Assembly: GCF_003368325.1 (NCBI RefSeq)
Contig: NZ_CP031467.1
Coordinates: forward strand, 744,001 to 808,000
From: Paraburkholderia caffeinilytica
GTDB taxonomy: Bacteria; Pseudomonadota; Gammaproteobacteria; Burkholderiales; Burkholderiaceae
Length of the DNA: 64,000 nucleotides
Reading direction: 5' to 3'
The translations under genes and the position numbers were made by a program. Of the stretch, positions 1-64,000 are shown one piece after another. The notes below the pieces were generated by a model. That model did no database searches. It was not told where the DNA came from and worked only from the letters and a program-made list of their open reading frames with translations. Positions within the stretch are counted from its first letter, which is position 1, and each line of letters opens with the position of its first letter.

Positions 1-93
1 CACCTGCCCTTCCAGTTCGCTGGCCGGCTTGTGCAGAAACCGGTTCAGCTCGCGAACCGTGGTGCGCTCCAGATCGAAAGTCAGGCTTTCCAT
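1..93 (-). CDS. glxC: GlxC / glutamate-synthase subunit-3-like protein, N-terminus only (runs off left edge)
   Basis: Only the first 31 codons are inside the window, reading MESLTFDLERTTVRELN onward from an ATG at 93. The start lies 13 bases inside the 3' end of the upstream amidotransferase gene, which points to translational coupling. The identity is inferred from position: in rhizobia and Burkholderia the glutamine-amidotransferase gene glxB is followed by glxC, a GXGXG-domain protein resembling the C-terminal part of glutamate synthase. The visible residues alone would not identify it. Confidence 0.65.
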   Translation of the reverse strand, partial: MESLTFDLERTTVRELNRFLHKPASELEGQV

Positions 94-989
94 ACATACA
101 TCTCCTCAGGTGCCGGTTCGAAGACCCTGGCGTTCTTGATGTCGGGCAGATGGGCAAGCGAACGGAACTCGGAAGCGATTGCGACGTAGTCGTCGTTTTC
201 CGCGATCACCGCCGGTTTGCACGCGAACGGGTCGCGAATCAGCGCGAGTTCGGTCGAGGTGCCCATCAGGAACGTGTAGAAGCCGTCGAGTTCTTCGAAG
301 CCTTTTTGCAATGCGGCCGGCAGCGTGTCGCCTTCGCGCAGCCGCCATTCGAGAAAGCGGCAGGCGGCTTCGGTATCGTTGTCGGTGTCGAAGTGAATGC
401 CTTGCGGTTCGAGCTTGCGGCGCACGCCATGCGCGTTCGAGAGCGAGCCGTTGTGGACCAGACAGAAGTCGTCGCCCGCCGTAAAGGGATGCGCACGGTC
501 CGGCGTCACCGCCGACTCCGTCGCCATGCGCGTGTGCCCGACCAGATGCGAGCCCGTCAGGTTCGCAAAGTCATAACGCCCGGCGACTTGCGAGGGCGAG
601 CCGATGTCCTTGTACAGATCGATCGAGCGTCCGCTCGAGAGCAGATACAGCTTCGGATAGCGTTCGCGCAACCAGCTCTTCACGCGCTCGACATTGCCCT
701 GCACCGTCAACACCGCGTGATTGCCTTTCGAGTCGAGACGCGCGGTGACGTCCATCGCCGCGTTCAACGCCTCCACCAGCGGCTGCCACGCAAAATCCGC
801 GCCTTCTTCGGTGAAGCCCGCGTAGATGCTCAGCTTGCGCTGGCTCGCGTCGACCGGTTTGCCGAACACCGCGAGACCCGCCGAGTCCGGTCCGCGCTCG
901 GTCATGCCGATCAGCATCGGCACCATCAGCTCGCCGAGCCGTTCGCGCAGTGCCGGCGTCTTCACCAGCAAGCCTACGATTCCGCACAT
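81..989 (-). CDS. glxB: class II glutamine amidotransferase, GlxB/MgsA-like
   Basis: A 302-residue protein starting MCGIVGLL. The cysteine directly after the initiator methionine is the N-terminal nucleophile of Ntn-type (class II) glutamine amidotransferases, which release ammonia from glutamine for a partner synthase. That residue fixes the start at 989; a longer upstream reading would bury the cysteine. The protein is a stand-alone amidotransferase domain, shorter than GlmS or PurF. It sits between glnT and glxC on the same strand (12-base gap upstream, 13-base overlap downstream), so it probably supplies the glutaminase activity of a three-subunit glutamate or N-methylglutamate synthase-like enzyme. 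Which acceptor is used cannot be read from the sequence. Confidence 0.88.
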   Translation of the reverse strand: MCGIVGLLVKTPALRERLGELMVPMLIGMTERGPDSAGLAVFGKPVDASQRKLSIYAGFTEEGADFAWQPLVEALNAAMDVTARLDSKGNHAVLTVQGNVERVKSWLRERYPKLYLLSSGRSIDLYKDIGSPSQVAGRYDFANLTGSHLVGHTRMATESAVTPDRAHPFTAGDDFCLVHNGSLSNAHGVRRKLEPQGIHFDTDNDTEAACRFLEWRLREGDTLPAALQKGFEELDGFYTFLMGTSTELALIRDPFACKPAVIAENDDYVAIASEFRSLAHLPDIKNARVFEPAPEEMYVWKA

Positions 990-1000
990 TGTGGTTCTCC

Positions 1001-2389
1001 TTAGAAAAACTCGAGGTAAGTCTTCAGCTCCCAATCCGACACGTGGCGCATGTATTCGAGCCACTCCATCCGTTTGAGCTTGAGGAATTCGTCGGCAAGC
1101 GGGCCGAGCGCGTCGCAGACCACCCGGTCGCTTTCCAGCGCATCGAGCGCCTGCTCGAGGTTTTGCGGCAGCACGCCGATACCGTGTTCGGAGAGCTTCG
1201 CGGGCGACCATTCGTACAGGTTTTCGTTAGCCGGTTCGCCAGCCGACAGGCCACGGTCGATGCCGTCGAGTCCCGCGGCAATCACGGCCGCGGTCGCGAG
1301 ATAGGGATTGCATGCGCCGTCGGGCAGACGCAGTTCGATACGCTCGCCAGGCATGCGCACCATCGTCGAACGGTTGTTGTCTCCGTAGCTGACGTAGGCC
1401 GGCGCCCACGTCGCGCCGGTCAGCGAGCGGCCGACAACGAGGCGCTTGTACGAGTTCACCGTCGGATTGCACAGCGCGGTCAGCGCCGGTGCATGTGCGA
1501 GCAGACCGGCCGTGAACTGATAGCCGAGCTTGGAGAGGCCCATGCCGAGCGTGTCAGCGGGATCGGCGAACAGGTTGCGCTCGCCGTCGCCGATCGACAT
1601 ATGCATATGCATGCCGTTGCCCGGACGATTCGCGAACGGCTTCGGCATGAACGAGCAGATCATGCCGAGTTCGTTGGCGATCTCGGAGGCCGCCATCTTG
1701 AAGAACACGTAGTGATCGCATGACGTCAGGCAATCGGTGTACGTGTAGTTGATTTCGAACTGCCCGTTCGCATCTTCGTGATCGATCTGATAGACGTCGA
1801 TACCGACCGCGCGCATCGATTCAGTGAGCTTTTCCAGGAAGACGCGCGTGCGCGAGAGTCCCTTGTAGTCGTAGCACGGCTTGGCGAGCGTATCGCTCGG
1901 ATCGCATGGCTCCAGCGCGCCCGATGCCGAACGGCGCAGCAACGAGAATTCCGGTTCGAGGCCCGTGAAGAGCGTCCAGTTGCGCTCGGTCATCCGGGCA
2001 ACCTGTTTCTTCAGGGTCACGCGCGAATCGTATTGCCACGCTTCGCCATTCACATGACCGTCGCAGACAATCCGTGCCAGGCCCGGCTGCCACGGCACCG
2101 GCGTGAGCGTCGCCAGATCGCCGACGGCCATATAGTCGGGACCGTTCGGCTCGATGCCGACGCCCCAGATCGCAAATCCCGCGAAACCGGCACCCGCTTT
2201 CAACACGCTCTTCAAATGACTGAGCGGCACCGATTTCGCCTTGGCCACGCCGTGAATGTCGACAAACTGCGCCAGCACATACTTCACGCCCTGCTGCGTC
2301 AGATAAGCTTGCGCCTCTTCCGCCGAGCCGAAGCGGGGCACGCATCCGAGTTCGTTGACCGGCAGCTTGCTCGCATCGTTCAGGTTCAT
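1001..2389 (-). CDS. glnT: type III-like glutamine synthetase GlnT (gamma-glutamylmethylamide synthetase relative)
   Basis: A 462-residue glutamine-synthetase-fold protein: N-terminal beta-grasp region, then an ATP/glutamate catalytic domain. Recognisable catalytic segments are the [11 protein letters not shown] and GNGMHMHMS stretches and [10 protein letters not shown] near the C-terminal third. A tyrosine at about residue 392 (NENLYEWSP) lies where type I enzymes are adenylylated. The ATG at 2389 was chosen for its GGAGG ribosome site; a longer reading has no such site. This family (TIGR03105-type) contains both GlnT of rhizobia and GmaS, the gamma-glutamylmethylamide synthetase of methylamine users. 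Linkage to glxB and glxC fits either ammonia assimilation or an N-methylglutamate route. Confidence 0.9.
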
Positions 2390-2433
2390 TGCCTCCACTC
2401 CTCGCAACACCATCCTTCGTGATCTGGAAAAGC

Positions 2434-2450
2434 CACACGCGATGCGTGTG
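2434..2450. promoter_or_regulatory. inverted repeat in the glnT / XRE-regulator divergent promoter region
   Basis: CACACGC and GCGTGTG are perfect 7-base inverted arms around GAT. They lie 45 bases upstream of the glnT start, in the 227-base region between two divergent genes. A role as operator for the adjacent XRE-cupin regulator is inferred from position only. Confidence 0.4.
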
Positions 2451-2616
2451 ACCGGGCTATGCAACACGCTTTCGAACGCCGGTCGCGGCGCGCTTCAAGC
2501 TTGTCTTCAATCAAATAGGAAATTTATTGACGAGCAACTAAGATTCCCATTGCGAAACTCTCCGCGCGCGACCCGGCGCCGCCATCTGCTACGCTTTCTT
2601 TTTCCATGAGGCCTAC

Positions 2617-3222
2617 ATGCAAACCGGTGAAGACAATAAAACGCCGCTCGAACGCTACCTCGGCATCACCATCCGCGAACTGCGCCAGCGCCACGGCCTG
2701 ACGATCGCCCAGGTCTCCGCGCAGGCCGGCATCAGCCGCGGCATGCTTTCGAAGATCGAGAACGCGCAGACTTCTGCAGGTCTCGATGTCCTCAACCGCA
2801 TCGCCCAGGCGCTCGGCGTTTCGCTCTCCATGCTGTTCCGCAACTTCGACGTGCCGCAAGGCGGCGCGCAACTCGTCAAGAAAGGCGGTGGCATGGAGGT
2901 GGTTCGCAAAGGCACCAAACGCGGTCACACCTATCACCTGCTTGCCTACGACCAGGGTCCGCACAAGCTTTTCGAACCCTTCCTGATCACAATGGAGGAC
3001 GAGGCTGAACGTTTTCCCGTGTTCGAGCACCCGGGCACCGAATTCATCCACATGCTCAAGGGCGTGCTCGAATATCGCCACGGCCAGCACACCTACGTCC
3101 TTCATCCCGGCGACACCCTCACCTTCCAGGGCGAGATACCACACGGTCCGGAACGCCTGATCAAGACGCCCATTCAATTCCTGTCGATCTTTGTGTATCC
3201 GCAATCGAGCGCGGCCGACTGA
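2617..3222 (+). CDS. XRE-family regulator with C-terminal cupin domain
   Basis: A 201-residue protein. Residues about 15-70 form an XRE helix-turn-helix (IRELRQRHGLTIAQVS, then SRGMLSKIENAQTSAGLDVL). Residues about 105-195 form a small cupin (cupin_2) with a histidine-rich strand (FEHPGTEFIHMLKG) and HPGDTLTFQGEIPHGPE, which could bind a metal or small ligand. This two-domain design is typical of local regulators of amine, amino-acid and polyamine catabolism (PuuR-like). It is divergent from glnT-glxBC and therefore the likely regulator of that operon. The ligand is not evident. A GAGG ribosome site lies just upstream of the ATG. Confidence 0.9.
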   Translation: MQTGEDNKTPLERYLGITIRELRQRHGLTIAQVSAQAGISRGMLSKIENAQTSAGLDVLNRIAQALGVSLSMLFRNFDVPQGGAQLVKKGGGMEVVRKGTKRGHTYHLLAYDQGPHKLFEPFLITMEDEAERFPVFEHPGTEFIHMLKGVLEYRHGQHTYVLHPGDTLTFQGEIPHGPERLIKTPIQFLSIFVYPQSSAAD

Positions 3223-3486
3223 TCGCTTGCCGCCTCCATTGCAACCGGCGCTTCTACCAATGCAACGTTTGTGCCATGTTTATCTAAGTGAATCAAAGAT
3301 TCCCACCAATAAACGCTTTGGGCGCAATCCGCCATTCCCGATATCGACGTTGAATGGCTCATCAGCCTGACCGCGGTGCACATCGTCGTTGTGACTGGTG
3401 CGACTTTGCACAAAAACGAGGTGTGCGGTTAAGCAGCGTCAGAAGCCGCGCTTATGCAAATGGGAGGTTGGGCGCCTGAACGGCAT

Positions 3487-3512
3487 GCGAGGCGGCCTGC
3501 ACCCCGCCTCGC
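3487..3512 (-). terminator. hairpin between the converging XRE and LysR genes
   Basis: GCGAGGCGG and CCGCCTCGC form a perfect 9-bp stem around an 8-base loop, 9 bases beyond the stop of the LysR gene. There is no T-run on either strand, so it is at best a weak or factor-assisted terminator. The rest of 3223-3520 shows no gene. Confidence 0.35.
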
Positions 3513-3520
3513 CGCATCGG

Positions 3521-4486
3521 TCAGCGCAAGGCATCGTCCGGCAGATCAGGCAGCGCCCGCGCCACCGACGGCCGGATCGCGTTGTCCAGCACACCACGCG
3601 TCAGCGTGACGATGTCGCCGGCGAACTGATCCCATTCGCCCTGGCGGTGCAGCAGAAAGAAATCGCGCCGCCCGAGGCGGCCCGGCGGCAACGGCAGCAC
3701 CGCGATATCGTCCAGGTAGTGGCGTGCCTGCCACAAACACAAGGGCGTCGAAATCGCAAAGCCCACACGCGACGCCACCAGACTCAATAGCGGATCGGTC
3801 GCGTCGAATTCGTAACGCCGCGGACTATCGATCCCCAGGTGCCGCGCGAAACGTTCGATCTGCTGGCCGATCACCGAGCGCGCCGTGTAGCGGATCAGCG
3901 GCATGTCGAGCGCGAGCGTGCGCCAGTCGATGTTGCGGCGTCCACTCAGGTGGCTGCGCGCAACCACCGCCACGAATGCCTCGGAAAACAGCGGTATTTC
4001 GACGATCCGCGCGTCGTTCAACGTGGTCTGCGTACAGATCGCCATATCCAGTTCGCGATCGTGCAACTGCTTGCTCAAGCCCGGCGTCAGGCCTGACCAC
4101 ATCGAAATCTGCCGCTCCGAATTCGACACCGCGCGGATCAGTTCAGGGCCGACCGTCGCCGCGAACGAATCCACGCAACCCAGCCGCACCGGCATCTTGC
4201 CCGTATGCGAGGCGTCACCGATGCGGGCGCTGACCATCTGCGCATGCTCGATCAACGGGCCCGCCAGTTCGAGCAGCGCACGCCCCGCCACGTTCGGCCG
4301 CGGCGGCCGGCTCTCGCGGTCGAACAGCGTCAGGCCCTGGTCGCGCTCCAAGCCGGCGATCGACTGGCTGACCGCGCTCTGGCTCACGCCGAGCTGCTTC
4401 GCCGCGCCCGTCATCGAGCCGCTGTCGCACACGGCGACGAATGCCTGCAACGCGCGCAGATCGATCGGGGTCGGGGTTCGTCTCAT
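3521..4486 (-). CDS. LysR-family transcriptional regulator
   Basis: A 321-residue LysR protein. The N-terminal winged helix-turn-helix is clear (LRALQAFVAVCDSGSMTGAA, then SQSAVSQSIAGLERDQGLTLFDR). It is followed by the usual two-lobed effector domain of about 230 residues. The ATG at 4486 has a GGAG ribosome site; a start 48 bases further out is possible but adds residues not typical of the family. The gene is divergent from the FAD oxidoreductase at 4673, so control of that gene is the simplest inference. The effector is unknown. Confidence 0.88.
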   Translation of the reverse strand: MRRTPTPIDLRALQAFVAVCDSGSMTGAAKQLGVSQSAVSQSIAGLERDQGLTLFDRESRPPRPNVAGRALLELAGPLIEHAQMVSARIGDASHTGKMPVRLGCVDSFAATVGPELIRAVSNSERQISMWSGLTPGLSKQLHDRELDMAICTQTTLNDARIVEIPLFSEAFVAVVARSHLSGRRNIDWRTLALDMPLIRYTARSVIGQQIERFARHLGIDSPRRYEFDATDPLLSLVASRVGFAISTPLCLWQARHYLDDIAVLPLPPGRLGRRDFFLLHRQGEWDQFAGDIVTLTRGVLDNAIRPSVARALPDLPDDALR

Positions 4487-4672
4487 GAAATGCTCCGCTC
4501 GCGTGAGTGACTGGCCGGCCATCCTGCGCGACACGACAGCACAGTGCCGGGGTTCACAGGGCTGATGTGCAGGATGAGAAATTGCTTTGGCTTGCCATAA
4601 GTTTGCCTAATACAAAAATGATGCAGCCAATGTTTTCCTAGAATTCGCCTCATTGCCCACACAGAGGTCCGC
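4487..4672. promoter_or_regulatory. divergent LysR / FAD-oxidoreductase promoter region
   Basis: A 186-base gap, locally more AT-rich than the flanking genes, between divergent genes. TTGCC occurs at 4592-4596 and 4603-4607, an 11-base spaced direct repeat (one helical turn) such as LysR proteins often contact. No convincing -10/-35 pair was picked out. Confidence 0.35.
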
Positions 4673-5860
4673 ATGAGCCACTACGATTTCATCGTGATCG
4701 GCGCCGGTGTCGTCGGCGCGTCGGTCGCCCATCATCTCGCAGCACTTGGCGCGCAAAGCGTGCTGGTGGTCGAGCAGGGCACGATCGGCGCGGGCACCAC
4801 CTCGCAATCGTCAGGCCTGCTGCGCACCCACTATTCGGTACGCCAGAACGTGGAGCTCGCGCGCGCGTCCTGGTGGGCGTTCAATCATTTCGCCGACTAT
4901 GTCGGCGACGACGAAGCGTCCTGCGGCCTCGTCAAATGCGGCTATCTGATCTGTTCGCCCGAAGGCGACAAGCTGGAGCCGTTGCGCGCCTCACTCGCCG
5001 CGCAGCATGAGATGGGTATTGAAGTGCGCTTGCTCGACAAGCGCGAGGCGCACGAGCGCCTGCCGATCGCAAGCTTCGACGACGCCGCGCTGATCGGTTT
5101 CGAGCCGGAAGCCGGCTTTGCCGATGCCTATCTGGTGGCGACGGGCTTTGCCCGTTCGGCGCGCCGGCGCGGCGTCAAGATCATGGAAGGCGTCACGGTG
5201 ACGGGCCTTATCCGCGAAGGACGCCGAATCACCGGCGTCGAGACGAGTGCCGGAACCTTCGGTTGCGACACCCTCATCAGCACGCAGAACATCTGGACAC
5301 CCGAACTCGCCGACTGGATCGGCGTGCCGCTGCCGGTCAAGCCGGAACGTCACACGGTGCTCGCGCTCGAATGCGACGGCGCCGCGTACTCGTTCAAGAT
5401 GCCGGCATTCAAGGATCTGGGCTCGGCCGGCATGCTCTATTACCGCAGCTATGGCGGCAGTCAGATGCTCGTGTCAGAAGGTGTGGTCGGCGAGACGCTG
5501 AACTCGCCGGAAACGGAACAGGGCGATATCTCGCTCGACTATGTCGCCGAAGTCGGCGCGCAAGTCGCCGAACGCTTTCCTGCTTACGAAGCCGCGGGGC
5601 TGGCCTCGTCGTGGACCGGCGTCTACGACGTGACGCCCGACTGGAATCCGGTGTTGGGCAAGGTCGCCGATATTGAAGGACTCGTGGTCGGCTTCGGCTT
5701 CTCCGGGCACGGTTTCAAGCTCTCGCCGGGCATCGGCAAAATCCTCGCCCAGCATGCGCTCGGTCAGCCCACTGACGTTTCTCTCGCGCCCTACGCGCTC
5801 GACCGGTTCGCCAGCGGCGCGCTGCTGGCGGGCAAATACGGCTCCGGTGCGGTCTCCTGA
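4673..5860 (+). CDS. FAD-dependent amine/amino-acid oxidoreductase (DAO family, SoxB-like)
   Basis: A 395-residue flavoprotein. It opens with a Rossmann FAD motif (FIVIGAGVVGASVAHHLAAL) and an acidic end of strand 2 (VVEQG). Next comes GAGTTSQSSGLLRTHYS, a segment typical of sarcosine-oxidase-beta and D-amino-acid-dehydrogenase relatives. The C-terminal FAD-closing motif is GFGFSGHGFKLSPGIG. Such enzymes oxidise secondary or tertiary amines or D-amino acids. No partner subunits (SoxA, D, G) are adjacent, so it is more likely a single-chain enzyme. The nearby glnT-glx cluster makes an N-methylated amine an attractive but unproven substrate. Confidence 0.85.
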   Translation: MSHYDFIVIGAGVVGASVAHHLAALGAQSVLVVEQGTIGAGTTSQSSGLLRTHYSVRQNVELARASWWAFNHFADYVGDDEASCGLVKCGYLICSPEGDKLEPLRASLAAQHEMGIEVRLLDKREAHERLPIASFDDAALIGFEPEAGFADAYLVATGFARSARRRGVKIMEGVTVTGLIREGRRITGVETSAGTFGCDTLISTQNIWTPELADWIGVPLPVKPERHTVLALECDGAAYSFKMPAFKDLGSAGMLYYRSYGGSQMLVSEGVVGETLNSPETEQGDISLDYVAEVGAQVAERFPAYEAAGLASSWTGVYDVTPDWNPVLGKVADIEGLVVGFGFSGHGFKLSPGIGKILAQHALGQPTDVSLAPYALDRFASGALLAGKYGSGAVS

Positions 5861-5964
5861 CTGCGGGACGTAAAGGATGCGCCAGTCATGACAATCGATC
5901 TTCCGGTTCCGGTCAAACGTGTGGTGGATGCCATCGTGTGCGTGCGGGTAAGCGCAATCCGACC

Positions 5965-7638
5965 TCACTCATACAGGGCCAGATATTCATGCAGCGACTG
6001 AAGAACGGCGGCGCCCTCTCCGACAGCGGCGGCGACTCTCTTCACCGAGCCGCTGCGAACGTCGCCGACCGCGAAGATGCCCGGTCGGCTCGTTTCCAGA
6101 AATCGCGGCGGGTGGTCTGACGCACTCGCCTTAAGTGCGTCGGAGCCGGTGAGCACGAAGCCGTTCCTGTCCAGCGCAACACAGTTTCCGAGCCAGCCGG
6201 TATTGGGCTGCGCACCGAGAAACAGGAAGACGTGCCGGATCGGCTTCTGTTCGATCTCCCCTTGCCGGTCCCACTTGATCGATTCAAGCCGCGCCTCGCC
6301 GTAAAGCTCGGTCACCTGGGTCCGCCGATGAACGGTGATGTTGGACGCCGCATCGATGCGCCTGATCAAATAGTTCGACATGCTCGTGCTGAGTCCGTCG
6401 CCGCGAATCACGATGTGGACATGCCGCGCAAATCCCGCGAGGAAAACCGCTGCCTGACCGGCTGAATTTCCGCCGCCAACGATGATCAGTTCTTCGTTGG
6501 CACAAAACGCGGCCTCCATGAAGGTTGCGCTGTAGTAAACGCCGCGTCCCTCGAAATGCTCGAGGTGCTCCAGCGGCGGTTTCCGATAACGCGCGCCAGT
6601 CGCGACGACGACGGCGCGAGCATAGACGTGCTCGTCGTAATTGAGCCGAATGTGAAAAGGCGGTGCGTCCTGGCAATCGATGCCGAGCGCTTCAATAGGT
6701 ACGCCGACCTCGGCACCGAATTTGCGGCATTGCGACAGGCCGCGGCCGGCAAGCGCCTGGCCCGAGATGCCCGTTGGAAACCCGAAGTAGTTTTCTATCT
6801 TTGAGCTGGTGCCCGCCTGGCCACCCGGCGCCTTGGTGTCGAGGACCGCGACCTTCAAGCCTTCTGAGGCCGCGTATACCGCCACCGCGAGACCTGCAGG
6901 TCCGGCGCCCACCACGACCACATCGAAGCGCTCGCCATTCAGCCTGTCGGGACTGAGACCGATTGCATCAGCCACGGCGCGGTGCGTCGGGCACTTCAGA
7001 ACGTGACCTTGCAGCGTGATGACCACCGGTATATCCGCTTCCGTCGCGCCATGGCGTTCGAGAAGCGCCCGCGCTTCCTGATGCTCGACGATATCGAAGT
7101 AGGCCGATGGCTGAGCGTTGCGGCTCAGAAAATGCCGAAGACGGAACGTGGCCGCAGACGCCGAACTGCCAATGACCAGAATGCCCCCGCTCTGGTCCTG
7201 AATGAAAGCGACCCGGCGCAGGATGAACGCACGCATGATCGTTTCACTTAATTCCGCTTCCGCGACGACGAGCGCGCGCAGCGATTCCTCGTCGACAACG
7301 ATGACTTCGCAATCGCTGGTGGCGCGCGCCGTTGCCACCGCGGCGCGGCCGGCAAGCGTTCCGACCTCACCGGTGAAGCTGCCCGGACCGTGCGAGCCCA
7401 GCACATGGAGATTGTCTCCCGAGCCTCTCGTCGCCTCGATTGTTCCCGAGACGATGGCGAACACGGGAATGTGCCGGTCGCCTTCGGAGAACAGCACGTC
7501 GCCCTTTTCCAGCTTGCGTCGTTCACCGTACCTCTCCAATAGGGCAAACTGCCTTTCATTCAGCGTTGGAAAGATCTGATGGTGACGGCTGCCGCCTGAA
7601 TCCAGTTCTCCGGATCCGCGCGAAGATTTATCGCTCAT
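5965..7638 (-). CDS. fusion of cyclic-nucleotide-binding domain, thioredoxin-like segment and thioredoxin-reductase-like flavoprotein
   Basis: A 557-residue protein. Residues about 20-140 resemble a CRP-type cNMP-binding jelly roll (GDVLFSEGDRHIPVFAIVSG, then GPGSFTGEVGTLAGRAAVAT). Residues about 150-230 look like a thioredoxin/glutaredoxin-fold spacer. From about 240 the protein is thioredoxin-reductase-like: FAD motif [20 protein letters not shown](P)H motif IIVGGGNSAGQAAVF and C-terminal FAD motif GIFAVGDVRSGSVKRVA. Where thioredoxin reductase has its redox-active CATC, this protein reads SATF, so it cannot act as a classical disulfide reductase. It may transfer electrons to another acceptor, gated by a ligand on the N-terminal domain. 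No helix-turn-helix is present, so it is not a transcription factor. Confidence 0.88.
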   Translation of the reverse strand: MSDKSSRGSGELDSGGSRHHQIFPTLNERQFALLERYGERRKLEKGDVLFSEGDRHIPVFAIVSGTIEATRGSGDNLHVLGSHGPGSFTGEVGTLAGRAAVATARATSDCEVIVVDEESLRALVVAEAELSETIMRAFILRRVAFIQDQSGGILVIGSSASAATFRLRHFLSRNAQPSAYFDIVEHQEARALLERHGATEADIPVVITLQGHVLKCPTHRAVADAIGLSPDRLNGERFDVVVVGAGPAGLAVAVYAASEGLKVAVLDTKAPGGQAGTSSKIENYFGFPTGISGQALAGRGLSQCRKFGAEVGVPIEALGIDCQDAPPFHIRLNYDEHVYARAVVVATGARYRKPPLEHLEHFEGRGVYYSATFMEAAFCANEELIIVGGGNSAGQAAVFLAGFARHVHIVIRGDGLSTSMSNYLIRRIDAASNITVHRRTQVTELYGEARLESIKWDRQGEIEQKPIRHVFLFLGAQPNTGWLGNCVALDRNGFVLTGSDALKASASDHPPRFLETSRPGIFAVGDVRSGSVKRVAAAVGEGAAVLQSLHEYLALYE

Positions 7639-7827
7639 GGACGCATTCCAAATGAGTGGGCACAGATTGTGACCCTGGTGAGCACCTTGAGGGCACGAAT
7701 AGTCAAAAGGACTGGAGACTGCACACCCGCGCTATTCGTACTGATTGTGTACCTGAATTTCGTCTGCAGTAAAGCGCGTGAAGCTGGCTGGCTCGCTCGC
7801 ACGATGGCTGTGATTCAGCGGGCCGCA

Positions 7828-8784
7828 TCAGACAACCAACGCCGCACCCGCCCCACGCCCTGCGTGTGCCAACGCCAGCGCCAGCCTTGCCCCTACCTCG
7901 GCATTGTGTTTCACGAGCGCGATGTTTGTCGCCAGGCTGCGTCCACCCGTCAGCGCCTTGATGCGCGCCAGCAGGAAGGGCGTCACGGCCTTGCCGGTGA
8001 TGCCTTGCGCCGTGGCCTCGGCGAGCGCCTGCTGAGTCAGCGCGTCGATCTCTTCGACACTCATCGCTGCCGCTTGCGGCACCGGCGTGCTCAACACCAC
8101 GCCGCCCACGAGGCCCAGGTCCCACTTGGTACGGATGAAGCGCGCCTGCTCCGCCGCGTCGTCCAGCCTGAAGTCCGCACGAAAGCCGCTGTCGCGCGTG
8201 TAAAACGCGGCGAAATTGTCCTGCTCGCAACTGAGCACCGGCACGCCGTGCGTTTCCAGGTATTCCAACGTGAGTCCGATGTCCAGGATGGACTTCGCCC
8301 CGGCGCAGACCACCGCCACCGAGGTCTTCGCCAGTTCCTGCAGGTCGGCCGAAATGTCGAAGGTTTCCGGCGCTTCCCGATGCACGCCGCCAATGCCGCC
8401 GGTCACGAAAACCTCGATGCCGGCCAGCGCGGAACATATCATCGTGCCGGCCACTGTCGTGGCGCCAAGCCCGCCGCCGGCCAGCACCGCCGGCAAGTCG
8501 CGGCGGCTGACTTTGTGCACCTGGTCAGAGCGGCCGAGCAGTTCCAGCTCGTCGTCCGAAAGGCCGATGCGGATTCGCCCGCCGATCAGTGCGATAGTCG
8601 CGGGCTCGGCGCCCAGGTCACGGATCAAGGCCTCCACTTCGCGCGCAGTGCGAACGTTCTCCGGATAGGGCATGCCGTGAGCGATGATGGTCGATTCCAG
8701 CGCCACAAGCGGGCGGCCGGCGGCCTGTGCGGCGGCCACGGGCGCGCTGCAGGTCAACCATGGGTGTGCAAGGTCCGCGACCAT
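7828..8784 (-). CDS. psuG: pseudouridine-5'-phosphate glycosidase PsuG
   Basis: A 318-residue member of the PsuG/IndA family, which cleaves the C-C glycosidic bond of pseudouridine 5'-phosphate to uracil and ribose 5-phosphate. [18 protein letters not shown] near the N-terminus and VHKVSRRDL are diagnostic. Glu30, Lys91 and Lys164 fall at or within two positions of the catalytic Glu and two Lys known from the E. coli enzyme (E31, K93, K166). The conserved N-terminal block requires a start at or near 8784, although no ribosome site is obvious there. The kinase partner PsuK is not adjacent. The product uracil could feed the pyrimidine operon at 50199-57566. Confidence 0.92.
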
Positions 8785-8997
8785 GTCGATGTATTCGGTG
8801 ATGTAATTCGCCTAAGTATGCAACACAAGGCCGGTCCACGGGTCGCGTGCTGCAGCGCGATGGCGCCTATCATTAAGCTACCGTCGAGAGAATGTCGAGC
8901 GTCTGACGGGTGTCGCGCACACGGCGCTCGTGATGCAAAAGGAACGACACCGACGCGCCGAGCGCGTGGGATGGTCGATTTCAGGCCGGGAGGTTCC

Positions 8998-11763
8998 ATG
9001 CCACCGCTACGCGCAAGCAATCTGCTCCAGTCGAAGGAAGGCGCCCGCCTCCATGGTCCGGAACTCGACCGCTGGCGCCGCTGGGGACCGTATCTGAGCG
9101 AACGGCAATGGGGCACCGTTCGCGAAGACTACAGCGAATACGGCACCGCCTGGGACTACTTTCCGCACGATCACGCGCGCAGCCGCATGTACCGCTGGGG
9201 CGAGGACGGCATTGCCGGATTCGGCAACGACCCGCTCGACTGGTGCGTATCGCTCGCGCTCTGGAACGGACACGATCCGATCATCAAGGAACGGCTCTTC
9301 GGCTTGACGAATGAGCAGGGCAATCACGGCGAGGACGTGAAGGAGCTTTACTTCTATCTCGACGGCACGCCAACGCATTCGTACATGAAGATGCTGTACA
9401 AGTATCCTCACGACGCGTACCCGTACCAGGATCTGATCGACGAAAACCGTCGGCGCGGCGCCGATCAGCTGGAGTATGAAATACTCGATACGGGCGTGTT
9501 CGACGACAACCGCTACTTCGACGTCTACGTCGAGTATGCGAAGCACACCCCCGACGATATCGTGATGCGCGTTACCGTCGAAAACCGCGCGGATCAGCAC
9601 GCGGCGCTTCATGTGTTGCCGCAATTCTGGGCGCGCAACAGATGGGCGTGGTCGGGCAAGCCCGGCAAGCCGTCGCTCACGCTGGCGTCGGATACAGAGA
9701 AAGGCGCGTACGTCGTCGCGCACAATCCCGCGCTCGGAACGACGATCGTGACAGCGTCGGCGCAACAGCCGATCGAGTGGCTCTTCTGCGAAAACGAAAC
9801 GAATGTGCGCCGCATTTTCGGCTTCGAGGGAGCGGGGCCGTTCAAGGACGGCTTCAATGACTACCTCGTCGACGGCGACGAGCAGGCCATCCGGCGCGAC
9901 AAGGGCACCCGCGCCGCCGCGCATGTAGTCCTGCGGTTCGCGCCTCATGAGCGCTCGGTGCTGTATCTGCGCTGGCGTCCCGAATCGTCCCTGGCCGCGG
10001 CTCGGGATGACGCGCCGCTCGACATGGACGCGCTCTTCGCGCGCCGGCACGCGGAGGCCGACCAATTCTATGCGGCGCTTCAGCACGACATTCCCGACGC
10101 CGATGCGCGGCTCGTGCAGCGTCAGGCGCTCGCCGGCATGCTGTGGTCGAAGCAGTACTACCAGTTCGACGTGACGCGCTGGCACGACGGCGATCCCGGC
10201 CAACCGACGCCACCGAGAGCACGCAGGCGCGGCCGCAACGCGGACTGGCGGCACATGTGCAATGGCGACGTCGTGTCGATGCCCGACAAATGGGAGTACC
10301 CATGGTATGCGTCGTGGGATCTCGCGTTTCATGCGGTCGCGTTCGCCATGATCGATCCCGACTTCGCGAAGAAGCAATTGCTGCTGCTCGTGAAAGAACG
10401 CTACATGCATCCGAACGGGCAATTGCCTGCCTACGAGTGGGCGTTCGGCGATGCGAATCCGCCGGTTCATGCATGGGCGACATGGCGTGTGTATGAACTC
10501 GACCGCGAGGTGACGGGCGTTGGCGATCACGCCTTTCTCGAAGTCATGTTCCACAAGCTGCTGCTCAATTTCTCGTGGTGGGTCAACCGCAAGGACGCGG
10601 ACGACCGCAACATCTTTCAGGGCGGCTTTCTTGGGCTCGACAATGTCGGCATCTTCGACCGGTCCTCGCCGCTGCCGACCGGCGGCCGCATCGATCAGGC
10701 CGATGGCACGGCATGGATGGCCTCCTACGCGCTCGACCTGATGCAGATCGGCCTCGAACTGGCGATGACGAACAGCGCCTACGTCGAAATCGCGGTGAAG
10801 TTCTTCGAGCACTTTCTGTATATCGCGGAAGCGGTCAGTTGCAGCGAAGGCTGCAGAACAGGGTTATGGGACGGCCAGGACGAATTCTTCTACGACGTGT
10901 TGCATCTTCCGGACGGTACCCGTGTGCCAATGCGCATTCGTTCGATCGTCGGACTGATTCCGCTGTTCGCCGTGCACGTGCTCGAGGATCGGGTGTACGG
11001 TCATCTGCCGGGATTGCGCGAACGGCTGGCGTGGTTTCTCGACCATCGGCCGAATCTGGCAAAGCTGGTGTCACGCTGGACCGAGCCCGGCACCGGTAAC
11101 ACCACGCTGCTCTCGCTGTTGCGCGGGCAGCGGATGACAGCGCTGCTGCGCCGCGCGCTCGACGAAAGCGAGTTTCTCTCCGAGCACGGCGTGCGCGCGC
11201 TGTCCCGTGTACATCGCGATGCACCGTACGTCTTCGGCCATGACGACGTGAGCGTCTGCGTTCAATACCAGCCGGCCGAATCGGACTCGCGTGTTTTCGG
11301 CGGCAATTCGAACTGGCGCGGGCCAGTCTGGATACCGGTCAACTACCTGCTGATCGAATCGCTGTATGAGTTCCATCGCTATTACGGCGATGAGTTTCGC
11401 GTCGACTATCCGACGGGATCGGGCAACCGTTTTTCGCTGGGCGAGATTGCCGACGACCTTGCACGGCGGGTCACCACGCTCTTTCTCAAAGACGCACAAG
11501 GCGTGCGGCCCGTGATGGCCGCCTATCCGATGCTGCAAGCCGACCCGCGGTCGCAGGATCTCATCCTGTTCCATGAATACTTCCACGGCGACAATGGACG
11601 AGGCGTCGGCGCTTCGCATCAGACCGGCTGGAGCGGGCTCGTCGCGCTGCTGCTCCAGCCGCGCATGATGAAGCTATCCCATGTGGCGCTCGATGTTGCA
11701 TCGGTGGCCACGCCGGTGGGCCCGCCGGTGACCGAAGAGACCGCACCGGTTATGGCCCGGTAG
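8998..11763 (+). CDS. glycoside hydrolase family 63-type protein (MGH1-like glucosidase)
   Basis: A 921-residue protein with no signal peptide. Typical features of bacterial GH63 / mannosyl-oligosaccharide-glucosidase-like enzymes are an N-terminal RWGPYLSERQWGTVREDYS block, aromatic-rich WYASWDLAFHAVAFAMIDPD in the (alpha/alpha)6 barrel, and EYFHGDNGRGVGASHQTGWS near the C-terminus. The ATG at 8998 has a GGGAGG ribosome site; an in-frame ATG at 8971 is the alternative. The open frame continues far upstream, antisense to psuG, but that part is not coding. It probably hydrolyses alpha-glucosidic bonds in a cytosolic oligosaccharide or glucosylglycerate-type compound. The gene stands alone, so the substrate cannot be inferred. 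Confidence 0.9.
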   Translation: MPPLRASNLLQSKEGARLHGPELDRWRRWGPYLSERQWGTVREDYSEYGTAWDYFPHDHARSRMYRWGEDGIAGFGNDPLDWCVSLALWNGHDPIIKERLFGLTNEQGNHGEDVKELYFYLDGTPTHSYMKMLYKYPHDAYPYQDLIDENRRRGADQLEYEILDTGVFDDNRYFDVYVEYAKHTPDDIVMRVTVENRADQHAALHVLPQFWARNRWAWSGKPGKPSLTLASDTEKGAYVVAHNPALGTTIVTASAQQPIEWLFCENETNVRRIFGFEGAGPFKDGFNDYLVDGDEQAIRRDKGTRAAAHVVLRFAPHERSVLYLRWRPESSLAAARDDAPLDMDALFARRHAEADQFYAALQHDIPDADARLVQRQALAGMLWSKQYYQFDVTRWHDGDPGQPTPPRARRRGRNADWRHMCNGDVVSMPDKWEYPWYASWDLAFHAVAFAMIDPDFAKKQLLLLVKERYMHPNGQLPAYEWAFGDANPPVHAWATWRVYELDREVTGVGDHAFLEVMFHKLLLNFSWWVNRKDADDRNIFQGGFLGLDNVGIFDRSSPLPTGGRIDQADGTAWMASYALDLMQIGLELAMTNSAYVEIAVKFFEHFLYIAEAVSCSEGCRTGLWDGQDEFFYDVLHLPDGTRVPMRIRSIVGLIPLFAVHVLEDRVYGHLPGLRERLAWFLDHRPNLAKLVSRWTEPGTGNTTLLSLLRGQRMTALLRRALDESEFLSEHGVRALSRVHRDAPYVFGHDDVSVCVQYQPAESDSRVFGGNSNWRGPVWIPVNYLLIESLYEFHRYYGDEFRVDYPTGSGNRFSLGEIADDLARRVTTLFLKDAQGVRPVMAAYPMLQADPRSQDLILFHEYFHGDNGRGVGASHQTGWSGLVALLLQPRMMKLSHVALDVASVATPVGPPVTEETAPVMAR

Positions 11764-11811
11764 CGTTCCGGCCGCCGGATGTCGATGAAACCGGGCGGAT
11801 TTTCCGGGCAA

Positions 11812-11847
11812 CAAAAAACCCGCGAAGCCTTTGGCTATCGCGGGTTT
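11812..11847 (-). terminator. intrinsic terminator of tRNA-Leu
   Basis: On the minus strand AACCCGCGA and TCGCGGGTT form a 9-bp stem around a roughly 12-base loop, directly followed by a T-run. It lies 34 bases downstream of the tRNA 3' end and points the right way for it. Confidence 0.85.
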
Positions 11848-11880
11848 CAGAACTTTGTCGGAATCGGGCGGAATACTTCC

Positions 11881-11965
11881 TGGTGCCGGGGACCGGACTC
11901 GAACCGGCAAGCTGTGAAGCGGCGGATTTTAAGTCCGCTATGTTTACCAATTTCATCACCCCGGC
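11881..11965 (-). tRNA. tRNA-Leu (anticodon UAA)
   Basis: 85 nt including an encoded CCA. The acceptor stem GCCGGGG pairs fully with CCCCGGC before A-CCA. The D-loop region GAAATTGGTAAAC, anticodon arm GCGGA-CTTAAAA-TCCGC and T-arm CCGG-TTCGAGT-CCGG are all present. A long variable arm, as expected for a class II tRNA, lies between the anticodon and T arms. The anticodon TAA reads UUA/UUG. Confidence 0.97.
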
Positions 11966-12118
11966 AGGGGTCGGAACCACACGTGGACGCGAATTCTACC
12001 ATTGCCCGGCGAGCGCACCAAACCGGCCCAGTCCGGTCGTAATCCACCTCCACCCTCGCCCGCAGGGACAAAAACCGGAGTCATCCGCAAGTCATAAACC
12101 TTCCCGATAATCCGCTCA

Positions 12119-12132
12119 CGAAAACGTTTACA
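12119..12132. promoter_or_regulatory. LacI-family operator-like palindrome upstream of the regulator
   Basis: AAACGTTT sits in ACGAAAACGTTTACA, 17-30 bases before the LacI-family start codon. A palindrome centred on CG with flanking A/T triplets is the common core of LacI/PurR-type operators, so autoregulation is likely. The operator that would control the transporter genes downstream was not found separately. Confidence 0.5.
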
Positions 12133-12148
12133 ACCTGAGCGGAAAACG

Positions 12149-13219
12149 ATGAGCCCAACGATCAAGGATGTGGCCGCCCACGCGGGTTTTTCCATCGCCA
12201 CGGTCTCGCGCGCGATCAACGCGCCGCACACCGTGAACCCGGTCACGCTCGACAAGGTGCGTCAGTCCATCGACGCCCTCAACTTCCGCCCCAGCCCGCT
12301 CGGCCGCCAGCTGCGCGGCGAGCGCACACGCCTCATCGGCGTGATCCTGCCGACGCTCGCCAACCCCGTGTTCGCCGAATGCCTGCAAGGCATCGACGAG
12401 CTCGCCGCGGCGCAAGGCTACCGGCTCATGCTGATGACCACCCAGTACGATGCCGACCGCGAACGCCACGCCATCGAAACGCTGCGCGAACATCGCGTGG
12501 AAGGCCTGATCCTGACCGTCGCCGATGCCGACACGCACCCGCTGCTCGACGAGCTCGACCGCGCCGGCCTGCTCTATGTGCTGATGCATAACGACACGGC
12601 GCGGCGTCCGTCGGTCTCGGTCGACAACCGCCTCGCCGCGTTCGACGGCGTACGCATGCTGATCGCGCACGGCCATCGCCGCATCCTGATGCTCGCAGGC
12701 ACGCTCGCCGCCTCGGACCGCGCCCGCCAGCGGCATCTCGGCTACGCGCAGGCAATGCAGCAGGCCGGCCTCACCCCCGCGCCCGCGCTCGAAGTCGATT
12801 TCAACGCCGACGAACTGGCGCCGTCCGTGCTCGCGCATCTGACCAGCGGCCCGAACCGCCCGACCGCTCTCTTCTGCAGCAACGATCTGCTCGCCATGGT
12901 CGTGATGCGCGGCCTGCGCCGGGCACGGCTGCAGATTCCGCGCGACATGTCGATTCTCGGCTTCGACGGACTCCCGATGGGCGAATTGCTGTCGCCGCCG
13001 CTGGCAAGCGTCTGCGCGCCGAATCGCGAGATCGGCTGCGCCGCCTGGCGGCGTTTGCTGGCCCGCGTAACCGGCACTGACGAAACGTCAGGCGAAACGT
13101 CGCCCACGCTGACGCTGCCGCACAGCTTGCGCGAAGGCGCCACCATCGCGGCGATTTCGAGCCGTACCGACAATTCGCCGGTGCGCGCTTCAACGTCGGC
13201 CGAGAGACCGTTTGCATGA
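12149..13219 (+). CDS. LacI-family transcriptional regulator of the downstream ABC/phosphodiesterase operon
   Basis: A 356-residue repressor. The N-terminal helix-turn-helix and hinge are classical (TIKDVAAHAGFSIATVSRAI, later SPLGRQLRGERT), followed by a periplasmic-binding-protein-like ligand domain (IGVILPTLANPVFAECLQGI, then FCSNDLLAMVVMRGLRR). The last 40 or so residues are an unstructured Ser/Thr-rich tail. The gene precedes the ABC transporter genes on the same strand by about 120 bases, so it may be co-transcribed and its inducer is probably the transported compound. Confidence 0.9.
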   Translation: MSPTIKDVAAHAGFSIATVSRAINAPHTVNPVTLDKVRQSIDALNFRPSPLGRQLRGERTRLIGVILPTLANPVFAECLQGIDELAAAQGYRLMLMTTQYDADRERHAIETLREHRVEGLILTVADADTHPLLDELDRAGLLYVLMHNDTARRPSVSVDNRLAAFDGVRMLIAHGHRRILMLAGTLAASDRARQRHLGYAQAMQQAGLTPAPALEVDFNADELAPSVLAHLTSGPNRPTALFCSNDLLAMVVMRGLRRARLQIPRDMSILGFDGLPMGELLSPPLASVCAPNREIGCAAWRRLLARVTGTDETSGETSPTLTLPHSLREGATIAAISSRTDNSPVRASTSAERPFA

Positions 13220-13335
13220 GTCGTTTGCCCAAACCGCGCGCTCAAGCCGTTCGCCATGCCCCGTTGCCACGCCTCGTTGAATCATCCAATTCGAACCCCG
13301 AACCACCCGCTCTCTTCCGCTCCAGGAGACCCGCA

Positions 13336-14415
13336 GTGATCCGCTCTTCAACACGCTTTGCTTCATCGATCAAGCCGCTCTGGCATCGCCTCGTCCGCAC
13401 GACGACTACCGCGCTCGCGACCGGCATGATCGTCGCCACCGCGCTCGCCGCCCTCGCGCCGCAAGCGGCCCACGCCGACGAAACCGCGATCTGCTACAAC
13501 TGCCCGCCCGAATGGGCCGACTGGGCGAGCCAGATCAAGGCGATCCAGCAAAAGACCGGCATCCGCGTGCCGTTCGACAACAAGAACTCCGGCCAGTCGA
13601 TTGCGCAACTGATGGCCGAGCAGAAGAGCCCGGTCGCGGACGTGGTGTATCTCGGCGTCTCGTCGGCGTTCCAGGCGAAAGACAAAGGCGTCATCCAGCC
13701 GTACAAGCCCGCGCACTGGGACGACATTCCGGCGAACATGAAGGACCCGCAAGGCTACTGGTTCACGATCCACTCGGGCACGCTGGGCTTTTTCGTCAAC
13801 AAGGACGCACTCGAAGGCAAACCGGTGCCGCGCTCGTGGGCCGATCTTCTGAAGCCTGAGTACAAAGGCATGATCGGCTACCTCGACCCGTCGAGCGCGT
13901 TTGTCGGCTATGCGGGCGCGGTCGCGGTGAATCAGGCACTCGGCGGCACGCTCGACAACTTCGAGCCGGGCCTCGACTGGTTCCGCAAGCTGAAGGCCAA
14001 TGCGCCGATCGTGCCGAAGCAGACCGCCTATGCGCGCGTGATGTCCGGTGAAATCCCCATCCTGCTCGACTACGACTTCGACGCCTACCGTGCGAAGTAC
14101 AAGGATCACGCCAACGTCGAGTTCGTGATTCCGCAGGAAGGCACGATCTCGGTGCCGTACGTGATGAGTCTCGTGAAGGGCGCGCCGCATGAAGCGAACG
14201 GCAAGAAGGTGCTCGATTTCGTGCTGTCGGACGAAGGCCAGAAACTGTGGGCCGACGCTTATCTGCGCCCGGTGCGCGCGAATGCGATGAGTCCGGAAAC
14301 CGCCGCAAAATTCCTGCCTGCAAGCGACTATGCCCGCGCCAAATCGGTCGACTTCGGCAAAATGGCCGAGAAGCAGTCGAGCTTCGGCGAGCGTTATCTG
14401 CAGGTGATGCATTGA
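13336..14415 (+). CDS. ABC transporter periplasmic substrate-binding protein
   Basis: A 359-residue protein starting at GTG 13336, chosen because AGGAGAC lies 7 bases upstream; the frame is open further up but without a site. A signal peptide ends ALAPQAAHA before DETA. The mature part is of the iron(III)/polyamine/2-aminoethylphosphonate (AfuA/PotD-like, cluster F/D) fold: YWFTIHSGTLGFFVNKDAL, PRSWADLLKPEYKGMIGYLD and GEIPILLDYDFDAYRAKY. The GpdQ-like phosphodiesterase at the end of the operon suggests an organophosphate or phosphodiester ligand, but this is inference from context. Confidence 0.9.
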   Translation: MIRSSTRFASSIKPLWHRLVRTTTTALATGMIVATALAALAPQAAHADETAICYNCPPEWADWASQIKAIQQKTGIRVPFDNKNSGQSIAQLMAEQKSPVADVVYLGVSSAFQAKDKGVIQPYKPAHWDDIPANMKDPQGYWFTIHSGTLGFFVNKDALEGKPVPRSWADLLKPEYKGMIGYLDPSSAFVGYAGAVAVNQALGGTLDNFEPGLDWFRKLKANAPIVPKQTAYARVMSGEIPILLDYDFDAYRAKYKDHANVEFVIPQEGTISVPYVMSLVKGAPHEANGKKVLDFVLSDEGQKLWADAYLRPVRANAMSPETAAKFLPASDYARAKSVDFGKMAEKQSSFGERYLQVMH

Positions 14416-15236
14416 ACGACGTCACGTTCCCGCTGCGCTGGCGCATCGCCTTGATCGCGCCGGCGCTGGCGGTCTTCATCGCATTCTGGCTGCTGCCGAT
14501 GGGGGCGCTCGCGCAGATTAGCGGCGACGGTCACGCATTCGCGACCTATCGCGCGATGCTGACGAATCCGCGCTACATGTCGAGCCTCGGCGCGACGGTC
14601 GTGTTGTCCGCAGCGGTCACGGCGACGACGCTGGTGCTCTCGGTGATCGCCGGTTTGCTGCTGGCGCGCCGTGAGTTTCCGCTCAAGCGCACGCTGCTCG
14701 CGCTGCTGACGTTTCCGTTGGCATTCCCTGGCGTCGTGGTCGGCTTCATGGTGATCATGCTGGCCGGACGCCAGGGTTTGATCGGCGCGTTGTCGCTGAA
14801 ACTCACCGGCGACCGCTGGGTGTTCGCCTACTCGATGAGCGGCCTCTTTCTCGGTTACCTTTACTTCTCGATTCCTCGCGTGATCGTCACGGTAATGGCA
14901 TCGGCGACCAAGCTCGATGCTTCGCTCGAAGAAGCCGCGCGTTCGCTCGGCGCATCGTCATGGCGTATCACGCGCGACATCGTGTTGCCCGCGTTGTCGC
15001 CGGGTCTGATCGCTGCGGGCGCCGTATGTTTCGCCACCGCGATGGGCGCCTTCGGCACCGCCTTTACCCTGGCCACCGACATCGACGTATTGCCGATGAC
15101 CATCTACACCGAGTTCACGCTGAACGCGAACATGGTGACCGCCGCGGGCCTGTCCATCGTGCTCGGCATCGTCACGTGGGCCGTGCTGGCGTTCGCTCGC
15201 AGCGTGAGCGGCTCGGCTGTCGCGGCAAGCGCATGA
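14412..15236 (+). CDS. ABC transporter permease 1
   Basis: A 274-residue inner-membrane permease with about six helices and the binding-protein-dependent loop (EEAARSLGASSWRITRDIVL, LPALSPGLIAAG). Start inferred as TTG at 14412, overlapping the TGA stop of the binding-protein gene by four bases (TTGA), consistent with translational coupling. A longer reading would lie entirely inside the preceding gene. It should pair with permease 2 as a heterodimer. Confidence 0.88.
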   Translation: MNDVTFPLRWRIALIAPALAVFIAFWLLPMGALAQISGDGHAFATYRAMLTNPRYMSSLGATVVLSAAVTATTLVLSVIAGLLLARREFPLKRTLLALLTFPLAFPGVVVGFMVIMLAGRQGLIGALSLKLTGDRWVFAYSMSGLFLGYLYFSIPRVIVTVMASATKLDASLEEAARSLGASSWRITRDIVLPALSPGLIAAGAVCFATAMGAFGTAFTLATDIDVLPMTIYTEFTLNANMVTAAGLSIVLGIVTWAVLAFARSVSGSAVAASA

Positions 15237-16183
15237 GCGGCGTGTTCAAACCCGACGACAAGACTTCGATGAATTCCATCACGGCTCCCGTCAGGCAGCC
15301 CGCAAAACCGCGCGCGCGGCGATTCGGGCTGCCCACCTCACGCGCGTGGCTCGCAGCCGGACAATGGCTCGTTACGCTTCTGCTATGCGCATTTCTGATC
15401 GTACCGGTCGTGATGTCGATCATGGCCGGACTCACGGTCAATTACTTCAAGGGCATATCGAGCGGACTCACGCTGCGCTGGCTCGGCGAAGTGTGGACGC
15501 AATATCACGGCTCGGTATTTCTCTCGCTCGAAGTGGCCGCGGCGACCTTGCTGATCACGCTGCTGACCGGCGTGCCGGCCGGCTACGTGCTGGCGCGCAG
15601 CAAGACGCGGCTCTCGCGCATCATCGAAGAGTTTCTGGTGCTGCCGATCGCCCTGCCCGGCCTCGCTTCCGCGCTCGCGCTACTGGTGGTCTACGGCGGC
15701 TTCACGATGTTTCGCATGAGCGTCGCGTTTATCGTCGTCGGGCACGTGGTGTTCACGCTGCCGTTCATGGTGCGCGCGGTCGCCGCCGTGTGTGCGAGCA
15801 GCGATCTGCGCACGCTGGAAGAAGGCGCCGCGAGCCTCGGCGCGAGCTTCTTTCAACGCTTCGTGACGATCGTGCTGCCGAATGCGCGGCCGGGGATCGT
15901 CGCAGGCGCATTGGCTGTGCTGACACTGTCGATCGGCGAATTCAACCTCACGTGGATGCTGCACACGCCCGACACCAAGACGCTGCCGGTCGGTCTCGCC
16001 GACACCTATGCATCGCTACGCATCGAAATCGGCAGCGCCTACACGATTCTGTTTTTCATCATGACGATGCCGCTGCTCGTCGCAATGCAATGGCTCGGCG
16101 TCGATGCGACCGGTCAGCGCAGCGCGGGGAAACAACGCACCGCTGCCCGCCGTTCGAAGCCTACACCGACGTCCCCATCATGA
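15233..16183 (+). CDS. ABC transporter permease 2
   Basis: A 316-residue permease with a basic cytosolic N-terminus of about 40 residues, then six helices and the EAA-type loop (LEEGAASLGASFFQRFVTIV). The ATG at 15233 overlaps the stop of permease 1 as ATGA; an alternative ATG at 15269 would drop the N-terminal 12 residues. It partners permease 1 and the ATPase downstream. Confidence 0.88.
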   Translation: MSGVFKPDDKTSMNSITAPVRQPAKPRARRFGLPTSRAWLAAGQWLVTLLLCAFLIVPVVMSIMAGLTVNYFKGISSGLTLRWLGEVWTQYHGSVFLSLEVAAATLLITLLTGVPAGYVLARSKTRLSRIIEEFLVLPIALPGLASALALLVVYGGFTMFRMSVAFIVVGHVVFTLPFMVRAVAAVCASSDLRTLEEGAASLGASFFQRFVTIVLPNARPGIVAGALAVLTLSIGEFNLTWMLHTPDTKTLPVGLADTYASLRIEIGSAYTILFFIMTMPLLVAMQWLGVDATGQRSAGKQRTAARRSKPTPTSPS

Positions 16184-17226
16184 AACTCGACTCCGTTCCC
16201 ATCACGCTCACGCAATGCGCGAAAACGTTTCGCGGCACGCGCGTGCTCGAACCGCTCGATCTGCACATCGGCGCCGGTGAGACGCTGGTATTGCTCGGCC
16301 CGTCCGGTTGCGGCAAGACCACCACGCTGCGCATGATCGCGGGCCTCGAGACGCCCGACGCCGGCGGCAGCATCGCATTCGGCGACGAAGACGTCACCGC
16401 CCTGCCGATCGAAAAACGCCAGGTCGGCATGGTGTTCCAGAGCTACGCGCTGTTTCCGAATCTGACCGTGCGCGGCAACATCGGCTACGGACTGAAGATC
16501 AAACGCGTGCCGGCTGAAACCGCACGGCAACGCGTCGACGAATTGCTCGCGATGATGCGTCTCACCGCGCACGCGGACAAACCCATCGATCAGCTATCGG
16601 GCGGCCAGCGTCAGCGCGTTGCATTGGCGCGCGCACTCGCCGTGCAACCCCGCGTGCTGCTGCTCGACGAACCGCTGACCGCGCTCGACGCGCGTTTGCG
16701 CGACACCTTGCGCAGCGAGATGAATACGCTGCTGCGCGAACTGGGCATCACGACGGTGTATGTGACCCACGATCAGGCCGAAGCGATGGAACTCGGCGAC
16801 CGCATCGTCGTGATGAGCGCGGGGCGCATCGAGCAGATCGGATCGCCGCGCGACATCTACTACCGTCCGGCGAATCGCACGGTCGCGCAGTTCGTCGGCA
16901 CGATCAACCGGCTGGCAGGCGAACGGCGCGATGGTCTGCTGACAACCACGGGCGGCGCCGTCCCCCTTCCCCCTGGTTCCGCGCAAACGGGCACGGCCAA
17001 CGAATATTTCTTCCGCCCTGAAGACGCATATCTCGCCGACCCAGCCAGCGCACAATTGCGCGGCAACATCGAAAGCACGGCCTTTCTCGGCGAGCGCACC
17101 CGGCTGACGATCGGCGGCGCGGCACCGGACGCCTTGCTGATCGACGTCGCGGGCCGCGTGGAACTCGCGCGTGGCACACCGGTCGGGATTTCAATCGTGC
17201 AGGACGCGCTGATTGCGCTATCGTAA
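16180..17226 (+). CDS. ABC transporter ATP-binding protein (PotA/FbpC type)
   Basis: A 348-residue ATPase. Walker A GPSGCGKTT, Q-loop region MVFQSYALFPNLTV, signature QLSGGQRQRVALARAL, Walker B VLLLDEPLTALD and switch His in YVTHDQAEAM are all intact. The C-terminal about 110 residues form the TOBE-type regulatory domain found in polyamine, iron and phosphonate importers. The ATG at 16180 overlaps the permease 2 stop as ATGA, the third four-base overlap in a row in this operon. Confidence 0.92.
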   Translation: MKLDSVPITLTQCAKTFRGTRVLEPLDLHIGAGETLVLLGPSGCGKTTTLRMIAGLETPDAGGSIAFGDEDVTALPIEKRQVGMVFQSYALFPNLTVRGNIGYGLKIKRVPAETARQRVDELLAMMRLTAHADKPIDQLSGGQRQRVALARALAVQPRVLLLDEPLTALDARLRDTLRSEMNTLLRELGITTVYVTHDQAEAMELGDRIVVMSAGRIEQIGSPRDIYYRPANRTVAQFVGTINRLAGERRDGLLTTTGGAVPLPPGSAQTGTANEYFFRPEDAYLADPASAQLRGNIESTAFLGERTRLTIGGAAPDALLIDVAGRVELARGTPVGISIVQDALIALS

Positions 17227-17271
17227 TGAGATAGCGCCGTGTTTCTGGCGCGCCATAAAAAGGACATCCCC

Positions 17272-18099
17272 ATGCTACTGGCTCAAATCAGCGACCTGCA
17301 TATCAAACGGCCCGGCGCGCTGGCTTATCGCCGCGTCGACACCGGCGCCTATCTCGCGCGCACCGTCGCCGCGCTCAATGCGCTGGAGCCGCGTCCCGAC
17401 GCGGTGATCATGACCGGCGACCTCGTCGACCAGGGCGACCCGGAGCAGTACGCGCACCTCAAAACCCTGCTCGCGCCGCTCGAGATTCCCTACTTCCTGA
17501 TGGTGGGCAATCACGACGAGCGTACTGCGTTGCGCGCGGCGTTTCCCGAGCGCGCCGAATTGCATAGTGGCGGCGAGTTCGTGCACTACGCGGTCGATGT
17601 CGGACCGCTGCGCGTGATCGCGCTCGATTCGATGGTGCCAGGCGAAAGCGCCGGCAATCTGTGCGATGCACGGCTCGCCTGGCTCGAGAACCAACTCGAT
17701 GCGGCACGCGGCAAACCGACGGTGGTCGCGTTGCATCATCCGCCGTTCGTCTGCGGAATCGGGCACATGGATGAATTGCGGCTCGATCCCGCTGCCGCCG
17801 ACAAGCTCGCCGCGTTGATCGCGCGTTATCCGAACGTGGAGCGGGTGATCTGCGGCCATGTGCATCGGCCGATGTTCGTGCGTTTTGGCGGCACGATCGC
17901 GTGCGCGGTGCCGGCGCCCGCGCATCAGGTCGGGCTCGATCTGCGCGACGACGCGCCCTCCGCGTTCGTGATGGAGCCGCCCGCGTATGCGCTGCATCGC
18001 TACGATCCGGCGACGGGCATCGTCACGCATCACGCGTATGTCGACGCAGCGGATGGCCCGTATCCGTTCTACGAGCCTGAGGGCGACCTGATCGATTGA
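17272..18099 (+). CDS. GpdQ-like metallophosphodiesterase
   Basis: A 275-residue calcineurin-fold metallophosphoesterase. Counting from MLLAQISDLH, the residues Asp8, His10, Asp50, Asn80 and His156 fall exactly where the binuclear metal ligands of Enterobacter GpdQ (glycerophosphodiester phosphodiesterase) lie. The last motif GHVHRP is shifted by one residue. That agreement also supports the start at 17272, which has an AAAGGA ribosome site. Relatives include CpdA-type cAMP phosphodiesterases. The gene follows the ABC ATPase by 45 bases and is presumably the last gene of the operon, cleaving the imported compound in the cytoplasm. Confidence 0.88.
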   Translation: MLLAQISDLHIKRPGALAYRRVDTGAYLARTVAALNALEPRPDAVIMTGDLVDQGDPEQYAHLKTLLAPLEIPYFLMVGNHDERTALRAAFPERAELHSGGEFVHYAVDVGPLRVIALDSMVPGESAGNLCDARLAWLENQLDAARGKPTVVALHHPPFVCGIGHMDELRLDPAAADKLAALIARYPNVERVICGHVHRPMFVRFGGTIACAVPAPAHQVGLDLRDDAPSAFVMEPPAYALHRYDPATGIVTHHAYVDAADGPYPFYEPEGDLID

Positions 18100-18117
18100 C
18101 GGTGTCGCCTCGCCGCT

Positions 18118-18615
18118 TCAGGCGGCGACGAAAGTTTGCCGCACGCGCTCGGACAGCCTGAAATACGGTATCCCGAGCGCGGCGGCGGCGAGGGCCTGAA
18201 TGAAGCCCTCGAACGGAATGGCGATGTCGATGCCGATCACGTGGGTCATGTGATCGCCGAGCAGATAGGCAAGGACTCGCATGACGACAATCGCCAGCAG
18301 CCACGCCTGCACCTGCACCGGAAAACGCGCCGATTTGCGGCGTGCGAGCAGCGCCAGCCAGCCTGCGCCGGCAACGATGAACGATCCGATGATCACGTCG
18401 CAGCCGACCATCGCGATCACGGTGCGATACCAGCCGTGCGTTTCAGGGCGCACGAATACCGCCAGCAGTTCCCATTCGAGCATCAGCTTGAGCGGATCGC
18501 GCAATGCGACCGCGGTTGAAAGCGCCCATGCGGCAAGGCCGATCAGGGCGATGAGCAGCCCGCCGCCGATTCGTCGGGGTTCGGGTTTCGAGGATGTGTT
18601 CATGAAGTCGGTCAC
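18118..18615 (-). CDS. DUF2569-like small integral membrane protein
   Basis: 165 residues with four probable membrane helices (around 17-37, 65-90, 102-120 and 130-150) and the C-terminal signature IPYFRLSERVRQTF, which resembles that of DUF2569 proteins. A GTG at 18615 has AGGA about 9 bases upstream; the in-frame ATG at 18603 is the alternative. It converges with the phosphodiesterase gene and stands alone. No function can be assigned, and the family name rests on the C-terminal signature and overall topology. Confidence 0.75.
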   Translation of the reverse strand: MTDFMNTSSKPEPRRIGGGLLIALIGLAAWALSTAVALRDPLKLMLEWELLAVFVRPETHGWYRTVIAMVGCDVIIGSFIVAGAGWLALLARRKSARFPVQVQAWLLAIVVMRVLAYLLGDHMTHVIGIDIAIPFEGFIQALAAAALGIPYFRLSERVRQTFVAA

Positions 18616-18879
18616 GTAGTGGATCCTGTTGCGCGCGCCGATTCTACGAACGAAAGCCGAACGACCATCTCATTTTGTCCGCGAAGCCTGCGGGAAGCGC
18701 TCAGCGCCGAACCGGGTTTCCGCTTTTGGTTGCGCGGCACCGGTCTCGCGCCGGCATACCTTCACGCCCATGCGGCGCCGCAAACCGCGTGAGGGGCCGT
18801 CAGCACGATCGTTCCCGCTCCGGTATGATCGGCACGCTTGAGGACCGCGCATGGGCCGGTCCATCGACAGCCCCCTCTC

Positions 18880-20079
18880 ATGTCCACATCCGACGCTTCC
18901 ACTCCCGCTTCCGCCGACCGGTCGTTGCGCGGCTTGCTGCTTCTGCTCGCGACGATTGCCGGTGTGGCCGTTGCCAACATCTACTACAACCAGCCGCTGC
19001 TCGACAATTTGCGGCAATCGTTCCCGAACAGCGCGTCGTGGGTCGGCGCGGTGCCGGCCGTGACGCAGCTCGGCTACGCAGCCGGGATGCTGCTGCTCGC
19101 GCCGCTCGGCGATCGCTTCGATCGACGCCTGCTGATCCTGTTGCAGATCGCGGGCATGTGCGTCGCGCTGGTGCTGGCGTCCACGGCGCCGACGCTGCCG
19201 GTGCTGATCGCCGCGAGTCTCGCGATTGGCGTGCTCGCCACCATCGCGCAGCAGGCGGTGCCGTTCGCGGCCGAACTCGCACCGGCTACCGAGCGTGGCC
19301 ATGCCGTCGGCACGGTGATGAGCGGATTGTTGCTGGGGATTTTGCTGGCGCGGACGGCGGCGGGCATCGTCGCCGAGTATTTCGGCTGGCGCGCCGTGTT
19401 CGGCGCTTCGGTGGTCGCGCTGCTGGTGCTGGCGGTGGTGATCATCATGCGCCTGCCGAAGAGCAGGCCGACCTCGACGCTGCCGTACGGCAAGCTGCTG
19501 GTCTCGATGTGGCACCTGGTGGTCGAGCATCGCGCGCTGCGCGAAGCCTCGCTGACCGGAGCGGCGATGTTCGCGGCGTTCAGCATTTTCTGGTCGGTGC
19601 TGGCCCTGCTGCTGGCGGGCGCGCCGTTTCATCTTGGACCGCAGGCGGCCGGGCTATTCGGAATCGTCGGCGCCGCGGGGGCAATGGCCGCGCCGCTCGC
19701 CGGCAAGTTTTCCGACCGGCGCGGGCCGCGGGCCATTATCACGATATCGATCGTGCTGGTGGCGATTGCGTTTGTGGTTTTTGCGTTGTCGGCAAAGAGT
19801 ATTGCCGGATTGGTGATCGGCGTGATCGTCCTCGATATTGGTGTACAGGCTGCGCAGATTTCCAATCAATCGCGGATTTATGCGTTGAAGCCCGATGCGC
19901 GAAGTCGCGTGAATACCGTTTATATGGTCGCCTATTTTATTGGTGGCGCTGTCGGGTCGGGAGTGGGCGCCGCGGTTTGGCCGACGTTCGGGTGGGTTGG
20001 CGTGAGCGTTGCCGGGGTTGCTTTTGCCGGACTGGCGGCGTGGAATCATTTGAGGCTTGCCGCCGGCATTCAAGCTTAG
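18880..20079 (+). CDS. MFS exporter (YnfM/arabinose-efflux type)
   Basis: A 399-residue, 12-helix major facilitator. The NIYYNQPLLDNL motif after helix 1 and GDRFDRRLLIL between helices 2 and 3 (motif A) mark the sugar-efflux/YnfM-like group. The substrate is unknown. The ATG at 18880 gives a short soluble Ser/Ala N-terminus. The last 350 bases or so change to T- and G-rich codons, unlike the GC-ending codons earlier in the gene, and the gene is followed directly by a dispersed repeat (see findings). Confidence 0.87.
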   Translation: MSTSDASTPASADRSLRGLLLLLATIAGVAVANIYYNQPLLDNLRQSFPNSASWVGAVPAVTQLGYAAGMLLLAPLGDRFDRRLLILLQIAGMCVALVLASTAPTLPVLIAASLAIGVLATIAQQAVPFAAELAPATERGHAVGTVMSGLLLGILLARTAAGIVAEYFGWRAVFGASVVALLVLAVVIIMRLPKSRPTSTLPYGKLLVSMWHLVVEHRALREASLTGAAMFAAFSIFWSVLALLLAGAPFHLGPQAAGLFGIVGAAGAMAAPLAGKFSDRRGPRAIITISIVLVAIAFVVFALSAKSIAGLVIGVIVLDIGVQAAQISNQSRIYALKPDARSRVNTVYMVAYFIGGAVGSGVGAAVWPTFGWVGVSVAGVAFAGLAAWNHLRLAAGIQA

Positions 20080-20128
20080 CGATTGTTTGCCTGTGCGGCG
20101 CTTGTGTTTGTCTGCCGACGGCGCCGGT

Positions 20129-20182
20129 CTTTCCTTGACTCGTTATGGGTTATCGGCGCCGCCCCTGCGCGGGCGGCACTTT
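20129..20182. repeat. dispersed intergenic repeat, degenerate copy 1
   Basis: CTTTCCTTG shortly after the MFS stop is followed about 20 bases later by GCCGCCCCTGCGCGGG and GGCACTTT. The same order of blocks occurs after leuA at 47207-47287. This copy lacks the long hairpin seen there. The remainder of 20080-20378 holds only a 7-bp inverted repeat, GCTAGCC-A-GGCTAGC, at 20308-20322. Confidence 0.55.
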
Positions 20183-20378
20183 CTCACCGACGACGCAAAC
20201 GCCGGAGCGCGCCTACAATAGAGTGGCAGCGCCACCGATAGCGCCGCCCCGTCATTTTCAACAGACAATCGGACCGGATCGACCGGTGTGGGCCCGGTCA
20301 AACGAAAGCTAGCCAGGCTAGCGCGCGCCGTAAGCCTTGAGCACGTCAACCAACGTATTCTCGACAAGGAGAACTATC

Positions 20379-20513
20379 ATGAATCGACTAATCGCTTTGC
20401 TTCTCATTGCAGGGACGGCTGCGCTCGCGGGTTGCAATACGATGGCGGGAGTCGGACAGGATATTTCGAAGGGCGGCAACGCCATCACGAACTCAGCCGA
20501 ACAGGCGAAGTAA
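20379..20513 (+). CDS. entericidin-family small lipoprotein
   Basis: A 44-residue ORF. MNRLIALLLIAGTAALAGCN is a lipoprotein signal with lipobox LAGC (Cys19); the mature 26 residues read NTMAGVGQDISKGGNAITNS and end EQAK. This is the entericidin A/B pattern of short envelope lipoproteins linked in E. coli to bacteriolysis in stationary phase. AAGGAGA lies 8 bases upstream of the ATG, and a strong terminator follows. No second (antidote) copy is adjacent. Confidence 0.9.
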   Translation: MNRLIALLLIAGTAALAGCNTMAGVGQDISKGGNAITNSAEQAK

Positions 20514-20575
20514 GTTAGCGACAGCCAATCGTCCGCCGGGCACCTCCCGGCGCCTTGCCATGCAGGATTCTTCAT

Positions 20576-20609
20576 AGCCCGTCGCGGGAGATCGCGGCGG
20601 GCTTTTTTT
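20576..20609 (+). terminator. intrinsic terminator after the entericidin gene
   Basis: AGCCCGTCGCG pairs with CGCGGCGGGCT (one mismatch) and is followed by seven T residues, about 60 bases after the stop. Confidence 0.88.
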
Positions 20610-23030
<2,421 letters not shown>

Positions 23031-23093
23031 AGCAACGCAACGTGGAAGACAATGAGCTGGCGACGCGCAACAGACAGCAGGCCGCCGCCCTCC

Positions 23094-24047
23094 TCAGGCA
23101 AGCCCCTTCTTCCGGTAATCGAACCAGAAAGACAGGCCCACGCTGGCCAGAATCACGATCGTCGCGATCACCGTCGAATGCGTGACCGGCTCGCCGAGCA
23201 ACAACGCACCGAGCGCCACCGCAACCACCGGATTCACGTACATGCAGCTGCTGGCGATGATCGGACTCGTATGCCGGATCAGAAAACCATACGCCACGTA
23301 GGCAGTCATCGTCCCGATCAGCATCAGATAGACGAAGGCCAGCACCGGCAGAAAATGCACGTCCATCATCCGCTCACCCGTCACCCAGGCGACTATCGTC
23401 GACATCGCGCCGCCAAGGCCGATCTGCAACGACGTCGAGAGAAACAGGTCCGACGGCAGCTTCAGCCGCCCGGCCAGATGCGCGCCGCCGGCCCAGAAAA
23501 GCGCACCGCACAGAATCGCCAGGCTGCCGCCCGCCGATCCCGACGCGCTGTCGCCATGACTCAGGATTGCAATGCCCACCAGCCCGAGACCGACCGCGAA
23601 CCATTCGCCTCTGCCGATCTTGCGCCCCGCCACCGCCGCGATCACCGTCGCGAACAGCGGCACAGTCGCGACCATCACAGCGGCGGTGCCGGTGCCGACC
23701 GTGCGCATGCCGTAGGCCAGCATGCCGCTCGACAAGCCGACCAGCATCGTGCCGACAAGGCCGGCATTGCGGATTTCAACCGCGCTCGGCCAGACCGGCG
23801 TGCGGCGTGCGGCGAAGATGAAAAGCCCTATTCCGGCAAACAGATTGCGTAACCCGGACAGCAGCAAGGGCGGAAACGAACCGAGCGCGACGTGCACGGC
23901 GAGATACGTCGACCCCCACACGAGATAGACGACGGCGAGCGCTAGCGCGATTTGCCCATTACGGGACTGCGGCAAACGGATCGGAAAACCGCGCGGGAAG
24001 CCACGCGATGAACCACGCGAAAAGCGGCTGGGAAGTTGCGGCGCCAT
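23094..24047 (-). CDS. EamA-family exporter, YedA-like
   Basis: A 317-residue drug/metabolite transporter with ten predicted helices in two EamA repeats; VVYLVWGSTYLAVHVALGSF is the first-helix signature. The N-terminal 25 residues are rich in Arg/Ser/Phe with near-repeats (SRGSSRGFPRGFP). The ATG at 24047 was selected because the hydrophobic core begins soon after; the frame is open further upstream but the extra residues are basic and unlike the family. The substrate is unknown; relatives export amino acids or other metabolites. Confidence 0.85.
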   Translation of the reverse strand: MAPQLPSRFSRGSSRGFPRGFPIRLPQSRNGQIALALAVVYLVWGSTYLAVHVALGSFPPLLLSGLRNLFAGIGLFIFAARRTPVWPSAVEIRNAGLVGTMLVGLSSGMLAYGMRTVGTGTAAVMVATVPLFATVIAAVAGRKIGRGEWFAVGLGLVGIAILSHGDSASGSAGGSLAILCGALFWAGGAHLAGRLKLPSDLFLSTSLQIGLGGAMSTIVAWVTGERMMDVHFLPVLAFVYLMLIGTMTAYVAYGFLIRHTSPIIASSCMYVNPVVAVALGALLLGEPVTHSTVIATIVILASVGLSFWFDYRKKGLA

Positions 24048-24412
24048 GTGTTCAGCCCGCCCATGCCGCTCGAGGTGCTGCGCCCCCGCTGAAGACCCTG
24101 TATCGGGATGGCGGACACCGCATCGGCGATGCGGTCTGACGGGCGAGGCTGGCGGACATGTCGGTGGAACGGAAGGACGATAGATGGCCAATGGGGCCAC
24201 AACGCCGCGGGGATCGATGGAAATCGACCCGCGGCTACACACGCCAAATGTTCGGCGCGCATCGCATTATGCAGTAAGCGCCCACCGCGCCGGCTGAAAG
24301 AATCGTAACTTTTTTGCGTGCCTGCAACAGAAAAGCCGGGGACGTCGCCCCGGCTTTGGACCCACCCGCGACACCGGCGCTCAAGCTATGCAACCGGCAT
24401 CGCCGGCAAAGC
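24048..24412. other. intergenic region between yedA-like gene and MXKDX gene
   Basis: 365 bases with no supported gene. It contains the terminator at 24332-24357 and, toward the left, presumably the promoter of the exporter gene. Confidence 0.5.
24332..24357 (-). terminator. terminator of the MXKDX-repeat gene
   Basis: AAAGCCGGGG and CCCCGGCTTT make a 10-bp stem with a 6-base loop. On the minus strand the T residues continue as TTTTCTG. It lies 55 bases downstream of the MXKDX stop codon. Confidence 0.8.
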
Positions 24413-24664
24413 TCAGTTGGCCATGGCGCCCGATGCTTCGTGCTTCATGCCCATCGCGTCGCCGCCCTTCTTCATCTTGTCGTGCTTCTTCATGGTGTCC
24501 TTCTTCATGCTGTCCTTCGACATGGTGTCTTTGGACATCGAATCCTTCGACATTGTGTCTTTGGACATCGAATCGTTGGACATGGCGCCGCTTGCCTGAG
24601 CGAACGCGGCGCCGCCGCTGGTCAGGAGGGCGACGGCCATTGCTGCGATTGCGAACTTTTTCAT
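24413..24664 (-). CDS. pentapeptide MXKDX-repeat secreted protein
   Basis: 83 residues. A cleavable signal peptide (MKKFAIAAMAVALL to GGAAFAQA) is followed by about seven copies of the pentad M-S/K-K/N-D-S/T, then a Lys/Met/His-rich tail (KKHDKMKKGGDAMGMKHE). This matches the MXKDX-repeat family (TIGR02953 type). The mature protein is nearly all Met, Lys, Asp, Ser and Thr and probably disordered; periplasmic Met/His-rich tails suggest metal binding, but that is inference. GGAGT lies 7 bases upstream of the ATG. It follows the molybdopterin oxidoreductase gene by about 120 bases on the same strand. Confidence 0.9.
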   Translation of the reverse strand: MKKFAIAAMAVALLTSGGAAFAQASGAMSNDSMSKDTMSKDSMSKDTMSKDSMKKDTMKKHDKMKKGGDAMGMKHEASGAMAN

Positions 24665-24785
24665 GGGATGACTCCGTTTTGTGATGGATGATTCTGAACC
24701 GGCTTCCAGGTGGCGCCGGGGTGCTTCCGAAGCTTCTGCCGCCCGGGGTCGCGCGTCCGTCATTGCACGCGCCGACCCGCGCGCG

Positions 24786-25589
24786 TCAGGAGCCTCCGAA
24801 CCAGTTGTAGCCCTGGTCGACCCAATAGCCGCCAGGGAACGTGTTGGTGACGAACATCTCGACGATGTGTTTCGGATTCTTGTAGCCGAGCTTGGTCGGC
24901 ATGCGCAGCTTCATCGGGAAGCCGTATTTCGCGGGCAGGCGTTCGCCGTCGTAGGAAAACGTGAGCAGCGTTTGCGGATGCAGCGCGGTCGGCATGTCAA
25001 TGCTTTCGTAGTAGTCGTCGGCGCATTTGAAGCCGACGTACTTCGCGCTCGTGTCCGCGCCGATGCGCCGCAGAAAATCGGCAAACGGCGTGCCGCCCCA
25101 GCGGCCGATGGCGCTCCACCCTTCCACGCAGATATGCCGCGTAATCTGCTCGGCATGCGGCAGTGCGTACAACTCGGGCAAGGTCCAGACACGCTGACCG
25201 GTCACGAGGCCGCTGATCTTCAGCTTGTAGTCGGAAGGGTCGACGTCGGGGACCTCGTCGATGCCGTAGAAGGCGTTGAACGGAAACGGCCGCGTGATCT
25301 GTGCTTCGGTGTAGGTCGGTGCGAGCTGTTTCGGATCGAACAATGCGGCTTGCGCACGGTCGTTCAGACGCGACACCGCCATCAGGAATGCGTTGACCGA
25401 GTCGTTGTCGGTGAGCGAGCAGCCCGTCAGCATCGACAGGCCGCCGAGCGTCAGCAGGCGCTTGCCGAACAGGCGCCGCGACGGCATCGCGAGTTCGTGC
25501 CGCGCGTCGATCAGGATCGCGTCGCGGTCGAGCTTGCTGTCACGCATCAGTGCGAGCGTTCGATCGGGTTGTGTATCGGGCTTGGTCAT
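24786..25589 (-). CDS. molybdopterin-dependent oxidoreductase (sulfite-oxidase/MsrP family)
   Basis: A 267-residue protein. SRRLFGKRLLTLGGLSMLTGC combines a twin-arginine motif with a lipobox-like LTGC, so it is likely exported folded and perhaps lipid-anchored. The molybdopterin-ligand cysteine is in RHICVEGWSAIGRWGG, and MPTKLGYKNPKHI is the usual C-terminal pterin-domain segment. The family includes YedY/MsrP and sulfite oxidase. The cytochrome b gene 54 bases upstream is the expected quinol partner. The substrate is unknown. Confidence 0.88.
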   Translation of the reverse strand: MTKPDTQPDRTLALMRDSKLDRDAILIDARHELAMPSRRLFGKRLLTLGGLSMLTGCSLTDNDSVNAFLMAVSRLNDRAQAALFDPKQLAPTYTEAQITRPFPFNAFYGIDEVPDVDPSDYKLKISGLVTGQRVWTLPELYALPHAEQITRHICVEGWSAIGRWGGTPFADFLRRIGADTSAKYVGFKCADDYYESIDMPTALHPQTLLTFSYDGERLPAKYGFPMKLRMPTKLGYKNPKHIVEMFVTNTFPGGYWVDQGYNWFGGS

Positions 25590-25643
25590 GATTCGATGTC
25601 CTTAAGCTTTGCGTATCTGCGTATCCGTGCGTGTATCGGTGAA

Positions 25644-26282
25644 TTAGCGTCCGCGCAGCATCGCCAGCAGCGAGCGCGGCACGAGCGCCACCATCACCAG
25701 ATGCACGACGATGAACGCCGCCATCAGGGACATGGCGCAGAAGTGGACGACACGCGCGTTGTCGTAGCCGCCCATCAGTTCGCGCAGCAGCGGAAACTGC
25801 ACCGATTTCCAGATCGCGAGGCCCGAGAGCACCAGCACGATCAGATCGCACACGACAAACAGGTAGGCGAATTTCTGCACCGCGTTGTAGACACGCAGAT
25901 CGGCATGCGAAAGCTTGCCGGTCAGCGCGGCGATGAAATCGTGCAGCACGGCGCGCGGCGAGACCGGCAGGAACTTGCGCACGAAGCGCCCACTGACCAG
26001 ATTCAGCGCGAGATAGACCACACCGTTGAAAACCAGCAGCCACATCGCCGCGAAGTGCCATTGCAGCGCGCCGCCGAGCCAGCCGCCGAGCGTGATTGCC
26101 GGGGGAAACATGAAGTCCTTGAAGATCGGCGACGCGTCGTAGATGCGCCAGCCGGACAGCATCATCACGATGGCCGCGAGCGCGTTGAGCCAATGCGTGA
26201 CGCGCACCCACACCGGGTGAATCGTGCCGCTCCGCGGCGTGGCGGGCGGAGCGGTTTCGCTGAGCGCATGAGGGGTTGCCAT
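25644..26282 (-). CDS. cytochrome b561-type membrane subunit
   Basis: A 212-residue four-helix cytochrome b of the thiosulfate-reductase/Ni-hydrogenase b-type group. Candidate haem histidines are in WVRVTHWLNALAA (helix 1), QWHFAAMWLLV (helix 2) and VVHFCAMSLMAAFIVVH (helix 4). It should pass electrons between the quinone pool and the periplasmic molybdopterin protein encoded next. Confidence 0.87.
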   Translation of the reverse strand: MATPHALSETAPPATPRSGTIHPVWVRVTHWLNALAAIVMMLSGWRIYDASPIFKDFMFPPAITLGGWLGGALQWHFAAMWLLVFNGVVYLALNLVSGRFVRKFLPVSPRAVLHDFIAALTGKLSHADLRVYNAVQKFAYLFVVCDLIVLVLSGLAIWKSVQFPLLRELMGGYDNARVVHFCAMSLMAAFIVVHLVMVALVPRSLLAMLRGR

Positions 26283-26327
26283 GAGAATCTCCGATGAAAT
26301 GGGGCGTGTCGCGGGGCCGTCGCGCGA

Positions 26328-27170
26328 TCAGTGGCAGGCGGCCAGTTCGCCCACTTGCAATACGTCGCCGGTTGCGGCGTTCTCGACGAAAGCGACGACG
26401 CCGAAGGTGTCGGCCGGCGCATTCGCATCGGCATCGTCGATACGGATATCGCGGCGGATTTGCGCGTTGCCGGCAACGAGCGGCACGGGGCCGATCCACT
26501 GCCGCACGACGCGTTCGTGATGCAGCGTCGCGCCGCTGTTTTCCCCGGCTCTGACCTGCGAGTTCAAGGCGTTCTGGTAGACCGCGACGTAGGCATTCAG
26601 CGCGGCGGTGGCATCGGCCACCTTGCTGGTGAATTGCGCATCGACATTGAAGGCGCCCTTCGCCTGGGGTTTCAGCTCAAGCGCCACATTCGCCTGCGCC
26701 GGTTCGGCGACGACCTTGCCGATGCGGCTCTGAAAACTGTCGCGTTGCGACCAGCTGCGCAGTTCGCGGCCTGACACGAAAACCTCCGGCGTGTAAATGG
26801 TGTGGCCGCCGGCGAGGTCAGTGAGGGTTTGTTGACGCTCGGTAAAACGATGCTGGGAGAAGCGGTCGGTCCAGCCGAGGCTATTCCAGTAGTCCACATG
26901 CAGGGCCAATGGCACGATGCTCTGGCTTGCACCGCTGTTTTTCCACTGGCTCAACCAGTTGTCGGCGGGCGGGCAGCTGCTGCAACCTTCGCTGCTGTAG
27001 AGCTCCACGAGCGCAACGCGGTGCGCCGGGCTGCGCGACGCGCATACGGCAGCGGCTGCGGTTGCAAGGCCGCTGGCTGAAAGGGTTGTCAGCGCCATGG
27101 CTAGCGCGATTGCGCGAGTGACATGGCGGTTGACATGCCGATTGGCGTGGCGGGTTCGTGCGGTTTGCAT
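26328..27170 (-). CDS. DUF1223 secreted thioredoxin-like protein
   Basis: 280 residues with a signal peptide after a basic His/Arg/Asn-rich N-terminus. VALVELYSSEGCSSCPPADNW is the DUF1223 signature: a thioredoxin-like fold with a CSSC pair. The ATG at 27170 has GGAG six bases upstream; in-frame ATGs at 27182 and 27194 are less favoured. It is first in a same-strand group with the cytochrome b and molybdopterin genes (45-base gap), so it may handle a periplasmic thiol or assist maturation of that system. Confidence 0.87.
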   Translation of the reverse strand: MQTARTRHANRHVNRHVTRAIALAMALTTLSASGLATAAAAVCASRSPAHRVALVELYSSEGCSSCPPADNWLSQWKNSGASQSIVPLALHVDYWNSLGWTDRFSQHRFTERQQTLTDLAGGHTIYTPEVFVSGRELRSWSQRDSFQSRIGKVVAEPAQANVALELKPQAKGAFNVDAQFTSKVADATAALNAYVAVYQNALNSQVRAGENSGATLHHERVVRQWIGPVPLVAGNAQIRRDIRIDDADANAPADTFGVVAFVENAATGDVLQVGELAACH

Positions 27171-27359
27171 GGCGTGCTCCATCAGGATCTGCACGTTTGT
27201 CGAACCACGAGACCGCTTATGACAGCCGATTCGAATTTTTATTTTGGTTTGGGATGTCCGCCTACGGTCCCGACCGTTTCATGCTGTTGATGCCCGCGGG
27301 GCGCGATGCGTCTCCATGCTTGCGGGCGAACTGCCCCGCAGCGCCCCGCGGAGGGTGCC

Positions 27360-27836
27360 TCAATCGTAACTCACGACAACCGTCACGCGGGTATCCGGCG
27401 CGGCATGCTTCGGTGCAAGCGACAACACCCCGCCATCGCGGCCAACCCGGTAGTGCCCATCGCTGGCGGCGCGAAACACACGTCCACCGCTATCGACAAA
27501 CCGCTCAGCCAGCGTGTCACGCGCCGCCGTGCCATTCGTCGTGCCATTGCTCACCTGAAGCGCGACATCGGCGCCCGTCGCCACGCCCGGCGGAGCGCTA
27601 AAGGTCAGCGTGACCGCCGAACCCGTCTGCGCAAGCTGCCCGCCGGTCGCATCGACGCGCGCGCCGGTCTGAGCCGGGGCCGGCGCCGCCGAAATCGCCA
27701 GTTGCGGCGCCACGATCGCGCCCGAGAAACTGATCGTTCCACCACTCGCGGCCACCGCCGGCATTGGTGCCGCAACCAGCGTTGCCATCGCCGCTACCGC
27801 GCTGAGCGCCCGAAACCGCCCTGTTCCCGTTTTCAT
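27360..27836 (-). CDS. exported hypothetical protein with pilin-like N-terminus
   Basis: 158 residues. A signal peptide ends near MPAVAA before SGGTISFSGAIVAPQLAIS; the GTIxFxGAIV pattern is that of chaperone-usher pilin N-termini, but only two short segments resemble pilins and no cysteine pair is present. The C-terminus is VTVVVSYD. AGGAGAGG precedes the ATG. No usher or chaperone gene is adjacent, so the role is unknown. Confidence 0.72.
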   Translation of the reverse strand: MKTGTGRFRALSAVAAMATLVAAPMPAVAASGGTISFSGAIVAPQLAISAAPAPAQTGARVDATGGQLAQTGSAVTLTFSAPPGVATGADVALQVSNGTTNGTAARDTLAERFVDSGGRVFRAASDGHYRVGRDGGVLSLAPKHAAPDTRVTVVVSYD

Positions 27837-28365
27837 CAGCACCTCTCCTTAAGCCGTCTCAAACCGCATCGCGCCATTGACGCGCCGCCCACCGCTAACC
27901 GCTCGAATGGGCAACGGCCGCCCCTACAGGCGGATTAACGGCAGCGCCGCGCCGGCCTTGAACGACAACGCGCGATACAGGCATGCCGCGGCGCGTATCC
28001 ACGGCACCTGCAGGCCGCAAATAAAGAGACGCCCGGCTCGTGCTAACATTCACCTTTCAGTTGCGTCGATCGAGCTTTCGTTCCGGCGCTCGCCCCATAC
28101 TTTTCGCACTCTGCCCACTATCCCGATGCGCGTTCCGTTCTCCCGAGCCCTCACCCGTTTGCGCCCCCGCCGCGCAACCGGTTGCGCGCGCGCGGACGTC
28201 GCGACGCTTCACGCCGGCCAGCCGTCCCGAACGCTCCCGCTTCTCGCCGCCCGGCGCCCGATCTAACGCAGCTTCCCTCCATTGCCGGGGCCGCGTCGTC
28301 GGGCTCCGGGCCGATCTCATCCGCACGCTGTCCCCTTACAAGCAGATCGAATTGGAGAACCCGTC
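27837..28365. other. intergenic region upstream of rnk
   Basis: 529 bases. No gene is supported: plus-strand open frames here are Arg/Pro-rich and lack ribosome sites. A less GC-rich patch around 28015-28075 could hold a promoter. Confidence 0.4.
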
Positions 28366-28776
28366 ATGAAAAAGACGAAAACCTGTTACCTCACCGAACT
28401 CGACGTCGCCCGCCTTGAAAAGCATGCGGCCGCGCCGGGTGCCGACGCCAAATTGCAAGACATGCTCGACGACGTTCTCGCACGCGCCGTGATCGTCGAA
28501 TCGCGCAACATCCCAGCGAACATTGTCACGATGAATTCGCAAGCCACGCTGGTCGACGAAACCAGCGGCGAGCAGATGACCTGGACAGTTGTCTATCCGC
28601 CCGATGCGGACTTCGCGCAGGGCCGCCTGAACGTGTTTTCGCCGTTGGGTCTTGCGCTGCTGGGCGCCAAACGCGGTGAACGCATCCGCTTCACGCCGCC
28701 GAGCGGCACGGAGAAGGTGCTGAAGCTCGACAAGATCCTGTTCCAGCCGGAAGCCGCCGACGATTTCACGCTGTAA
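28366..28776 (+). CDS. rnk: Rnk, regulator of nucleoside diphosphate kinase / GreA-like RNA polymerase-binding protein
   Basis: 136 residues. The N-terminal helical part (TELDVARLEKH) is followed by a GreA/GreB C-terminal-like domain: IVTMNSQATLVDE, TWTVVYPPDAD and FSPLGLALLGAKRGERIRF. In E. coli Rnk binds RNA polymerase near the secondary channel without the long coiled-coil finger of GreA. GGAG lies 8 bases upstream of the ATG. Monocistronic. Confidence 0.9.
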   Translation: MKKTKTCYLTELDVARLEKHAAAPGADAKLQDMLDDVLARAVIVESRNIPANIVTMNSQATLVDETSGEQMTWTVVYPPDADFAQGRLNVFSPLGLALLGAKRGERIRFTPPSGTEKVLKLDKILFQPEAADDFTL

Positions 28777-28784
28777 ACCACGCA

Positions 28785-28844
28785 CACTCGCAGGCACATT
28801 CGCAGCGGCACTCGCAGCCACATTCGCAAGCCCATTCGCGACGC
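28785..28844. repeat. 12-bp imperfect tandem repeat, 5 copies
   Basis: Units of the form CAYTCGCAGSCA repeat five times starting 8 bases after the rnk stop. It is intergenic and does not encode anything supported. Confidence 0.8.
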
Positions 28845-28983
28845 AAAACGCTGCGCCGCATCATTCCCGGCAGCCCTATCACAATAAGAATAGTGCGTGG
28901 CTGACCGGCGTTATCTCCGACATCTGACTTTTTCAAGACGGGTTGCCAAGCAACGCCCGGGCGGTGTATCGTGTGCGCTGCTA

Positions 28984-29083
28984 ACGCGGGGGTCCTGCGT
29001 GGCACGGAGGTTGGAGGTCCGTGTTGCGTGGGTGAGAAATACCCTTTGAACCTGATCTGGATAATGCCAGCGCAGGGAAGCGT
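28984..29083 (+). ncRNA. TPP (thi-box) riboswitch
   Basis: About 100 nt upstream of thiC. The conserved cores are present: GTGAGAAATACCC, GAACCTGATCTGGATAATGC and CAGCGCAGGGAAGCG. ACGC at the 5' end pairs with GCGT at the 3' end to close P1. The P3 side arm is long, with CACGGA and TCCGTG pairing inside it. Binding of thiamine pyrophosphate should reduce thiC expression; the platform lies in 29084-29185, which has no clear terminator, so control of translation is plausible. Confidence 0.95.
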
Positions 29084-29167
29084 ACGGATTTCGCACCTGG
29101 TCTACCGTTTCATCTCTCGCGAATCCGACAACTTCCGTCTCGTCTCCTGCTTAGCGGCCCCACATAG

Positions 29168-31117
<1,950 letters not shown>

Positions 31118-31124
31118 GGGTCGG

Positions 31125-31154
31125 AATGGCGGGCGCGTTGGCGCGCCCGCCATT
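31125..31154 (+). terminator. perfect 13-bp hairpin after thiC
   Basis: AATGGCGGGCGCG and CGCGCCCGCCATT pair without mismatch around TTGG, 8 bases after the thiC stop. There is no T-run, so it may stabilise the 3' end rather than terminate by itself. Confidence 0.6.
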
Positions 31155-31186
31155 CGAACCTTCTGCGTTATCGCATTGCAGCTCCA

Positions 31187-31209
31187 AAGCCCGCCACCGG
31201 CGGGCTTTT
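31187..31209 (+). terminator. intrinsic terminator downstream of thiC
   Basis: AAGCCCGCC-ACC-GGCGGGCTT, a 9-bp stem with a 3-base loop followed by TT then GCGTTTC, 70 bases after thiC. Confidence 0.75.
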
Positions 31210-31390
31210 GCGTTTCTACACGGGCAGGCACGCCGCATGCTGGCTGAAGGGAAACATTTGATTACGAAACCGACACCTTGCTGACAAGCGCACACATCTG
31301 GATACGGCGTGCGGCGATAAGATCAAAAAGCAAGGACGATGGTTTATTTCCACATGACCATTCCCGGACACAATGAATGGAGTCAGCATC

Positions 31391-31603
31391 ATGAAATCGA
31401 TTCGTCAACTCGGTACGTTTGCGACGATCGTCGCGCTTGTCGCAAGTCTTTCCGCATGTGAGGGCATGACCACGCGGCAACGCGACACGGTAATCGGCGC
31501 GGGTGTGGGCGGCGTGGCGGGCGGGCTGATCGGCGGCAATGCACTGTCGACGATTGGCGGTGCGGCGGCAGGCGGCATCATCGGCAATCAGGTCGGCAAG
31601 TAA
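31391..31603 (+). CDS. glycine-zipper lipoprotein (OsmB-like)
   Basis: 70 residues. The signal ends in the lipobox LSAC (Cys23); the mature part has MTTRQRDTVIGAGVGGVAGG followed by repeating GGxxxG turns (GLIGG, IGGAAAGGIIG) typical of glycine-zipper outer-membrane lipoproteins. GGAGT lies 8 bases before the ATG at 31391. Role: envelope protein, possibly stress-induced like OsmB. Confidence 0.87.
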   Translation: MKSIRQLGTFATIVALVASLSACEGMTTRQRDTVIGAGVGGVAGGLIGGNALSTIGGAAAGGIIGNQVGK

Positions 31604-31866
31604 AAGCTGGCGACGCGTTCCTGCGAAGCCGGCTCAAGGGGGCAACCGTCTCGACTGCCAACGCCGAACGTCGCTCGCATCGACGGGCGTGCGTGCATGA
31701 GGACACACGACGTATGCGACCCGCACCATCTTGAGTGCGTGGCAAGTTGCTTTGCAACGAGGTGAAATACGCCGTTACGGTTTTGCAATCCTGTCTGCGC
31801 CACGGCGGCGTAAGCTCAAGCCATTACGCCCCGAATCGCGGCGTCCGATGCAAACAGGAGCGCGTC

Positions 31867-32334
31867 ATGAAGTCCCCCGTCTTCAACTCTCTTTGCGCGA
31901 TCGGCCAGCGGCTGCCGCGCGGCTTGCCCCGTCTGTCCCGAACCGGCATCGCGCTAGCCGGCGCGGCCTGCGCGTTGGCGCTGTCCGGCTGCTATTACCC
32001 TTACGGCTACTATCCGGGCTACTACCCGTATTACGCCTACGGCACGGTCCCGGCCAATGGCGCTCAGCAGGAAATACCTCTGGGGACCGCCGGCGATTCG
32101 GCCACCTCGCAACAGCAGCAGGCGCGGGCCAATTCGCAATCCCAGCCGCCGTCGTACGCGGTCGCCGAGCCGCCACCGCCCGTGTATGTTGCGCCCGCCT
32201 ATCCGGTCTACTATCCGCCGCCGGTGTATCCGGCCTATTACGGCTACCCGGGCTGGTACGGGCCATCGGTCTCGATCGGTTTCGGTTTTGGTTGTTGCGG
32301 CCGTGGGTGGGGAGGCCGCGGCCACTGGCACTGA
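31867..32334 (+). CDS. Tyr/Pro-rich lipoprotein of unknown function
   Basis: 155 residues. A lipoprotein signal ends ALALSGC, followed directly by a Tyr-rich YYPYGYYPGYYPYYAYG segment, a Gln/Ser/Pro linker and a second Pro/Tyr block (PVYVAPAYPVYYPPPVYP). It ends in a Gly-rich SVSIGFGFG...CCGRGWGGRGHWH tail. AGGAG lies 7 bases upstream. The composition suggests an extended surface lipoprotein; no domain is recognised. Confidence 0.82.
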   Translation: MKSPVFNSLCAIGQRLPRGLPRLSRTGIALAGAACALALSGCYYPYGYYPGYYPYYAYGTVPANGAQQEIPLGTAGDSATSQQQQARANSQSQPPSYAVAEPPPPVYVAPAYPVYYPPPVYPAYYGYPGWYGPSVSIGFGFGCCGRGWGGRGHWH

Positions 32335-32355
32335 GCCTAAGCACTGAATCTGACT

Positions 32356-32420
32356 GCCGAATCTGACCGCTGAATCTCATCGCTGAATTTCACGGCCGAA
32401 TCTCACCGCTGAATCTCGCT
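32356..32420. repeat. 13-bp imperfect tandem repeat, 5 copies
   Basis: Units GCYGAATCTSACC repeat five times, with a degenerate copy just before, immediately downstream of the Tyr-rich lipoprotein gene. Confidence 0.8.
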
Positions 32421-32432
32421 GACCCACTTTGA

Positions 32433-32468
32433 CCGTCCCGTGCCCGCATGTGTCAGGGCACGGGACGG
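32433..32468. terminator. 13-bp hairpin between lipoprotein and lactate-permease genes
   Basis: CCGTCCCGTGCCC pairs perfectly with GGGCACGGGACGG around a 10-base loop. There is no T-run on either strand. It probably ends the upstream transcript. The remaining 32469-32800 holds no gene and presumably the permease promoter. Confidence 0.5.
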
Positions 32469-32800
32469 ACCCACGCGGCTTAACGCGCGCACCCCGCATC
32501 GTCCGAAAACCGGCGTGTCCGCCAGCACGCGCCATGCCGCACGGGACCGGCCTCACGCGCATCAAGCCGCGACGATCCCGGCAGACAAGACTCGTGCGCC
32601 CTTCTTTCCTCCGCCCGTACTTTCCCTTCTTGACGCGCCCCAATCGGGCCCTATGCTTGGGAAAGCCACACGCAGTACCCGTTTAAATAAGCGACCCGGT
32701 CCGTCTTCGACGCGCCGCCGACGCTCATCCGTCCTGCCAGAGCGACGCGCCCCGTAGTGCGTAGTCCCGCGTCGAATCGAACAACAACGAAGGAGACGTG

Positions 32801-34399
32801 ATGTTTCACCAACTACTCACTCCAGTCGGCAATTCGCTATTGCTCTCGTTTCTCGTCGCCGCCCTGCCGATCATCGTCGTGCTGCTATTGCTCGGCTGGG
32901 CGCGCCGGCCGGCCTGGCAGGCGTCGCTCGCCGGCCTGATCGTCGGGCTGATCGTGGCGATTTTCGTCTGGCAGTTCCCGGTGGGACTCGCGGCCGCTTC
33001 GGTCGCCAACGGTGCGGTGTTCGCCTGCTGGCCGGTGATGTGGATCGTGTTCACCGCGATCCTGCTCTACAACATCTCGCAGCGCTCGGGCCGCTTCGCG
33101 GCCTTCCGCATGTGGATGATCGATAACCTGCCGAACGATCGCCGCGTCGTGCTGGTGGTGATCGGCTTTTCGTTCGGCGCGCTGTTCGAAGGGATTTCCG
33201 GCTTCGGCACGCCGGTCGCGATCACCAGTTCGCTGCTGATCCTGCTCGGCTTCCCCACGCTCGAGGCACTCACCTTCACCTTGATCTTCAACACCGCGCC
33301 GGTCGCGTTCGGCGCGCTGGGCGTACCGATCACGGTGCTCGGCGCGGTCACGCACCTGCCGGCCGACTCGCTCGCCAAGATGGTCGGACGGCAATTGCCG
33401 TTTTTCGCCTTGTTGCTGCCGTTCTACGTGATCGGCGTGTATGCGGGCTTTCGTAACATGCTGCGCGTGTGGCCGGTGCTGCTGGTGTCGGGCGCCAGTT
33501 TCGCGCTGACCCAGTTCGTCACGGCGAATTACGTGAACTACAGTTTGACCGACGTGCTGTCGTCGCTCGTGTCGCTGATTCTCACCATCGCGTTCCTGCG
33601 CGTCTGGCGGCCCGCCGCCGATCCGAAGTTCGCGATCAACATCGATCGCGTGGGCGAGGTGCGCGGCAAGATCAGTGGCGGCCAGGGCTGGTATCCGTGG
33701 ATCATCGTCTCGGCGGTGGTGATCGTGTGGACCGTCGCCAAGATCTTCCTGATCGGCGACGTCAAGGTGCCGTGGCCGGGCCTCGACAAGGCCGTGTTCA
33801 TCACCCTGTACAACACGCCGTACGGCGCGGTGTGGGACTTCCAGCCGCTCGCCACCGGCACGGCGATTCTGGTGGCCGCCATCATCACGACGCTCGTGAC
33901 GGGTCTGGGGGTGCGCGAATTCGGCAAGGCCATTGCCGACACGTGGGTCCAGACGCGTATCGCCATTCTGACGGTGGCGACCATCGTCGCCCTCGCCTAT
34001 CTGATGAACTACTCGGGGCTCACCTATACGCTCGGGCTTGGCGCCGCGTCGGTCGGACCGTTCTTTCCGCTGGTATCGGCGTTCCTCGGCTGGGTCGCGG
34101 TGTTCCTGTCGGGCAGCGATACGTCGGGCAACGCGCTGTTCGGCAACCTGCAGGTGGTGGCGGCCCATCAGTTGAACCTGAGCCCGGTCCTGATGGCGGC
34201 GACCAATTCGTCGGGCGGCGTGATGGGCAAGATGATCTCGCCGCAAAACATCTCGACCGGCGTGGCGACGACCGATCTCAAAGGCAAGGAAGGCGTCGTG
34301 TTCGCCAAGACCTTCAAGCATTCGATTCTGCTGACGGTGGTCCTCGGCTTACTGGTGTGGGTGCAGCAGAACTTCCTGCAGGGAATGATCCCGCACTGA
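32801..34399 (+). CDS. lldP: L-lactate/glycolate permease, LctP family
   Basis: A 532-residue permease with 12-14 helices; FSFGALFEGISGFGTPVAIT and SGSDTSGNALFGNLQVVAA are the conserved LctP/GlcA motifs. It imports L-lactate, D-lactate or glycolate with protons. AGGAG is 5 bases before the ATG at 32801; a GTG one codon earlier is too close to it. No lactate dehydrogenase or regulator gene is adjacent. Confidence 0.92.
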   Translation: MFHQLLTPVGNSLLLSFLVAALPIIVVLLLLGWARRPAWQASLAGLIVGLIVAIFVWQFPVGLAAASVANGAVFACWPVMWIVFTAILLYNISQRSGRFAAFRMWMIDNLPNDRRVVLVVIGFSFGALFEGISGFGTPVAITSSLLILLGFPTLEALTFTLIFNTAPVAFGALGVPITVLGAVTHLPADSLAKMVGRQLPFFALLLPFYVIGVYAGFRNMLRVWPVLLVSGASFALTQFVTANYVNYSLTDVLSSLVSLILTIAFLRVWRPAADPKFAINIDRVGEVRGKISGGQGWYPWIIVSAVVIVWTVAKIFLIGDVKVPWPGLDKAVFITLYNTPYGAVWDFQPLATGTAILVAAIITTLVTGLGVREFGKAIADTWVQTRIAILTVATIVALAYLMNYSGLTYTLGLGAASVGPFFPLVSAFLGWVAVFLSGSDTSGNALFGNLQVVAAHQLNLSPVLMAATNSSGGVMGKMISPQNISTGVATTDLKGKEGVVFAKTFKHSILLTVVLGLLVWVQQNFLQGMIPH

Positions 34400-34478
34400 C
34401 GCGTGCCCGGCCCGTCGACGTCACAGCGCGCTTGCCGACTCCTTGAAACGGCAAGCGTGCGCGATGGGCCTGACCGCC

Positions 34479-34555
34479 GCCGCATCGCCGCATCGCCGCA
34501 TCGCTGCACCGCCGCATCGCCGCATCGCCGCATCGCCGCATCGCCGCATCGCCGC
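34479..34555. repeat. 8-bp tandem repeat, 9 copies
   Basis: GCCGCATC repeats nine times (copy 4 has two substitutions) with a partial tenth. It is intergenic, between the permease and the EamA gene. The rest of the 416-base gap shows nothing else. Confidence 0.92.
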
Positions 34556-34815
34556 AATATAATTCACGCTCCGTGGACACCTGCCCCGCCGGGCGTGTAA
34601 TTCCGTATTTATCGCCCCAATGTCATCGTAATTTTTCTCACATCAGCGTGAGAATTGCTCGTTTTGCAGCGGCTTTGACTGCGTCTACGATGGCGACTAT
34701 CGGACGCCCCTTATCCCCCGAATCTTGCCGTTTCATTCCAGCCTGAAACGTTTCGCGCGATCGCGCTGCTACGATGCATGGGCGTCCCGACTCAACCGCG
34801 CGTGGCGCCACGACA

Positions 34816-35742
34816 ATGAATGCCAAAAGCCTGCTGCAATTGCTGATCCTCGCCGCCCTGTGGGGCGCCTCGTTTCTGTTTATCCGCGTCGGCGTGACCG
34901 ACTTCGGCGTCGCGCCACTGATGGCGTTGCGCGTCGGCATCGGCGCGGCCTTTCTCGCTGTCGTCCTGATCGCACGGCGGCCGCTGCGCCAGTCCGCGGC
35001 GATCCTGCGCACGCGCGCCTTTCCGCTGCTGGTGGTGGGCATTCTGAATTCGGCGGCGCCGTTCTGCCTGTTCGCCTATGCCGAGCTGACGCTGTCGGCG
35101 GGCGTGACGTCCGTGATCAATGCGACCACGCCGCTGTGGGGCGGGCTCGTCGGCTTCCTGTGGCTGCGCGACCGTCTGAGCGCGCTGCGCACGCTTGGTC
35201 TGGTGATCGGCTTTCTCGGCGTCCTGATGCTGGTGTGGGATCAGATCGCCGCGCCGAACGGTTCGGCCGCCACACCGCTGACCACCGCGCTCGCGGCGGC
35301 CGCCGCACTCGGCGCCACACTGCTTTACGGCGTCGCCGCCAATTACACGAAGCGCCACCTGACCGGCGTCGATGCATTGACTGTTGCGACCGGCACGATG
35401 ACCGGCGCGACCATCGTCCTGCTGCCGCTCGCCGTGATCTACTGGCCGGCCGCGCCGATCTCGCTGCACGCATGGGCCGCGGTCATCGCGCTGGGCATCG
35501 CGTGTACCGGCGTCGCTTACATGCTGTTCTTCCATCTGATCGCGGTGGCCGGGCCGGCACGCGCGATTACGGTGACCTTCGTGATTCCGATCTTCGGCAT
35601 TCTATGGGGTGCGCTGTTTCTCGGCGAAACCGTGTCGCCGGGCATGCTGGAAGGCTGTGGCGTGATTCTCGTCGGTACCGCGCTTGCCACGGGCGTGGTC
35701 AAGCGCCTGCCGTGGGTCGGGCCGCGCCGCGCCGACACCTGA
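34816..35742 (+). CDS. EamA-family (DMT) exporter
   Basis: A 308-residue ten-helix drug/metabolite transporter with two EamA repeats; the first opens LLILAALWGASFLFIRVGV and the second contains AWAAVIALGIACTGVAYMLF. The ATG at 34816 was chosen to place helix 1 right after a short N-terminus. Unknown substrate, no operon partner. Confidence 0.85.
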   Translation: MNAKSLLQLLILAALWGASFLFIRVGVTDFGVAPLMALRVGIGAAFLAVVLIARRPLRQSAAILRTRAFPLLVVGILNSAAPFCLFAYAELTLSAGVTSVINATTPLWGGLVGFLWLRDRLSALRTLGLVIGFLGVLMLVWDQIAAPNGSAATPLTTALAAAAALGATLLYGVAANYTKRHLTGVDALTVATGTMTGATIVLLPLAVIYWPAAPISLHAWAAVIALGIACTGVAYMLFFHLIAVAGPARAITVTFVIPIFGILWGALFLGETVSPGMLEGCGVILVGTALATGVVKRLPWVGPRRADT

Positions 35743-35904
35743 AAGCCGCCTCGCGCGATACGTTCGGCGCGATCCGCTCCTCGCCCAGGCGAAAGCCGCG
35801 CCGACACCGAAACACAGCGTTCGCGCGATGTCTCCAACATCGCCGGTTGTCCGCCTTGCACTGTTCGTCGCGTCAACAGCCTCTTAGCCCATTCCTCGCC
35901 GCCA

Positions 35905-35937
35905 AAAAAATAGCCCGCACTCCGTTGGAGTGCGGGC
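35905..35937 (-). terminator. strong intrinsic terminator (minus strand) with no obvious gene
   Basis: An 11-bp perfect stem, 3-base loop and a T7 run on the minus strand. It could also serve the 51-residue ORF at 36328-36483 if the RNA between is its 3' untranslated region. Confidence 0.85.
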
Positions 35938-36120
35938 GAAACCGTCGCCCTACGAGGATAGGCGACGGGGCCACCGAGGCCGCGCGCCATGCGCGCCGGC
36001 CATCATCGGGCTAAGCACCGGTTCGTTCGCCGGTGCTGAAAGGGTCTGGAAATCGCCGCTCGGACAAGCGTCGCAAGCTCACGCCGGATGTTACGAATCC
36101 GGCCCCATGAGCCTTTAAAA
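35905..36120 (-). ncRNA. candidate structured non-coding RNA with orphan terminator
   Basis: Read on the minus strand, five hairpins follow one another over about 200 nt: GCCGGAT/ATCCGGC (36083-36103), GCACCGG/CCGGTGC (36016-36037), a GC-rich palindrome GGCC-GCGCGC (35979-36002), CCGTCGCC/GGCGACGG (35943-35970), and the terminator GCCCGCACTCC-AAC-GGAGTGCGGGC followed by TATTTTTTT (ending about 35905). No protein gene ends there: the nearest minus-strand ORF stops at 36328. It does not resemble 6S, tmRNA, RNase P or SRP RNA as I know them. The 5' end near 36120 is a guess. Confidence 0.5.
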
Positions 36121-36327
36121 GCAGCTTGCGTGCCAGTTATGAAGACCCGCAAGAAATAGTTCGCAAATCATTGATTTTTATTACATTTTTTTGCGAAGAA
36201 AGGGGGTATGCAGGGTCCGGCGAAGGAGTATCGCGAGTTACGTCACCGGGGTAACGTCACGTTACATGCGGCCGCACAGGGAGACGGCCGCGCGGACTTG
36301 CTTCATGCGTTTGAAGCAAGCCGGCCA

Positions 36328-36483
36328 TCAACGCACCGGCCATTTCGCACGTTGTGCAGCAGTAGACCGGACCCGCAATTCCGTTGACCGCCGCGTCTCG
36401 CGCCGCTCCAGCGCCGCGCCGCAGACAAGCGCCAGGACGAGCAAGCTCGCCGCCCACATCCAGTAAGGAATCACGTCGAACAT
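36328..36483 (-). CDS. candidate 51-residue single-pass membrane protein
   Basis: MFDVIPYWMWAASLLVLALV continues CGAAL, one membrane helix of about 20 residues, followed by a basic cytosolic tail rich in Arg (ERRETRRSTELRVRS). GGGGGA lies about 7 bases upstream of the ATG at 36483. The bamC terminator lies upstream, so it would have its own promoter in 36484-36598. No homolog is recognised, and the small size keeps confidence low. Confidence 0.45.
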   Translation of the reverse strand: MFDVIPYWMWAASLLVLALVCGAALERRETRRSTELRVRSTAAQRAKWPVR

Positions 36484-36598
36484 GGCCATCCCCCGTCAAG
36501 CCTCGCCGGTTCATACCGGTGTTTCAGACAGAAAGCAAAACACGTGCTCGCCGTGATAGCGGCCTATGGCTTGCGGCGCCACCGATAAATTGCGGACG

Positions 36599-36632
36599 TA
36601 AAAAAACCCGCCCGGTTTGCCTTCCGGGCGGG
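36599..36632 (-). terminator. bamC intrinsic terminator
   Basis: CCCGCCCGG and CCGGGCGGG (9 bp, 8-base loop) followed on the minus strand by a T-run of at least six, 36 bases after the bamC stop. Confidence 0.88.
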
Positions 36633-36668
36633 CTCTCAGACAGCGTTCGCTGCTTGCTATGTCTTCGT

Positions 36669-37889
36669 TCAGCGCAACTGGTCGACCATCAGACCCATGA
36701 TCTGCTTGGCCTGCGGGCTCTGATCGATGGTTCCCTTGTCGTCGACCACGGCCACGCGGGTCTGATCAGGCGTCACCGCACGCACGTTCACGAGATACTG
36801 CTTGGCGACCTTTTCCTTCTTGCCGTGGAACACCTGGCTCCAGAAGCCCTGCTCCGCCGACGTCAGATCCTTCGGATCGACGTAGCGCACGAAGTACAGA
36901 CCGCGGCTCGCATCGCGATCGTCGACAGTGAAGTTGCTACGGTCGAGCGCGAGGCCCACGCGCAGCCACGCACGGTCATACGGCTCGCTGAGCGTCAGCT
37001 CGGTGGACGAGAACTGTGCCGCCGTGCTGTTCGCCGCGTCATCCGGCATGGGCGGTTGCGCCGACAGCGCGACGTTTTGCGCCGCTGTCGCCGCAGCCGC
37101 CGATTTCGCACCTGCCGTAGCCGCGTTCGGCGCCGTTTGCGCTCCCGCCGGCGAGAGTTCGGCGCTTTGCGTCGTACGCGAATCGGCCAGCGCCAGCGCC
37201 GCCATCAGCCGCTTCAGGTATTCCTGTTCGAGACCCGGATCGTTCGGCTTGGCCTCCCACTTGGTCGAGTCGCTGTTCGTGCCGCTGATCGCCTCGCGCA
37301 TGCCCTTCTGGCTGATGAATACGTAGGTGCCGCCGTTCGGCGCCGCTTCGAGACGCGTGCGGTACTTGTTGCGCACGGAGCTCACATAGCTGTTGCCCAT
37401 GGCCTTTGAGAGCGTGTCGCGGATCAGGCCTTCGTTGATCTGGGCGCGCGTTTCGTTCCAGTCCGTTTCCATCACGCCCTTGTCGCGCTGATCGACCACC
37501 AGCAGGAAACCCTGTTCCTGCCAGAAACGGCGAATTTGCGCCCAGGCCTGGTCGGGCGCCTTGTTGTCGATTACAAGCCAGCTTTCCGTTCCGTCGCGCT
37601 GGATGTGCATGCCGTTCACCGGCGGCACCACCGTCAGGGTGTTGGCGGCCGGTGCTTGCGCCTGAACCTGCTTAAGCGTGGACAGCGAGGTTTCGCCGCC
37701 TTGCGGGGGCAACGAACGCTGATCGGACGTCTCATCGATCATGTTCGGCGGTACGGCAAGTGACACTTGCTTCGATTTCGAGTCGCTTTTGTAGTCGATT
37801 TTGGTCGGCGACGACGTACCGCAGCCGGCGACCAGACCGCCTGCCATCAGCATTACTGCAAACCGCTTGGTAAGACGAAGATCAGTCAT
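36669..37889 (-). CDS. bamC: outer-membrane assembly lipoprotein BamC
   Basis: A 406-residue lipoprotein (lipobox LVAGC, Cys23) with a long unstructured N-terminal segment (residues about 25-95) that in E. coli binds BamD. Two helix-grip domains follow (about 100-240 and 290-400), separated by an Ala/Thr/Gln-rich linker. SYVSSVRNKYRTRLE and RVGLALDRSNFTVDDRD fall in the two domains. It is part of the beta-barrel assembly machine. The gene is flanked by its own terminator. dapA, its usual neighbour in enterobacteria, is not adjacent. Confidence 0.87.
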   Translation of the reverse strand: MTDLRLTKRFAVMLMAGGLVAGCGTSSPTKIDYKSDSKSKQVSLAVPPNMIDETSDQRSLPPQGGETSLSTLKQVQAQAPAANTLTVVPPVNGMHIQRDGTESWLVIDNKAPDQAWAQIRRFWQEQGFLLVVDQRDKGVMETDWNETRAQINEGLIRDTLSKAMGNSYVSSVRNKYRTRLEAAPNGGTYVFISQKGMREAISGTNSDSTKWEAKPNDPGLEQEYLKRLMAALALADSRTTQSAELSPAGAQTAPNAATAGAKSAAAATAAQNVALSAQPPMPDDAANSTAAQFSSTELTLSEPYDRAWLRVGLALDRSNFTVDDRDASRGLYFVRYVDPKDLTSAEQGFWSQVFHGKKEKVAKQYLVNVRAVTPDQTRVAVVDDKGTIDQSPQAKQIMGLMVDQLR

Positions 37890-38348
37890 GTTCGGGGAAT
37901 CCTTCCGCTACGCCACGGCAAGTTTCCGTGGATCAACCCAACATTTTACCGATCCCGGCGGGACATGTGCAAAAACCGGGTTTTGCCCATGAATCGAGCG
38001 GTGCGCGGATGGCATGGCGCGGGCTGAGTCGACCGGCGCCGAGGCCGCCGAATCGCCCCGGCTTGACACACTTTCCGGCACGGGAAAGAGCGCCGGTTCA
38101 TGACCGCGATCCTCACCCTCGGCCGCGGATTTAACAATCCACAACACTTCCCAAGCACCAATCAGATACGCCCTACTTCATTGTCAGACCCTTGTTTTAA
38201 AAGACACTTTTCATCCTCGTCACAGGCTATTTTCGAGATTGCCTGAAGCGGCGCACGTCCCTCCTGACAACCTTCAGGAAACCTGAGTGTTATCTTGAAT
38301 TGAACGTCTCAATAAAGATTGAGCGCCTCCACTGCGAGACAGGTTGCC
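37890..38348. other. intergenic region between bamC and DUF2844 gene
   Basis: 459 bases between divergent genes. I see no supported gene. The AT-richer part at about 38110-38320 probably carries the promoter for the exported-protein pair. Confidence 0.45.
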
Positions 38349-38810
38349 ATGCCAAATCCTTCTTCCTTACCGGCTCTTGCCGTCCCGGCAATGCTGGCTG
38401 CCCTGCTGTGCGCCAGTGCCGGCGCGCACGCCGAATTAGGCGGCACGATGCCCATCCTGGCCAATTCAACAGCCGCGGCGCCCCAAACCCTGCTGAACGG
38501 CGCCTTGCGCCTGCGCACGCTGACTGACTCCGGCACCACCATCAACGAGTACGCCACGAATAGCGGCCAGATCATCGCTTACACGTGGCAAGGCCCAACC
38601 ATGCCGGATCTGCGCGCGCTGCTGGGAAAGTACGCCGACGCCTACAGGACGGGCGCCGCCGCGTCCGCGCCGGACGGCAATCTGCATGCCTCGCGGGTGG
38701 TTCGCCCGGACGTGATCGTGGAATCCGGGGGGCCGATGCGCGGCTATGCGGGACGCGCGTGGCTGCCGGCCGCCTTGCCCCCCGGCGTCACAGCCGGCGA
38801 TTTCCACTGA
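38349..38810 (+). CDS. DUF2844 exported protein
   Basis: 153 residues with a signal peptide (SLPALAVPAMLAALLCASAG, ending GAHA). The mature body (TTINEYATNSGQIIAYTWQG, PDLRALLGKYADAY, RVVRPDVIVESGG) is that of DUF2844 proteins common in Burkholderia. Function unknown. It is followed 54 bases later by a DUF3443 gene, the usual partner, so the two likely act together in the envelope. Confidence 0.85.
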   Translation: MPNPSSLPALAVPAMLAALLCASAGAHAELGGTMPILANSTAAAPQTLLNGALRLRTLTDSGTTINEYATNSGQIIAYTWQGPTMPDLRALLGKYADAYRTGAAASAPDGNLHASRVVRPDVIVESGGPMRGYAGRAWLPAALPPGVTAGDFH

Positions 38811-38864
38811 CGCCGCGCTCATGCTGTGAGAACAACGCCTCGACGATCGATTGCCGACACCATC

Positions 38865-40169
38865 ATGAAAACCGCTTTCCCGTTCCATGCCCTGCTTCAT
38901 GCCTTGCCCCATGCCCTGCTCCTCGTCTGCGCGGCGCTCGTCGGCTGTGGCGGCGGTAGCGGCGGCTCCGCCGGCTCGTCACAGACAGCAGCAGACAGTC
39001 CGGCCAGCAGTCCGAGCGCGGCCGGCCCATCAGGCGCCAGCACGCCAGCTGGCGGCGCCGTCTCGAGCACGGCCACCTCCGTCCCGCAATCGAACACACC
39101 GAACGTCCAGCCGATCACGGTCACCACGGCGCCGGGTCTGACGCGCAACATGCTGACAACCAGCGTCACCGTCTGCCAGCCCGGCACCGGCAACTGCGCG
39201 ACGATCGACAATATTCAGGTCGACACCGGCTCGAACGGACTGCGGATTCTCGCGTCCGCGCTACCGGCCCGCCTCTCGCTCGCGGCGGTGGCTTCCGGCA
39301 GCGGCGTGACGGGCGAGTGCGCGGTGTTCGGCGGCGGCTACGCGTGGGGCGCGGTGCGCAGCGCGGACGTGCAGATGGCCGGCCAGCTGGCCGCCTCGAT
39401 CCCGATCCAGCTGATCGCCGACCCAGCGCTGCCCAACGTGCCGACCGACTGCGCCGGCTCGGGCCCGTCGATGCTGAGCGTCGCGAGCCTGCGCGCCAAC
39501 GGTATTCTCGGCGTCGGCCTGTTCTCGGCCGACTGCGGCGGCGGCTGCGTCAATACGGCGCTGCCCCGCTGGTACTACAGCTGCGACACCAGCGGCGCCT
39601 GCCTCGCGAGTGCGCAGGCGCTTGCGCAGCAGGTCACCAATCCGGTCAGCCGATTCGCGCTCGACAACAACGGCGTGGTGATCGACCTGCCGGCGATCGC
39701 CGACGCGGGCGCGGTAAGCGTGTCAGGCTCGCTGATCTTCGGAATCGGCACTCAGGCGAACAACGCGCTCGGCGGCGCAAGCGTGGTCAAGGCAAATCGG
39801 GTCACGGGGTATGTGGTCACCGCCAGCGCCGGCCGGACGTATGCGCAAAGCTACGTCGACAGCGGCTCGAACGCGCTCTTTTTCAACAGCGACCAGTTGC
39901 CGCAATGCGGTTACTGGTACTGCCCAAGCTCGACGCAAACAGCGAGCGCCTCGATCGTTGGCACCGATGGCGCGACGAACACGGTGTCGTTCGAGATCGG
40001 CAATTCGCGCACGCTCTTCGCGTCGTCGAACAACGCGTTCGACAACCTGGCCGGCATCGCCAGCAACAGCTTCGGCTGGGGCCTGTCGTTCTTTTTCGGA
40101 CGGCGGGTCTACACGGCGATCGCGTCGCGTGCGACGTCGGCCGGGCCTGGTCCGTATTTCGCCTTCTGA
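38865..40169 (+). CDS. DUF3443 lipoprotein with two aspartic-protease-like motifs
   Basis: A 434-residue lipoprotein: lipobox-type VGC followed by GGGSGGSAGSS, then an Ala/Ser/Pro linker to about residue 80. The body contains VDTGSNGLRIL at about residue 120 and YVDSGSNALFF at about 340, the paired D-T/S-G-S signature of bilobal pepsin-like folds. Several cysteines lie between them (CGGGCVN, CDTSGAC, CGYWYC). The family is annotated only as DUF3443; protease activity is inferred. It is probably co-transcribed with the DUF2844 gene. Confidence 0.82.
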   Translation: MKTAFPFHALLHALPHALLLVCAALVGCGGGSGGSAGSSQTAADSPASSPSAAGPSGASTPAGGAVSSTATSVPQSNTPNVQPITVTTAPGLTRNMLTTSVTVCQPGTGNCATIDNIQVDTGSNGLRILASALPARLSLAAVASGSGVTGECAVFGGGYAWGAVRSADVQMAGQLAASIPIQLIADPALPNVPTDCAGSGPSMLSVASLRANGILGVGLFSADCGGGCVNTALPRWYYSCDTSGACLASAQALAQQVTNPVSRFALDNNGVVIDLPAIADAGAVSVSGSLIFGIGTQANNALGGASVVKANRVTGYVVTASAGRTYAQSYVDSGSNALFFNSDQLPQCGYWYCPSSTQTASASIVGTDGATNTVSFEIGNSRTLFASSNNAFDNLAGIASNSFGWGLSFFFGRRVYTAIASRATSAGPGPYFAF

Positions 40170-40427
40170 GTGCTCGATGCCGGCATCCGCCTTAAGCAAA
40201 CTGCGGCGTTGGGCGGCCTCGATTGCGCGCGCGAGCAGCCCTCCTGCCAACGTCAAACTTCCGCACTGAAACAGATAAATCCCACAGCCCGTTCGGATTT
40301 TCCCGCGTGGAAAATTCCCAAATTCTCATCGCGGCCTTATTTGATACGGCCTGACTGCAATAATCGTCCGTTCCGGCTAGCGTCGTCCCGATATCGTTAG
40401 TCCTGCCTATCTAATAACAGCCAAACG

Positions 40428-42299
40428 ATGGACCTCACCTTTTCACTCGACCATTTCGAGCACCTTGTTTATACGCAACAGCACGCTCAGGCCTCGGTCC
40501 AGCTCATCGCCGCACTCGCATGCCTGCAGCACACGCGCGGCGAACTGGACGCAAGTTTCCAGGCTTCGGGCATGATCGGCCTGTCTGCCGGAGAGCAGCG
40601 CCAGCGTTTCTGCACGCGCCTGACAAGCGCCGCGTCGACGTTGTTCGCCGACCCGGATTTCCGGCTGCCCACCGAGTGCTTCAGATTGCTTCTCACGCTG
40701 CATGAATGGATCGGCGTGCTGTTCTCGGTCACGGCGGCGGGCAATGCGGACCACGTTTCCCGGCATCTGAATCCCCGCGGCCCGGCAGACGGTCAGTTTT
40801 TACCGGGAGACGGCTTCATCGAGAAGCTATGCGTGCTCTACTCGACCGAGTCCGAACTGGAACTCGACTTCGCCGCGCTCTGGGCCTACGACAAAACCAT
40901 CGCGGCCTGTCTCGCGCTCGTGTTGCTGGCACCGGCGTTCAAGGGCTCGCCGAACGCGCATCTCAAGCGTGAGGCGCTGCTGGAGTGGCTGCCGGGCAAG
41001 CTGCGGCAAATCGACGACCTCGACGCGCTGCCATCGGCCGTGCTGCACAACGCCTATATGTTCTGCAGCTATGCCGACACGCCCCGGCGGCATGCGATCA
41101 AGCAGGACATCAATGTGCTGGTGCGCCGCAAGCTGGAACAACTCGGTCTTGCCGACCTGCCCGCAGCGAAACCCACGCCTGCCCGAGGCAAACCGCGGCG
41201 GCGCAAGAAGCCCTTGATGGTAGTCGTGCTGGAGTGGTTCAGCGGCGCCCATTCGATCTACCGCACGCACTCGCGTACGCTCGAAGCCGCGCGCGAACAT
41301 TTCGAGGTCGTGGGCTTCGGCTTCGGTTACGCCGTCGACGAAGTGGGGCGGAACATCTTCGACCGTTTCATTGAACTGGAGCAGCCGGAATACGTCGGCC
41401 AGTGTCTGAAGACGATTCGCGACTTTGCCGAAGCCGAGCAGCCGGACGTGTTGTACATGCCGAGCGTCGGCATGTTCGTGCTGACCGTTTTCATGTCCAA
41501 CCTGCGCATCGCGCCGCTGCAGATCGCCGCGCTCGGCCACCCCGCCACCACGTACTCCGACAGAGTCGACTACATCAGCGTCGAAGAGGACTATGTCGGC
41601 GATCCGGCCTGCTTCAGCGAACGGCTGATGAAGCTGCCGAAAGACGGGCAACCGTACCGTCCGTCCGTGGCGCTGCCGGACATCGTCGCGCAGATTCCGT
41701 CGCGCCGCGAGACGCTGCAGATCGTCATCACCGCGAGCGCGATGAAACTCAATCCCGGTTTTCTCGATGCGTGCCGCGAGATCGGCGCGCGCGCCGCGAC
41801 GCCGGTCGAGTTTCACTTCATGAGCGGCGTGCCGTCAGGTCTGTCATTCGACCGTCTGCGCGATGTCATCGCACGCGCCGTGCCGGGCGCCGTCGTGCAC
41901 GACTTTCATGACTACGCCGCGTATCTGGCGCGCGTCAACCAGTCCGATCTGTTCCTCAGCCCGTTTCCGTTCGGCAACACCAACGGTATCGTCGATTCAC
42001 TGACGCTCGGCTTGCCAGGCGTATGCAAACGCGGACCGGAAGTGTTCGAGCAGATCGACGGCGCGCTGTTCGGACGCATGGACATGCCGTCGTGGACCAC
42101 CACGGACAGCGTCGAGGCGTATATCACGGCGGCCGTGCGAATGATCGACCAGCACGACGAGCGCACGGCGCTGCGCCAACACCTGATCGATACGCAGGCG
42201 GTGCAACGCTGCTTCGAAGGGCGGCCGCAGGCCTTCGGCGAAAGCGTGCTGAAGCTGATGCGCGAAAACAAAAGCCGCCTCGCGGATGGGGCGGCTTGA
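40428..42299 (+). CDS. HMW1C-like N-glycosyltransferase (GT41)
   Basis: A 623-residue cytosolic enzyme. The N-terminal half is an all-helical domain; the C-terminal GT-B half begins after an Arg/Lys linker (RGKPRRRKKPLMVVVLEW). Diagnostic HMW1C/ApNGT segments are AALGHPATTYSDRVDYISVE, EEDYVGDPACFSERL and SPFPFGNTNGIVDSLTLGLP. Such enzymes transfer glucose or galactose from a nucleotide sugar to Asn in N-X-S/T sequons of adhesins. No adhesin or TpsB transporter gene is adjacent, so the acceptor is unknown. It follows the DUF3443 gene by 258 bases. Confidence 0.88.
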   Translation: MDLTFSLDHFEHLVYTQQHAQASVQLIAALACLQHTRGELDASFQASGMIGLSAGEQRQRFCTRLTSAASTLFADPDFRLPTECFRLLLTLHEWIGVLFSVTAAGNADHVSRHLNPRGPADGQFLPGDGFIEKLCVLYSTESELELDFAALWAYDKTIAACLALVLLAPAFKGSPNAHLKREALLEWLPGKLRQIDDLDALPSAVLHNAYMFCSYADTPRRHAIKQDINVLVRRKLEQLGLADLPAAKPTPARGKPRRRKKPLMVVVLEWFSGAHSIYRTHSRTLEAAREHFEVVGFGFGYAVDEVGRNIFDRFIELEQPEYVGQCLKTIRDFAEAEQPDVLYMPSVGMFVLTVFMSNLRIAPLQIAALGHPATTYSDRVDYISVEEDYVGDPACFSERLMKLPKDGQPYRPSVALPDIVAQIPSRRETLQIVITASAMKLNPGFLDACREIGARAATPVEFHFMSGVPSGLSFDRLRDVIARAVPGAVVHDFHDYAAYLARVNQSDLFLSPFPFGNTNGIVDSLTLGLPGVCKRGPEVFEQIDGALFGRMDMPSWTTTDSVEAYITAAVRMIDQHDERTALRQHLIDTQAVQRCFEGRPQAFGESVLKLMRENKSRLADGAA

Positions 42300-42436
42300 G
42301 GTTTGGGATTCGCGGTTTGCGGTTTGGGATTCGCGGTTTGCGGTTTGCGGTTGGCGGTTGGCGGTTGGCGGTTGGCGGTTGGCGGTTCGCAGTTCGCAGT
42401 TCGCAGTTCGCAGTTCGCAGACCGCAGATCGCAGTT
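42300..42436. repeat. 7-bp tandem repeat array with drifting unit
   Basis: Starts at the stop of the glycosyltransferase gene. The unit changes along the array from GCGGTTT (interrupted by GGGATTC) to GCGGTTG (about five copies) to GCAGTTC (about four copies) and then decays. It ends about 45 bases before the stop of the opposing lipoprotein gene. Confidence 0.9.
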
Positions 42437-42482
42437 GACGAGGCGCCGGCGAAATCCGGCTAACCTCGTCGTGAGCGAGGTT

Positions 42483-43058
42483 TTACTCCGCGGCTTCGCT
42501 GGCAGCGCCATCGGGCGGCGTGGCGAACTTTGCCGGCGCCAACCAGCTGAATACGCTGAGCGCGGACCCGTGGAACGTGCACTCGGCGGCCGCTGCCGTG
42601 TTGATCTTCTTCGGCTTGGCCGGTTTGAGCGAAGCTGCCTCGCCTCCCGACGCGGCGACGCTTGCCGAAGCGGCCGACGCAGCCGAAGCCGCTCCAGCCG
42701 TCACGCCCGAGGCAGCCGCAACGGAGGAAGCCCCCTCCACAGCCGACGCCGCACGCGCGTCGGAAGCCGGGTGAGGCGCATTCGCCAGTTTCGCGGCGGA
42801 AGCTGCCGCCGCTGCCGCCGAAGCGGCCGCAACCTCCGACGCCGTCATTACATGCTCGATCGATCCTTCGACAACCACCCGCGAGCCGTCGATAGCGGCG
42901 CCCGTATGAGCGATCTTCAGCGTATCCGGCGACGTGGCGGCCAGCTTGCTTCGCATCAACTGCTCGCATGCATCCGAGTTCTTGTAGACGGCCGTGCAGG
43001 CCGCCAGCAGCGCGGCAGCGGTCGTGACGCAGGCGATAGAGAGAATCCGAATCTTCAT
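42483..43058 (-). CDS. Ala-rich lipoprotein of unknown function
   Basis: 191 residues; signal MKIRILSIACVTTAAALLAA with lipobox LAAC. A globular-looking segment (SDACEQLMRSKLAATSPDTL, KIAHTGAAIDGSRVVVEGSI) is followed by 70 residues of Ala/Ser/Val low complexity. The C-terminus TAAAAECTFHGSALSVFSWL is again non-repetitive. GGAAC lies upstream of the ATG. No family recognised. Confidence 0.72.
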   Translation of the reverse strand: MKIRILSIACVTTAAALLAACTAVYKNSDACEQLMRSKLAATSPDTLKIAHTGAAIDGSRVVVEGSIEHVMTASEVAAASAAAAAASAAKLANAPHPASDARAASAVEGASSVAAASGVTAGAASAASAASASVAASGGEAASLKPAKPKKINTAAAAECTFHGSALSVFSWLAPAKFATPPDGAASEAAE

Positions 43059-43322
43059 TGATGTTCCGTTTTGCAAGCCGTCGGCAATTGTAGCTTACGG
43101 GCTGACCGATCGGCATCGCCGCCGACCACGGGATGGCAAGGCATCGCGCGGGAAGTTGCCGAACCGCGCATCGCGCCAGACAAAGAGACGGCTTGACCGC
43201 GACGGCTTGCATCGGCATCGTGTTGACCGGCCGCCATGTCCGTGACGCGCCGCCTCTTCACCCGTACCCGCTTCATGGATGCGGATTCGCATTTTCCACT
43301 GTGCATTGACCGGCTTTCCCGC

Positions 43323-43946
43323 ATGTTCAGCCTTGCCCTGCTCGCGGTCGCGGCGTATGCCGCCACCAACATCGACAACCTTTTCGTGCTGCTCGCCTTT
43401 CTTGCTGAAACGGGCGGCCAGCGGCGTCGCGTGATCGCCGGGCAGTTCGCCGGTTCGCTGACCTTGATCGCGGGGTCGATTCTGCTCGCTGCCCTATTGA
43501 CACGATTGCCGGCCGGCTATGTCGGTTTGCTCGGCATCATGCCGATCGTCGTCGGCCTGAGCAAAGCGTGGACGCGTTTTCGCCCCGGCAACGCGGATCA
43601 GGAACGGGAGGCGAGCACTCGCTCACCGGCCACGCCGACTGCGGCCGGCGCAGCTTCGTCATGGTGGACAGTCGCGTGCGTGGCGGTCGCCAACGGCTCG
43701 GACAATCTCGCCGTCTACGTGCCCTTGTACGCGAGTCATTCGCATGGCGAGGGCATGCTCATCTCGCTGGTGTTCGTCGCCATGATCGGCCTCTGGTGCG
43801 CAGGCGCGGTATGGCTGGTGGAGCATCCGTTGCTGGGCGCGCCGATCCGGCGCTACGGCACGGCCTTGCTGCCGCTGATCCTGCTGGTCATTGGCGTCTC
43901 GGTGATCGTGCAGAACGATACCCTGCGGATCGTGTTCGGGATATGA
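43323..43946 (+). CDS. CadD/LysE-like cadmium-resistance-family membrane protein
   Basis: 207 residues, six probable helices. The first reads MFSLALLAVAAYAATNIDNL, and NIDNLFVLL is the CadD-family N-terminal signature. VAVANGSDNLAVYVPLY repeats the same idea in the second half. The ATG at 43323 places the helix at the N-terminus as in CadD; upstream in-frame ATGs give a soluble extension. It may transport divalent cations or another small solute. No metal-sensing regulator is adjacent. Confidence 0.8.
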   Translation: MFSLALLAVAAYAATNIDNLFVLLAFLAETGGQRRRVIAGQFAGSLTLIAGSILLAALLTRLPAGYVGLLGIMPIVVGLSKAWTRFRPGNADQEREASTRSPATPTAAGAASSWWTVACVAVANGSDNLAVYVPLYASHSHGEGMLISLVFVAMIGLWCAGAVWLVEHPLLGAPIRRYGTALLPLILLVIGVSVIVQNDTLRIVFGI

Positions 43947-44163
43947 GCCGCACGTGGTTACCGAGGCACGACGCAGCACGACCGGCCGTCGCCCGCGCGA
44001 ACGCTCGGTTCGGCGGCACTTACGGCTGCATTTACAACGGCATTTACGGCGGCACGTAGGTGCACGTCGGCGCGCACATTGGCGCCTCGTATCCGGGCTA
44101 ATACCGCAGGTGCATATCGCTATGCCGAATGGCGATTTCTTTCCTGCCTGATCGCGCCCGATA

Positions 44164-45042
44164 ATGGGTGCCATGAACGCCCACCCCACTCCCCAGGCCC
44201 GCGCGCTACGTTCCACGCTCGTGGCACTGAGCGCGGCGCTGCTGCTGGCCGCCTGCGCCGCTCCGACAGCATCGACTTCCCCGACGGCGGCCGATTCCGC
44301 TTCGCTCGATGCCGCCATTTCCGGACCACAGCGCAGCGACAAGAACCGCGCACGCGATGTCTACCGCCATCCGAAGGAAACGCTGCAATTCTTCGGCGTG
44401 ACGTCGTCGCAAACCGTGCTGGAGATCGCACCCGGTGGCGGCTGGTACACGGAGATACTCGCGCCCTATCTGCACGACCACGGCACGCTGTACGAGGCGC
44501 AATACGACAGCCCGGACCCCGCGTCGGCGGCGGAAGAGCAGGCTGGCCGGGCATCGTTCGCGCGCAAGCTGGCGGCTGCACCGGCTGTCTATGGCAATGT
44601 GGCGGCCGGCACGCTGAGAGCGGGTCAATTCAGCGGCTTTCCGGCAGACGGCAGCGTCGACCAGGTGCTGACCTTCCGCAATATCCACAACTGGATCAAG
44701 GACGGCCAGATCGACGCCAACCTGCGCGCCTTTTACGCGGCACTCAAGCCGGGTGGCATCCTCGGTGTCGAAGAACATCGCGCCGCGCCGGGCACGTCCT
44801 TGCAACAGACGATCGACAGCGGCTATGTAACCGAAGCCTATGTCATCGAACACGCACGCGCGGCCGGTTTCGAACTGGCTGGACAAAGCGAGGTGAACAG
44901 CAATCCGCGCGACACGAAAAACTATCCGCACGGTGTGTGGTCGCTGCCGCCCACGTATGAAGGCCGCGACGTCGACCGGGCGAAGTACGCGGCAATCGGC
45001 GAATCGGATCGGATGACCTTGCGCTTCGTGAAACGCCGGTGA
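44164..45042 (+). CDS. exported (lipoprotein-like) SAM-dependent methyltransferase
   Basis: 292 residues. The N-terminus ALRSTLVALSAALLLAACA carries a lipobox (LAAC), so the protein is probably exported and lipidated. It is followed by a class I Rossmann methyltransferase with motif I VLEIAPGGGWYTEIL and a later LKPGGILGVEEH. Periplasmic class I methyltransferases of this type are widespread but uncharacterised, and SAM is not normally periplasmic, so function is open. ATG at 44164 or 44173; neither has a clear ribosome site. Confidence 0.82.
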   Translation: MGAMNAHPTPQARALRSTLVALSAALLLAACAAPTASTSPTAADSASLDAAISGPQRSDKNRARDVYRHPKETLQFFGVTSSQTVLEIAPGGGWYTEILAPYLHDHGTLYEAQYDSPDPASAAEEQAGRASFARKLAAAPAVYGNVAAGTLRAGQFSGFPADGSVDQVLTFRNIHNWIKDGQIDANLRAFYAALKPGGILGVEEHRAAPGTSLQQTIDSGYVTEAYVIEHARAAGFELAGQSEVNSNPRDTKNYPHGVWSLPPTYEGRDVDRAKYAAIGESDRMTLRFVKRR

Positions 45043-45066
45043 CAGGTACGACCGGCGCGGCCAGCC

Positions 45067-45149
45067 GGGGTTCGGTCCGGGGTTCGGTCCGGGGTTCAGT
45101 CCGGGGTTCAGTCCGGGGTTCAGTCCGGGGTTCGGTCCGGGGTTCAGCC
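45067..45149. repeat. 12-bp tandem repeat, about 7 copies
   Basis: GGGGTTCRGTCC repeats from 24 bases after the methyltransferase stop, followed by a decayed copy. Open frames through it encode only RGSV or LNPG repeats and are not genes. Confidence 0.9.
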
Positions 45150-45257
45150 GGGGTTCAAGCACGAGTTCCAGCCCAGACTCAAGCACGCGCCGGCCAGGCT
45201 ATGCCGTTCCCGCCGGCGCGCGCTTCGCCGCGCCACGCTTGACGACGTCTCAATAAT

Positions 45258-45356
45258 ATGTTCCTATTGCGCACTATGTACCGCGCCCAGACCACCCCAT
45301 CGCTACTACTAGCCCGCTCTACCGGGCTAGGTCTGCTGCTGCGCGCTTCCATCTGA
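45258..45356 (+). CDS. leuL: leucine-rich leader peptide of leuA (attenuation)
   Basis: A 32-codon ORF reading MFLLRTMYRAQTTPSLLLAR then STGLGLLLRASI. Nine of 32 codons are Leu, including CTA-CTA-CTA and two further CTA codons, which are rare in this genome. It ends 124 bases before leuA. This is the architecture of ribosome-mediated attenuators: scarce charged tRNA-Leu stalls the ribosome in the Leu run. A start at the second Met (45276) is possible. Confidence 0.85.
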   Translation: MFLLRTMYRAQTTPSLLLARSTGLGLLLRASI

Positions 45357-45445
45357 TACACCCGAAGCACCGCTCAATTCCCCAGTAACTGACCCAGCCC
45401 CGGTTTCCGACCGGCGGCCATGCTTTGTCTTTTCGTCGTCCGGTC
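45309..45445 (+). promoter_or_regulatory. leuA attenuator region with alternative hairpins
   Basis: CTAGCCCG/CGGGCTAG (8 bp) forms across the Leu codons at 45309-45330. Downstream, CCGGT/ACCGG (45400-45414) is mutually exclusive with GACCGG/CCGGTC (45409-45414 with 45440-45445). No T-run follows, so the regulated step could be Rho access or translation of leuA rather than intrinsic termination. Confidence 0.5.
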
Positions 45446-45480
45446 GACACCCAGGTTGATCGATCCCAAGGATGATGAAA

Positions 45481-47199
45481 ATGTTGAAGAACCCCGCTAC
45501 CAAGTACCACTCGTTCAAGCCCATCAATTTGACCGACCGCCAGTGGCCGTCGCGCGTCATCACGCGTGCGCCGATCTGGATGAGCACCGACCTGCGCGAC
45601 GGCAATCAGGCGCTGTTCGAGCCGATGAACGCGCAGCGCAAGATGCGCATGTTCAAGACGCTGGTGCAGATCGGCTTCAAGGAAATCGAAGTCGCTTTTC
45701 CGTCTGCCTCGCAGACCGACTTCAATTTCGTGCGTGAGTTGATTGAAGGCGGGCACATCCCCGACGACGTCACCATCGAAGTGTTGACGCAAGCTCGCGA
45801 CGACCTGATCGAACGCACCTTCGAATCCTTGCGTGGCGTGCCGCGCGCCATCGTCCATCTGTACAACGCGACCGCGCCGGAATTCCGCCGCATCGTGTTC
45901 GGCCTCGAAAAGAGCGGCGTCAAGGAACTCGCGCAAAACGCCGCGCGCACGATGAAGCGTCTCGCCGACGCCGCACCGGAAACGCACTTCACGCTGCAAT
46001 ACAGCCCGGAAGTGTTCAGCGGCACCGAACTCGAATTCGCGAAGGAAGTATGCGACGCCGTGTTCGACATCTGGCAACCAACGCCCGAACACAAAGCGAT
46101 CGTCAACCTGCCGGCTACCGTCGAAATGGCCACGCCGAACGTGTACGCGGACCAGATCGAATGGATGCATCGCAATCTCGCGCGTCGCGATTCGCTGATC
46201 GTTTCGGTGCATCCGCATAACGATCGGGGCACGGCCGTGGCTGCCGCGGAACTGGCGGTGATGGCGGGAGCGGATCGTGTCGAAGGGTGTTTGTTCGGCA
46301 ATGGCGAGCGTACCGGCAATGTCGATCTCGTGACGCTCGCGTTGAATCTGTACACGCAGGGTGTCGATCCTGAACTCGATTTCTCGAACATCAATGAAGT
46401 CGCGCGTACCGCCGAGGAATGCACGCAGTTGCCAGTGCATCCGCGCCATCCGTATGTCGGCGATCTGGTGTTCACCGCGTTTTCCGGCTCGCATCAGGAT
46501 GCGATCAAGAAGGGGTTCGCCGTGCAGAAACCGGATGCGGTCTGGGAAGTGCCTTATATGCCGATCGATCCTAGCGATCTCGGGCGGACCTATGATTCGG
46601 TGATTCGCGTGAATAGCCAGTCCGGCAAGGGTGGCATTGCCTATCTGCTCGAGCAGGGTTATGGCGTTGTCTTGCCGCGCCGTCTGCAGGTCGATTTCAG
46701 CTCCGCCGTGCAGCGCTATACCGATGACAGCGGGCAGGAAGTGACGCCTTCGCAGATCTGGGAATTGTTCCAGCAGGAGTATGTGCAGAGTGCTGCACCG
46801 ATTCGCTATATCGGACATAGTCTGTCCGAGCGCGGCGATCGCGAGCATATCAAGCTGACCGTTGAGATTCATGGCTCGCGGCGCGTTCTGAGCGGTGAAG
46901 GGAATGGGCCGCTTGATGCGTTGATGCATGCGATGGGTGTGCCGGTGCGGATTCAGCACTATGAAGAGCGGGCTTTGACTCAGGGCGCCGATGCGCGCGC
47001 TGTTGCCGTGGCCGAGATGGCCGGGGCGGATGTGGCTGGGAGCGCGTTTGGGGTTGGCGTCGATGCCAATCTGGTGACGGCTTCTATTCGGGCTGTGATT
47101 AGTGGGGTTAATCGCGCTTACGCGCGGGTTAATGCTGCTGCGCAGGAGCGGTTTTTTGAGGTGGCGCTTACTGATGACGCGGAGCGTGTGGCTGTTTGA
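45481..47199 (+). CDS. leuA: 2-isopropylmalate synthase LeuA (long form)
   Basis: A 572-residue enzyme making 2-isopropylmalate from acetyl-CoA and 2-oxoisovalerate, the first step of leucine synthesis. The HMGL TIM barrel opens with [17 protein letters not shown] (catalytic Arg-Asp), has [20 protein letters not shown] (metal His-x-His) and [18 protein letters not shown]. The C-terminal LeuA dimer/leucine-binding domain covers the last 150 residues or so, so leucine feedback is expected. ATG 45481 fits AAGGA 8 bases upstream; ATGs at 45472 and 45475 are alternatives. Codon use becomes G/T-rich in the last third. Confidence 0.95.
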
Positions 47200-47206
47200 G
47201 GTTGGC

Positions 47207-47330
47207 CTTTCCTTGGTCTGGGTTGGGTGCTTTTTCTTGAATTGTTTGTGGTCTATTAGCGTCGCCCCTGTGCGGGGCAGGCACTTACTTCTCTTTGCCG
47301 CCGCAAAGAGAAGTAAGCAAGAGAAAGCGG
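47207..47330. repeat. dispersed intergenic repeat with 14-bp hairpin, copy 2
   Basis: CTTTCCTTG 7 bases after leuA, then GTCGCCCCTGTGCGGGGC, then a perfect 14-bp hairpin, CTTACTTCTCTTTG and CAAAGAGAAGTAAG around CCGCCG (47284-47317). The blocks before the hairpin also occur at 20129-20182. The remaining part of this 389-base gap (47331-47588) shows no gene. Confidence 0.75.
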
Positions 47331-47588
47331 CTCAAACCACTCCTGCTAAGCGGGCTCCGTAGCTCACACAGGGTAGTGGTGCATCTGGAATCTGTGGTCG
47401 TGCACCTGCTTGCGCTTGTGACTAGGGAGTCATACCTCCCGACTTGCACTGCGTGCTCGCCGGAAGAGTCTGCTTCAAACCAGTGGTCTGTTTTTGTTTG
47501 TCGTTTTTTTTTGGGGCGCTTCGGCGCCCCTCTTCCGTTCTATTATGTCGGCGGTTGGCGACTGACTGGTTTTTTCCCGCTGCTCCCG

Positions 47589-48362
47589 TCAGCGCTGTTC
47601 TGTCCATTCGTCCGGCAAGCTGTGGGTCAGCGTCGATACGAAGCGCTCGGTTTCCGGTTTGCTCGGGTTCATGAAGACGTCCCGCGAAGGGCCCGCCTCG
47701 ATCACTACGCCGTTGTTCAGAAACACTACGTCTCGCGCAATCGTCGCGGCAAGCCGCAAATCGTGCGTCGCCATCAGCATGGTCATGCCTTCCGTGGCGA
47801 GCTGCTTGAGTACGTCCACCACCTCCGCGGCCAGTCCGGGATCGAGTGCGGAGGTGGGCTCGTCGCATAACAATACTTCCGGCGATGGGGCCAACGCCCG
47901 CGCAATTGCCACGCGCTGCTGCTGGCCACCGGAAAGCGTCGAGGGCCATGCGTCGCCCTTGTGGGCAATGCCGACTTTCTCAAGCAACTCGTCCGCGCGT
48001 ACCCGCGCTTTTTCCTTGTCCCACTTCTGGACGGTCAGCAGGCCTTCCATGACGTTCTGCCGTACCGTCAAATGCGGAAACAACTGGAAATTCTGGAATA
48101 CCATGCCAGTGCGGCGGCGAATCGTCAGCACCGCCTCGCGCGATGGCTTGTGGTCGCGGCTGAATTCGAGGCGCTGATCGCCCAGTTCGAGAAATCCGGC
48201 CTCCGGAATTTCCAGCAGATTCACGCAACGCAGGAGCGTACTCTTGCCGCTGCCAGACGGGCCGATCAGTGCCGTGACGTTACCCGAAGCGAGCCGCAGG
48301 TCGACTGAACTCAGCACCCGATTCTCGCCGAAGTACTTGTCGATTTTTTCCAGTCGAATCAT
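47589..48362 (-). CDS. polar amino-acid (cystine-type) ABC transporter ATPase
   Basis: A 257-residue ATPase of the polar amino-acid uptake group: Walker A GPSGSGKSTLLRCVNLLE, Q-loop MVFQNFQLFPHLTV, signature STLSGGQQQRVAIARAL, Walker B VLLCDEPTSALD and switch MATHDLRLAA. Its ATG overlaps the permease stop by one base (TGATG). Last gene of a three-gene operon; closest in arrangement to E. coli tcyN. Confidence 0.9.
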   Translation of the reverse strand: MIRLEKIDKYFGENRVLSSVDLRLASGNVTALIGPSGSGKSTLLRCVNLLEIPEAGFLELGDQRLEFSRDHKPSREAVLTIRRRTGMVFQNFQLFPHLTVRQNVMEGLLTVQKWDKEKARVRADELLEKVGIAHKGDAWPSTLSGGQQQRVAIARALAPSPEVLLCDEPTSALDPGLAAEVVDVLKQLATEGMTMLMATHDLRLAATIARDVVFLNNGVVIEAGPSRDVFMNPSKPETERFVSTLTHSLPDEWTEQR

Positions 48363-49039
48363 CAGTTGCCCGCGTGGAAAAGTGCGTGACGGCCAAACTT
48401 GCGCTCGAGCCGGACTTGCGCCGACGACAATACCGAACTGAACACGAGATAAACCAGCGCCGCCTCCGTGTAGAGAATCAACGGCTCATAAGTCACCGAC
48501 GCAATCCGCTGCGCCGCCTGAAACACCTCCGGGACCGTCAGCACCGCGGCAAGCGAGGTGTCCTTCACCAACGCGATAAACGAGTTCGACAGCGGCGGCA
48601 GCGCGACGCGCGCCGCCTGCGGCAAGATCGCGCGGCGCAGCGCCTGCTCGCGCGTCATGCCCATCGAGTACGCCGCCTCCCACTGGCCCTTCGGAATCGA
48701 CTCGATCACGCCGCGGATCACTTCCGAGTTATACGCGCCGACATTCAGCGAAAAGCCAATGATCGCCGCCGTCAACGGATCGAGCACGATGCCCACGTTC
48801 GGTAGTCCGTAGAAAATCACGAACAGTTGCACCAGCAACGGCGAGCCGCGAAACAACCACACGTAGAAGCGCACGCACGCGACCGCCCACCGCGGCCCGA
48901 ACAGCCGGACCAGCGCGACCACAAACGCCAGCACGATCCCGATCGCGAACGATGCCAGCGTGAGCGGCACGGTAAAGACAAGCCCCGCGTACAGCAGGGG
49001 CCACAGCGACTGCGCCATCAGATGCAACCATGCCGGCAT
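48362..49039 (-). CDS. polar amino-acid (cystine-type) ABC transporter permease
   Basis: A 225-residue HisM-type permease with five or six helices. FRGSPLLVQLFVIFYGLPNV and the EAA loop GQWEAAYSMGMTREQALRR, ILPQAARVALPPLSN are typical. It probably forms a homodimer, as the operon has only one permease gene. Similar to E. coli TcyL (YecS). Confidence 0.9.
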   Translation of the reverse strand: MPAWLHLMAQSLWPLLYAGLVFTVPLTLASFAIGIVLAFVVALVRLFGPRWAVACVRFYVWLFRGSPLLVQLFVIFYGLPNVGIVLDPLTAAIIGFSLNVGAYNSEVIRGVIESIPKGQWEAAYSMGMTREQALRRAILPQAARVALPPLSNSFIALVKDTSLAAVLTVPEVFQAAQRIASVTYEPLILYTEAALVYLVFSSVLSSAQVRLERKFGRHALFHAGN

Positions 49040-49061
49040 GATTCAGACTCGCAGATGACGC

Positions 49062-49844
49062 TTATTGGGAAACGTCTTTACCGAAATACTTCTGCGAAAT
49101 CTTCGCGTAAGTGCCGTCTTTCTTGATGTCCGCGAGCGCCTTATTGATTGCCGCCTGCAATTCCGGGCTGCCCTTGCGAATCAGCACCGCGGATTTGTCG
49201 CTGCTATCCGCCGCCGTATCGAGTGCGGCGATCTTCACTTTCGCGTCCGGCTTGTGCTTCTTGAAATCCAGGAACGACAGCGAATCGTTCACGGTCGCAT
49301 CGACCCGGCCCGCGGTCAACAGGTCGACCGATTCGTTGAAGCCCTGCACAGGAATCACCTCGGCGCCATGCGCGGCCGCGATCTTGCCGAAGTTGCTGGT
49401 CAGCGTATTGGCCGACTTCTTGCCCTTCAGGTCGTCGAACGTCTTGATCGTGGTGTTGTCCGAGCGCACGATCAGCGCCGCGTGCGAGGTGATGTACGGG
49501 TCCGAGAAATCGTATTTCGCCTTGCGTGCGTCGGTGACAGCGACTTCGTTGATCACGGCGTCGTAGCGGTTCACGTCGAGACCGGCGATCAGGCCGTCCC
49601 ATTTGCCTTCGACGAATTGCGGCTTGACGCCGAGGCGTTGCGCGATCTCCGTGCCGATCTCGACGTCGAAGCCGGTCAGCTTGCCGGATTCATCGTGATA
49701 CGTGAACGGTGCGTAGGTGCCTTCGGTGCCGATCTTGAACACGCCCGCGGATTTGATCTGCGCGAGTTCGTCAGCGGCGAATGCCGGGCTCAGGGTCACC
49801 GCTTGCAGCAACGCGATCAGTAAGATGGAACGAATCGACTTCAT
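49062..49844 (-). CDS. cystine-like amino-acid ABC substrate-binding protein
   Basis: A 260-residue periplasmic protein; signal peptide ends VTLSPAFA before ADEL. GTYAPFTYHDESGKLTGFDV, KWDGLIAGLDVNRYDAVIN and YDFSDPYITSHAALIVRSD match the FliY/TcyJ cystine-binding group more closely than other SBP3 proteins, judged by eye. It lies 22 bases upstream of the permease, first in the operon. Ligand specificity (cystine versus another polar amino acid) needs binding data. Confidence 0.85.
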   Translation of the reverse strand: MKSIRSILLIALLQAVTLSPAFAADELAQIKSAGVFKIGTEGTYAPFTYHDESGKLTGFDVEIGTEIAQRLGVKPQFVEGKWDGLIAGLDVNRYDAVINEVAVTDARKAKYDFSDPYITSHAALIVRSDNTTIKTFDDLKGKKSANTLTSNFGKIAAAHGAEVIPVQGFNESVDLLTAGRVDATVNDSLSFLDFKKHKPDAKVKIAALDTAADSSDKSAVLIRKGSPELQAAINKALADIKKDGTYAKISQKYFGKDVSQ

Positions 49845-50198
49845 GAGGTGGCTCCGTAAAATTTGCTACGTCAGTTGCATGGTTTTGTGTGCGGCATTCC
49901 GCCGACGGTCAGACCCGGCAGAGTGGGCGGACTGTAGCAAACGGTCTGCGTTTTTACAAAGGATCAGGTTTCCGATCAATATGCGCTTGCGTGCTAAGCG
50001 GACAGCCAAGGCGTCTCGTGTAACGTTGAATGCGACTCTACAGCAGATATGGCAGACGCGGCATGCATCGCACCACGGAACGCGTGGCGGGCGCCATCGG
50101 GGAAAACGCGGGAGGGGTGTCGCCGCGACGAATGCGCGACGTTGAAAAACGGGCGGCACGGGCGGCACGCCGAGGCCGCCCGTCAGATTGCAAACGGC
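49845..50198. other. intergenic region upstream of the cystine-type operon
   Basis: 354 bases, no gene supported. The part near 49845-49960 should contain the transporter promoter; the right end holds the hydantoinase operon terminator. Confidence 0.45.
50144..50184 (-). terminator. terminator of the pyrimidine operon
   Basis: On the minus strand ACGGGCGGC pairs with GCCGCCCGT, followed by TTTTTC, 15-55 bases after the dihydropyrimidinase stop. A duplicated GGGCGGCAC block allows two pairings. Confidence 0.75.
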
Positions 50199-51662
<1,464 letters not shown>

Positions 51663-51725
51663 TTATGAACTGCTGGTTTCGGTGCTACGTACTTCTTTCG
51701 CTTCGCGCGTGGCGTATGGACACAC

Positions 51726-53237
51726 TCAGGCACTCGCCACGCGCGCGCTCGGTCCCTTGCTCAGCTTCATCCACGCGCTGTATACGATCGACGCCAACGC
51801 GAGTCCGACAAACCATGCATAGGTATAGAGTGTGTTGAAAATCGCCGGCACATTCGGGAACGATGCCGGAAACGCGGTGTGCAGGAAGCCCGGCAAATTC
51901 GGCAGCACGCCGATCACGAGCGCCACCACCGCGCCGATATTCCAGCCGCCGGTGTAGCTGTACTCGCCATGCTCGTCGAACAGCTCGCGCGGATCCAGCC
52001 GCGTGCCGCGAATCAGGAAGTAGTCGACCATCAGGATGCCCGCCACCGGGCCGAGCAAGGCCGAGTAGCCGACCAGCCACGTGAAGATATAGCCCTGCGT
52101 GGTGGCGAGAATCTTCCACGGCATCATCACAATGGCGATGGTCGCGGTAATCATGCCGCCGACGCGATACGAAATGCCCTTCGGCCACAGGCTCGAAAAA
52201 TCATAGGCCGGCCCGACGAGATTCGCGGCGAGATTGCAGCACATCGTATCCAGCGTCAGGATGATCAGCGCAAGGCCGACGCCGATGCCCGTCATGCGGC
52301 TCGTCAGATCGATCGGGTCCCAGATCGCCTTGCCGTAGATCACCACGGTCGCCGACGTCACCACCACGGAGATCACCGAGAGCAAGGCCATCGGCACCGG
52401 CAAACCGATCGACTGGCCGATGACCTGGTCGCGCTGCGTTTTGGCAAAGCGCGTGAAATCGGGAATATTCAGCGCGAGCGTCGCCCAGAAGCCCACCATC
52501 GCCGTGAGGCCGGGCCAGAACGTCGCCCAGAACAGGCCCTCCTTCTTGCCGCCCGCCACGAATTGCGACGGCGCCGACAACATCGAGCCGAGACCGCCCG
52601 CCTTCGAGGTGGCCCACCAGACCAGCGCGATACACATCACGATCTTGATCGGCGCGGACCAGCTTTCGAGCCAGCGAATCGAATCGGTGCCGTGCACGAT
52701 GAAGTAGATCTGCAGCGCCCAGAACACGAGGAAACATGCGAGCTGCGCTAGCGAGATGTCGAGGAACGGCAAGGCCGCGCCGTGCAGCGCATTGCCGGTC
52801 AGAATGTTCAGCAGCGTGTAGATCGCGCTGCCGCCAAGCCATGTCTGAATGCCGTACCAGCCACACGCGACGATCGCCCGCAGCATCGCCGGCAATTTCG
52901 CACCTTGCACGCCGAAGGAGGAGCGCACCAGCACCGCATAGGGAATGCCGTGCTTCGCGCCCGCGTGACCAATCAGCAACATCGGCACCAGTACGATCAG
53001 GTTGCCAAGCAACACGGTCGCCACCGCCTGCCACGGCGACATGCCCTCCTCCGTCAAACCGGCCGCGAGCATGTACGAGGCGATGTTCATCACCATCCCC
53101 ACCCACAGCGCGGCGAAGTGATACCACCGCCACGTGCGCTGCACGACGCCGGTCGGCGCAAGGTCGTCGTTGTAAAGACTGCTGCCCTGCGCGCCGGCCG
53201 CGAACTGCGGATCGACGGGTTGCGCTGTCTGCTTCAT
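51726..53237 (-). CDS. NCS1-family nucleobase permease
   Basis: A 503-residue transporter with 12 helices of the NCS1 (cytosine/purine, uracil, hydantoin/allantoin) family; LYNDDLAPTGVVQRTWRWYH at the N-terminus and SSFGVQGAKLPAMLRAIVAC in helix 3 are characteristic. Placed between hydantoinase and preA, it should import uracil, thymine, dihydropyrimidines or hydantoins. Confidence 0.92.
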   Translation of the reverse strand: MKQTAQPVDPQFAAGAQGSSLYNDDLAPTGVVQRTWRWYHFAALWVGMVMNIASYMLAAGLTEEGMSPWQAVATVLLGNLIVLVPMLLIGHAGAKHGIPYAVLVRSSFGVQGAKLPAMLRAIVACGWYGIQTWLGGSAIYTLLNILTGNALHGAALPFLDISLAQLACFLVFWALQIYFIVHGTDSIRWLESWSAPIKIVMCIALVWWATSKAGGLGSMLSAPSQFVAGGKKEGLFWATFWPGLTAMVGFWATLALNIPDFTRFAKTQRDQVIGQSIGLPVPMALLSVISVVVTSATVVIYGKAIWDPIDLTSRMTGIGVGLALIILTLDTMCCNLAANLVGPAYDFSSLWPKGISYRVGGMITATIAIVMMPWKILATTQGYIFTWLVGYSALLGPVAGILMVDYFLIRGTRLDPRELFDEHGEYSYTGGWNIGAVVALVIGVLPNLPGFLHTAFPASFPNVPAIFNTLYTYAWFVGLALASIVYSAWMKLSKGPSARVASA

Positions 53238-53355
53238 CGAAAGATCTCCACTGATCGTTGAGGCCCGCGCGGCTTCTGATGGCGCGTCAGGCCTTGGGGA
53301 AAACTACAGGTTCAGTACAAGCGCTTTGTTTCCTTTCTCACAGACCGCTCATGTT

Positions 53356-54690
53356 TCAGGCTGCTTTTACGGCGTGCGCATGAGCAGGCTCGGCGATTTG
53401 CGCCGCGTCCGTCTTGTCGCTCCCACCGGCATCCACCCGTGAAGGGTTGTTCGGATGCGTGGTCCAGTTCGCGTATTCGCCGCTGTCCACCCGCTCCATC
53501 GTGATGCACTGCTCGACCGGACACACATGCATGCACAGATTACAGCCGACACATTCGGAGTCCATCACTTCAAAATGCCGGACGCCATCTTTTTCTTTCA
53601 TGATCGCCTGATGAGCGGTGTCTTCGCAGGCGATATGGCAGAGGCCGCACTGGATGCATTTGTCCTGGTCGATGCGTGCCTTGATGTCGTATTTGAGGTT
53701 CAGGTATTTCCAGTCGGTGACGTTCGGCACGGCGCGGCCGCGAATGTCGTCGAGCGTCGCGTAGCCTTTTTCGTCCATCCAGTTCGAAAGACCGTCCGCG
53801 AGATCGGCGACGATGCGGAATCCATAGTGCATCGCCGCCGTGCAGACCTGCACGCTGCCCGCGCCGAGCACCATGAATTCGGCCGCATCGCGCCACGTCG
53901 AAATACCGCCGATGCCGGAAATGGGCAGGTTCGGCGTTTCCACGTCTCGAGCGATTTCGGCCACCATGTTCAGCGCGATCGGCTTCACCGCCGGGCCGCA
54001 ATAGCCGCCGTGCGTGCCTTTGCCGTCGACCATCGGCAATGGCGACATCGCGTCGAGGTCCACCGCGACGATCGAGTTGATCGTGTTGATCAGCGACACG
54101 CCATCCGCACCGCCTTTGTAGGCCGCACGCGAGCCGAGGCGGATGTCGCTGATATTCGGCGTGAGTTTGACGAGACACGGCAGCTTCGTGCCTTCCTTGA
54201 CCCAGCGCGTCACCATTTCGACGTACTCGGGCACCTGGCCCACCGCCGCGCCCATGCCGCGCTCGCTCATGCCGTGCGGGCAGCCGAAATTCAGTTCGAC
54301 CGCATCGGCGCCGGTATCCTCGACGAGCGGCAAGATCCACTTCCAGTCGCGTTCGTTGCACGGCACCATCAGCGAAACGATCATCGCGCGATCCGGCCAG
54401 TCGCGTTTGACCTGGGTAATTTCCTTAAGATTGACGTCGAGCGGACGGTCCGTGATCAGTTCGATATTGTTCAGGCCGGCGATGCGCTGGCCGTTCCATT
54501 GCACTGCGCCGTAGCGCGAACTGACGTTCACCACATGCGGGTCAAGGCCCAACGTCTTCCATACGACTCCGCCCCAGCCCGCTTCGAACGCGCGGTTCAC
54601 GTTATAGGCTTTGTCGGTCGGCGGCGCGGAGGCGAGCCAGAAAGGATTCGGCGACGTGATGCCGGCAATCGTACAGCGCAGATCGGCCAT
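53356..54690 (-). CDS. preA: NAD-dependent dihydropyrimidine dehydrogenase subunit PreA
   Basis: A 444-residue protein: an FMN TIM barrel like dihydroorotate dehydrogenase (NPFWLASAPPTDKAYNV, VELNFGCPHGMSERGMG) followed by a C-terminal ferredoxin with two [4Fe-4S] motifs, CIQCGLCHIACED and CVGCNLCMHVCP. With PreT it reduces uracil and thymine to the 5,6-dihydro forms. The start at 54690 has AAGGAG; a longer frame would run through the Lys/Leu-coding tandem repeat upstream and is rejected. About 30 residues of extra C-terminal tail follow the ferredoxin. Confidence 0.93.
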   Translation of the reverse strand: MADLRCTIAGITSPNPFWLASAPPTDKAYNVNRAFEAGWGGVVWKTLGLDPHVVNVSSRYGAVQWNGQRIAGLNNIELITDRPLDVNLKEITQVKRDWPDRAMIVSLMVPCNERDWKWILPLVEDTGADAVELNFGCPHGMSERGMGAAVGQVPEYVEMVTRWVKEGTKLPCLVKLTPNISDIRLGSRAAYKGGADGVSLINTINSIVAVDLDAMSPLPMVDGKGTHGGYCGPAVKPIALNMVAEIARDVETPNLPISGIGGISTWRDAAEFMVLGAGSVQVCTAAMHYGFRIVADLADGLSNWMDEKGYATLDDIRGRAVPNVTDWKYLNLKYDIKARIDQDKCIQCGLCHIACEDTAHQAIMKEKDGVRHFEVMDSECVGCNLCMHVCPVEQCITMERVDSGEYANWTTHPNNPSRVDAGGSDKTDAAQIAEPAHAHAVKAA

Positions 54691-54734
54691 GTTCGGCTCC
54701 TTGGGGACTGCTGTTTTGTTGTCTGGTTGAATGC

Positions 54735-54788
54735 GTGGCTTAAGTGGCTTGAGCGGCTTAAGTGTCTTGAGCCGCTTAAGTTGCTGGA
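54735..54788. repeat. 9-bp tandem repeat, 6 copies, between preT and preA
   Basis: Alternating GTGGCTTAA- and GTGGCTTGA-type units, effectively an 18-bp dimer repeated three times. It separates preT and preA inside the operon and would encode Leu-Lys-Pro/Arg triplets if translated from an upstream preA start. Confidence 0.82.
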
Positions 54789-54793
54789 GCCAC

Positions 54794-56143
54794 TCAGGCG
54801 GCTTTGACGGCTGTGCGGGCGAACTGAGCGTCAATCGCGGCGGCGGCGATCTTGCCGTCCTGCACCGCCTGTACCGTCAGATCGATTCCGCCTGTCGCCG
54901 CGCAATCGCCCCCCGCCCATACGCCGGGCAACGAGGTTTGTCCGTTTGCATCCACCGCGATGCGGCTGCCGTCCAGCGTCAACAGTTCACGCTCGATGCC
55001 CACAGGCACCAGCGTCTGCCCGATTGCCTTGAGCACCATATCGGCTTCGACCACGAAGCGCTCGTGACTGCCATCGCCCGACGCGCGTTCGAATTCGACA
55101 CCGGTGACCACGCCGTCTTCTCCGATCAAACGCGTCGGCGTTGCGTGCGTGACCAGCGTGACGCCGCTGGTCTGCGCAAAGTCGCGCTCGGCCCAGGTCG
55201 CGCTCATCGATTCGACACCGCGGCGATACACCATCGTGACCGACGTCGCACCGAGCTTGTGACTTTGCACGGCGGCATCTACTGCCGTATTGCCGCCGCC
55301 GATCACGACGACCCGGCGGCCCACCGGCACCGTGCCGAAGTCGCTTGCGGACCGCACCTGTTCGATGAAGTCCACTGCGTTCATCACGCCGCTCAGGTCC
55401 TCGCCTTCCATCGCCAAGGCGCGCACGCCCGTGAGGCCGATCGCGAGGAAGACCGCGTCGTGCTGCTTGCGCAGCGCGTCGAGATCCACCTCACGTCCTA
55501 ACGCCACGCCGTGCCTGATCTCGATGCCGCCGATCGAGCACAGCCACGCCACTTCGCGCTGCGCAAAATCGTCGACGGTCTTGTAGGCAGCGATGCCGTA
55601 TTCGTTCAGGCCGCCCGCTTTCTCGTGGGCGTCATAGACGGTCACGTTATGGCCGGCCAATGCAAGCCGATGCGCACAGGCAAGTCCGGCCGGTCCCGCG
55701 CCGACCACCGCGACGTGCCGGCCCGTTTCAGCCGCGCGTTTGAACAACGCCTCGCCGCGCGCCATCGCCCAATCGGTCGCGTGACGTTGCAGCGCGCCGA
55801 TCGCCACCGGTTTTGCATCCTGATGGTTGCGCACGCATGCGCCCTCGCACAGAATCTCGGTCGGGCAGACGCGCGCGCACATGCCGCCCATCGGATTCGC
55901 CGACAGAATATCGACGGCCGCGCCCTTCAGATTGCCGTTGCCGATCTTGCGGATGAAACTGGGAATGTCGATCTGCGTCGGACACGCGTTCACACACGGC
56001 GCGTCGTAACAGTAGTGACAGCGGCTCGCCGCCGCGGCCGCGGCACTCGCGTCGAGCAACGGCGCGATATCGGAGAACTCGCACGAGAGTTGATCGGCCG
56101 ATAGGCGGTGCGCCGCAATATCGCCGGTTTGCTTGATGGCCAT
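54794..56143 (-). CDS. preT: dihydropyrimidine dehydrogenase subunit PreT
   Basis: A 449-residue glutamate-synthase small-subunit-like flavoprotein. N-terminal Fe-S region CHYCYDAPCVNACPTQIDI and CARVCPTEILCEGAC; FAD motif [24 protein letters not shown](P)H motif VVVIGGGNTAVDAA; C-terminal GVWAGGDCA. It passes electrons from NADH to PreA. ATG at 56143 has AAGGA; the frame extends upstream without a better start. Confidence 0.93.
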   Translation of the reverse strand: MAIKQTGDIAAHRLSADQLSCEFSDIAPLLDASAAAAAASRCHYCYDAPCVNACPTQIDIPSFIRKIGNGNLKGAAVDILSANPMGGMCARVCPTEILCEGACVRNHQDAKPVAIGALQRHATDWAMARGEALFKRAAETGRHVAVVGAGPAGLACAHRLALAGHNVTVYDAHEKAGGLNEYGIAAYKTVDDFAQREVAWLCSIGGIEIRHGVALGREVDLDALRKQHDAVFLAIGLTGVRALAMEGEDLSGVMNAVDFIEQVRSASDFGTVPVGRRVVVIGGGNTAVDAAVQSHKLGATSVTMVYRRGVESMSATWAERDFAQTSGVTLVTHATPTRLIGEDGVVTGVEFERASGDGSHERFVVEADMVLKAIGQTLVPVGIERELLTLDGSRIAVDANGQTSLPGVWAGGDCAATGGIDLTVQAVQDGKIAAAAIDAQFARTAVKAA

Positions 56144-56285
56144 ACACGTTCCTTCTTCGATATGAGGACGTAGCCGGTCCTGCCGGCTGCGCTGAAGCGG
56201 GGCCGGGACGGCTTGTTTTATGGGCACTACGGTGAGGCTGGGGATTCACCCAAAACCCGCAACTACAACCGCTACCGCTAAAGCG

Positions 56286-57566
56286 CTATGAAACCGGCTC
56301 GCACGCTCGTTCGAGCATGGCGTGCAGCAAGACATTCGCGCCCGCTTCGATCCATTCGAAGGTCGCGTCCTCGATCTCGTTGTGACTGATCCCGTCGACG
56401 CACGGCACGAACACCATCGAAGTCGGCGCGACTTGCGACAGATAGCAGGCATCGTGTCCCGCACCGGACACCATGTTGCGATGCGGATAGCCGAAGCGTT
56501 CGGCCGCGGCGCGTACGGACTTCACGCAGGCTTCGTCGAAAGCGACCGGCGCGTAGTAAAAGATCTGCTCGAGCTCGGTTTCCAGACCGATCGTGCTCGT
56601 GATCTTCGCGACACCCTCGCGCAGCGCGGCATCCATCTTCGCGAGCACGGCGTCATCCGGATGACGGAAGTCGACGGTAAAGAACACGCGGCCTGGAATC
56701 ACATTGCGTGAGTTCGGATAGACCTGCATCATGCCGACCGTCGCGCAGCCGAACGGCGCGTTGTCCAGTCCGATGCGATTGACGAGATCGACCACGCGCG
56801 CGGCACCCAGCAACGCATCGCGACGGCGCGGCATGGGCGTCGGCCCCGCGTGCGCCTCCTGTCCCGTCAGCGTGATTTCGTACCAGCGCTGACCTTGCGC
56901 ATCGGTAACCACGCCGATCGTTTTTTGCTCGGCTTCGAGAATCGGCCCTTGTTCGATGTGCAATTCGAACGCGGCATGCAAGGGACGGCCGCCGCACGGC
57001 AGATCGCCCGCATAGCCGATGCGCTCGAGTTCCTCGCCGATGGTCTTGCCCTCCACGTCCTTGCGCGAGAGGCCGTAGTCCAGCGTGAAGACGCCGGCGA
57101 ACACACCCGAGGCGACCATGGCGGGAGCGAAGCGCGAGCCTTCCTCGTTGGTCCAGATCACCACTTCAACCGGATGTTCGGTCTCGATGCCGTGATCGTT
57201 CAGACTGCGGATCACTTCGAGTCCGCCGAGCACGCCGTAGATGCCGTCGAAGCGGCCGCCGGTCGGCTGCGAGTCGGCATGCGAACCGGTCATGACCGGC
57301 AACGCATCGGGATTGCGCCCGGCGCGCCGCATGAACACATTGCCCATCTGATCGACACTGACTGTGCAACCGGCTTCCTTCGCCCAACTGACGATCAGGT
57401 CGCGCCCCTGTTTGTCGAGGTCGGTCAGCGCCAATCGGCAAACACCGCCTTTGGGCGTCGCGCCGATCTTCGCCATCGTCATCAGGCTGTCCCACAGCCG
57501 CTTGCCGTCGACCTTGATCGACGTAGCGGGTTCGGAGTGCTTCAGCGCTTCGGATACCGCGTTCAT
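56286..57566 (-). CDS. N-carbamoyl-beta-alanine / N-carbamoyl amino acid amidohydrolase (M20 family)
   Basis: A 426-residue Zn-dependent amidase of the beta-ureidopropionase/HyuC/allantoate amidohydrolase group. Metal ligands are visible in GSHADSQPTGGRFDGIYG, WTNEEGSRF, ELHIEQGPILE and the C-terminal SGAGHDACYL. With hydA, preT and preA it completes uracil degradation to beta-alanine, CO2 and ammonia. AAAGGAG precedes the ATG at 57566. First gene of the operon; 142 bases separate it from preT. The family cannot be split reliably by eye into beta-ureidopropionase and L-carbamoylase. Confidence 0.9.
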   Translation of the reverse strand: MNAVSEALKHSEPATSIKVDGKRLWDSLMTMAKIGATPKGGVCRLALTDLDKQGRDLIVSWAKEAGCTVSVDQMGNVFMRRAGRNPDALPVMTGSHADSQPTGGRFDGIYGVLGGLEVIRSLNDHGIETEHPVEVVIWTNEEGSRFAPAMVASGVFAGVFTLDYGLSRKDVEGKTIGEELERIGYAGDLPCGGRPLHAAFELHIEQGPILEAEQKTIGVVTDAQGQRWYEITLTGQEAHAGPTPMPRRRDALLGAARVVDLVNRIGLDNAPFGCATVGMMQVYPNSRNVIPGRVFFTVDFRHPDDAVLAKMDAALREGVAKITSTIGLETELEQIFYYAPVAFDEACVKSVRAAAERFGYPHRNMVSGAGHDACYLSQVAPTSMVFVPCVDGISHNEIEDATFEWIEAGANVLLHAMLERACEPVS

Positions 57567-57715
57567 TCGTCTCGCTCCTTTCGGTGAACCGACATGAAAC
57601 TGGTGCAAGGGCGGCGGGTTTTGGGGCGTGGCCGCACAGCGGCAGTGCACACTCGATGCCTTCGATCGCCTCTCATAGAGAGGGCAAACCCTGGGGCATC
57701 CCCCGCTCTCTCAAT

Positions 57716-57733
57716 CCTGTCCAGTTGGACAGG
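57716..57733. promoter_or_regulatory. palindromic operator, RutR-type (CCTGTCCA-GT-TGGACAGG)
   Basis: A perfect 8+2+8 inverted repeat midway between the divergent amidohydrolase (57566) and TetR/RutR-like (57908) starts. E. coli RutR binds TTGACCA-N2-TGGTCAA; the CCA-N2-TGG core and spacing are identical, with one inner substitution per half. The rest of 57567-57907 has no gene. Confidence 0.8.
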
Positions 57734-57907
57734 TTGTAGACGATTTAGCCCGCCAAATCAATACCTTTCGTACGGCAGGAAACATAGCGAGAAGCGTGCC
57801 ATTGCACCGCAGCACGCATTTTTCGATCGCCTCGAATGCGCGTGTCCATCCGCGCTCAAACGACTAGAATGAAGCGCGACGCGGCACACATGCCGTTGAA
57901 GGCCAAC

Positions 57908-58633
57908 ATGAGAGACGACAACGTGGCTGCCGACATCACGGAAAACGACGAGACCCAGGACGAAACGCGCGCACCTTTGCGGCGGCGCAAGGCGCACATT
58001 CGCGAGTCGAACGAAGCGCATTTACTGGCATGCGCCGAAGCGGTTTTCGCGGAGCGAGGACTCGACGGCACCAGCACGGCGATGATCGCGGAGCGCGCCG
58101 GCTTACCGAAAGCTAACCTGCATTACTACTTCCCGACAAAACTCGCGTTGTACCGGCGCGTGCTGGAAGACCTGTTCGAAGACTGGCATCGCGCGGCGGA
58201 TACGTTCGAATGCAGCGACGATCCTGTCGAAGCGATCGGCGGATATGTACGCGCGAAAATGGAGTTGTCGCGTCGCCGGCCTTTAGGTTCGAAGGTGTGG
58301 GCGAGCGAGATCATTCACGGCGCGGAACATATGGAGGACATTCTCACCGGGCGCGTGAAGCCGTGGCTGGACAGCCGGGTGAAGGTGATCGACGGCTGGA
58401 TCGCGCGCGGGCTGCTGGCGCCGGTGGATGCACAAACGCTGATGTACATGATCTGGGCGACCACCCAGCATTACGCCGACTTCGACGCGCAGATTCGCGC
58501 GCTCAAAGGCAAACGGGCGCTGACGCAGAAGGCGTTCGAAGCAACGACGGAGGAAGTCGTGCAGTTGGTGATTCGTGCGTGTGGGGCGGTGTCGCCGGCG
58601 CAGCACGAAGAAGGCACGGACCCGTCGAGATGA
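57908..58633 (+). CDS. TetR-family pyrimidine regulator, RutR-like
   Basis: A 241-residue TetR protein. Helix-turn-helix GTSTAMIAERAGLPKANLHY then YFPTKLALYRRVLEDLF. The ligand domain carries segments shared with E. coli RutR (uracil/thymine sensor): EYM/YVRAKMELSRRRP, IIHGAEHMEDILTG and LMYMIWATTQHYADFDAQIR. The start at 57908 has AAGG 8 bases upstream; ATGs at 57869 and 57890 are alternatives. Divergent from the pyrimidine operon, with a matching palindrome between, so it probably represses that operon until pyrimidines are present. Confidence 0.9.
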   Translation: MRDDNVAADITENDETQDETRAPLRRRKAHIRESNEAHLLACAEAVFAERGLDGTSTAMIAERAGLPKANLHYYFPTKLALYRRVLEDLFEDWHRAADTFECSDDPVEAIGGYVRAKMELSRRRPLGSKVWASEIIHGAEHMEDILTGRVKPWLDSRVKVIDGWIARGLLAPVDAQTLMYMIWATTQHYADFDAQIRALKGKRALTQKAFEATTEEVVQLVIRACGAVSPAQHEEGTDPSR

Positions 58634-58636
58634 AAA

Positions 58637-58669
58637 AGCCCGGCTGCGTTTTTCAAAAACAGCCGGGCT
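58637..58669. terminator. bidirectional terminator between rutR-like gene and boxA
   Basis: AGCCCGGCTG and CAGCCGGGCT (10 bp, loop with T/A runs) lie 3 bases after the regulator stop. On the minus strand it is followed by TTTTTC and ends the boxCBA transcript. Confidence 0.85.
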
Positions 58670-58709
58670 CCTATTCCGTTGTGCGATGCCTCTCCCGAGG
58701 CCCGGCCGT

Positions 58710-59948
58710 TCAATACGTCTCCAGATGCAGCCGCCCTTCCCGCTTCAGCTTCATCCATAGCGCTTCCCAGTCGAGCTGATGCTGCTCGCCGATGTCCTTG
58801 AGCGCCTGCAGCACGCCGTCTTCCATTCCCTTCAACCCGCACACGTAGATATAGGTGTTGTCGTCCTTCAGCATCTGCGCGACATCGACCGCGCGTTCGC
58901 GCATCGCATCCTGCACGTAGCGTTTGGCTTGACCCGGCGTGCGCGAAAACGCCAGGTTCGTATCGATGAAGTCCTTGGGCAGATTCGTCAGCGGTCCGAA
59001 GTACGGCAACTCTTCTTTCGTACGCGCCCCGAAGAACAGCATCAGCTTGCCGGTCGCGCCTTTCAGACGACGCCTTCTGCGATACTCGGTCATCGCGCGC
59101 ATCGGGGCCGAGCCGGTGCCCGTGCAAATCATCAGCAGATGCGAGTTCGGGTGATTCGGCATCAGGAAGGTGCCGCCGAACGGACCGATCACGGTCACCA
59201 CGTCGCCCTTCTTCAGATCGCACAGATAGTTCGAGCAGACTCCGTCGAGCGCGTCGCCGTGCTGCTGGGAAACGCGCTTCACGGTTAGAGAAACGTTGTT
59301 GTAGCCGGGCCGTTCGCCGTCGCGCGGACTCGCAATCGAATACTGCCGCGCGTGATGCGTGCGGCCATCCGCAGTCGCGCCCGGCGGCAGAATGCCGATC
59401 GACTGACCCTCCAGCACAGGAAAAGGCATCGAGCCGAAATCGAGCACGATGTGATGGATGTCGCTCTCGGTCGAGCCGTCGGTAAGCCGGTAGTTGCCGA
59501 CCACCGTCGCGGTAGTGGGCTCCTTGTGCGTATAGAGATTCACGTACGGCTTCGCCGCGGACCACGGCGGCACGACCGACCCGCGCACGGTATCGACTTC
59601 AATGCCGCTTGCGTCCGCCGATGCATCGCCCGACGATCCCGCAGCCGCATCTTCCGCGGCCGGCACGGCCATCGTGTTCTGCTCGGGCAACACGTCCCAT
59701 TTGAACTGCTCGTCGATGGAATACGCGTCGGCTTTCAACACGGTGCGCCAGTTATCGATGGCGCCGGTCGGACACGGCGGCACGCACGCCATGCAACCGT
59801 TGCAGACATCCGCCTTGACCACATAGTTGTTCTCGTCGTGCGTGATCGCATCGACCGGGCAAGTCTCTTCGCAGGTATTGCAGCGAATGCAGATCTCCGG
59901 ATCGATCAGATGCTGCCTGAGAATTTCGATCGATACTGAGCCGTTCAT
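58710..59948 (-). CDS. boxA: benzoyl-CoA 2,3-epoxidase reductase subunit BoxA
   Basis: A 412-residue reductase. Two N-terminal [4Fe-4S] motifs (Cys20, 23, 26, 30 and Cys49, 52, 55, 59) are followed by an Ala/Ser/Asp-rich linker (about residues 95-120). A ferredoxin-NADP reductase module follows: FAD segment [17 protein letters not shown] segment [13 protein letters not shown] and the C-terminal Tyr. It supplies electrons from NADPH to BoxB for epoxidation of benzoyl-CoA. GGAGGAAG precedes the ATG at 59948. Last gene of boxC-boxB-boxA. Confidence 0.95.
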
Positions 59949-60013
59949 GACTTCCTCCACCAGATATTCGCGCGAATACGACGCCGCACGCCGCACGTTT
60001 TCTATCGCCGTGC

Positions 60014-61441
60014 TCAGTTAAAGCGCACGTATTCGAAATCGACCGGCTGACGGTTCACGCCCATTGCCGGCGGCGCAATCCAGTTCGCGAATTTGCCTGG
60101 CTCGACGACGCGGCCCATCAGCGAAGCGACATACGCGCGATCTTCGGGCGTGGCGAGCCACTTCGCTTCATTCGCGGCCCATTCGGTCTCGCCGATCACA
60201 CGGCCATCCGGCGACACGCGGGTGCCGGCAAACGTGCCGATCTGCCGGTTGAACGCTTTATGCGGCACCGTCATGCGGAAATCGATGCCGGCCTTTTCAA
60301 GCACCTTGTTCCAGCGGCCCACGCCCGCCACCGAATCCTTGATGTAGTCGTCGCGCAGCACTTCATTCATGGCGTTGAGCATCGGCACTTCCCGCTCCAC
60401 CAGCTTGCCGTCCAGCACGTCGAGCAGCTTGTAGCTTTGACCGTTCAGTTGATGATCGTCGTCGCGCTTGTTCTCTTCATAGCGGCCCTTCAGACCCGAG
60501 CTATAGAACGTGGCGGCGTTGGACGAATGGTCGGCCCCGAACAGGTCGATCGTGACCGAGTAATGGAAGTTCAGATAGCGCTGGATGGTCGGCAGATCGA
60601 TCACGCCGGCCGCGCGAATCTTCGCGACGTCGTCCGTGCCCAGTTCGTTCATCACTTGCGCCGTGCGCTGGATCACGCGCGACACGCCCGATTCGCCGAC
60701 GAACATATGATGCGCTTCTTCGGTCAGCATGAACTTCGTGGTGCGCGCCAGCGGATCGAAACCCGACTCGGCGAGCGCCGACAGCTGGAACTTGCCGTCG
60801 CGGTCGGTGAAGTACGTGAACATGTAGAACGCGAGCCAGTCCGGCGTTTTCTCGTTGAAGGCGCCAAGAATGCGTGGATTGTCTTCGTCGCCCGAACGGC
60901 GGCCGAGCAGCGCCTCGGCTTCCTCGCGACCGTCGCGGCCGAAATAGCGATGCAGCAGGTACACCATCGCCCACAGGTGGCGCCCCTCCTCCACATTCAC
61001 CTGAAACAGGTTGCGCAGGTCGTACATGGACGGGGCGGTCAAACCCAGATGCCGCTGCTGCTCGACCGAAGCCGGTTCCGTATCGCCCTGGGTGACGATG
61101 ATGCGGCGCAGATTCGCGCGATGCTCGCCGGGGACGTCCTGCCACGCAGCCTCACCCTTGTGCTCGCCGAAATGAATCTTGCGATCCTGCTCGCCGGGCG
61201 TGAGGAAAATCCCCCAGCGATAGTCCGGCATCTTCACATGATCGAAATGCGCCCAGCCGCCCGCGTCGACGCTTACCGCCGTACGCAGATACACGTCATA
61301 CCCGTGCGAGCCTTCCGGGCCCATATCGCCCCACCACGACAGAAAATTCGGCTGCCATTGTTCGAGCGCGCGTTGCAATGCACGGTCGTCGGCGAGATTG
61401 ACGTTGTTCGGAATCTTTTCGCTGTAGTTGATCGATGACAT
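60014..61441 (-). CDS. boxB: benzoyl-CoA 2,3-epoxidase oxygenase subunit BoxB
   Basis: A 475-residue class I diiron oxygenase. Helical segments [19 protein letters not shown] and [13 protein letters not shown] carry Glu/His residues suited to the diiron site. It converts benzoyl-CoA and O2 to 2,3-epoxybenzoyl-CoA with BoxA. AAGGA lies before the ATG at 61441; 65 bases separate it from boxA. Confidence 0.96.
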
Positions 61442-61534
61442 GGTCGGTTCCTTGATCGGAAACTGCAATGCTTGAGTATGAGGGCGCGTATCAGGCGGAT
61501 GGCGTCGCTTTCAGTTGCGTCGCGGCGGAAAGAA

Positions 61535-63205
61535 TCAAACGCGCGAGACGTCGAATTGCGCCTTGCTGCCCTTGCCGTACACCTTGAGCGCGCCCTTCTC
61601 GCCCACTGCGTTCGGCCGGTTGAAGATCCAGTTCTGCCAGGCGGTGAGACGCCCGAAAATACGCGTCTCCATCGTTTCCGGGCCGTTGAAGCGCAGATTC
61701 GCTTCCAGTCCGGTCAATGCATCCGGCGACATCGCCGCGCGTTCTTCAAGCGCGATGCGGATTTCGTCGGCCCAATCGATATCGTCGGGCGAGGCGGTCA
61801 CGAGACCCAGGCGCTCGGCGTCAACGGCCTTGATCGCCTGGCCGATCTTCGCGCGCACGGCGTCGAGCGGCCCGGCCTCTTCATAGAAACGCCGGGCGAG
61901 GCGCGATTGATGCGTGACCATCGGATAGAGACCGAAGTTGACTTCCGACAGCGTGATCGCCGGCTCCTCGTCTTCGTTGCCCGGCAGTGCCGCCATATAG
62001 CTGCGGTCGGCGGCGAACGCGAGTTCCGCGAAGGTGCCGGCAAAGCACGAGCCCGGCTCGATCAGCGCGAACAGCGAACGCGACGACACGTCGATACGCG
62101 CCAGCGTGCGGCGCAGGAGGCCGATCGTCTCGCGCACGAACCAGTGGTCCTTGTGCTGCATCAGCGTGGCGTCGGTGGCGAGCAGATTGCGGGCGTCGCC
62201 CTCGGTCTTGAAGACCCAGGTGCCGACCTCGAGCTCGTTGGTGCGCATCGACAGGATCGCGTCGTCGAGTTCGCGGGCAAACTGCAGCGGCCACCAGCTC
62301 GTGCCTGCAGCGACGATCGCGTCGATCTCCGTGGCTTGTCCCGCTTGCGGCGCCTTCGCCGTGAAGGTCGCGATGCGCTTCGCACGATCGATCGTGACGT
62401 CGAGCGTTTTATAGGTCAGGCCGTCTTCGCGATCGGTGCGTTCGATACGGGTGAGCATGACGCCTTGCGCATCCGACGGACGATCGCTTTGCTCCGCGAG
62501 TTCGAGTGCACGCGCCTGTATCGTCTGATCGAACTGATTCGGCTTCACGACTTCATCCACGAGACGCCATGCTTTTGCGCGTTCGCCGCGAATACCCTCG
62601 ACCACGGTGCAGAAGATGTCCGCACGATCGTGCCGCACCTTGCGTTTATCGGTGACACGCGTCAGGCCGCCCGTGCCTGGCAGCACGCCCAGCAGCGGCA
62701 CCTCCGGCAGCGATACCGACGACGAGCGGTCGTCCACCAGATAGATTTCGTCGCAGGCGAGCGCGAGTTCATAACCGCCACCGGCGCACGCACCATTCAC
62801 GGCAGCGAGAAACTTCAGACCTGAATGACGCGACGAGTCTTCGAGACCGTTGCGCGTTTCGTTGGTGAACTTGCAGAAATTGACCTTCCACGCATGCGTG
62901 GACAGACCCAGCATGAAGATGTTCGCGCCCGAGCAGAACACACGGTCCTTCAGGCTCGTCAGCACCACCGTTTTGACTTCGGGATGTTCGAAGCGGATGC
63001 GCTGTATCGCGTCATGCAGTTCGATGTCCACGCCGAGGTCGTACGAATTCAGCTTCAGCTTATAGCCGTCGCGGATGCCGCCGTCCTCGGCGATGTCGAT
63101 GCCGAGGGTCGCGACGGGACCGTTGAAACTCAGCTTCCAATGCTTGTACTGCGAGGGATCGGTGCGGTAGTCGACCGGCGCGATTGCCTGTTCTGCTGTG
63201 GACAT
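61535..63205 (-). CDS. boxC: 2,3-epoxybenzoyl-CoA dihydrolase BoxC
   Basis: A 556-residue, double-length crotonase. The first half has the enoyl-CoA hydratase core (SGANIFMLGLS, AAVNGACAGGGYELALACDE) and SLPEVPLLGVLPGTGGL; the second half is a degenerate repeat (SCFAGTFAELAFAADRSY). It opens the epoxide ring and removes C1 as formate. AGGAG precedes the ATG at 63205. First gene of the box operon, divergent from boxR. Confidence 0.96.
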   Translation of the reverse strand: MSTAEQAIAPVDYRTDPSQYKHWKLSFNGPVATLGIDIAEDGGIRDGYKLKLNSYDLGVDIELHDAIQRIRFEHPEVKTVVLTSLKDRVFCSGANIFMLGLSTHAWKVNFCKFTNETRNGLEDSSRHSGLKFLAAVNGACAGGGYELALACDEIYLVDDRSSSVSLPEVPLLGVLPGTGGLTRVTDKRKVRHDRADIFCTVVEGIRGERAKAWRLVDEVVKPNQFDQTIQARALELAEQSDRPSDAQGVMLTRIERTDREDGLTYKTLDVTIDRAKRIATFTAKAPQAGQATEIDAIVAAGTSWWPLQFARELDDAILSMRTNELEVGTWVFKTEGDARNLLATDATLMQHKDHWFVRETIGLLRRTLARIDVSSRSLFALIEPGSCFAGTFAELAFAADRSYMAALPGNEDEEPAITLSEVNFGLYPMVTHQSRLARRFYEEAGPLDAVRAKIGQAIKAVDAERLGLVTASPDDIDWADEIRIALEERAAMSPDALTGLEANLRFNGPETMETRIFGRLTAWQNWIFNRPNAVGEKGALKVYGKGSKAQFDVSRV

Positions 63206-63249
63206 GGGGCGTCTCCTGACTGGACGATGCAAAACTTGTTTTTGAACAA

Positions 63250-63288
63250 TAGTGCATCATCACACCCATGTAAAGCACTTTAGTGCAT
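63250..63288. promoter_or_regulatory. candidate BoxR operator at the box promoter
   Basis: TAGTGCAT occurs at 63250-63257 and again at 63281-63288, 31 bases apart (about three helical turns). The right copy is part of GCACT-TT-AGTGC, an inverted repeat at 63275-63286. TGCA-containing repeats are the known recognition elements of the related BzdR/BoxR regulators. The site is 45-83 bases upstream of boxC. Confidence 0.7.
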
Positions 63289-63322
63289 ATTTGCTAGTAA
63301 ACCCTGGACACGGCACTGCACG

Positions 63323-64000
63323 TCAGCCCACCCCTGCTTCGTCCGGTGATTCCGCCGCGAGCCTTGCGGCAAGCCGGTCACGCAGCTGCAAGTAGGCGTC
63401 GGCCAAGGTTTTCTCGCTGGTGTCGAAGGTCATGTCGGCACGACCGTATAGTTCGCCACGTCCCGCCAGGATGCGCTTGAGGTCGTCCATCGCTTCCTTG
63501 TTGCCGGACATCGGCCGCAGGTCGCCTTGCGCGACGACGCGGCGCATATGCTCTTCGGGCGTGGCTTGCAGCCATACGGTGAAACAGTGCGACAGGAGCG
63601 CATTGAAGGTGCCCGACTCCGACACCAGACCGCCGGGCGACGCGATCACGGCGCGCTCATGCTCCTGAATCACCGCCTCGAGAGCGCGGTGCTCATAACG
63701 CCGGTAAGCGCTCGCGCCATAGAGGGAATGAATCTCGGACGGCGGACAGCCGGCGAGCTGCTCGATCACACGCGTGAGCTCGACGAACGGCACTTTGCGC
63801 TCCTGCGCCAGCATCCGTCCAAAGGTCGATTTGCCGGCCCCGCGCAAGCCGATCAAGGCGATCCGGTCCTTGCGATGCGGGTCGCGCGGCGCTTGCGCGA
63901 ACATGTCGGCAAGCGCCACGCGGGCGCGCTGCAGCGCCGCCTGGTCGCGCCCCTGCAGCAGTTCGCGGATCAGCAGCCATTCGGCGGAAACGGTGGTTTC
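63323..64000 (-). CDS. boxR: BoxR benzoyl-CoA-responsive regulator, C-terminal part (5' end outside window)
   Basis: 225 codons are in the window and the frame is open through the right edge (leading residues ETTVSAEWLLIRELLQGRDQ), so an internal ATG at 63919 is not the true start. The visible part is a linker plus a shikimate-kinase-like domain (IGLRGAGKSTFGRMLA Walker A; ASPGGLVSES; RGELYGRADMTFDTS). BzdR/BoxR proteins combine an N-terminal XRE helix-turn-helix with exactly this domain, which binds benzoyl-CoA. It reads on the same strand as boxC with its 3' end 118 bases upstream of boxC, so it could be upstream in the same direction rather than divergent. Confidence 0.9.
   Translation of the reverse strand, partial: ETTVSAEWLLIRELLQGRDQAALQRARVALADMFAQAPRDPHRKDRIALIGLRGAGKSTFGRMLAQERKVPFVELTRVIEQLAGCPPSEIHSLYGASAYRRYEHRALEAVIQEHERAVIASPGGLVSESGTFNALLSHCFTVWLQATPEEHMRRVVAQGDLRPMSGNKEAMDDLKRILAGRGELYGRADMTFDTSEKTLADAYLQLRDRLAARLAAESPDEAGVG

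Follow-up and report, generated by a model that had tools for sequence, protein, structure and literature searches.

A conserved structured small RNA beside bamC in Paraburkholderia caffeinilytica, with a putative sigma-54 promoter

The DNA between bamC and an EamA gene in Paraburkholderia caffeinilytica raises the question of whether its minus strand encodes a small RNA gene or the structured end of a neighbouring message. The locus lies in a window of 64,000 nucleotides, which is the whole stretch of DNA analysed here. A preliminary description proposed a new structured small RNA or, alternatively, that the small ORF at 36328-36483 has a structured 3' UTR. Judged from the sequence and its homologues, the candidate is real: it is a conserved small RNA gene, predicted to be read leftward from about 36109 to 35904. 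Table 1 summarizes the features of the locus.

Table 1. Features of the RNA and of its upstream region (window coordinates)
Feature	Position	Strand	Remark
Predicted primary transcript of the bamC-adjacent sRNA	35904..36109	-	about 206 nt
Hairpin P2, GCACCGGC...GCCGGTGC	36014..36037	-	two-sided changes in 6 of 8 pairs (25-sequence Paraburkholderia-type alignment, without shuffle control)
Hairpin P3, GC-rich, variable in sequence	35978..36001	-	two-sided changes in 7 of 7 modelled pairs
Unpaired linker UCGGUGGCC ahead of the core hairpin	35969..35977	-	mean identity 0.87
Core hairpin P4, CCGUCGCC-UAUCCUCGUA-GGGCGACGG	35942..35968	-	99.7% of cells paired; two-sided changes in 2 of 9 pairs
P4 loop UAUCCUCGUA, anti-Shine-Dalgarno-like	35951..35960	-	exact in 100 of 114 loci
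Intrinsic terminator P5 and U tail	35904..35937	-	two-sided changes in 7 of 11 pairs
Putative sigma-54 -24/-12 element TGGCACGCAAGCTGC	36121..36135	-	motif score
IHF-type site AATCAATGATTTG	36164..36176	-	41 nt upstream of the -24 element
Putative enhancer	36237..36265	-	palindrome GTAACGTGACGTTAC at 36265-36251 plus extra GTAAC at 36241-36237

Fold, covariation and extent of the RNA

The minus strand of 35905-36120 folds with an energy of -108.8 kcal/mol, compared with -88.2 (standard deviation 4.7) for its shuffles, none of 200 being as good (z = -4.4). The intrinsic terminator described earlier, with an 11-bp stem and a T7 tail, was found at 35937-35913, where the stem is followed by UA and seven U. 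Five consecutive hairpins had been reported; the last four have comparative support, that is, the terminator and P2, P3 and P4 among the four other stems in which compensatory changes were to count as support, while the 5'-most hairpin of the window showed no covariation support in the alignments.

Covariation, which had been proposed as a check, was strong. The alignment consists of 67 of 108 clustered sequences, hand-picked, and eight loci were excluded from its input by name, three of which (L102, L105 and L114) pass the filter. RNAalifold placed 27 pairs in P3, P4 and P5, and 98.0% of the cells of these fixed pairs are paired. Two-sided changes that preserve pairing occur in 16 of the 27 pairs and in 136 cells, compared with 8.4 pairs and 41.5 cells in shuffles, none of 500 being as high; the covariation score is 0.263 against 0.149 when shuffled. 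Relatedness can inflate these covariation figures, and when the structure is slid along the alignment, a control that retains relatedness, pairing falls to 35-45% of cells. The support for P4 consists of sequence conservation and of almost complete pairing; its stem varies little and only the few pairs given in Table 1 covary. In the Burkholderia-type alignment, two helices of the 5' domain covary as well (5 of 9 and 4 of 6 pairs, without a shuffle control).

The 3' part of the RNA is made up of the anti-Shine-Dalgarno-like hairpin and the terminator. Identity of the P4 loop is inflated in the filtered-set alignments by a loop filter, of which the count in Table 1 is free, as its 114 loci were fetched by similarity; three of the 14 exceptions (L076, L080, L082) appear to be false hits. 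The other loops have identities of 0.60 (P3) and 0.41 (P5), and the first U of the P4 loop pairs weakly with G. The 5' ends are complementary to the core, through GGGGCC in the Paraburkholderia type or GGAGGAUGGCG in the Burkholderia type. The idea of an intramolecular lid, in which the 5' end would pair with the core, was dropped because the duplexes were energetically no more favourable than with shuffled 5' ends (median z 0.5 and 0.0).

The probable start of the transcript is set by the putative sigma-54 promoter at 36135-36121 and was placed 12 nt past the -12 base, within 2 nt on either side, i.e. at about 36109. The predicted transcripts of the homologues have a median length of 210 nt and range from 123 to 263 nt (111 loci). 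The Pfam neighbours are BamC at 36669-37889 (minus strand), EamA at 34774-35742 (plus strand) and a lactate permease. It was borne out that no protein gene ends at the terminator: EamA, ending at 35742, is on the opposite strand, and 219 nt separate the end of the small ORF from the predicted RNA start. The bamC terminator, given as 36599 earlier, is likewise visible in the sequence at 36600-36632, although the terminator scan did not list it.

Promoter, enhancer and activator candidates

The preliminary description missed the promoter of this locus. A conserved sigma-54-type element lies directly upstream of the RNA, followed further upstream by an IHF-type site and an enhancer-like array of GTTAC and GTAAC words (Table 1). 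The pattern TGGCACG-N4-YTGC is matched at 14 or 15 of its 15 positions in 102 of 140 distinct loci, compared with 0.6% of shuffled regions; the 140 loci were obtained from 194 by removing 13 that had no loop pattern or too little flank, and then the duplicates. Among the 110 loci selected for having a -24/-12 word with enough flank, an IHF-type site lies 35-50 nt upstream in 52 (0.02 expected from shuffles) and GTTAC-N0-14-GTAAC is present in 96 (0.16 expected). From these motifs we strongly infer that the RNA is transcribed by sigma-54 RNA polymerase.

The combination of enhancer and promoter occurs once in the genome of the window, at this locus, as does a reversed control pattern. In 144 genomes of the genus it was found 88 times, of which 54 adjoin the RNA (one per genome) and 34 lie elsewhere in 26 genomes. 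Since these genomes contain a total of 54 matches to the reversed control, the 34 are no more than chance, whereas 54 at one place are not. Of the 78 genomes that carry the RNA, 54 have the exact pattern and 24 do not. A conserved GG-N10-GC element at the RNA start, as in the class of sigma-54-dependent small RNAs, is present, but not in some Caballeronia-type loci, where the RNA is kept and a good -24/-12 element is absent. From these loci and the 24 genomes it follows that control is not uniform. Four such Caballeronia-type loci, L133, L151, L160 and L164, share a stretch with GCTTATAGAAAT that may be a replacement sigma-70 promoter.

The window's genome has 20 strong Sigma54_activat matches, among which the activator was sought; none could be tied to the enhancer, and the Pfam domains of 10 of the 20 do not settle the matter. 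One candidate, at G000:C2:3682867, has several GTTAC/GTAAC words upstream, but it was dropped because its 20-kb region contains 22 such words compared with 39 expected. The enhancer arm resembles both the CbrB half-sites and the GcsR site, which is given as TGTAACG-N4-CGTTCCG in the available part of PMC4894688.

Distribution and synteny

By DNA comparison, 82 of the 144 genus genomes and 122 of the 299 family genomes have the element, counts that include chance-level matches. A covariance model built from the 67 sequences gave, at E 0.001, 86 of 144 and 131 of 299, respectively. At least 54 bits are reached in 78 of the 144 genus genomes, the window's own included, where the RNA is a single copy (112.3 bits; the next best match has 22.9). 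As 58 of the 144 have no match, the RNA is dispensable. In the family, seven genera reach at least 38 bits, and the matches of 28-36 bits in further genera were treated as noise. Among the matches listed, from a search whose pattern required the core, the named contigs belong to Burkholderia, Paraburkholderia, Caballeronia, Trinickia and, in one case, Pararobbsia. The non-pathogenic Paraburkholderia xenovorans LB400 is a carrier of the RNA core (L210).

In 300 genomes of the order there were four strong matches (94-114 bits), all from the same family, and four others at 29-35 bits. Among the weak matches outside the family, L264 is an RF02278 copy; at L261 and L263 both strands give a match, as bidirectional terminators do. 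L262 (1501-1586, minus strand; 33.7 bits), from another family of the order, has a UAUCCUCG stretch beside a strong terminator and is possibly a distant relative.

BamC is encoded upstream on the same strand at 162 of 174 loci. Of the other 12, L145 (Pararobbsia) has 2.3 kb of upstream sequence without bamC, and for the remaining 11 the upstream sequence is shorter than 1 kb. Some species are shared between the two locus sets. In 28 genomes without a strong match, 27 bamC loci showed no RNA, the covariance model scoring at most 26.4 bits compared with 112.3 for the window's locus. Within 1.1 kb after bamC, 25 of the 27 have neither a -24/-12 word nor a loop word. The remaining two, without the rest of the locus, are L313, with one -24/-12-like word 148 nt past bamC, and L330, with one loop-like word four bases past it. 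These RNA-less loci lack a fitting promoter, and so the RNA and its promoter tend to come and go together. At L308, where the RNA is absent, a GTAAC-GTTAC-GTAAC enhancer array lies 375-403 nt past bamC, apparently a remnant of recent loss.

Proposed function, alternatives and known systems

We consider it probable that the locus is a stand-alone small RNA gene of the predicted length whose product is controlled by sigma-54, acts in trans, probably with the help of Hfq, and blocks ribosome-binding sites with its loop. That the RNA is conserved and structured and ends at its own terminator is supported by the comparative evidence. According to the motifs, sigma-54 RNA polymerase would start from the element in Table 1; its activator would be an enhancer-binding protein that occupies the GTTAC/GTAAC sites, about 140 nt before the start, and IHF would bend the intervening DNA. 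The RNA would fold into its consecutive hairpins, as the covariation supports, and end at the terminator; the UAUCCUCGUA loop on its GC-rich stem may then pair, probably assisted by Hfq bound to the U tail, with Shine-Dalgarno sequences of the GAGGA type in target mRNAs, so that translation of the targets would be blocked while the sigma-54 signal is on. Hfq binding, loop pairing and translational repression are suggested by two parallels: the double-hairpin RNAs of B. cenocepacia, in which CU-rich loops are predicted to mask ribosome-binding sites (available text of PMC5688073), and S17 of Bordetella. Activity may reside in the 3' double hairpin, perhaps following processing like that of S17. 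If real, the RNA would link transcriptional sensing to post-transcriptional repression. More tentatively, it could be the chief product of a single dedicated enhancer-binding pathway, with nutrient state as the probable signal, and serve as a broad anti-Shine-Dalgarno brake on translation, a Burkholderia counterpart of CrcZ or Qrr with a double-hairpin RNA as its basis; we regard this extension as possible but doubtful. In the parts available of PMC5552954 and PMC5979394, biofilm and nitrogen-related functions of these bacteria are under sigma-54 control.

Readings that tie the locus to a coding sequence fared worst. The small ORF at 36328-36483 (minus strand) has 51 codons (MFDVIPYWMWAASLLVLALVCG...), with a membrane-like stretch and no Pfam family; it is matched beside the RNA at 34 of the loci L001-L054, and in L088 it has the ribosome site AAGGAG. 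It lies upstream of the RNA on the same strand in many Paraburkholderia loci, as a message with a structured 3' UTR should. Nevertheless, the alternative fails because the conserved promoter and enhancer separate the ORF from the RNA and because the ORF is missing where the RNA is kept: no match was found at the 15 loci L040-L054, which are from another genus, or at the Caballeronia- and Trinickia-named loci. The message of bamC would be no better an origin, having its own terminator in the sequence, and we give hardly any credence to a 3' UTR of either gene. Only slightly less improbable is that the RNA serves as the message of a very short peptide, or that it has both functions. S17 of Bordetella has a putative 32-residue ORF in the available part of PMC11722255, and a 23-residue frame is common to L001, L002 and L006, three close relatives among eight transcripts; the other five differ in their longest frame, and indel lengths within the 5' half are not confined to multiples of three.

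The two remaining readings keep the small RNA and change its partner. CrcZ and CrcY of Pseudomonas carry several A-rich AAYAAYAA motifs, which we take to be the Crc/Hfq site. The RNA could, like CrcZ, be a sigma-54-driven decoy that binds a protein such as Hfq, CsrA or another regulator instead of mRNAs. However, AAYAAYAA occurs in just one of 111 predicted transcripts and GGA twice in the RNA of the window, and a protein decoy would not readily explain the conserved CU-rich loop. The promoter layout, with sigma-54, IHF and GTTAC/GTAAC half-sites, does resemble that of crcZ/crcY as given in the available part of PMC6296734, and we regard a decoy as unlikely, though the least so of the alternatives. 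A sponge that pairs with other small RNAs through its loop and linker would account for the two conserved unpaired stretches; since the loop is itself anti-Shine-Dalgarno-like, whereas a sponge for CU-rich double-hairpin RNAs would presumably display GGAGG, this is improbable.

The preferred reading, a trans-acting small RNA under sigma-54, leads to the question of whether its family is already known. Rfam, also proposed earlier as a check, gave no family at its cut-off either at the locus, with the whole window scanned, or in 20 homologous loci; because of this and of the strong covariation, the reading as a new small RNA holds. GlmY/GlmZ and Qrr are sigma-54-controlled small RNAs, and neither has an Rfam match at the locus. 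Elsewhere in the window, an ordinary TPP riboswitch lies at 28978-29096 (plus strand), upstream of an ORF at 29174. In the titles and abstract starts of the best-ranked papers, no sigma-54-dependent small RNA of Burkholderia was found. By title, none of the papers matching Burkholderia, bamC and small RNAs concerned the locus; this search covered main texts, few of them from subscription journals, so that an unnamed RNA-seq listing may exist. Word searches of the text available gave 'bamC' 0 times in PMC10117139, PMC5688073, PMC3521395, PMC5719362 and PMC6321483 and 'RpoN' 0 times in PMC10987360, PMC4603805 and PMC6321483; that of PMC4035088 was limited to neighbouring-gene words. The RNA may already be among the 41 B. 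cenocepacia transcripts of PMC5688073, which are mostly in its supplements. One of these names, ncS11 (208 nt, 3 kb from ncS63, which adjoins hemP, in the available parts of PMC5688073 and PMC6321483), is unlikely because, judged by a motif, the 16-17 kb surrounding the RNA contain no HemP-like frame in two genomes of the Burkholderia type. The locus offers a candidate sigma-54-dependent small RNA whose promoter, enhancer and pairing loop are precisely delimited and which also occurs in harmless species used in the laboratory; it would be a well-supported new Rfam family.

When compared to known systems, the promoter side resembles that of CrcZ/CrcY, which in the available part of PMC6296734 combine sigma-54, IHF and a CbrB enhancer; the GTTAC/GTAAC half-sites are the core of the CbrB subsites. 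The RNA locus keeps GTTAC and GTAAC in another arrangement than the CbrB-type half-sites TGTTAC/GTAACA, no CbrB was identified, and the same source calls CbrAB exclusive to pseudomonads. With S17 of Bordetella, a transcript of about 190 nt in the available part of PMC11722255 that is reported to repress one gene directly, the RNA shares the size class of about 200 nt and a 3' double hairpin, which in S17 has conserved pairing sites. S17 differs in having a sigma-A-type promoter, in adjoining coq7 and in its demonstrated processing. Among Rfam families, the last two hairpins score best with RF02837 (anti-hemB, Burkholderia RNA 7, ncS04; 31.6 bits compared with a cut-off of 49.5) and RF02278 (Betaproteobacteria toxic small RNA, the double-hairpin RNAs ncS03, ncS05, ncS27 and ncS62 of B. 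cenocepacia; 24.4 compared with 50), and by score the RNA belongs to neither. Anti-hemB also has two 3' hairpins with UCCUC in the first, but its stem sequences differ. RF02278 had 0 matches at any cut-off in the 20 homologous loci, and a copy of it lies elsewhere in the window's genome (L255 1531-1594, plus strand; G000:C2 near 2137014; 81.9 bits). With RF02278 the RNA shares an unpaired stretch, a UCCUC-loop hairpin and a terminator hairpin, the latter two forming its 3' double hairpin. Unlike RF02278, where the linker is CU-rich, it has the linker given in Table 1, an extra 5' domain of more than 100 nt and a putative sigma-54 promoter, and we rate it as a new small RNA family on the double-hairpin architecture.
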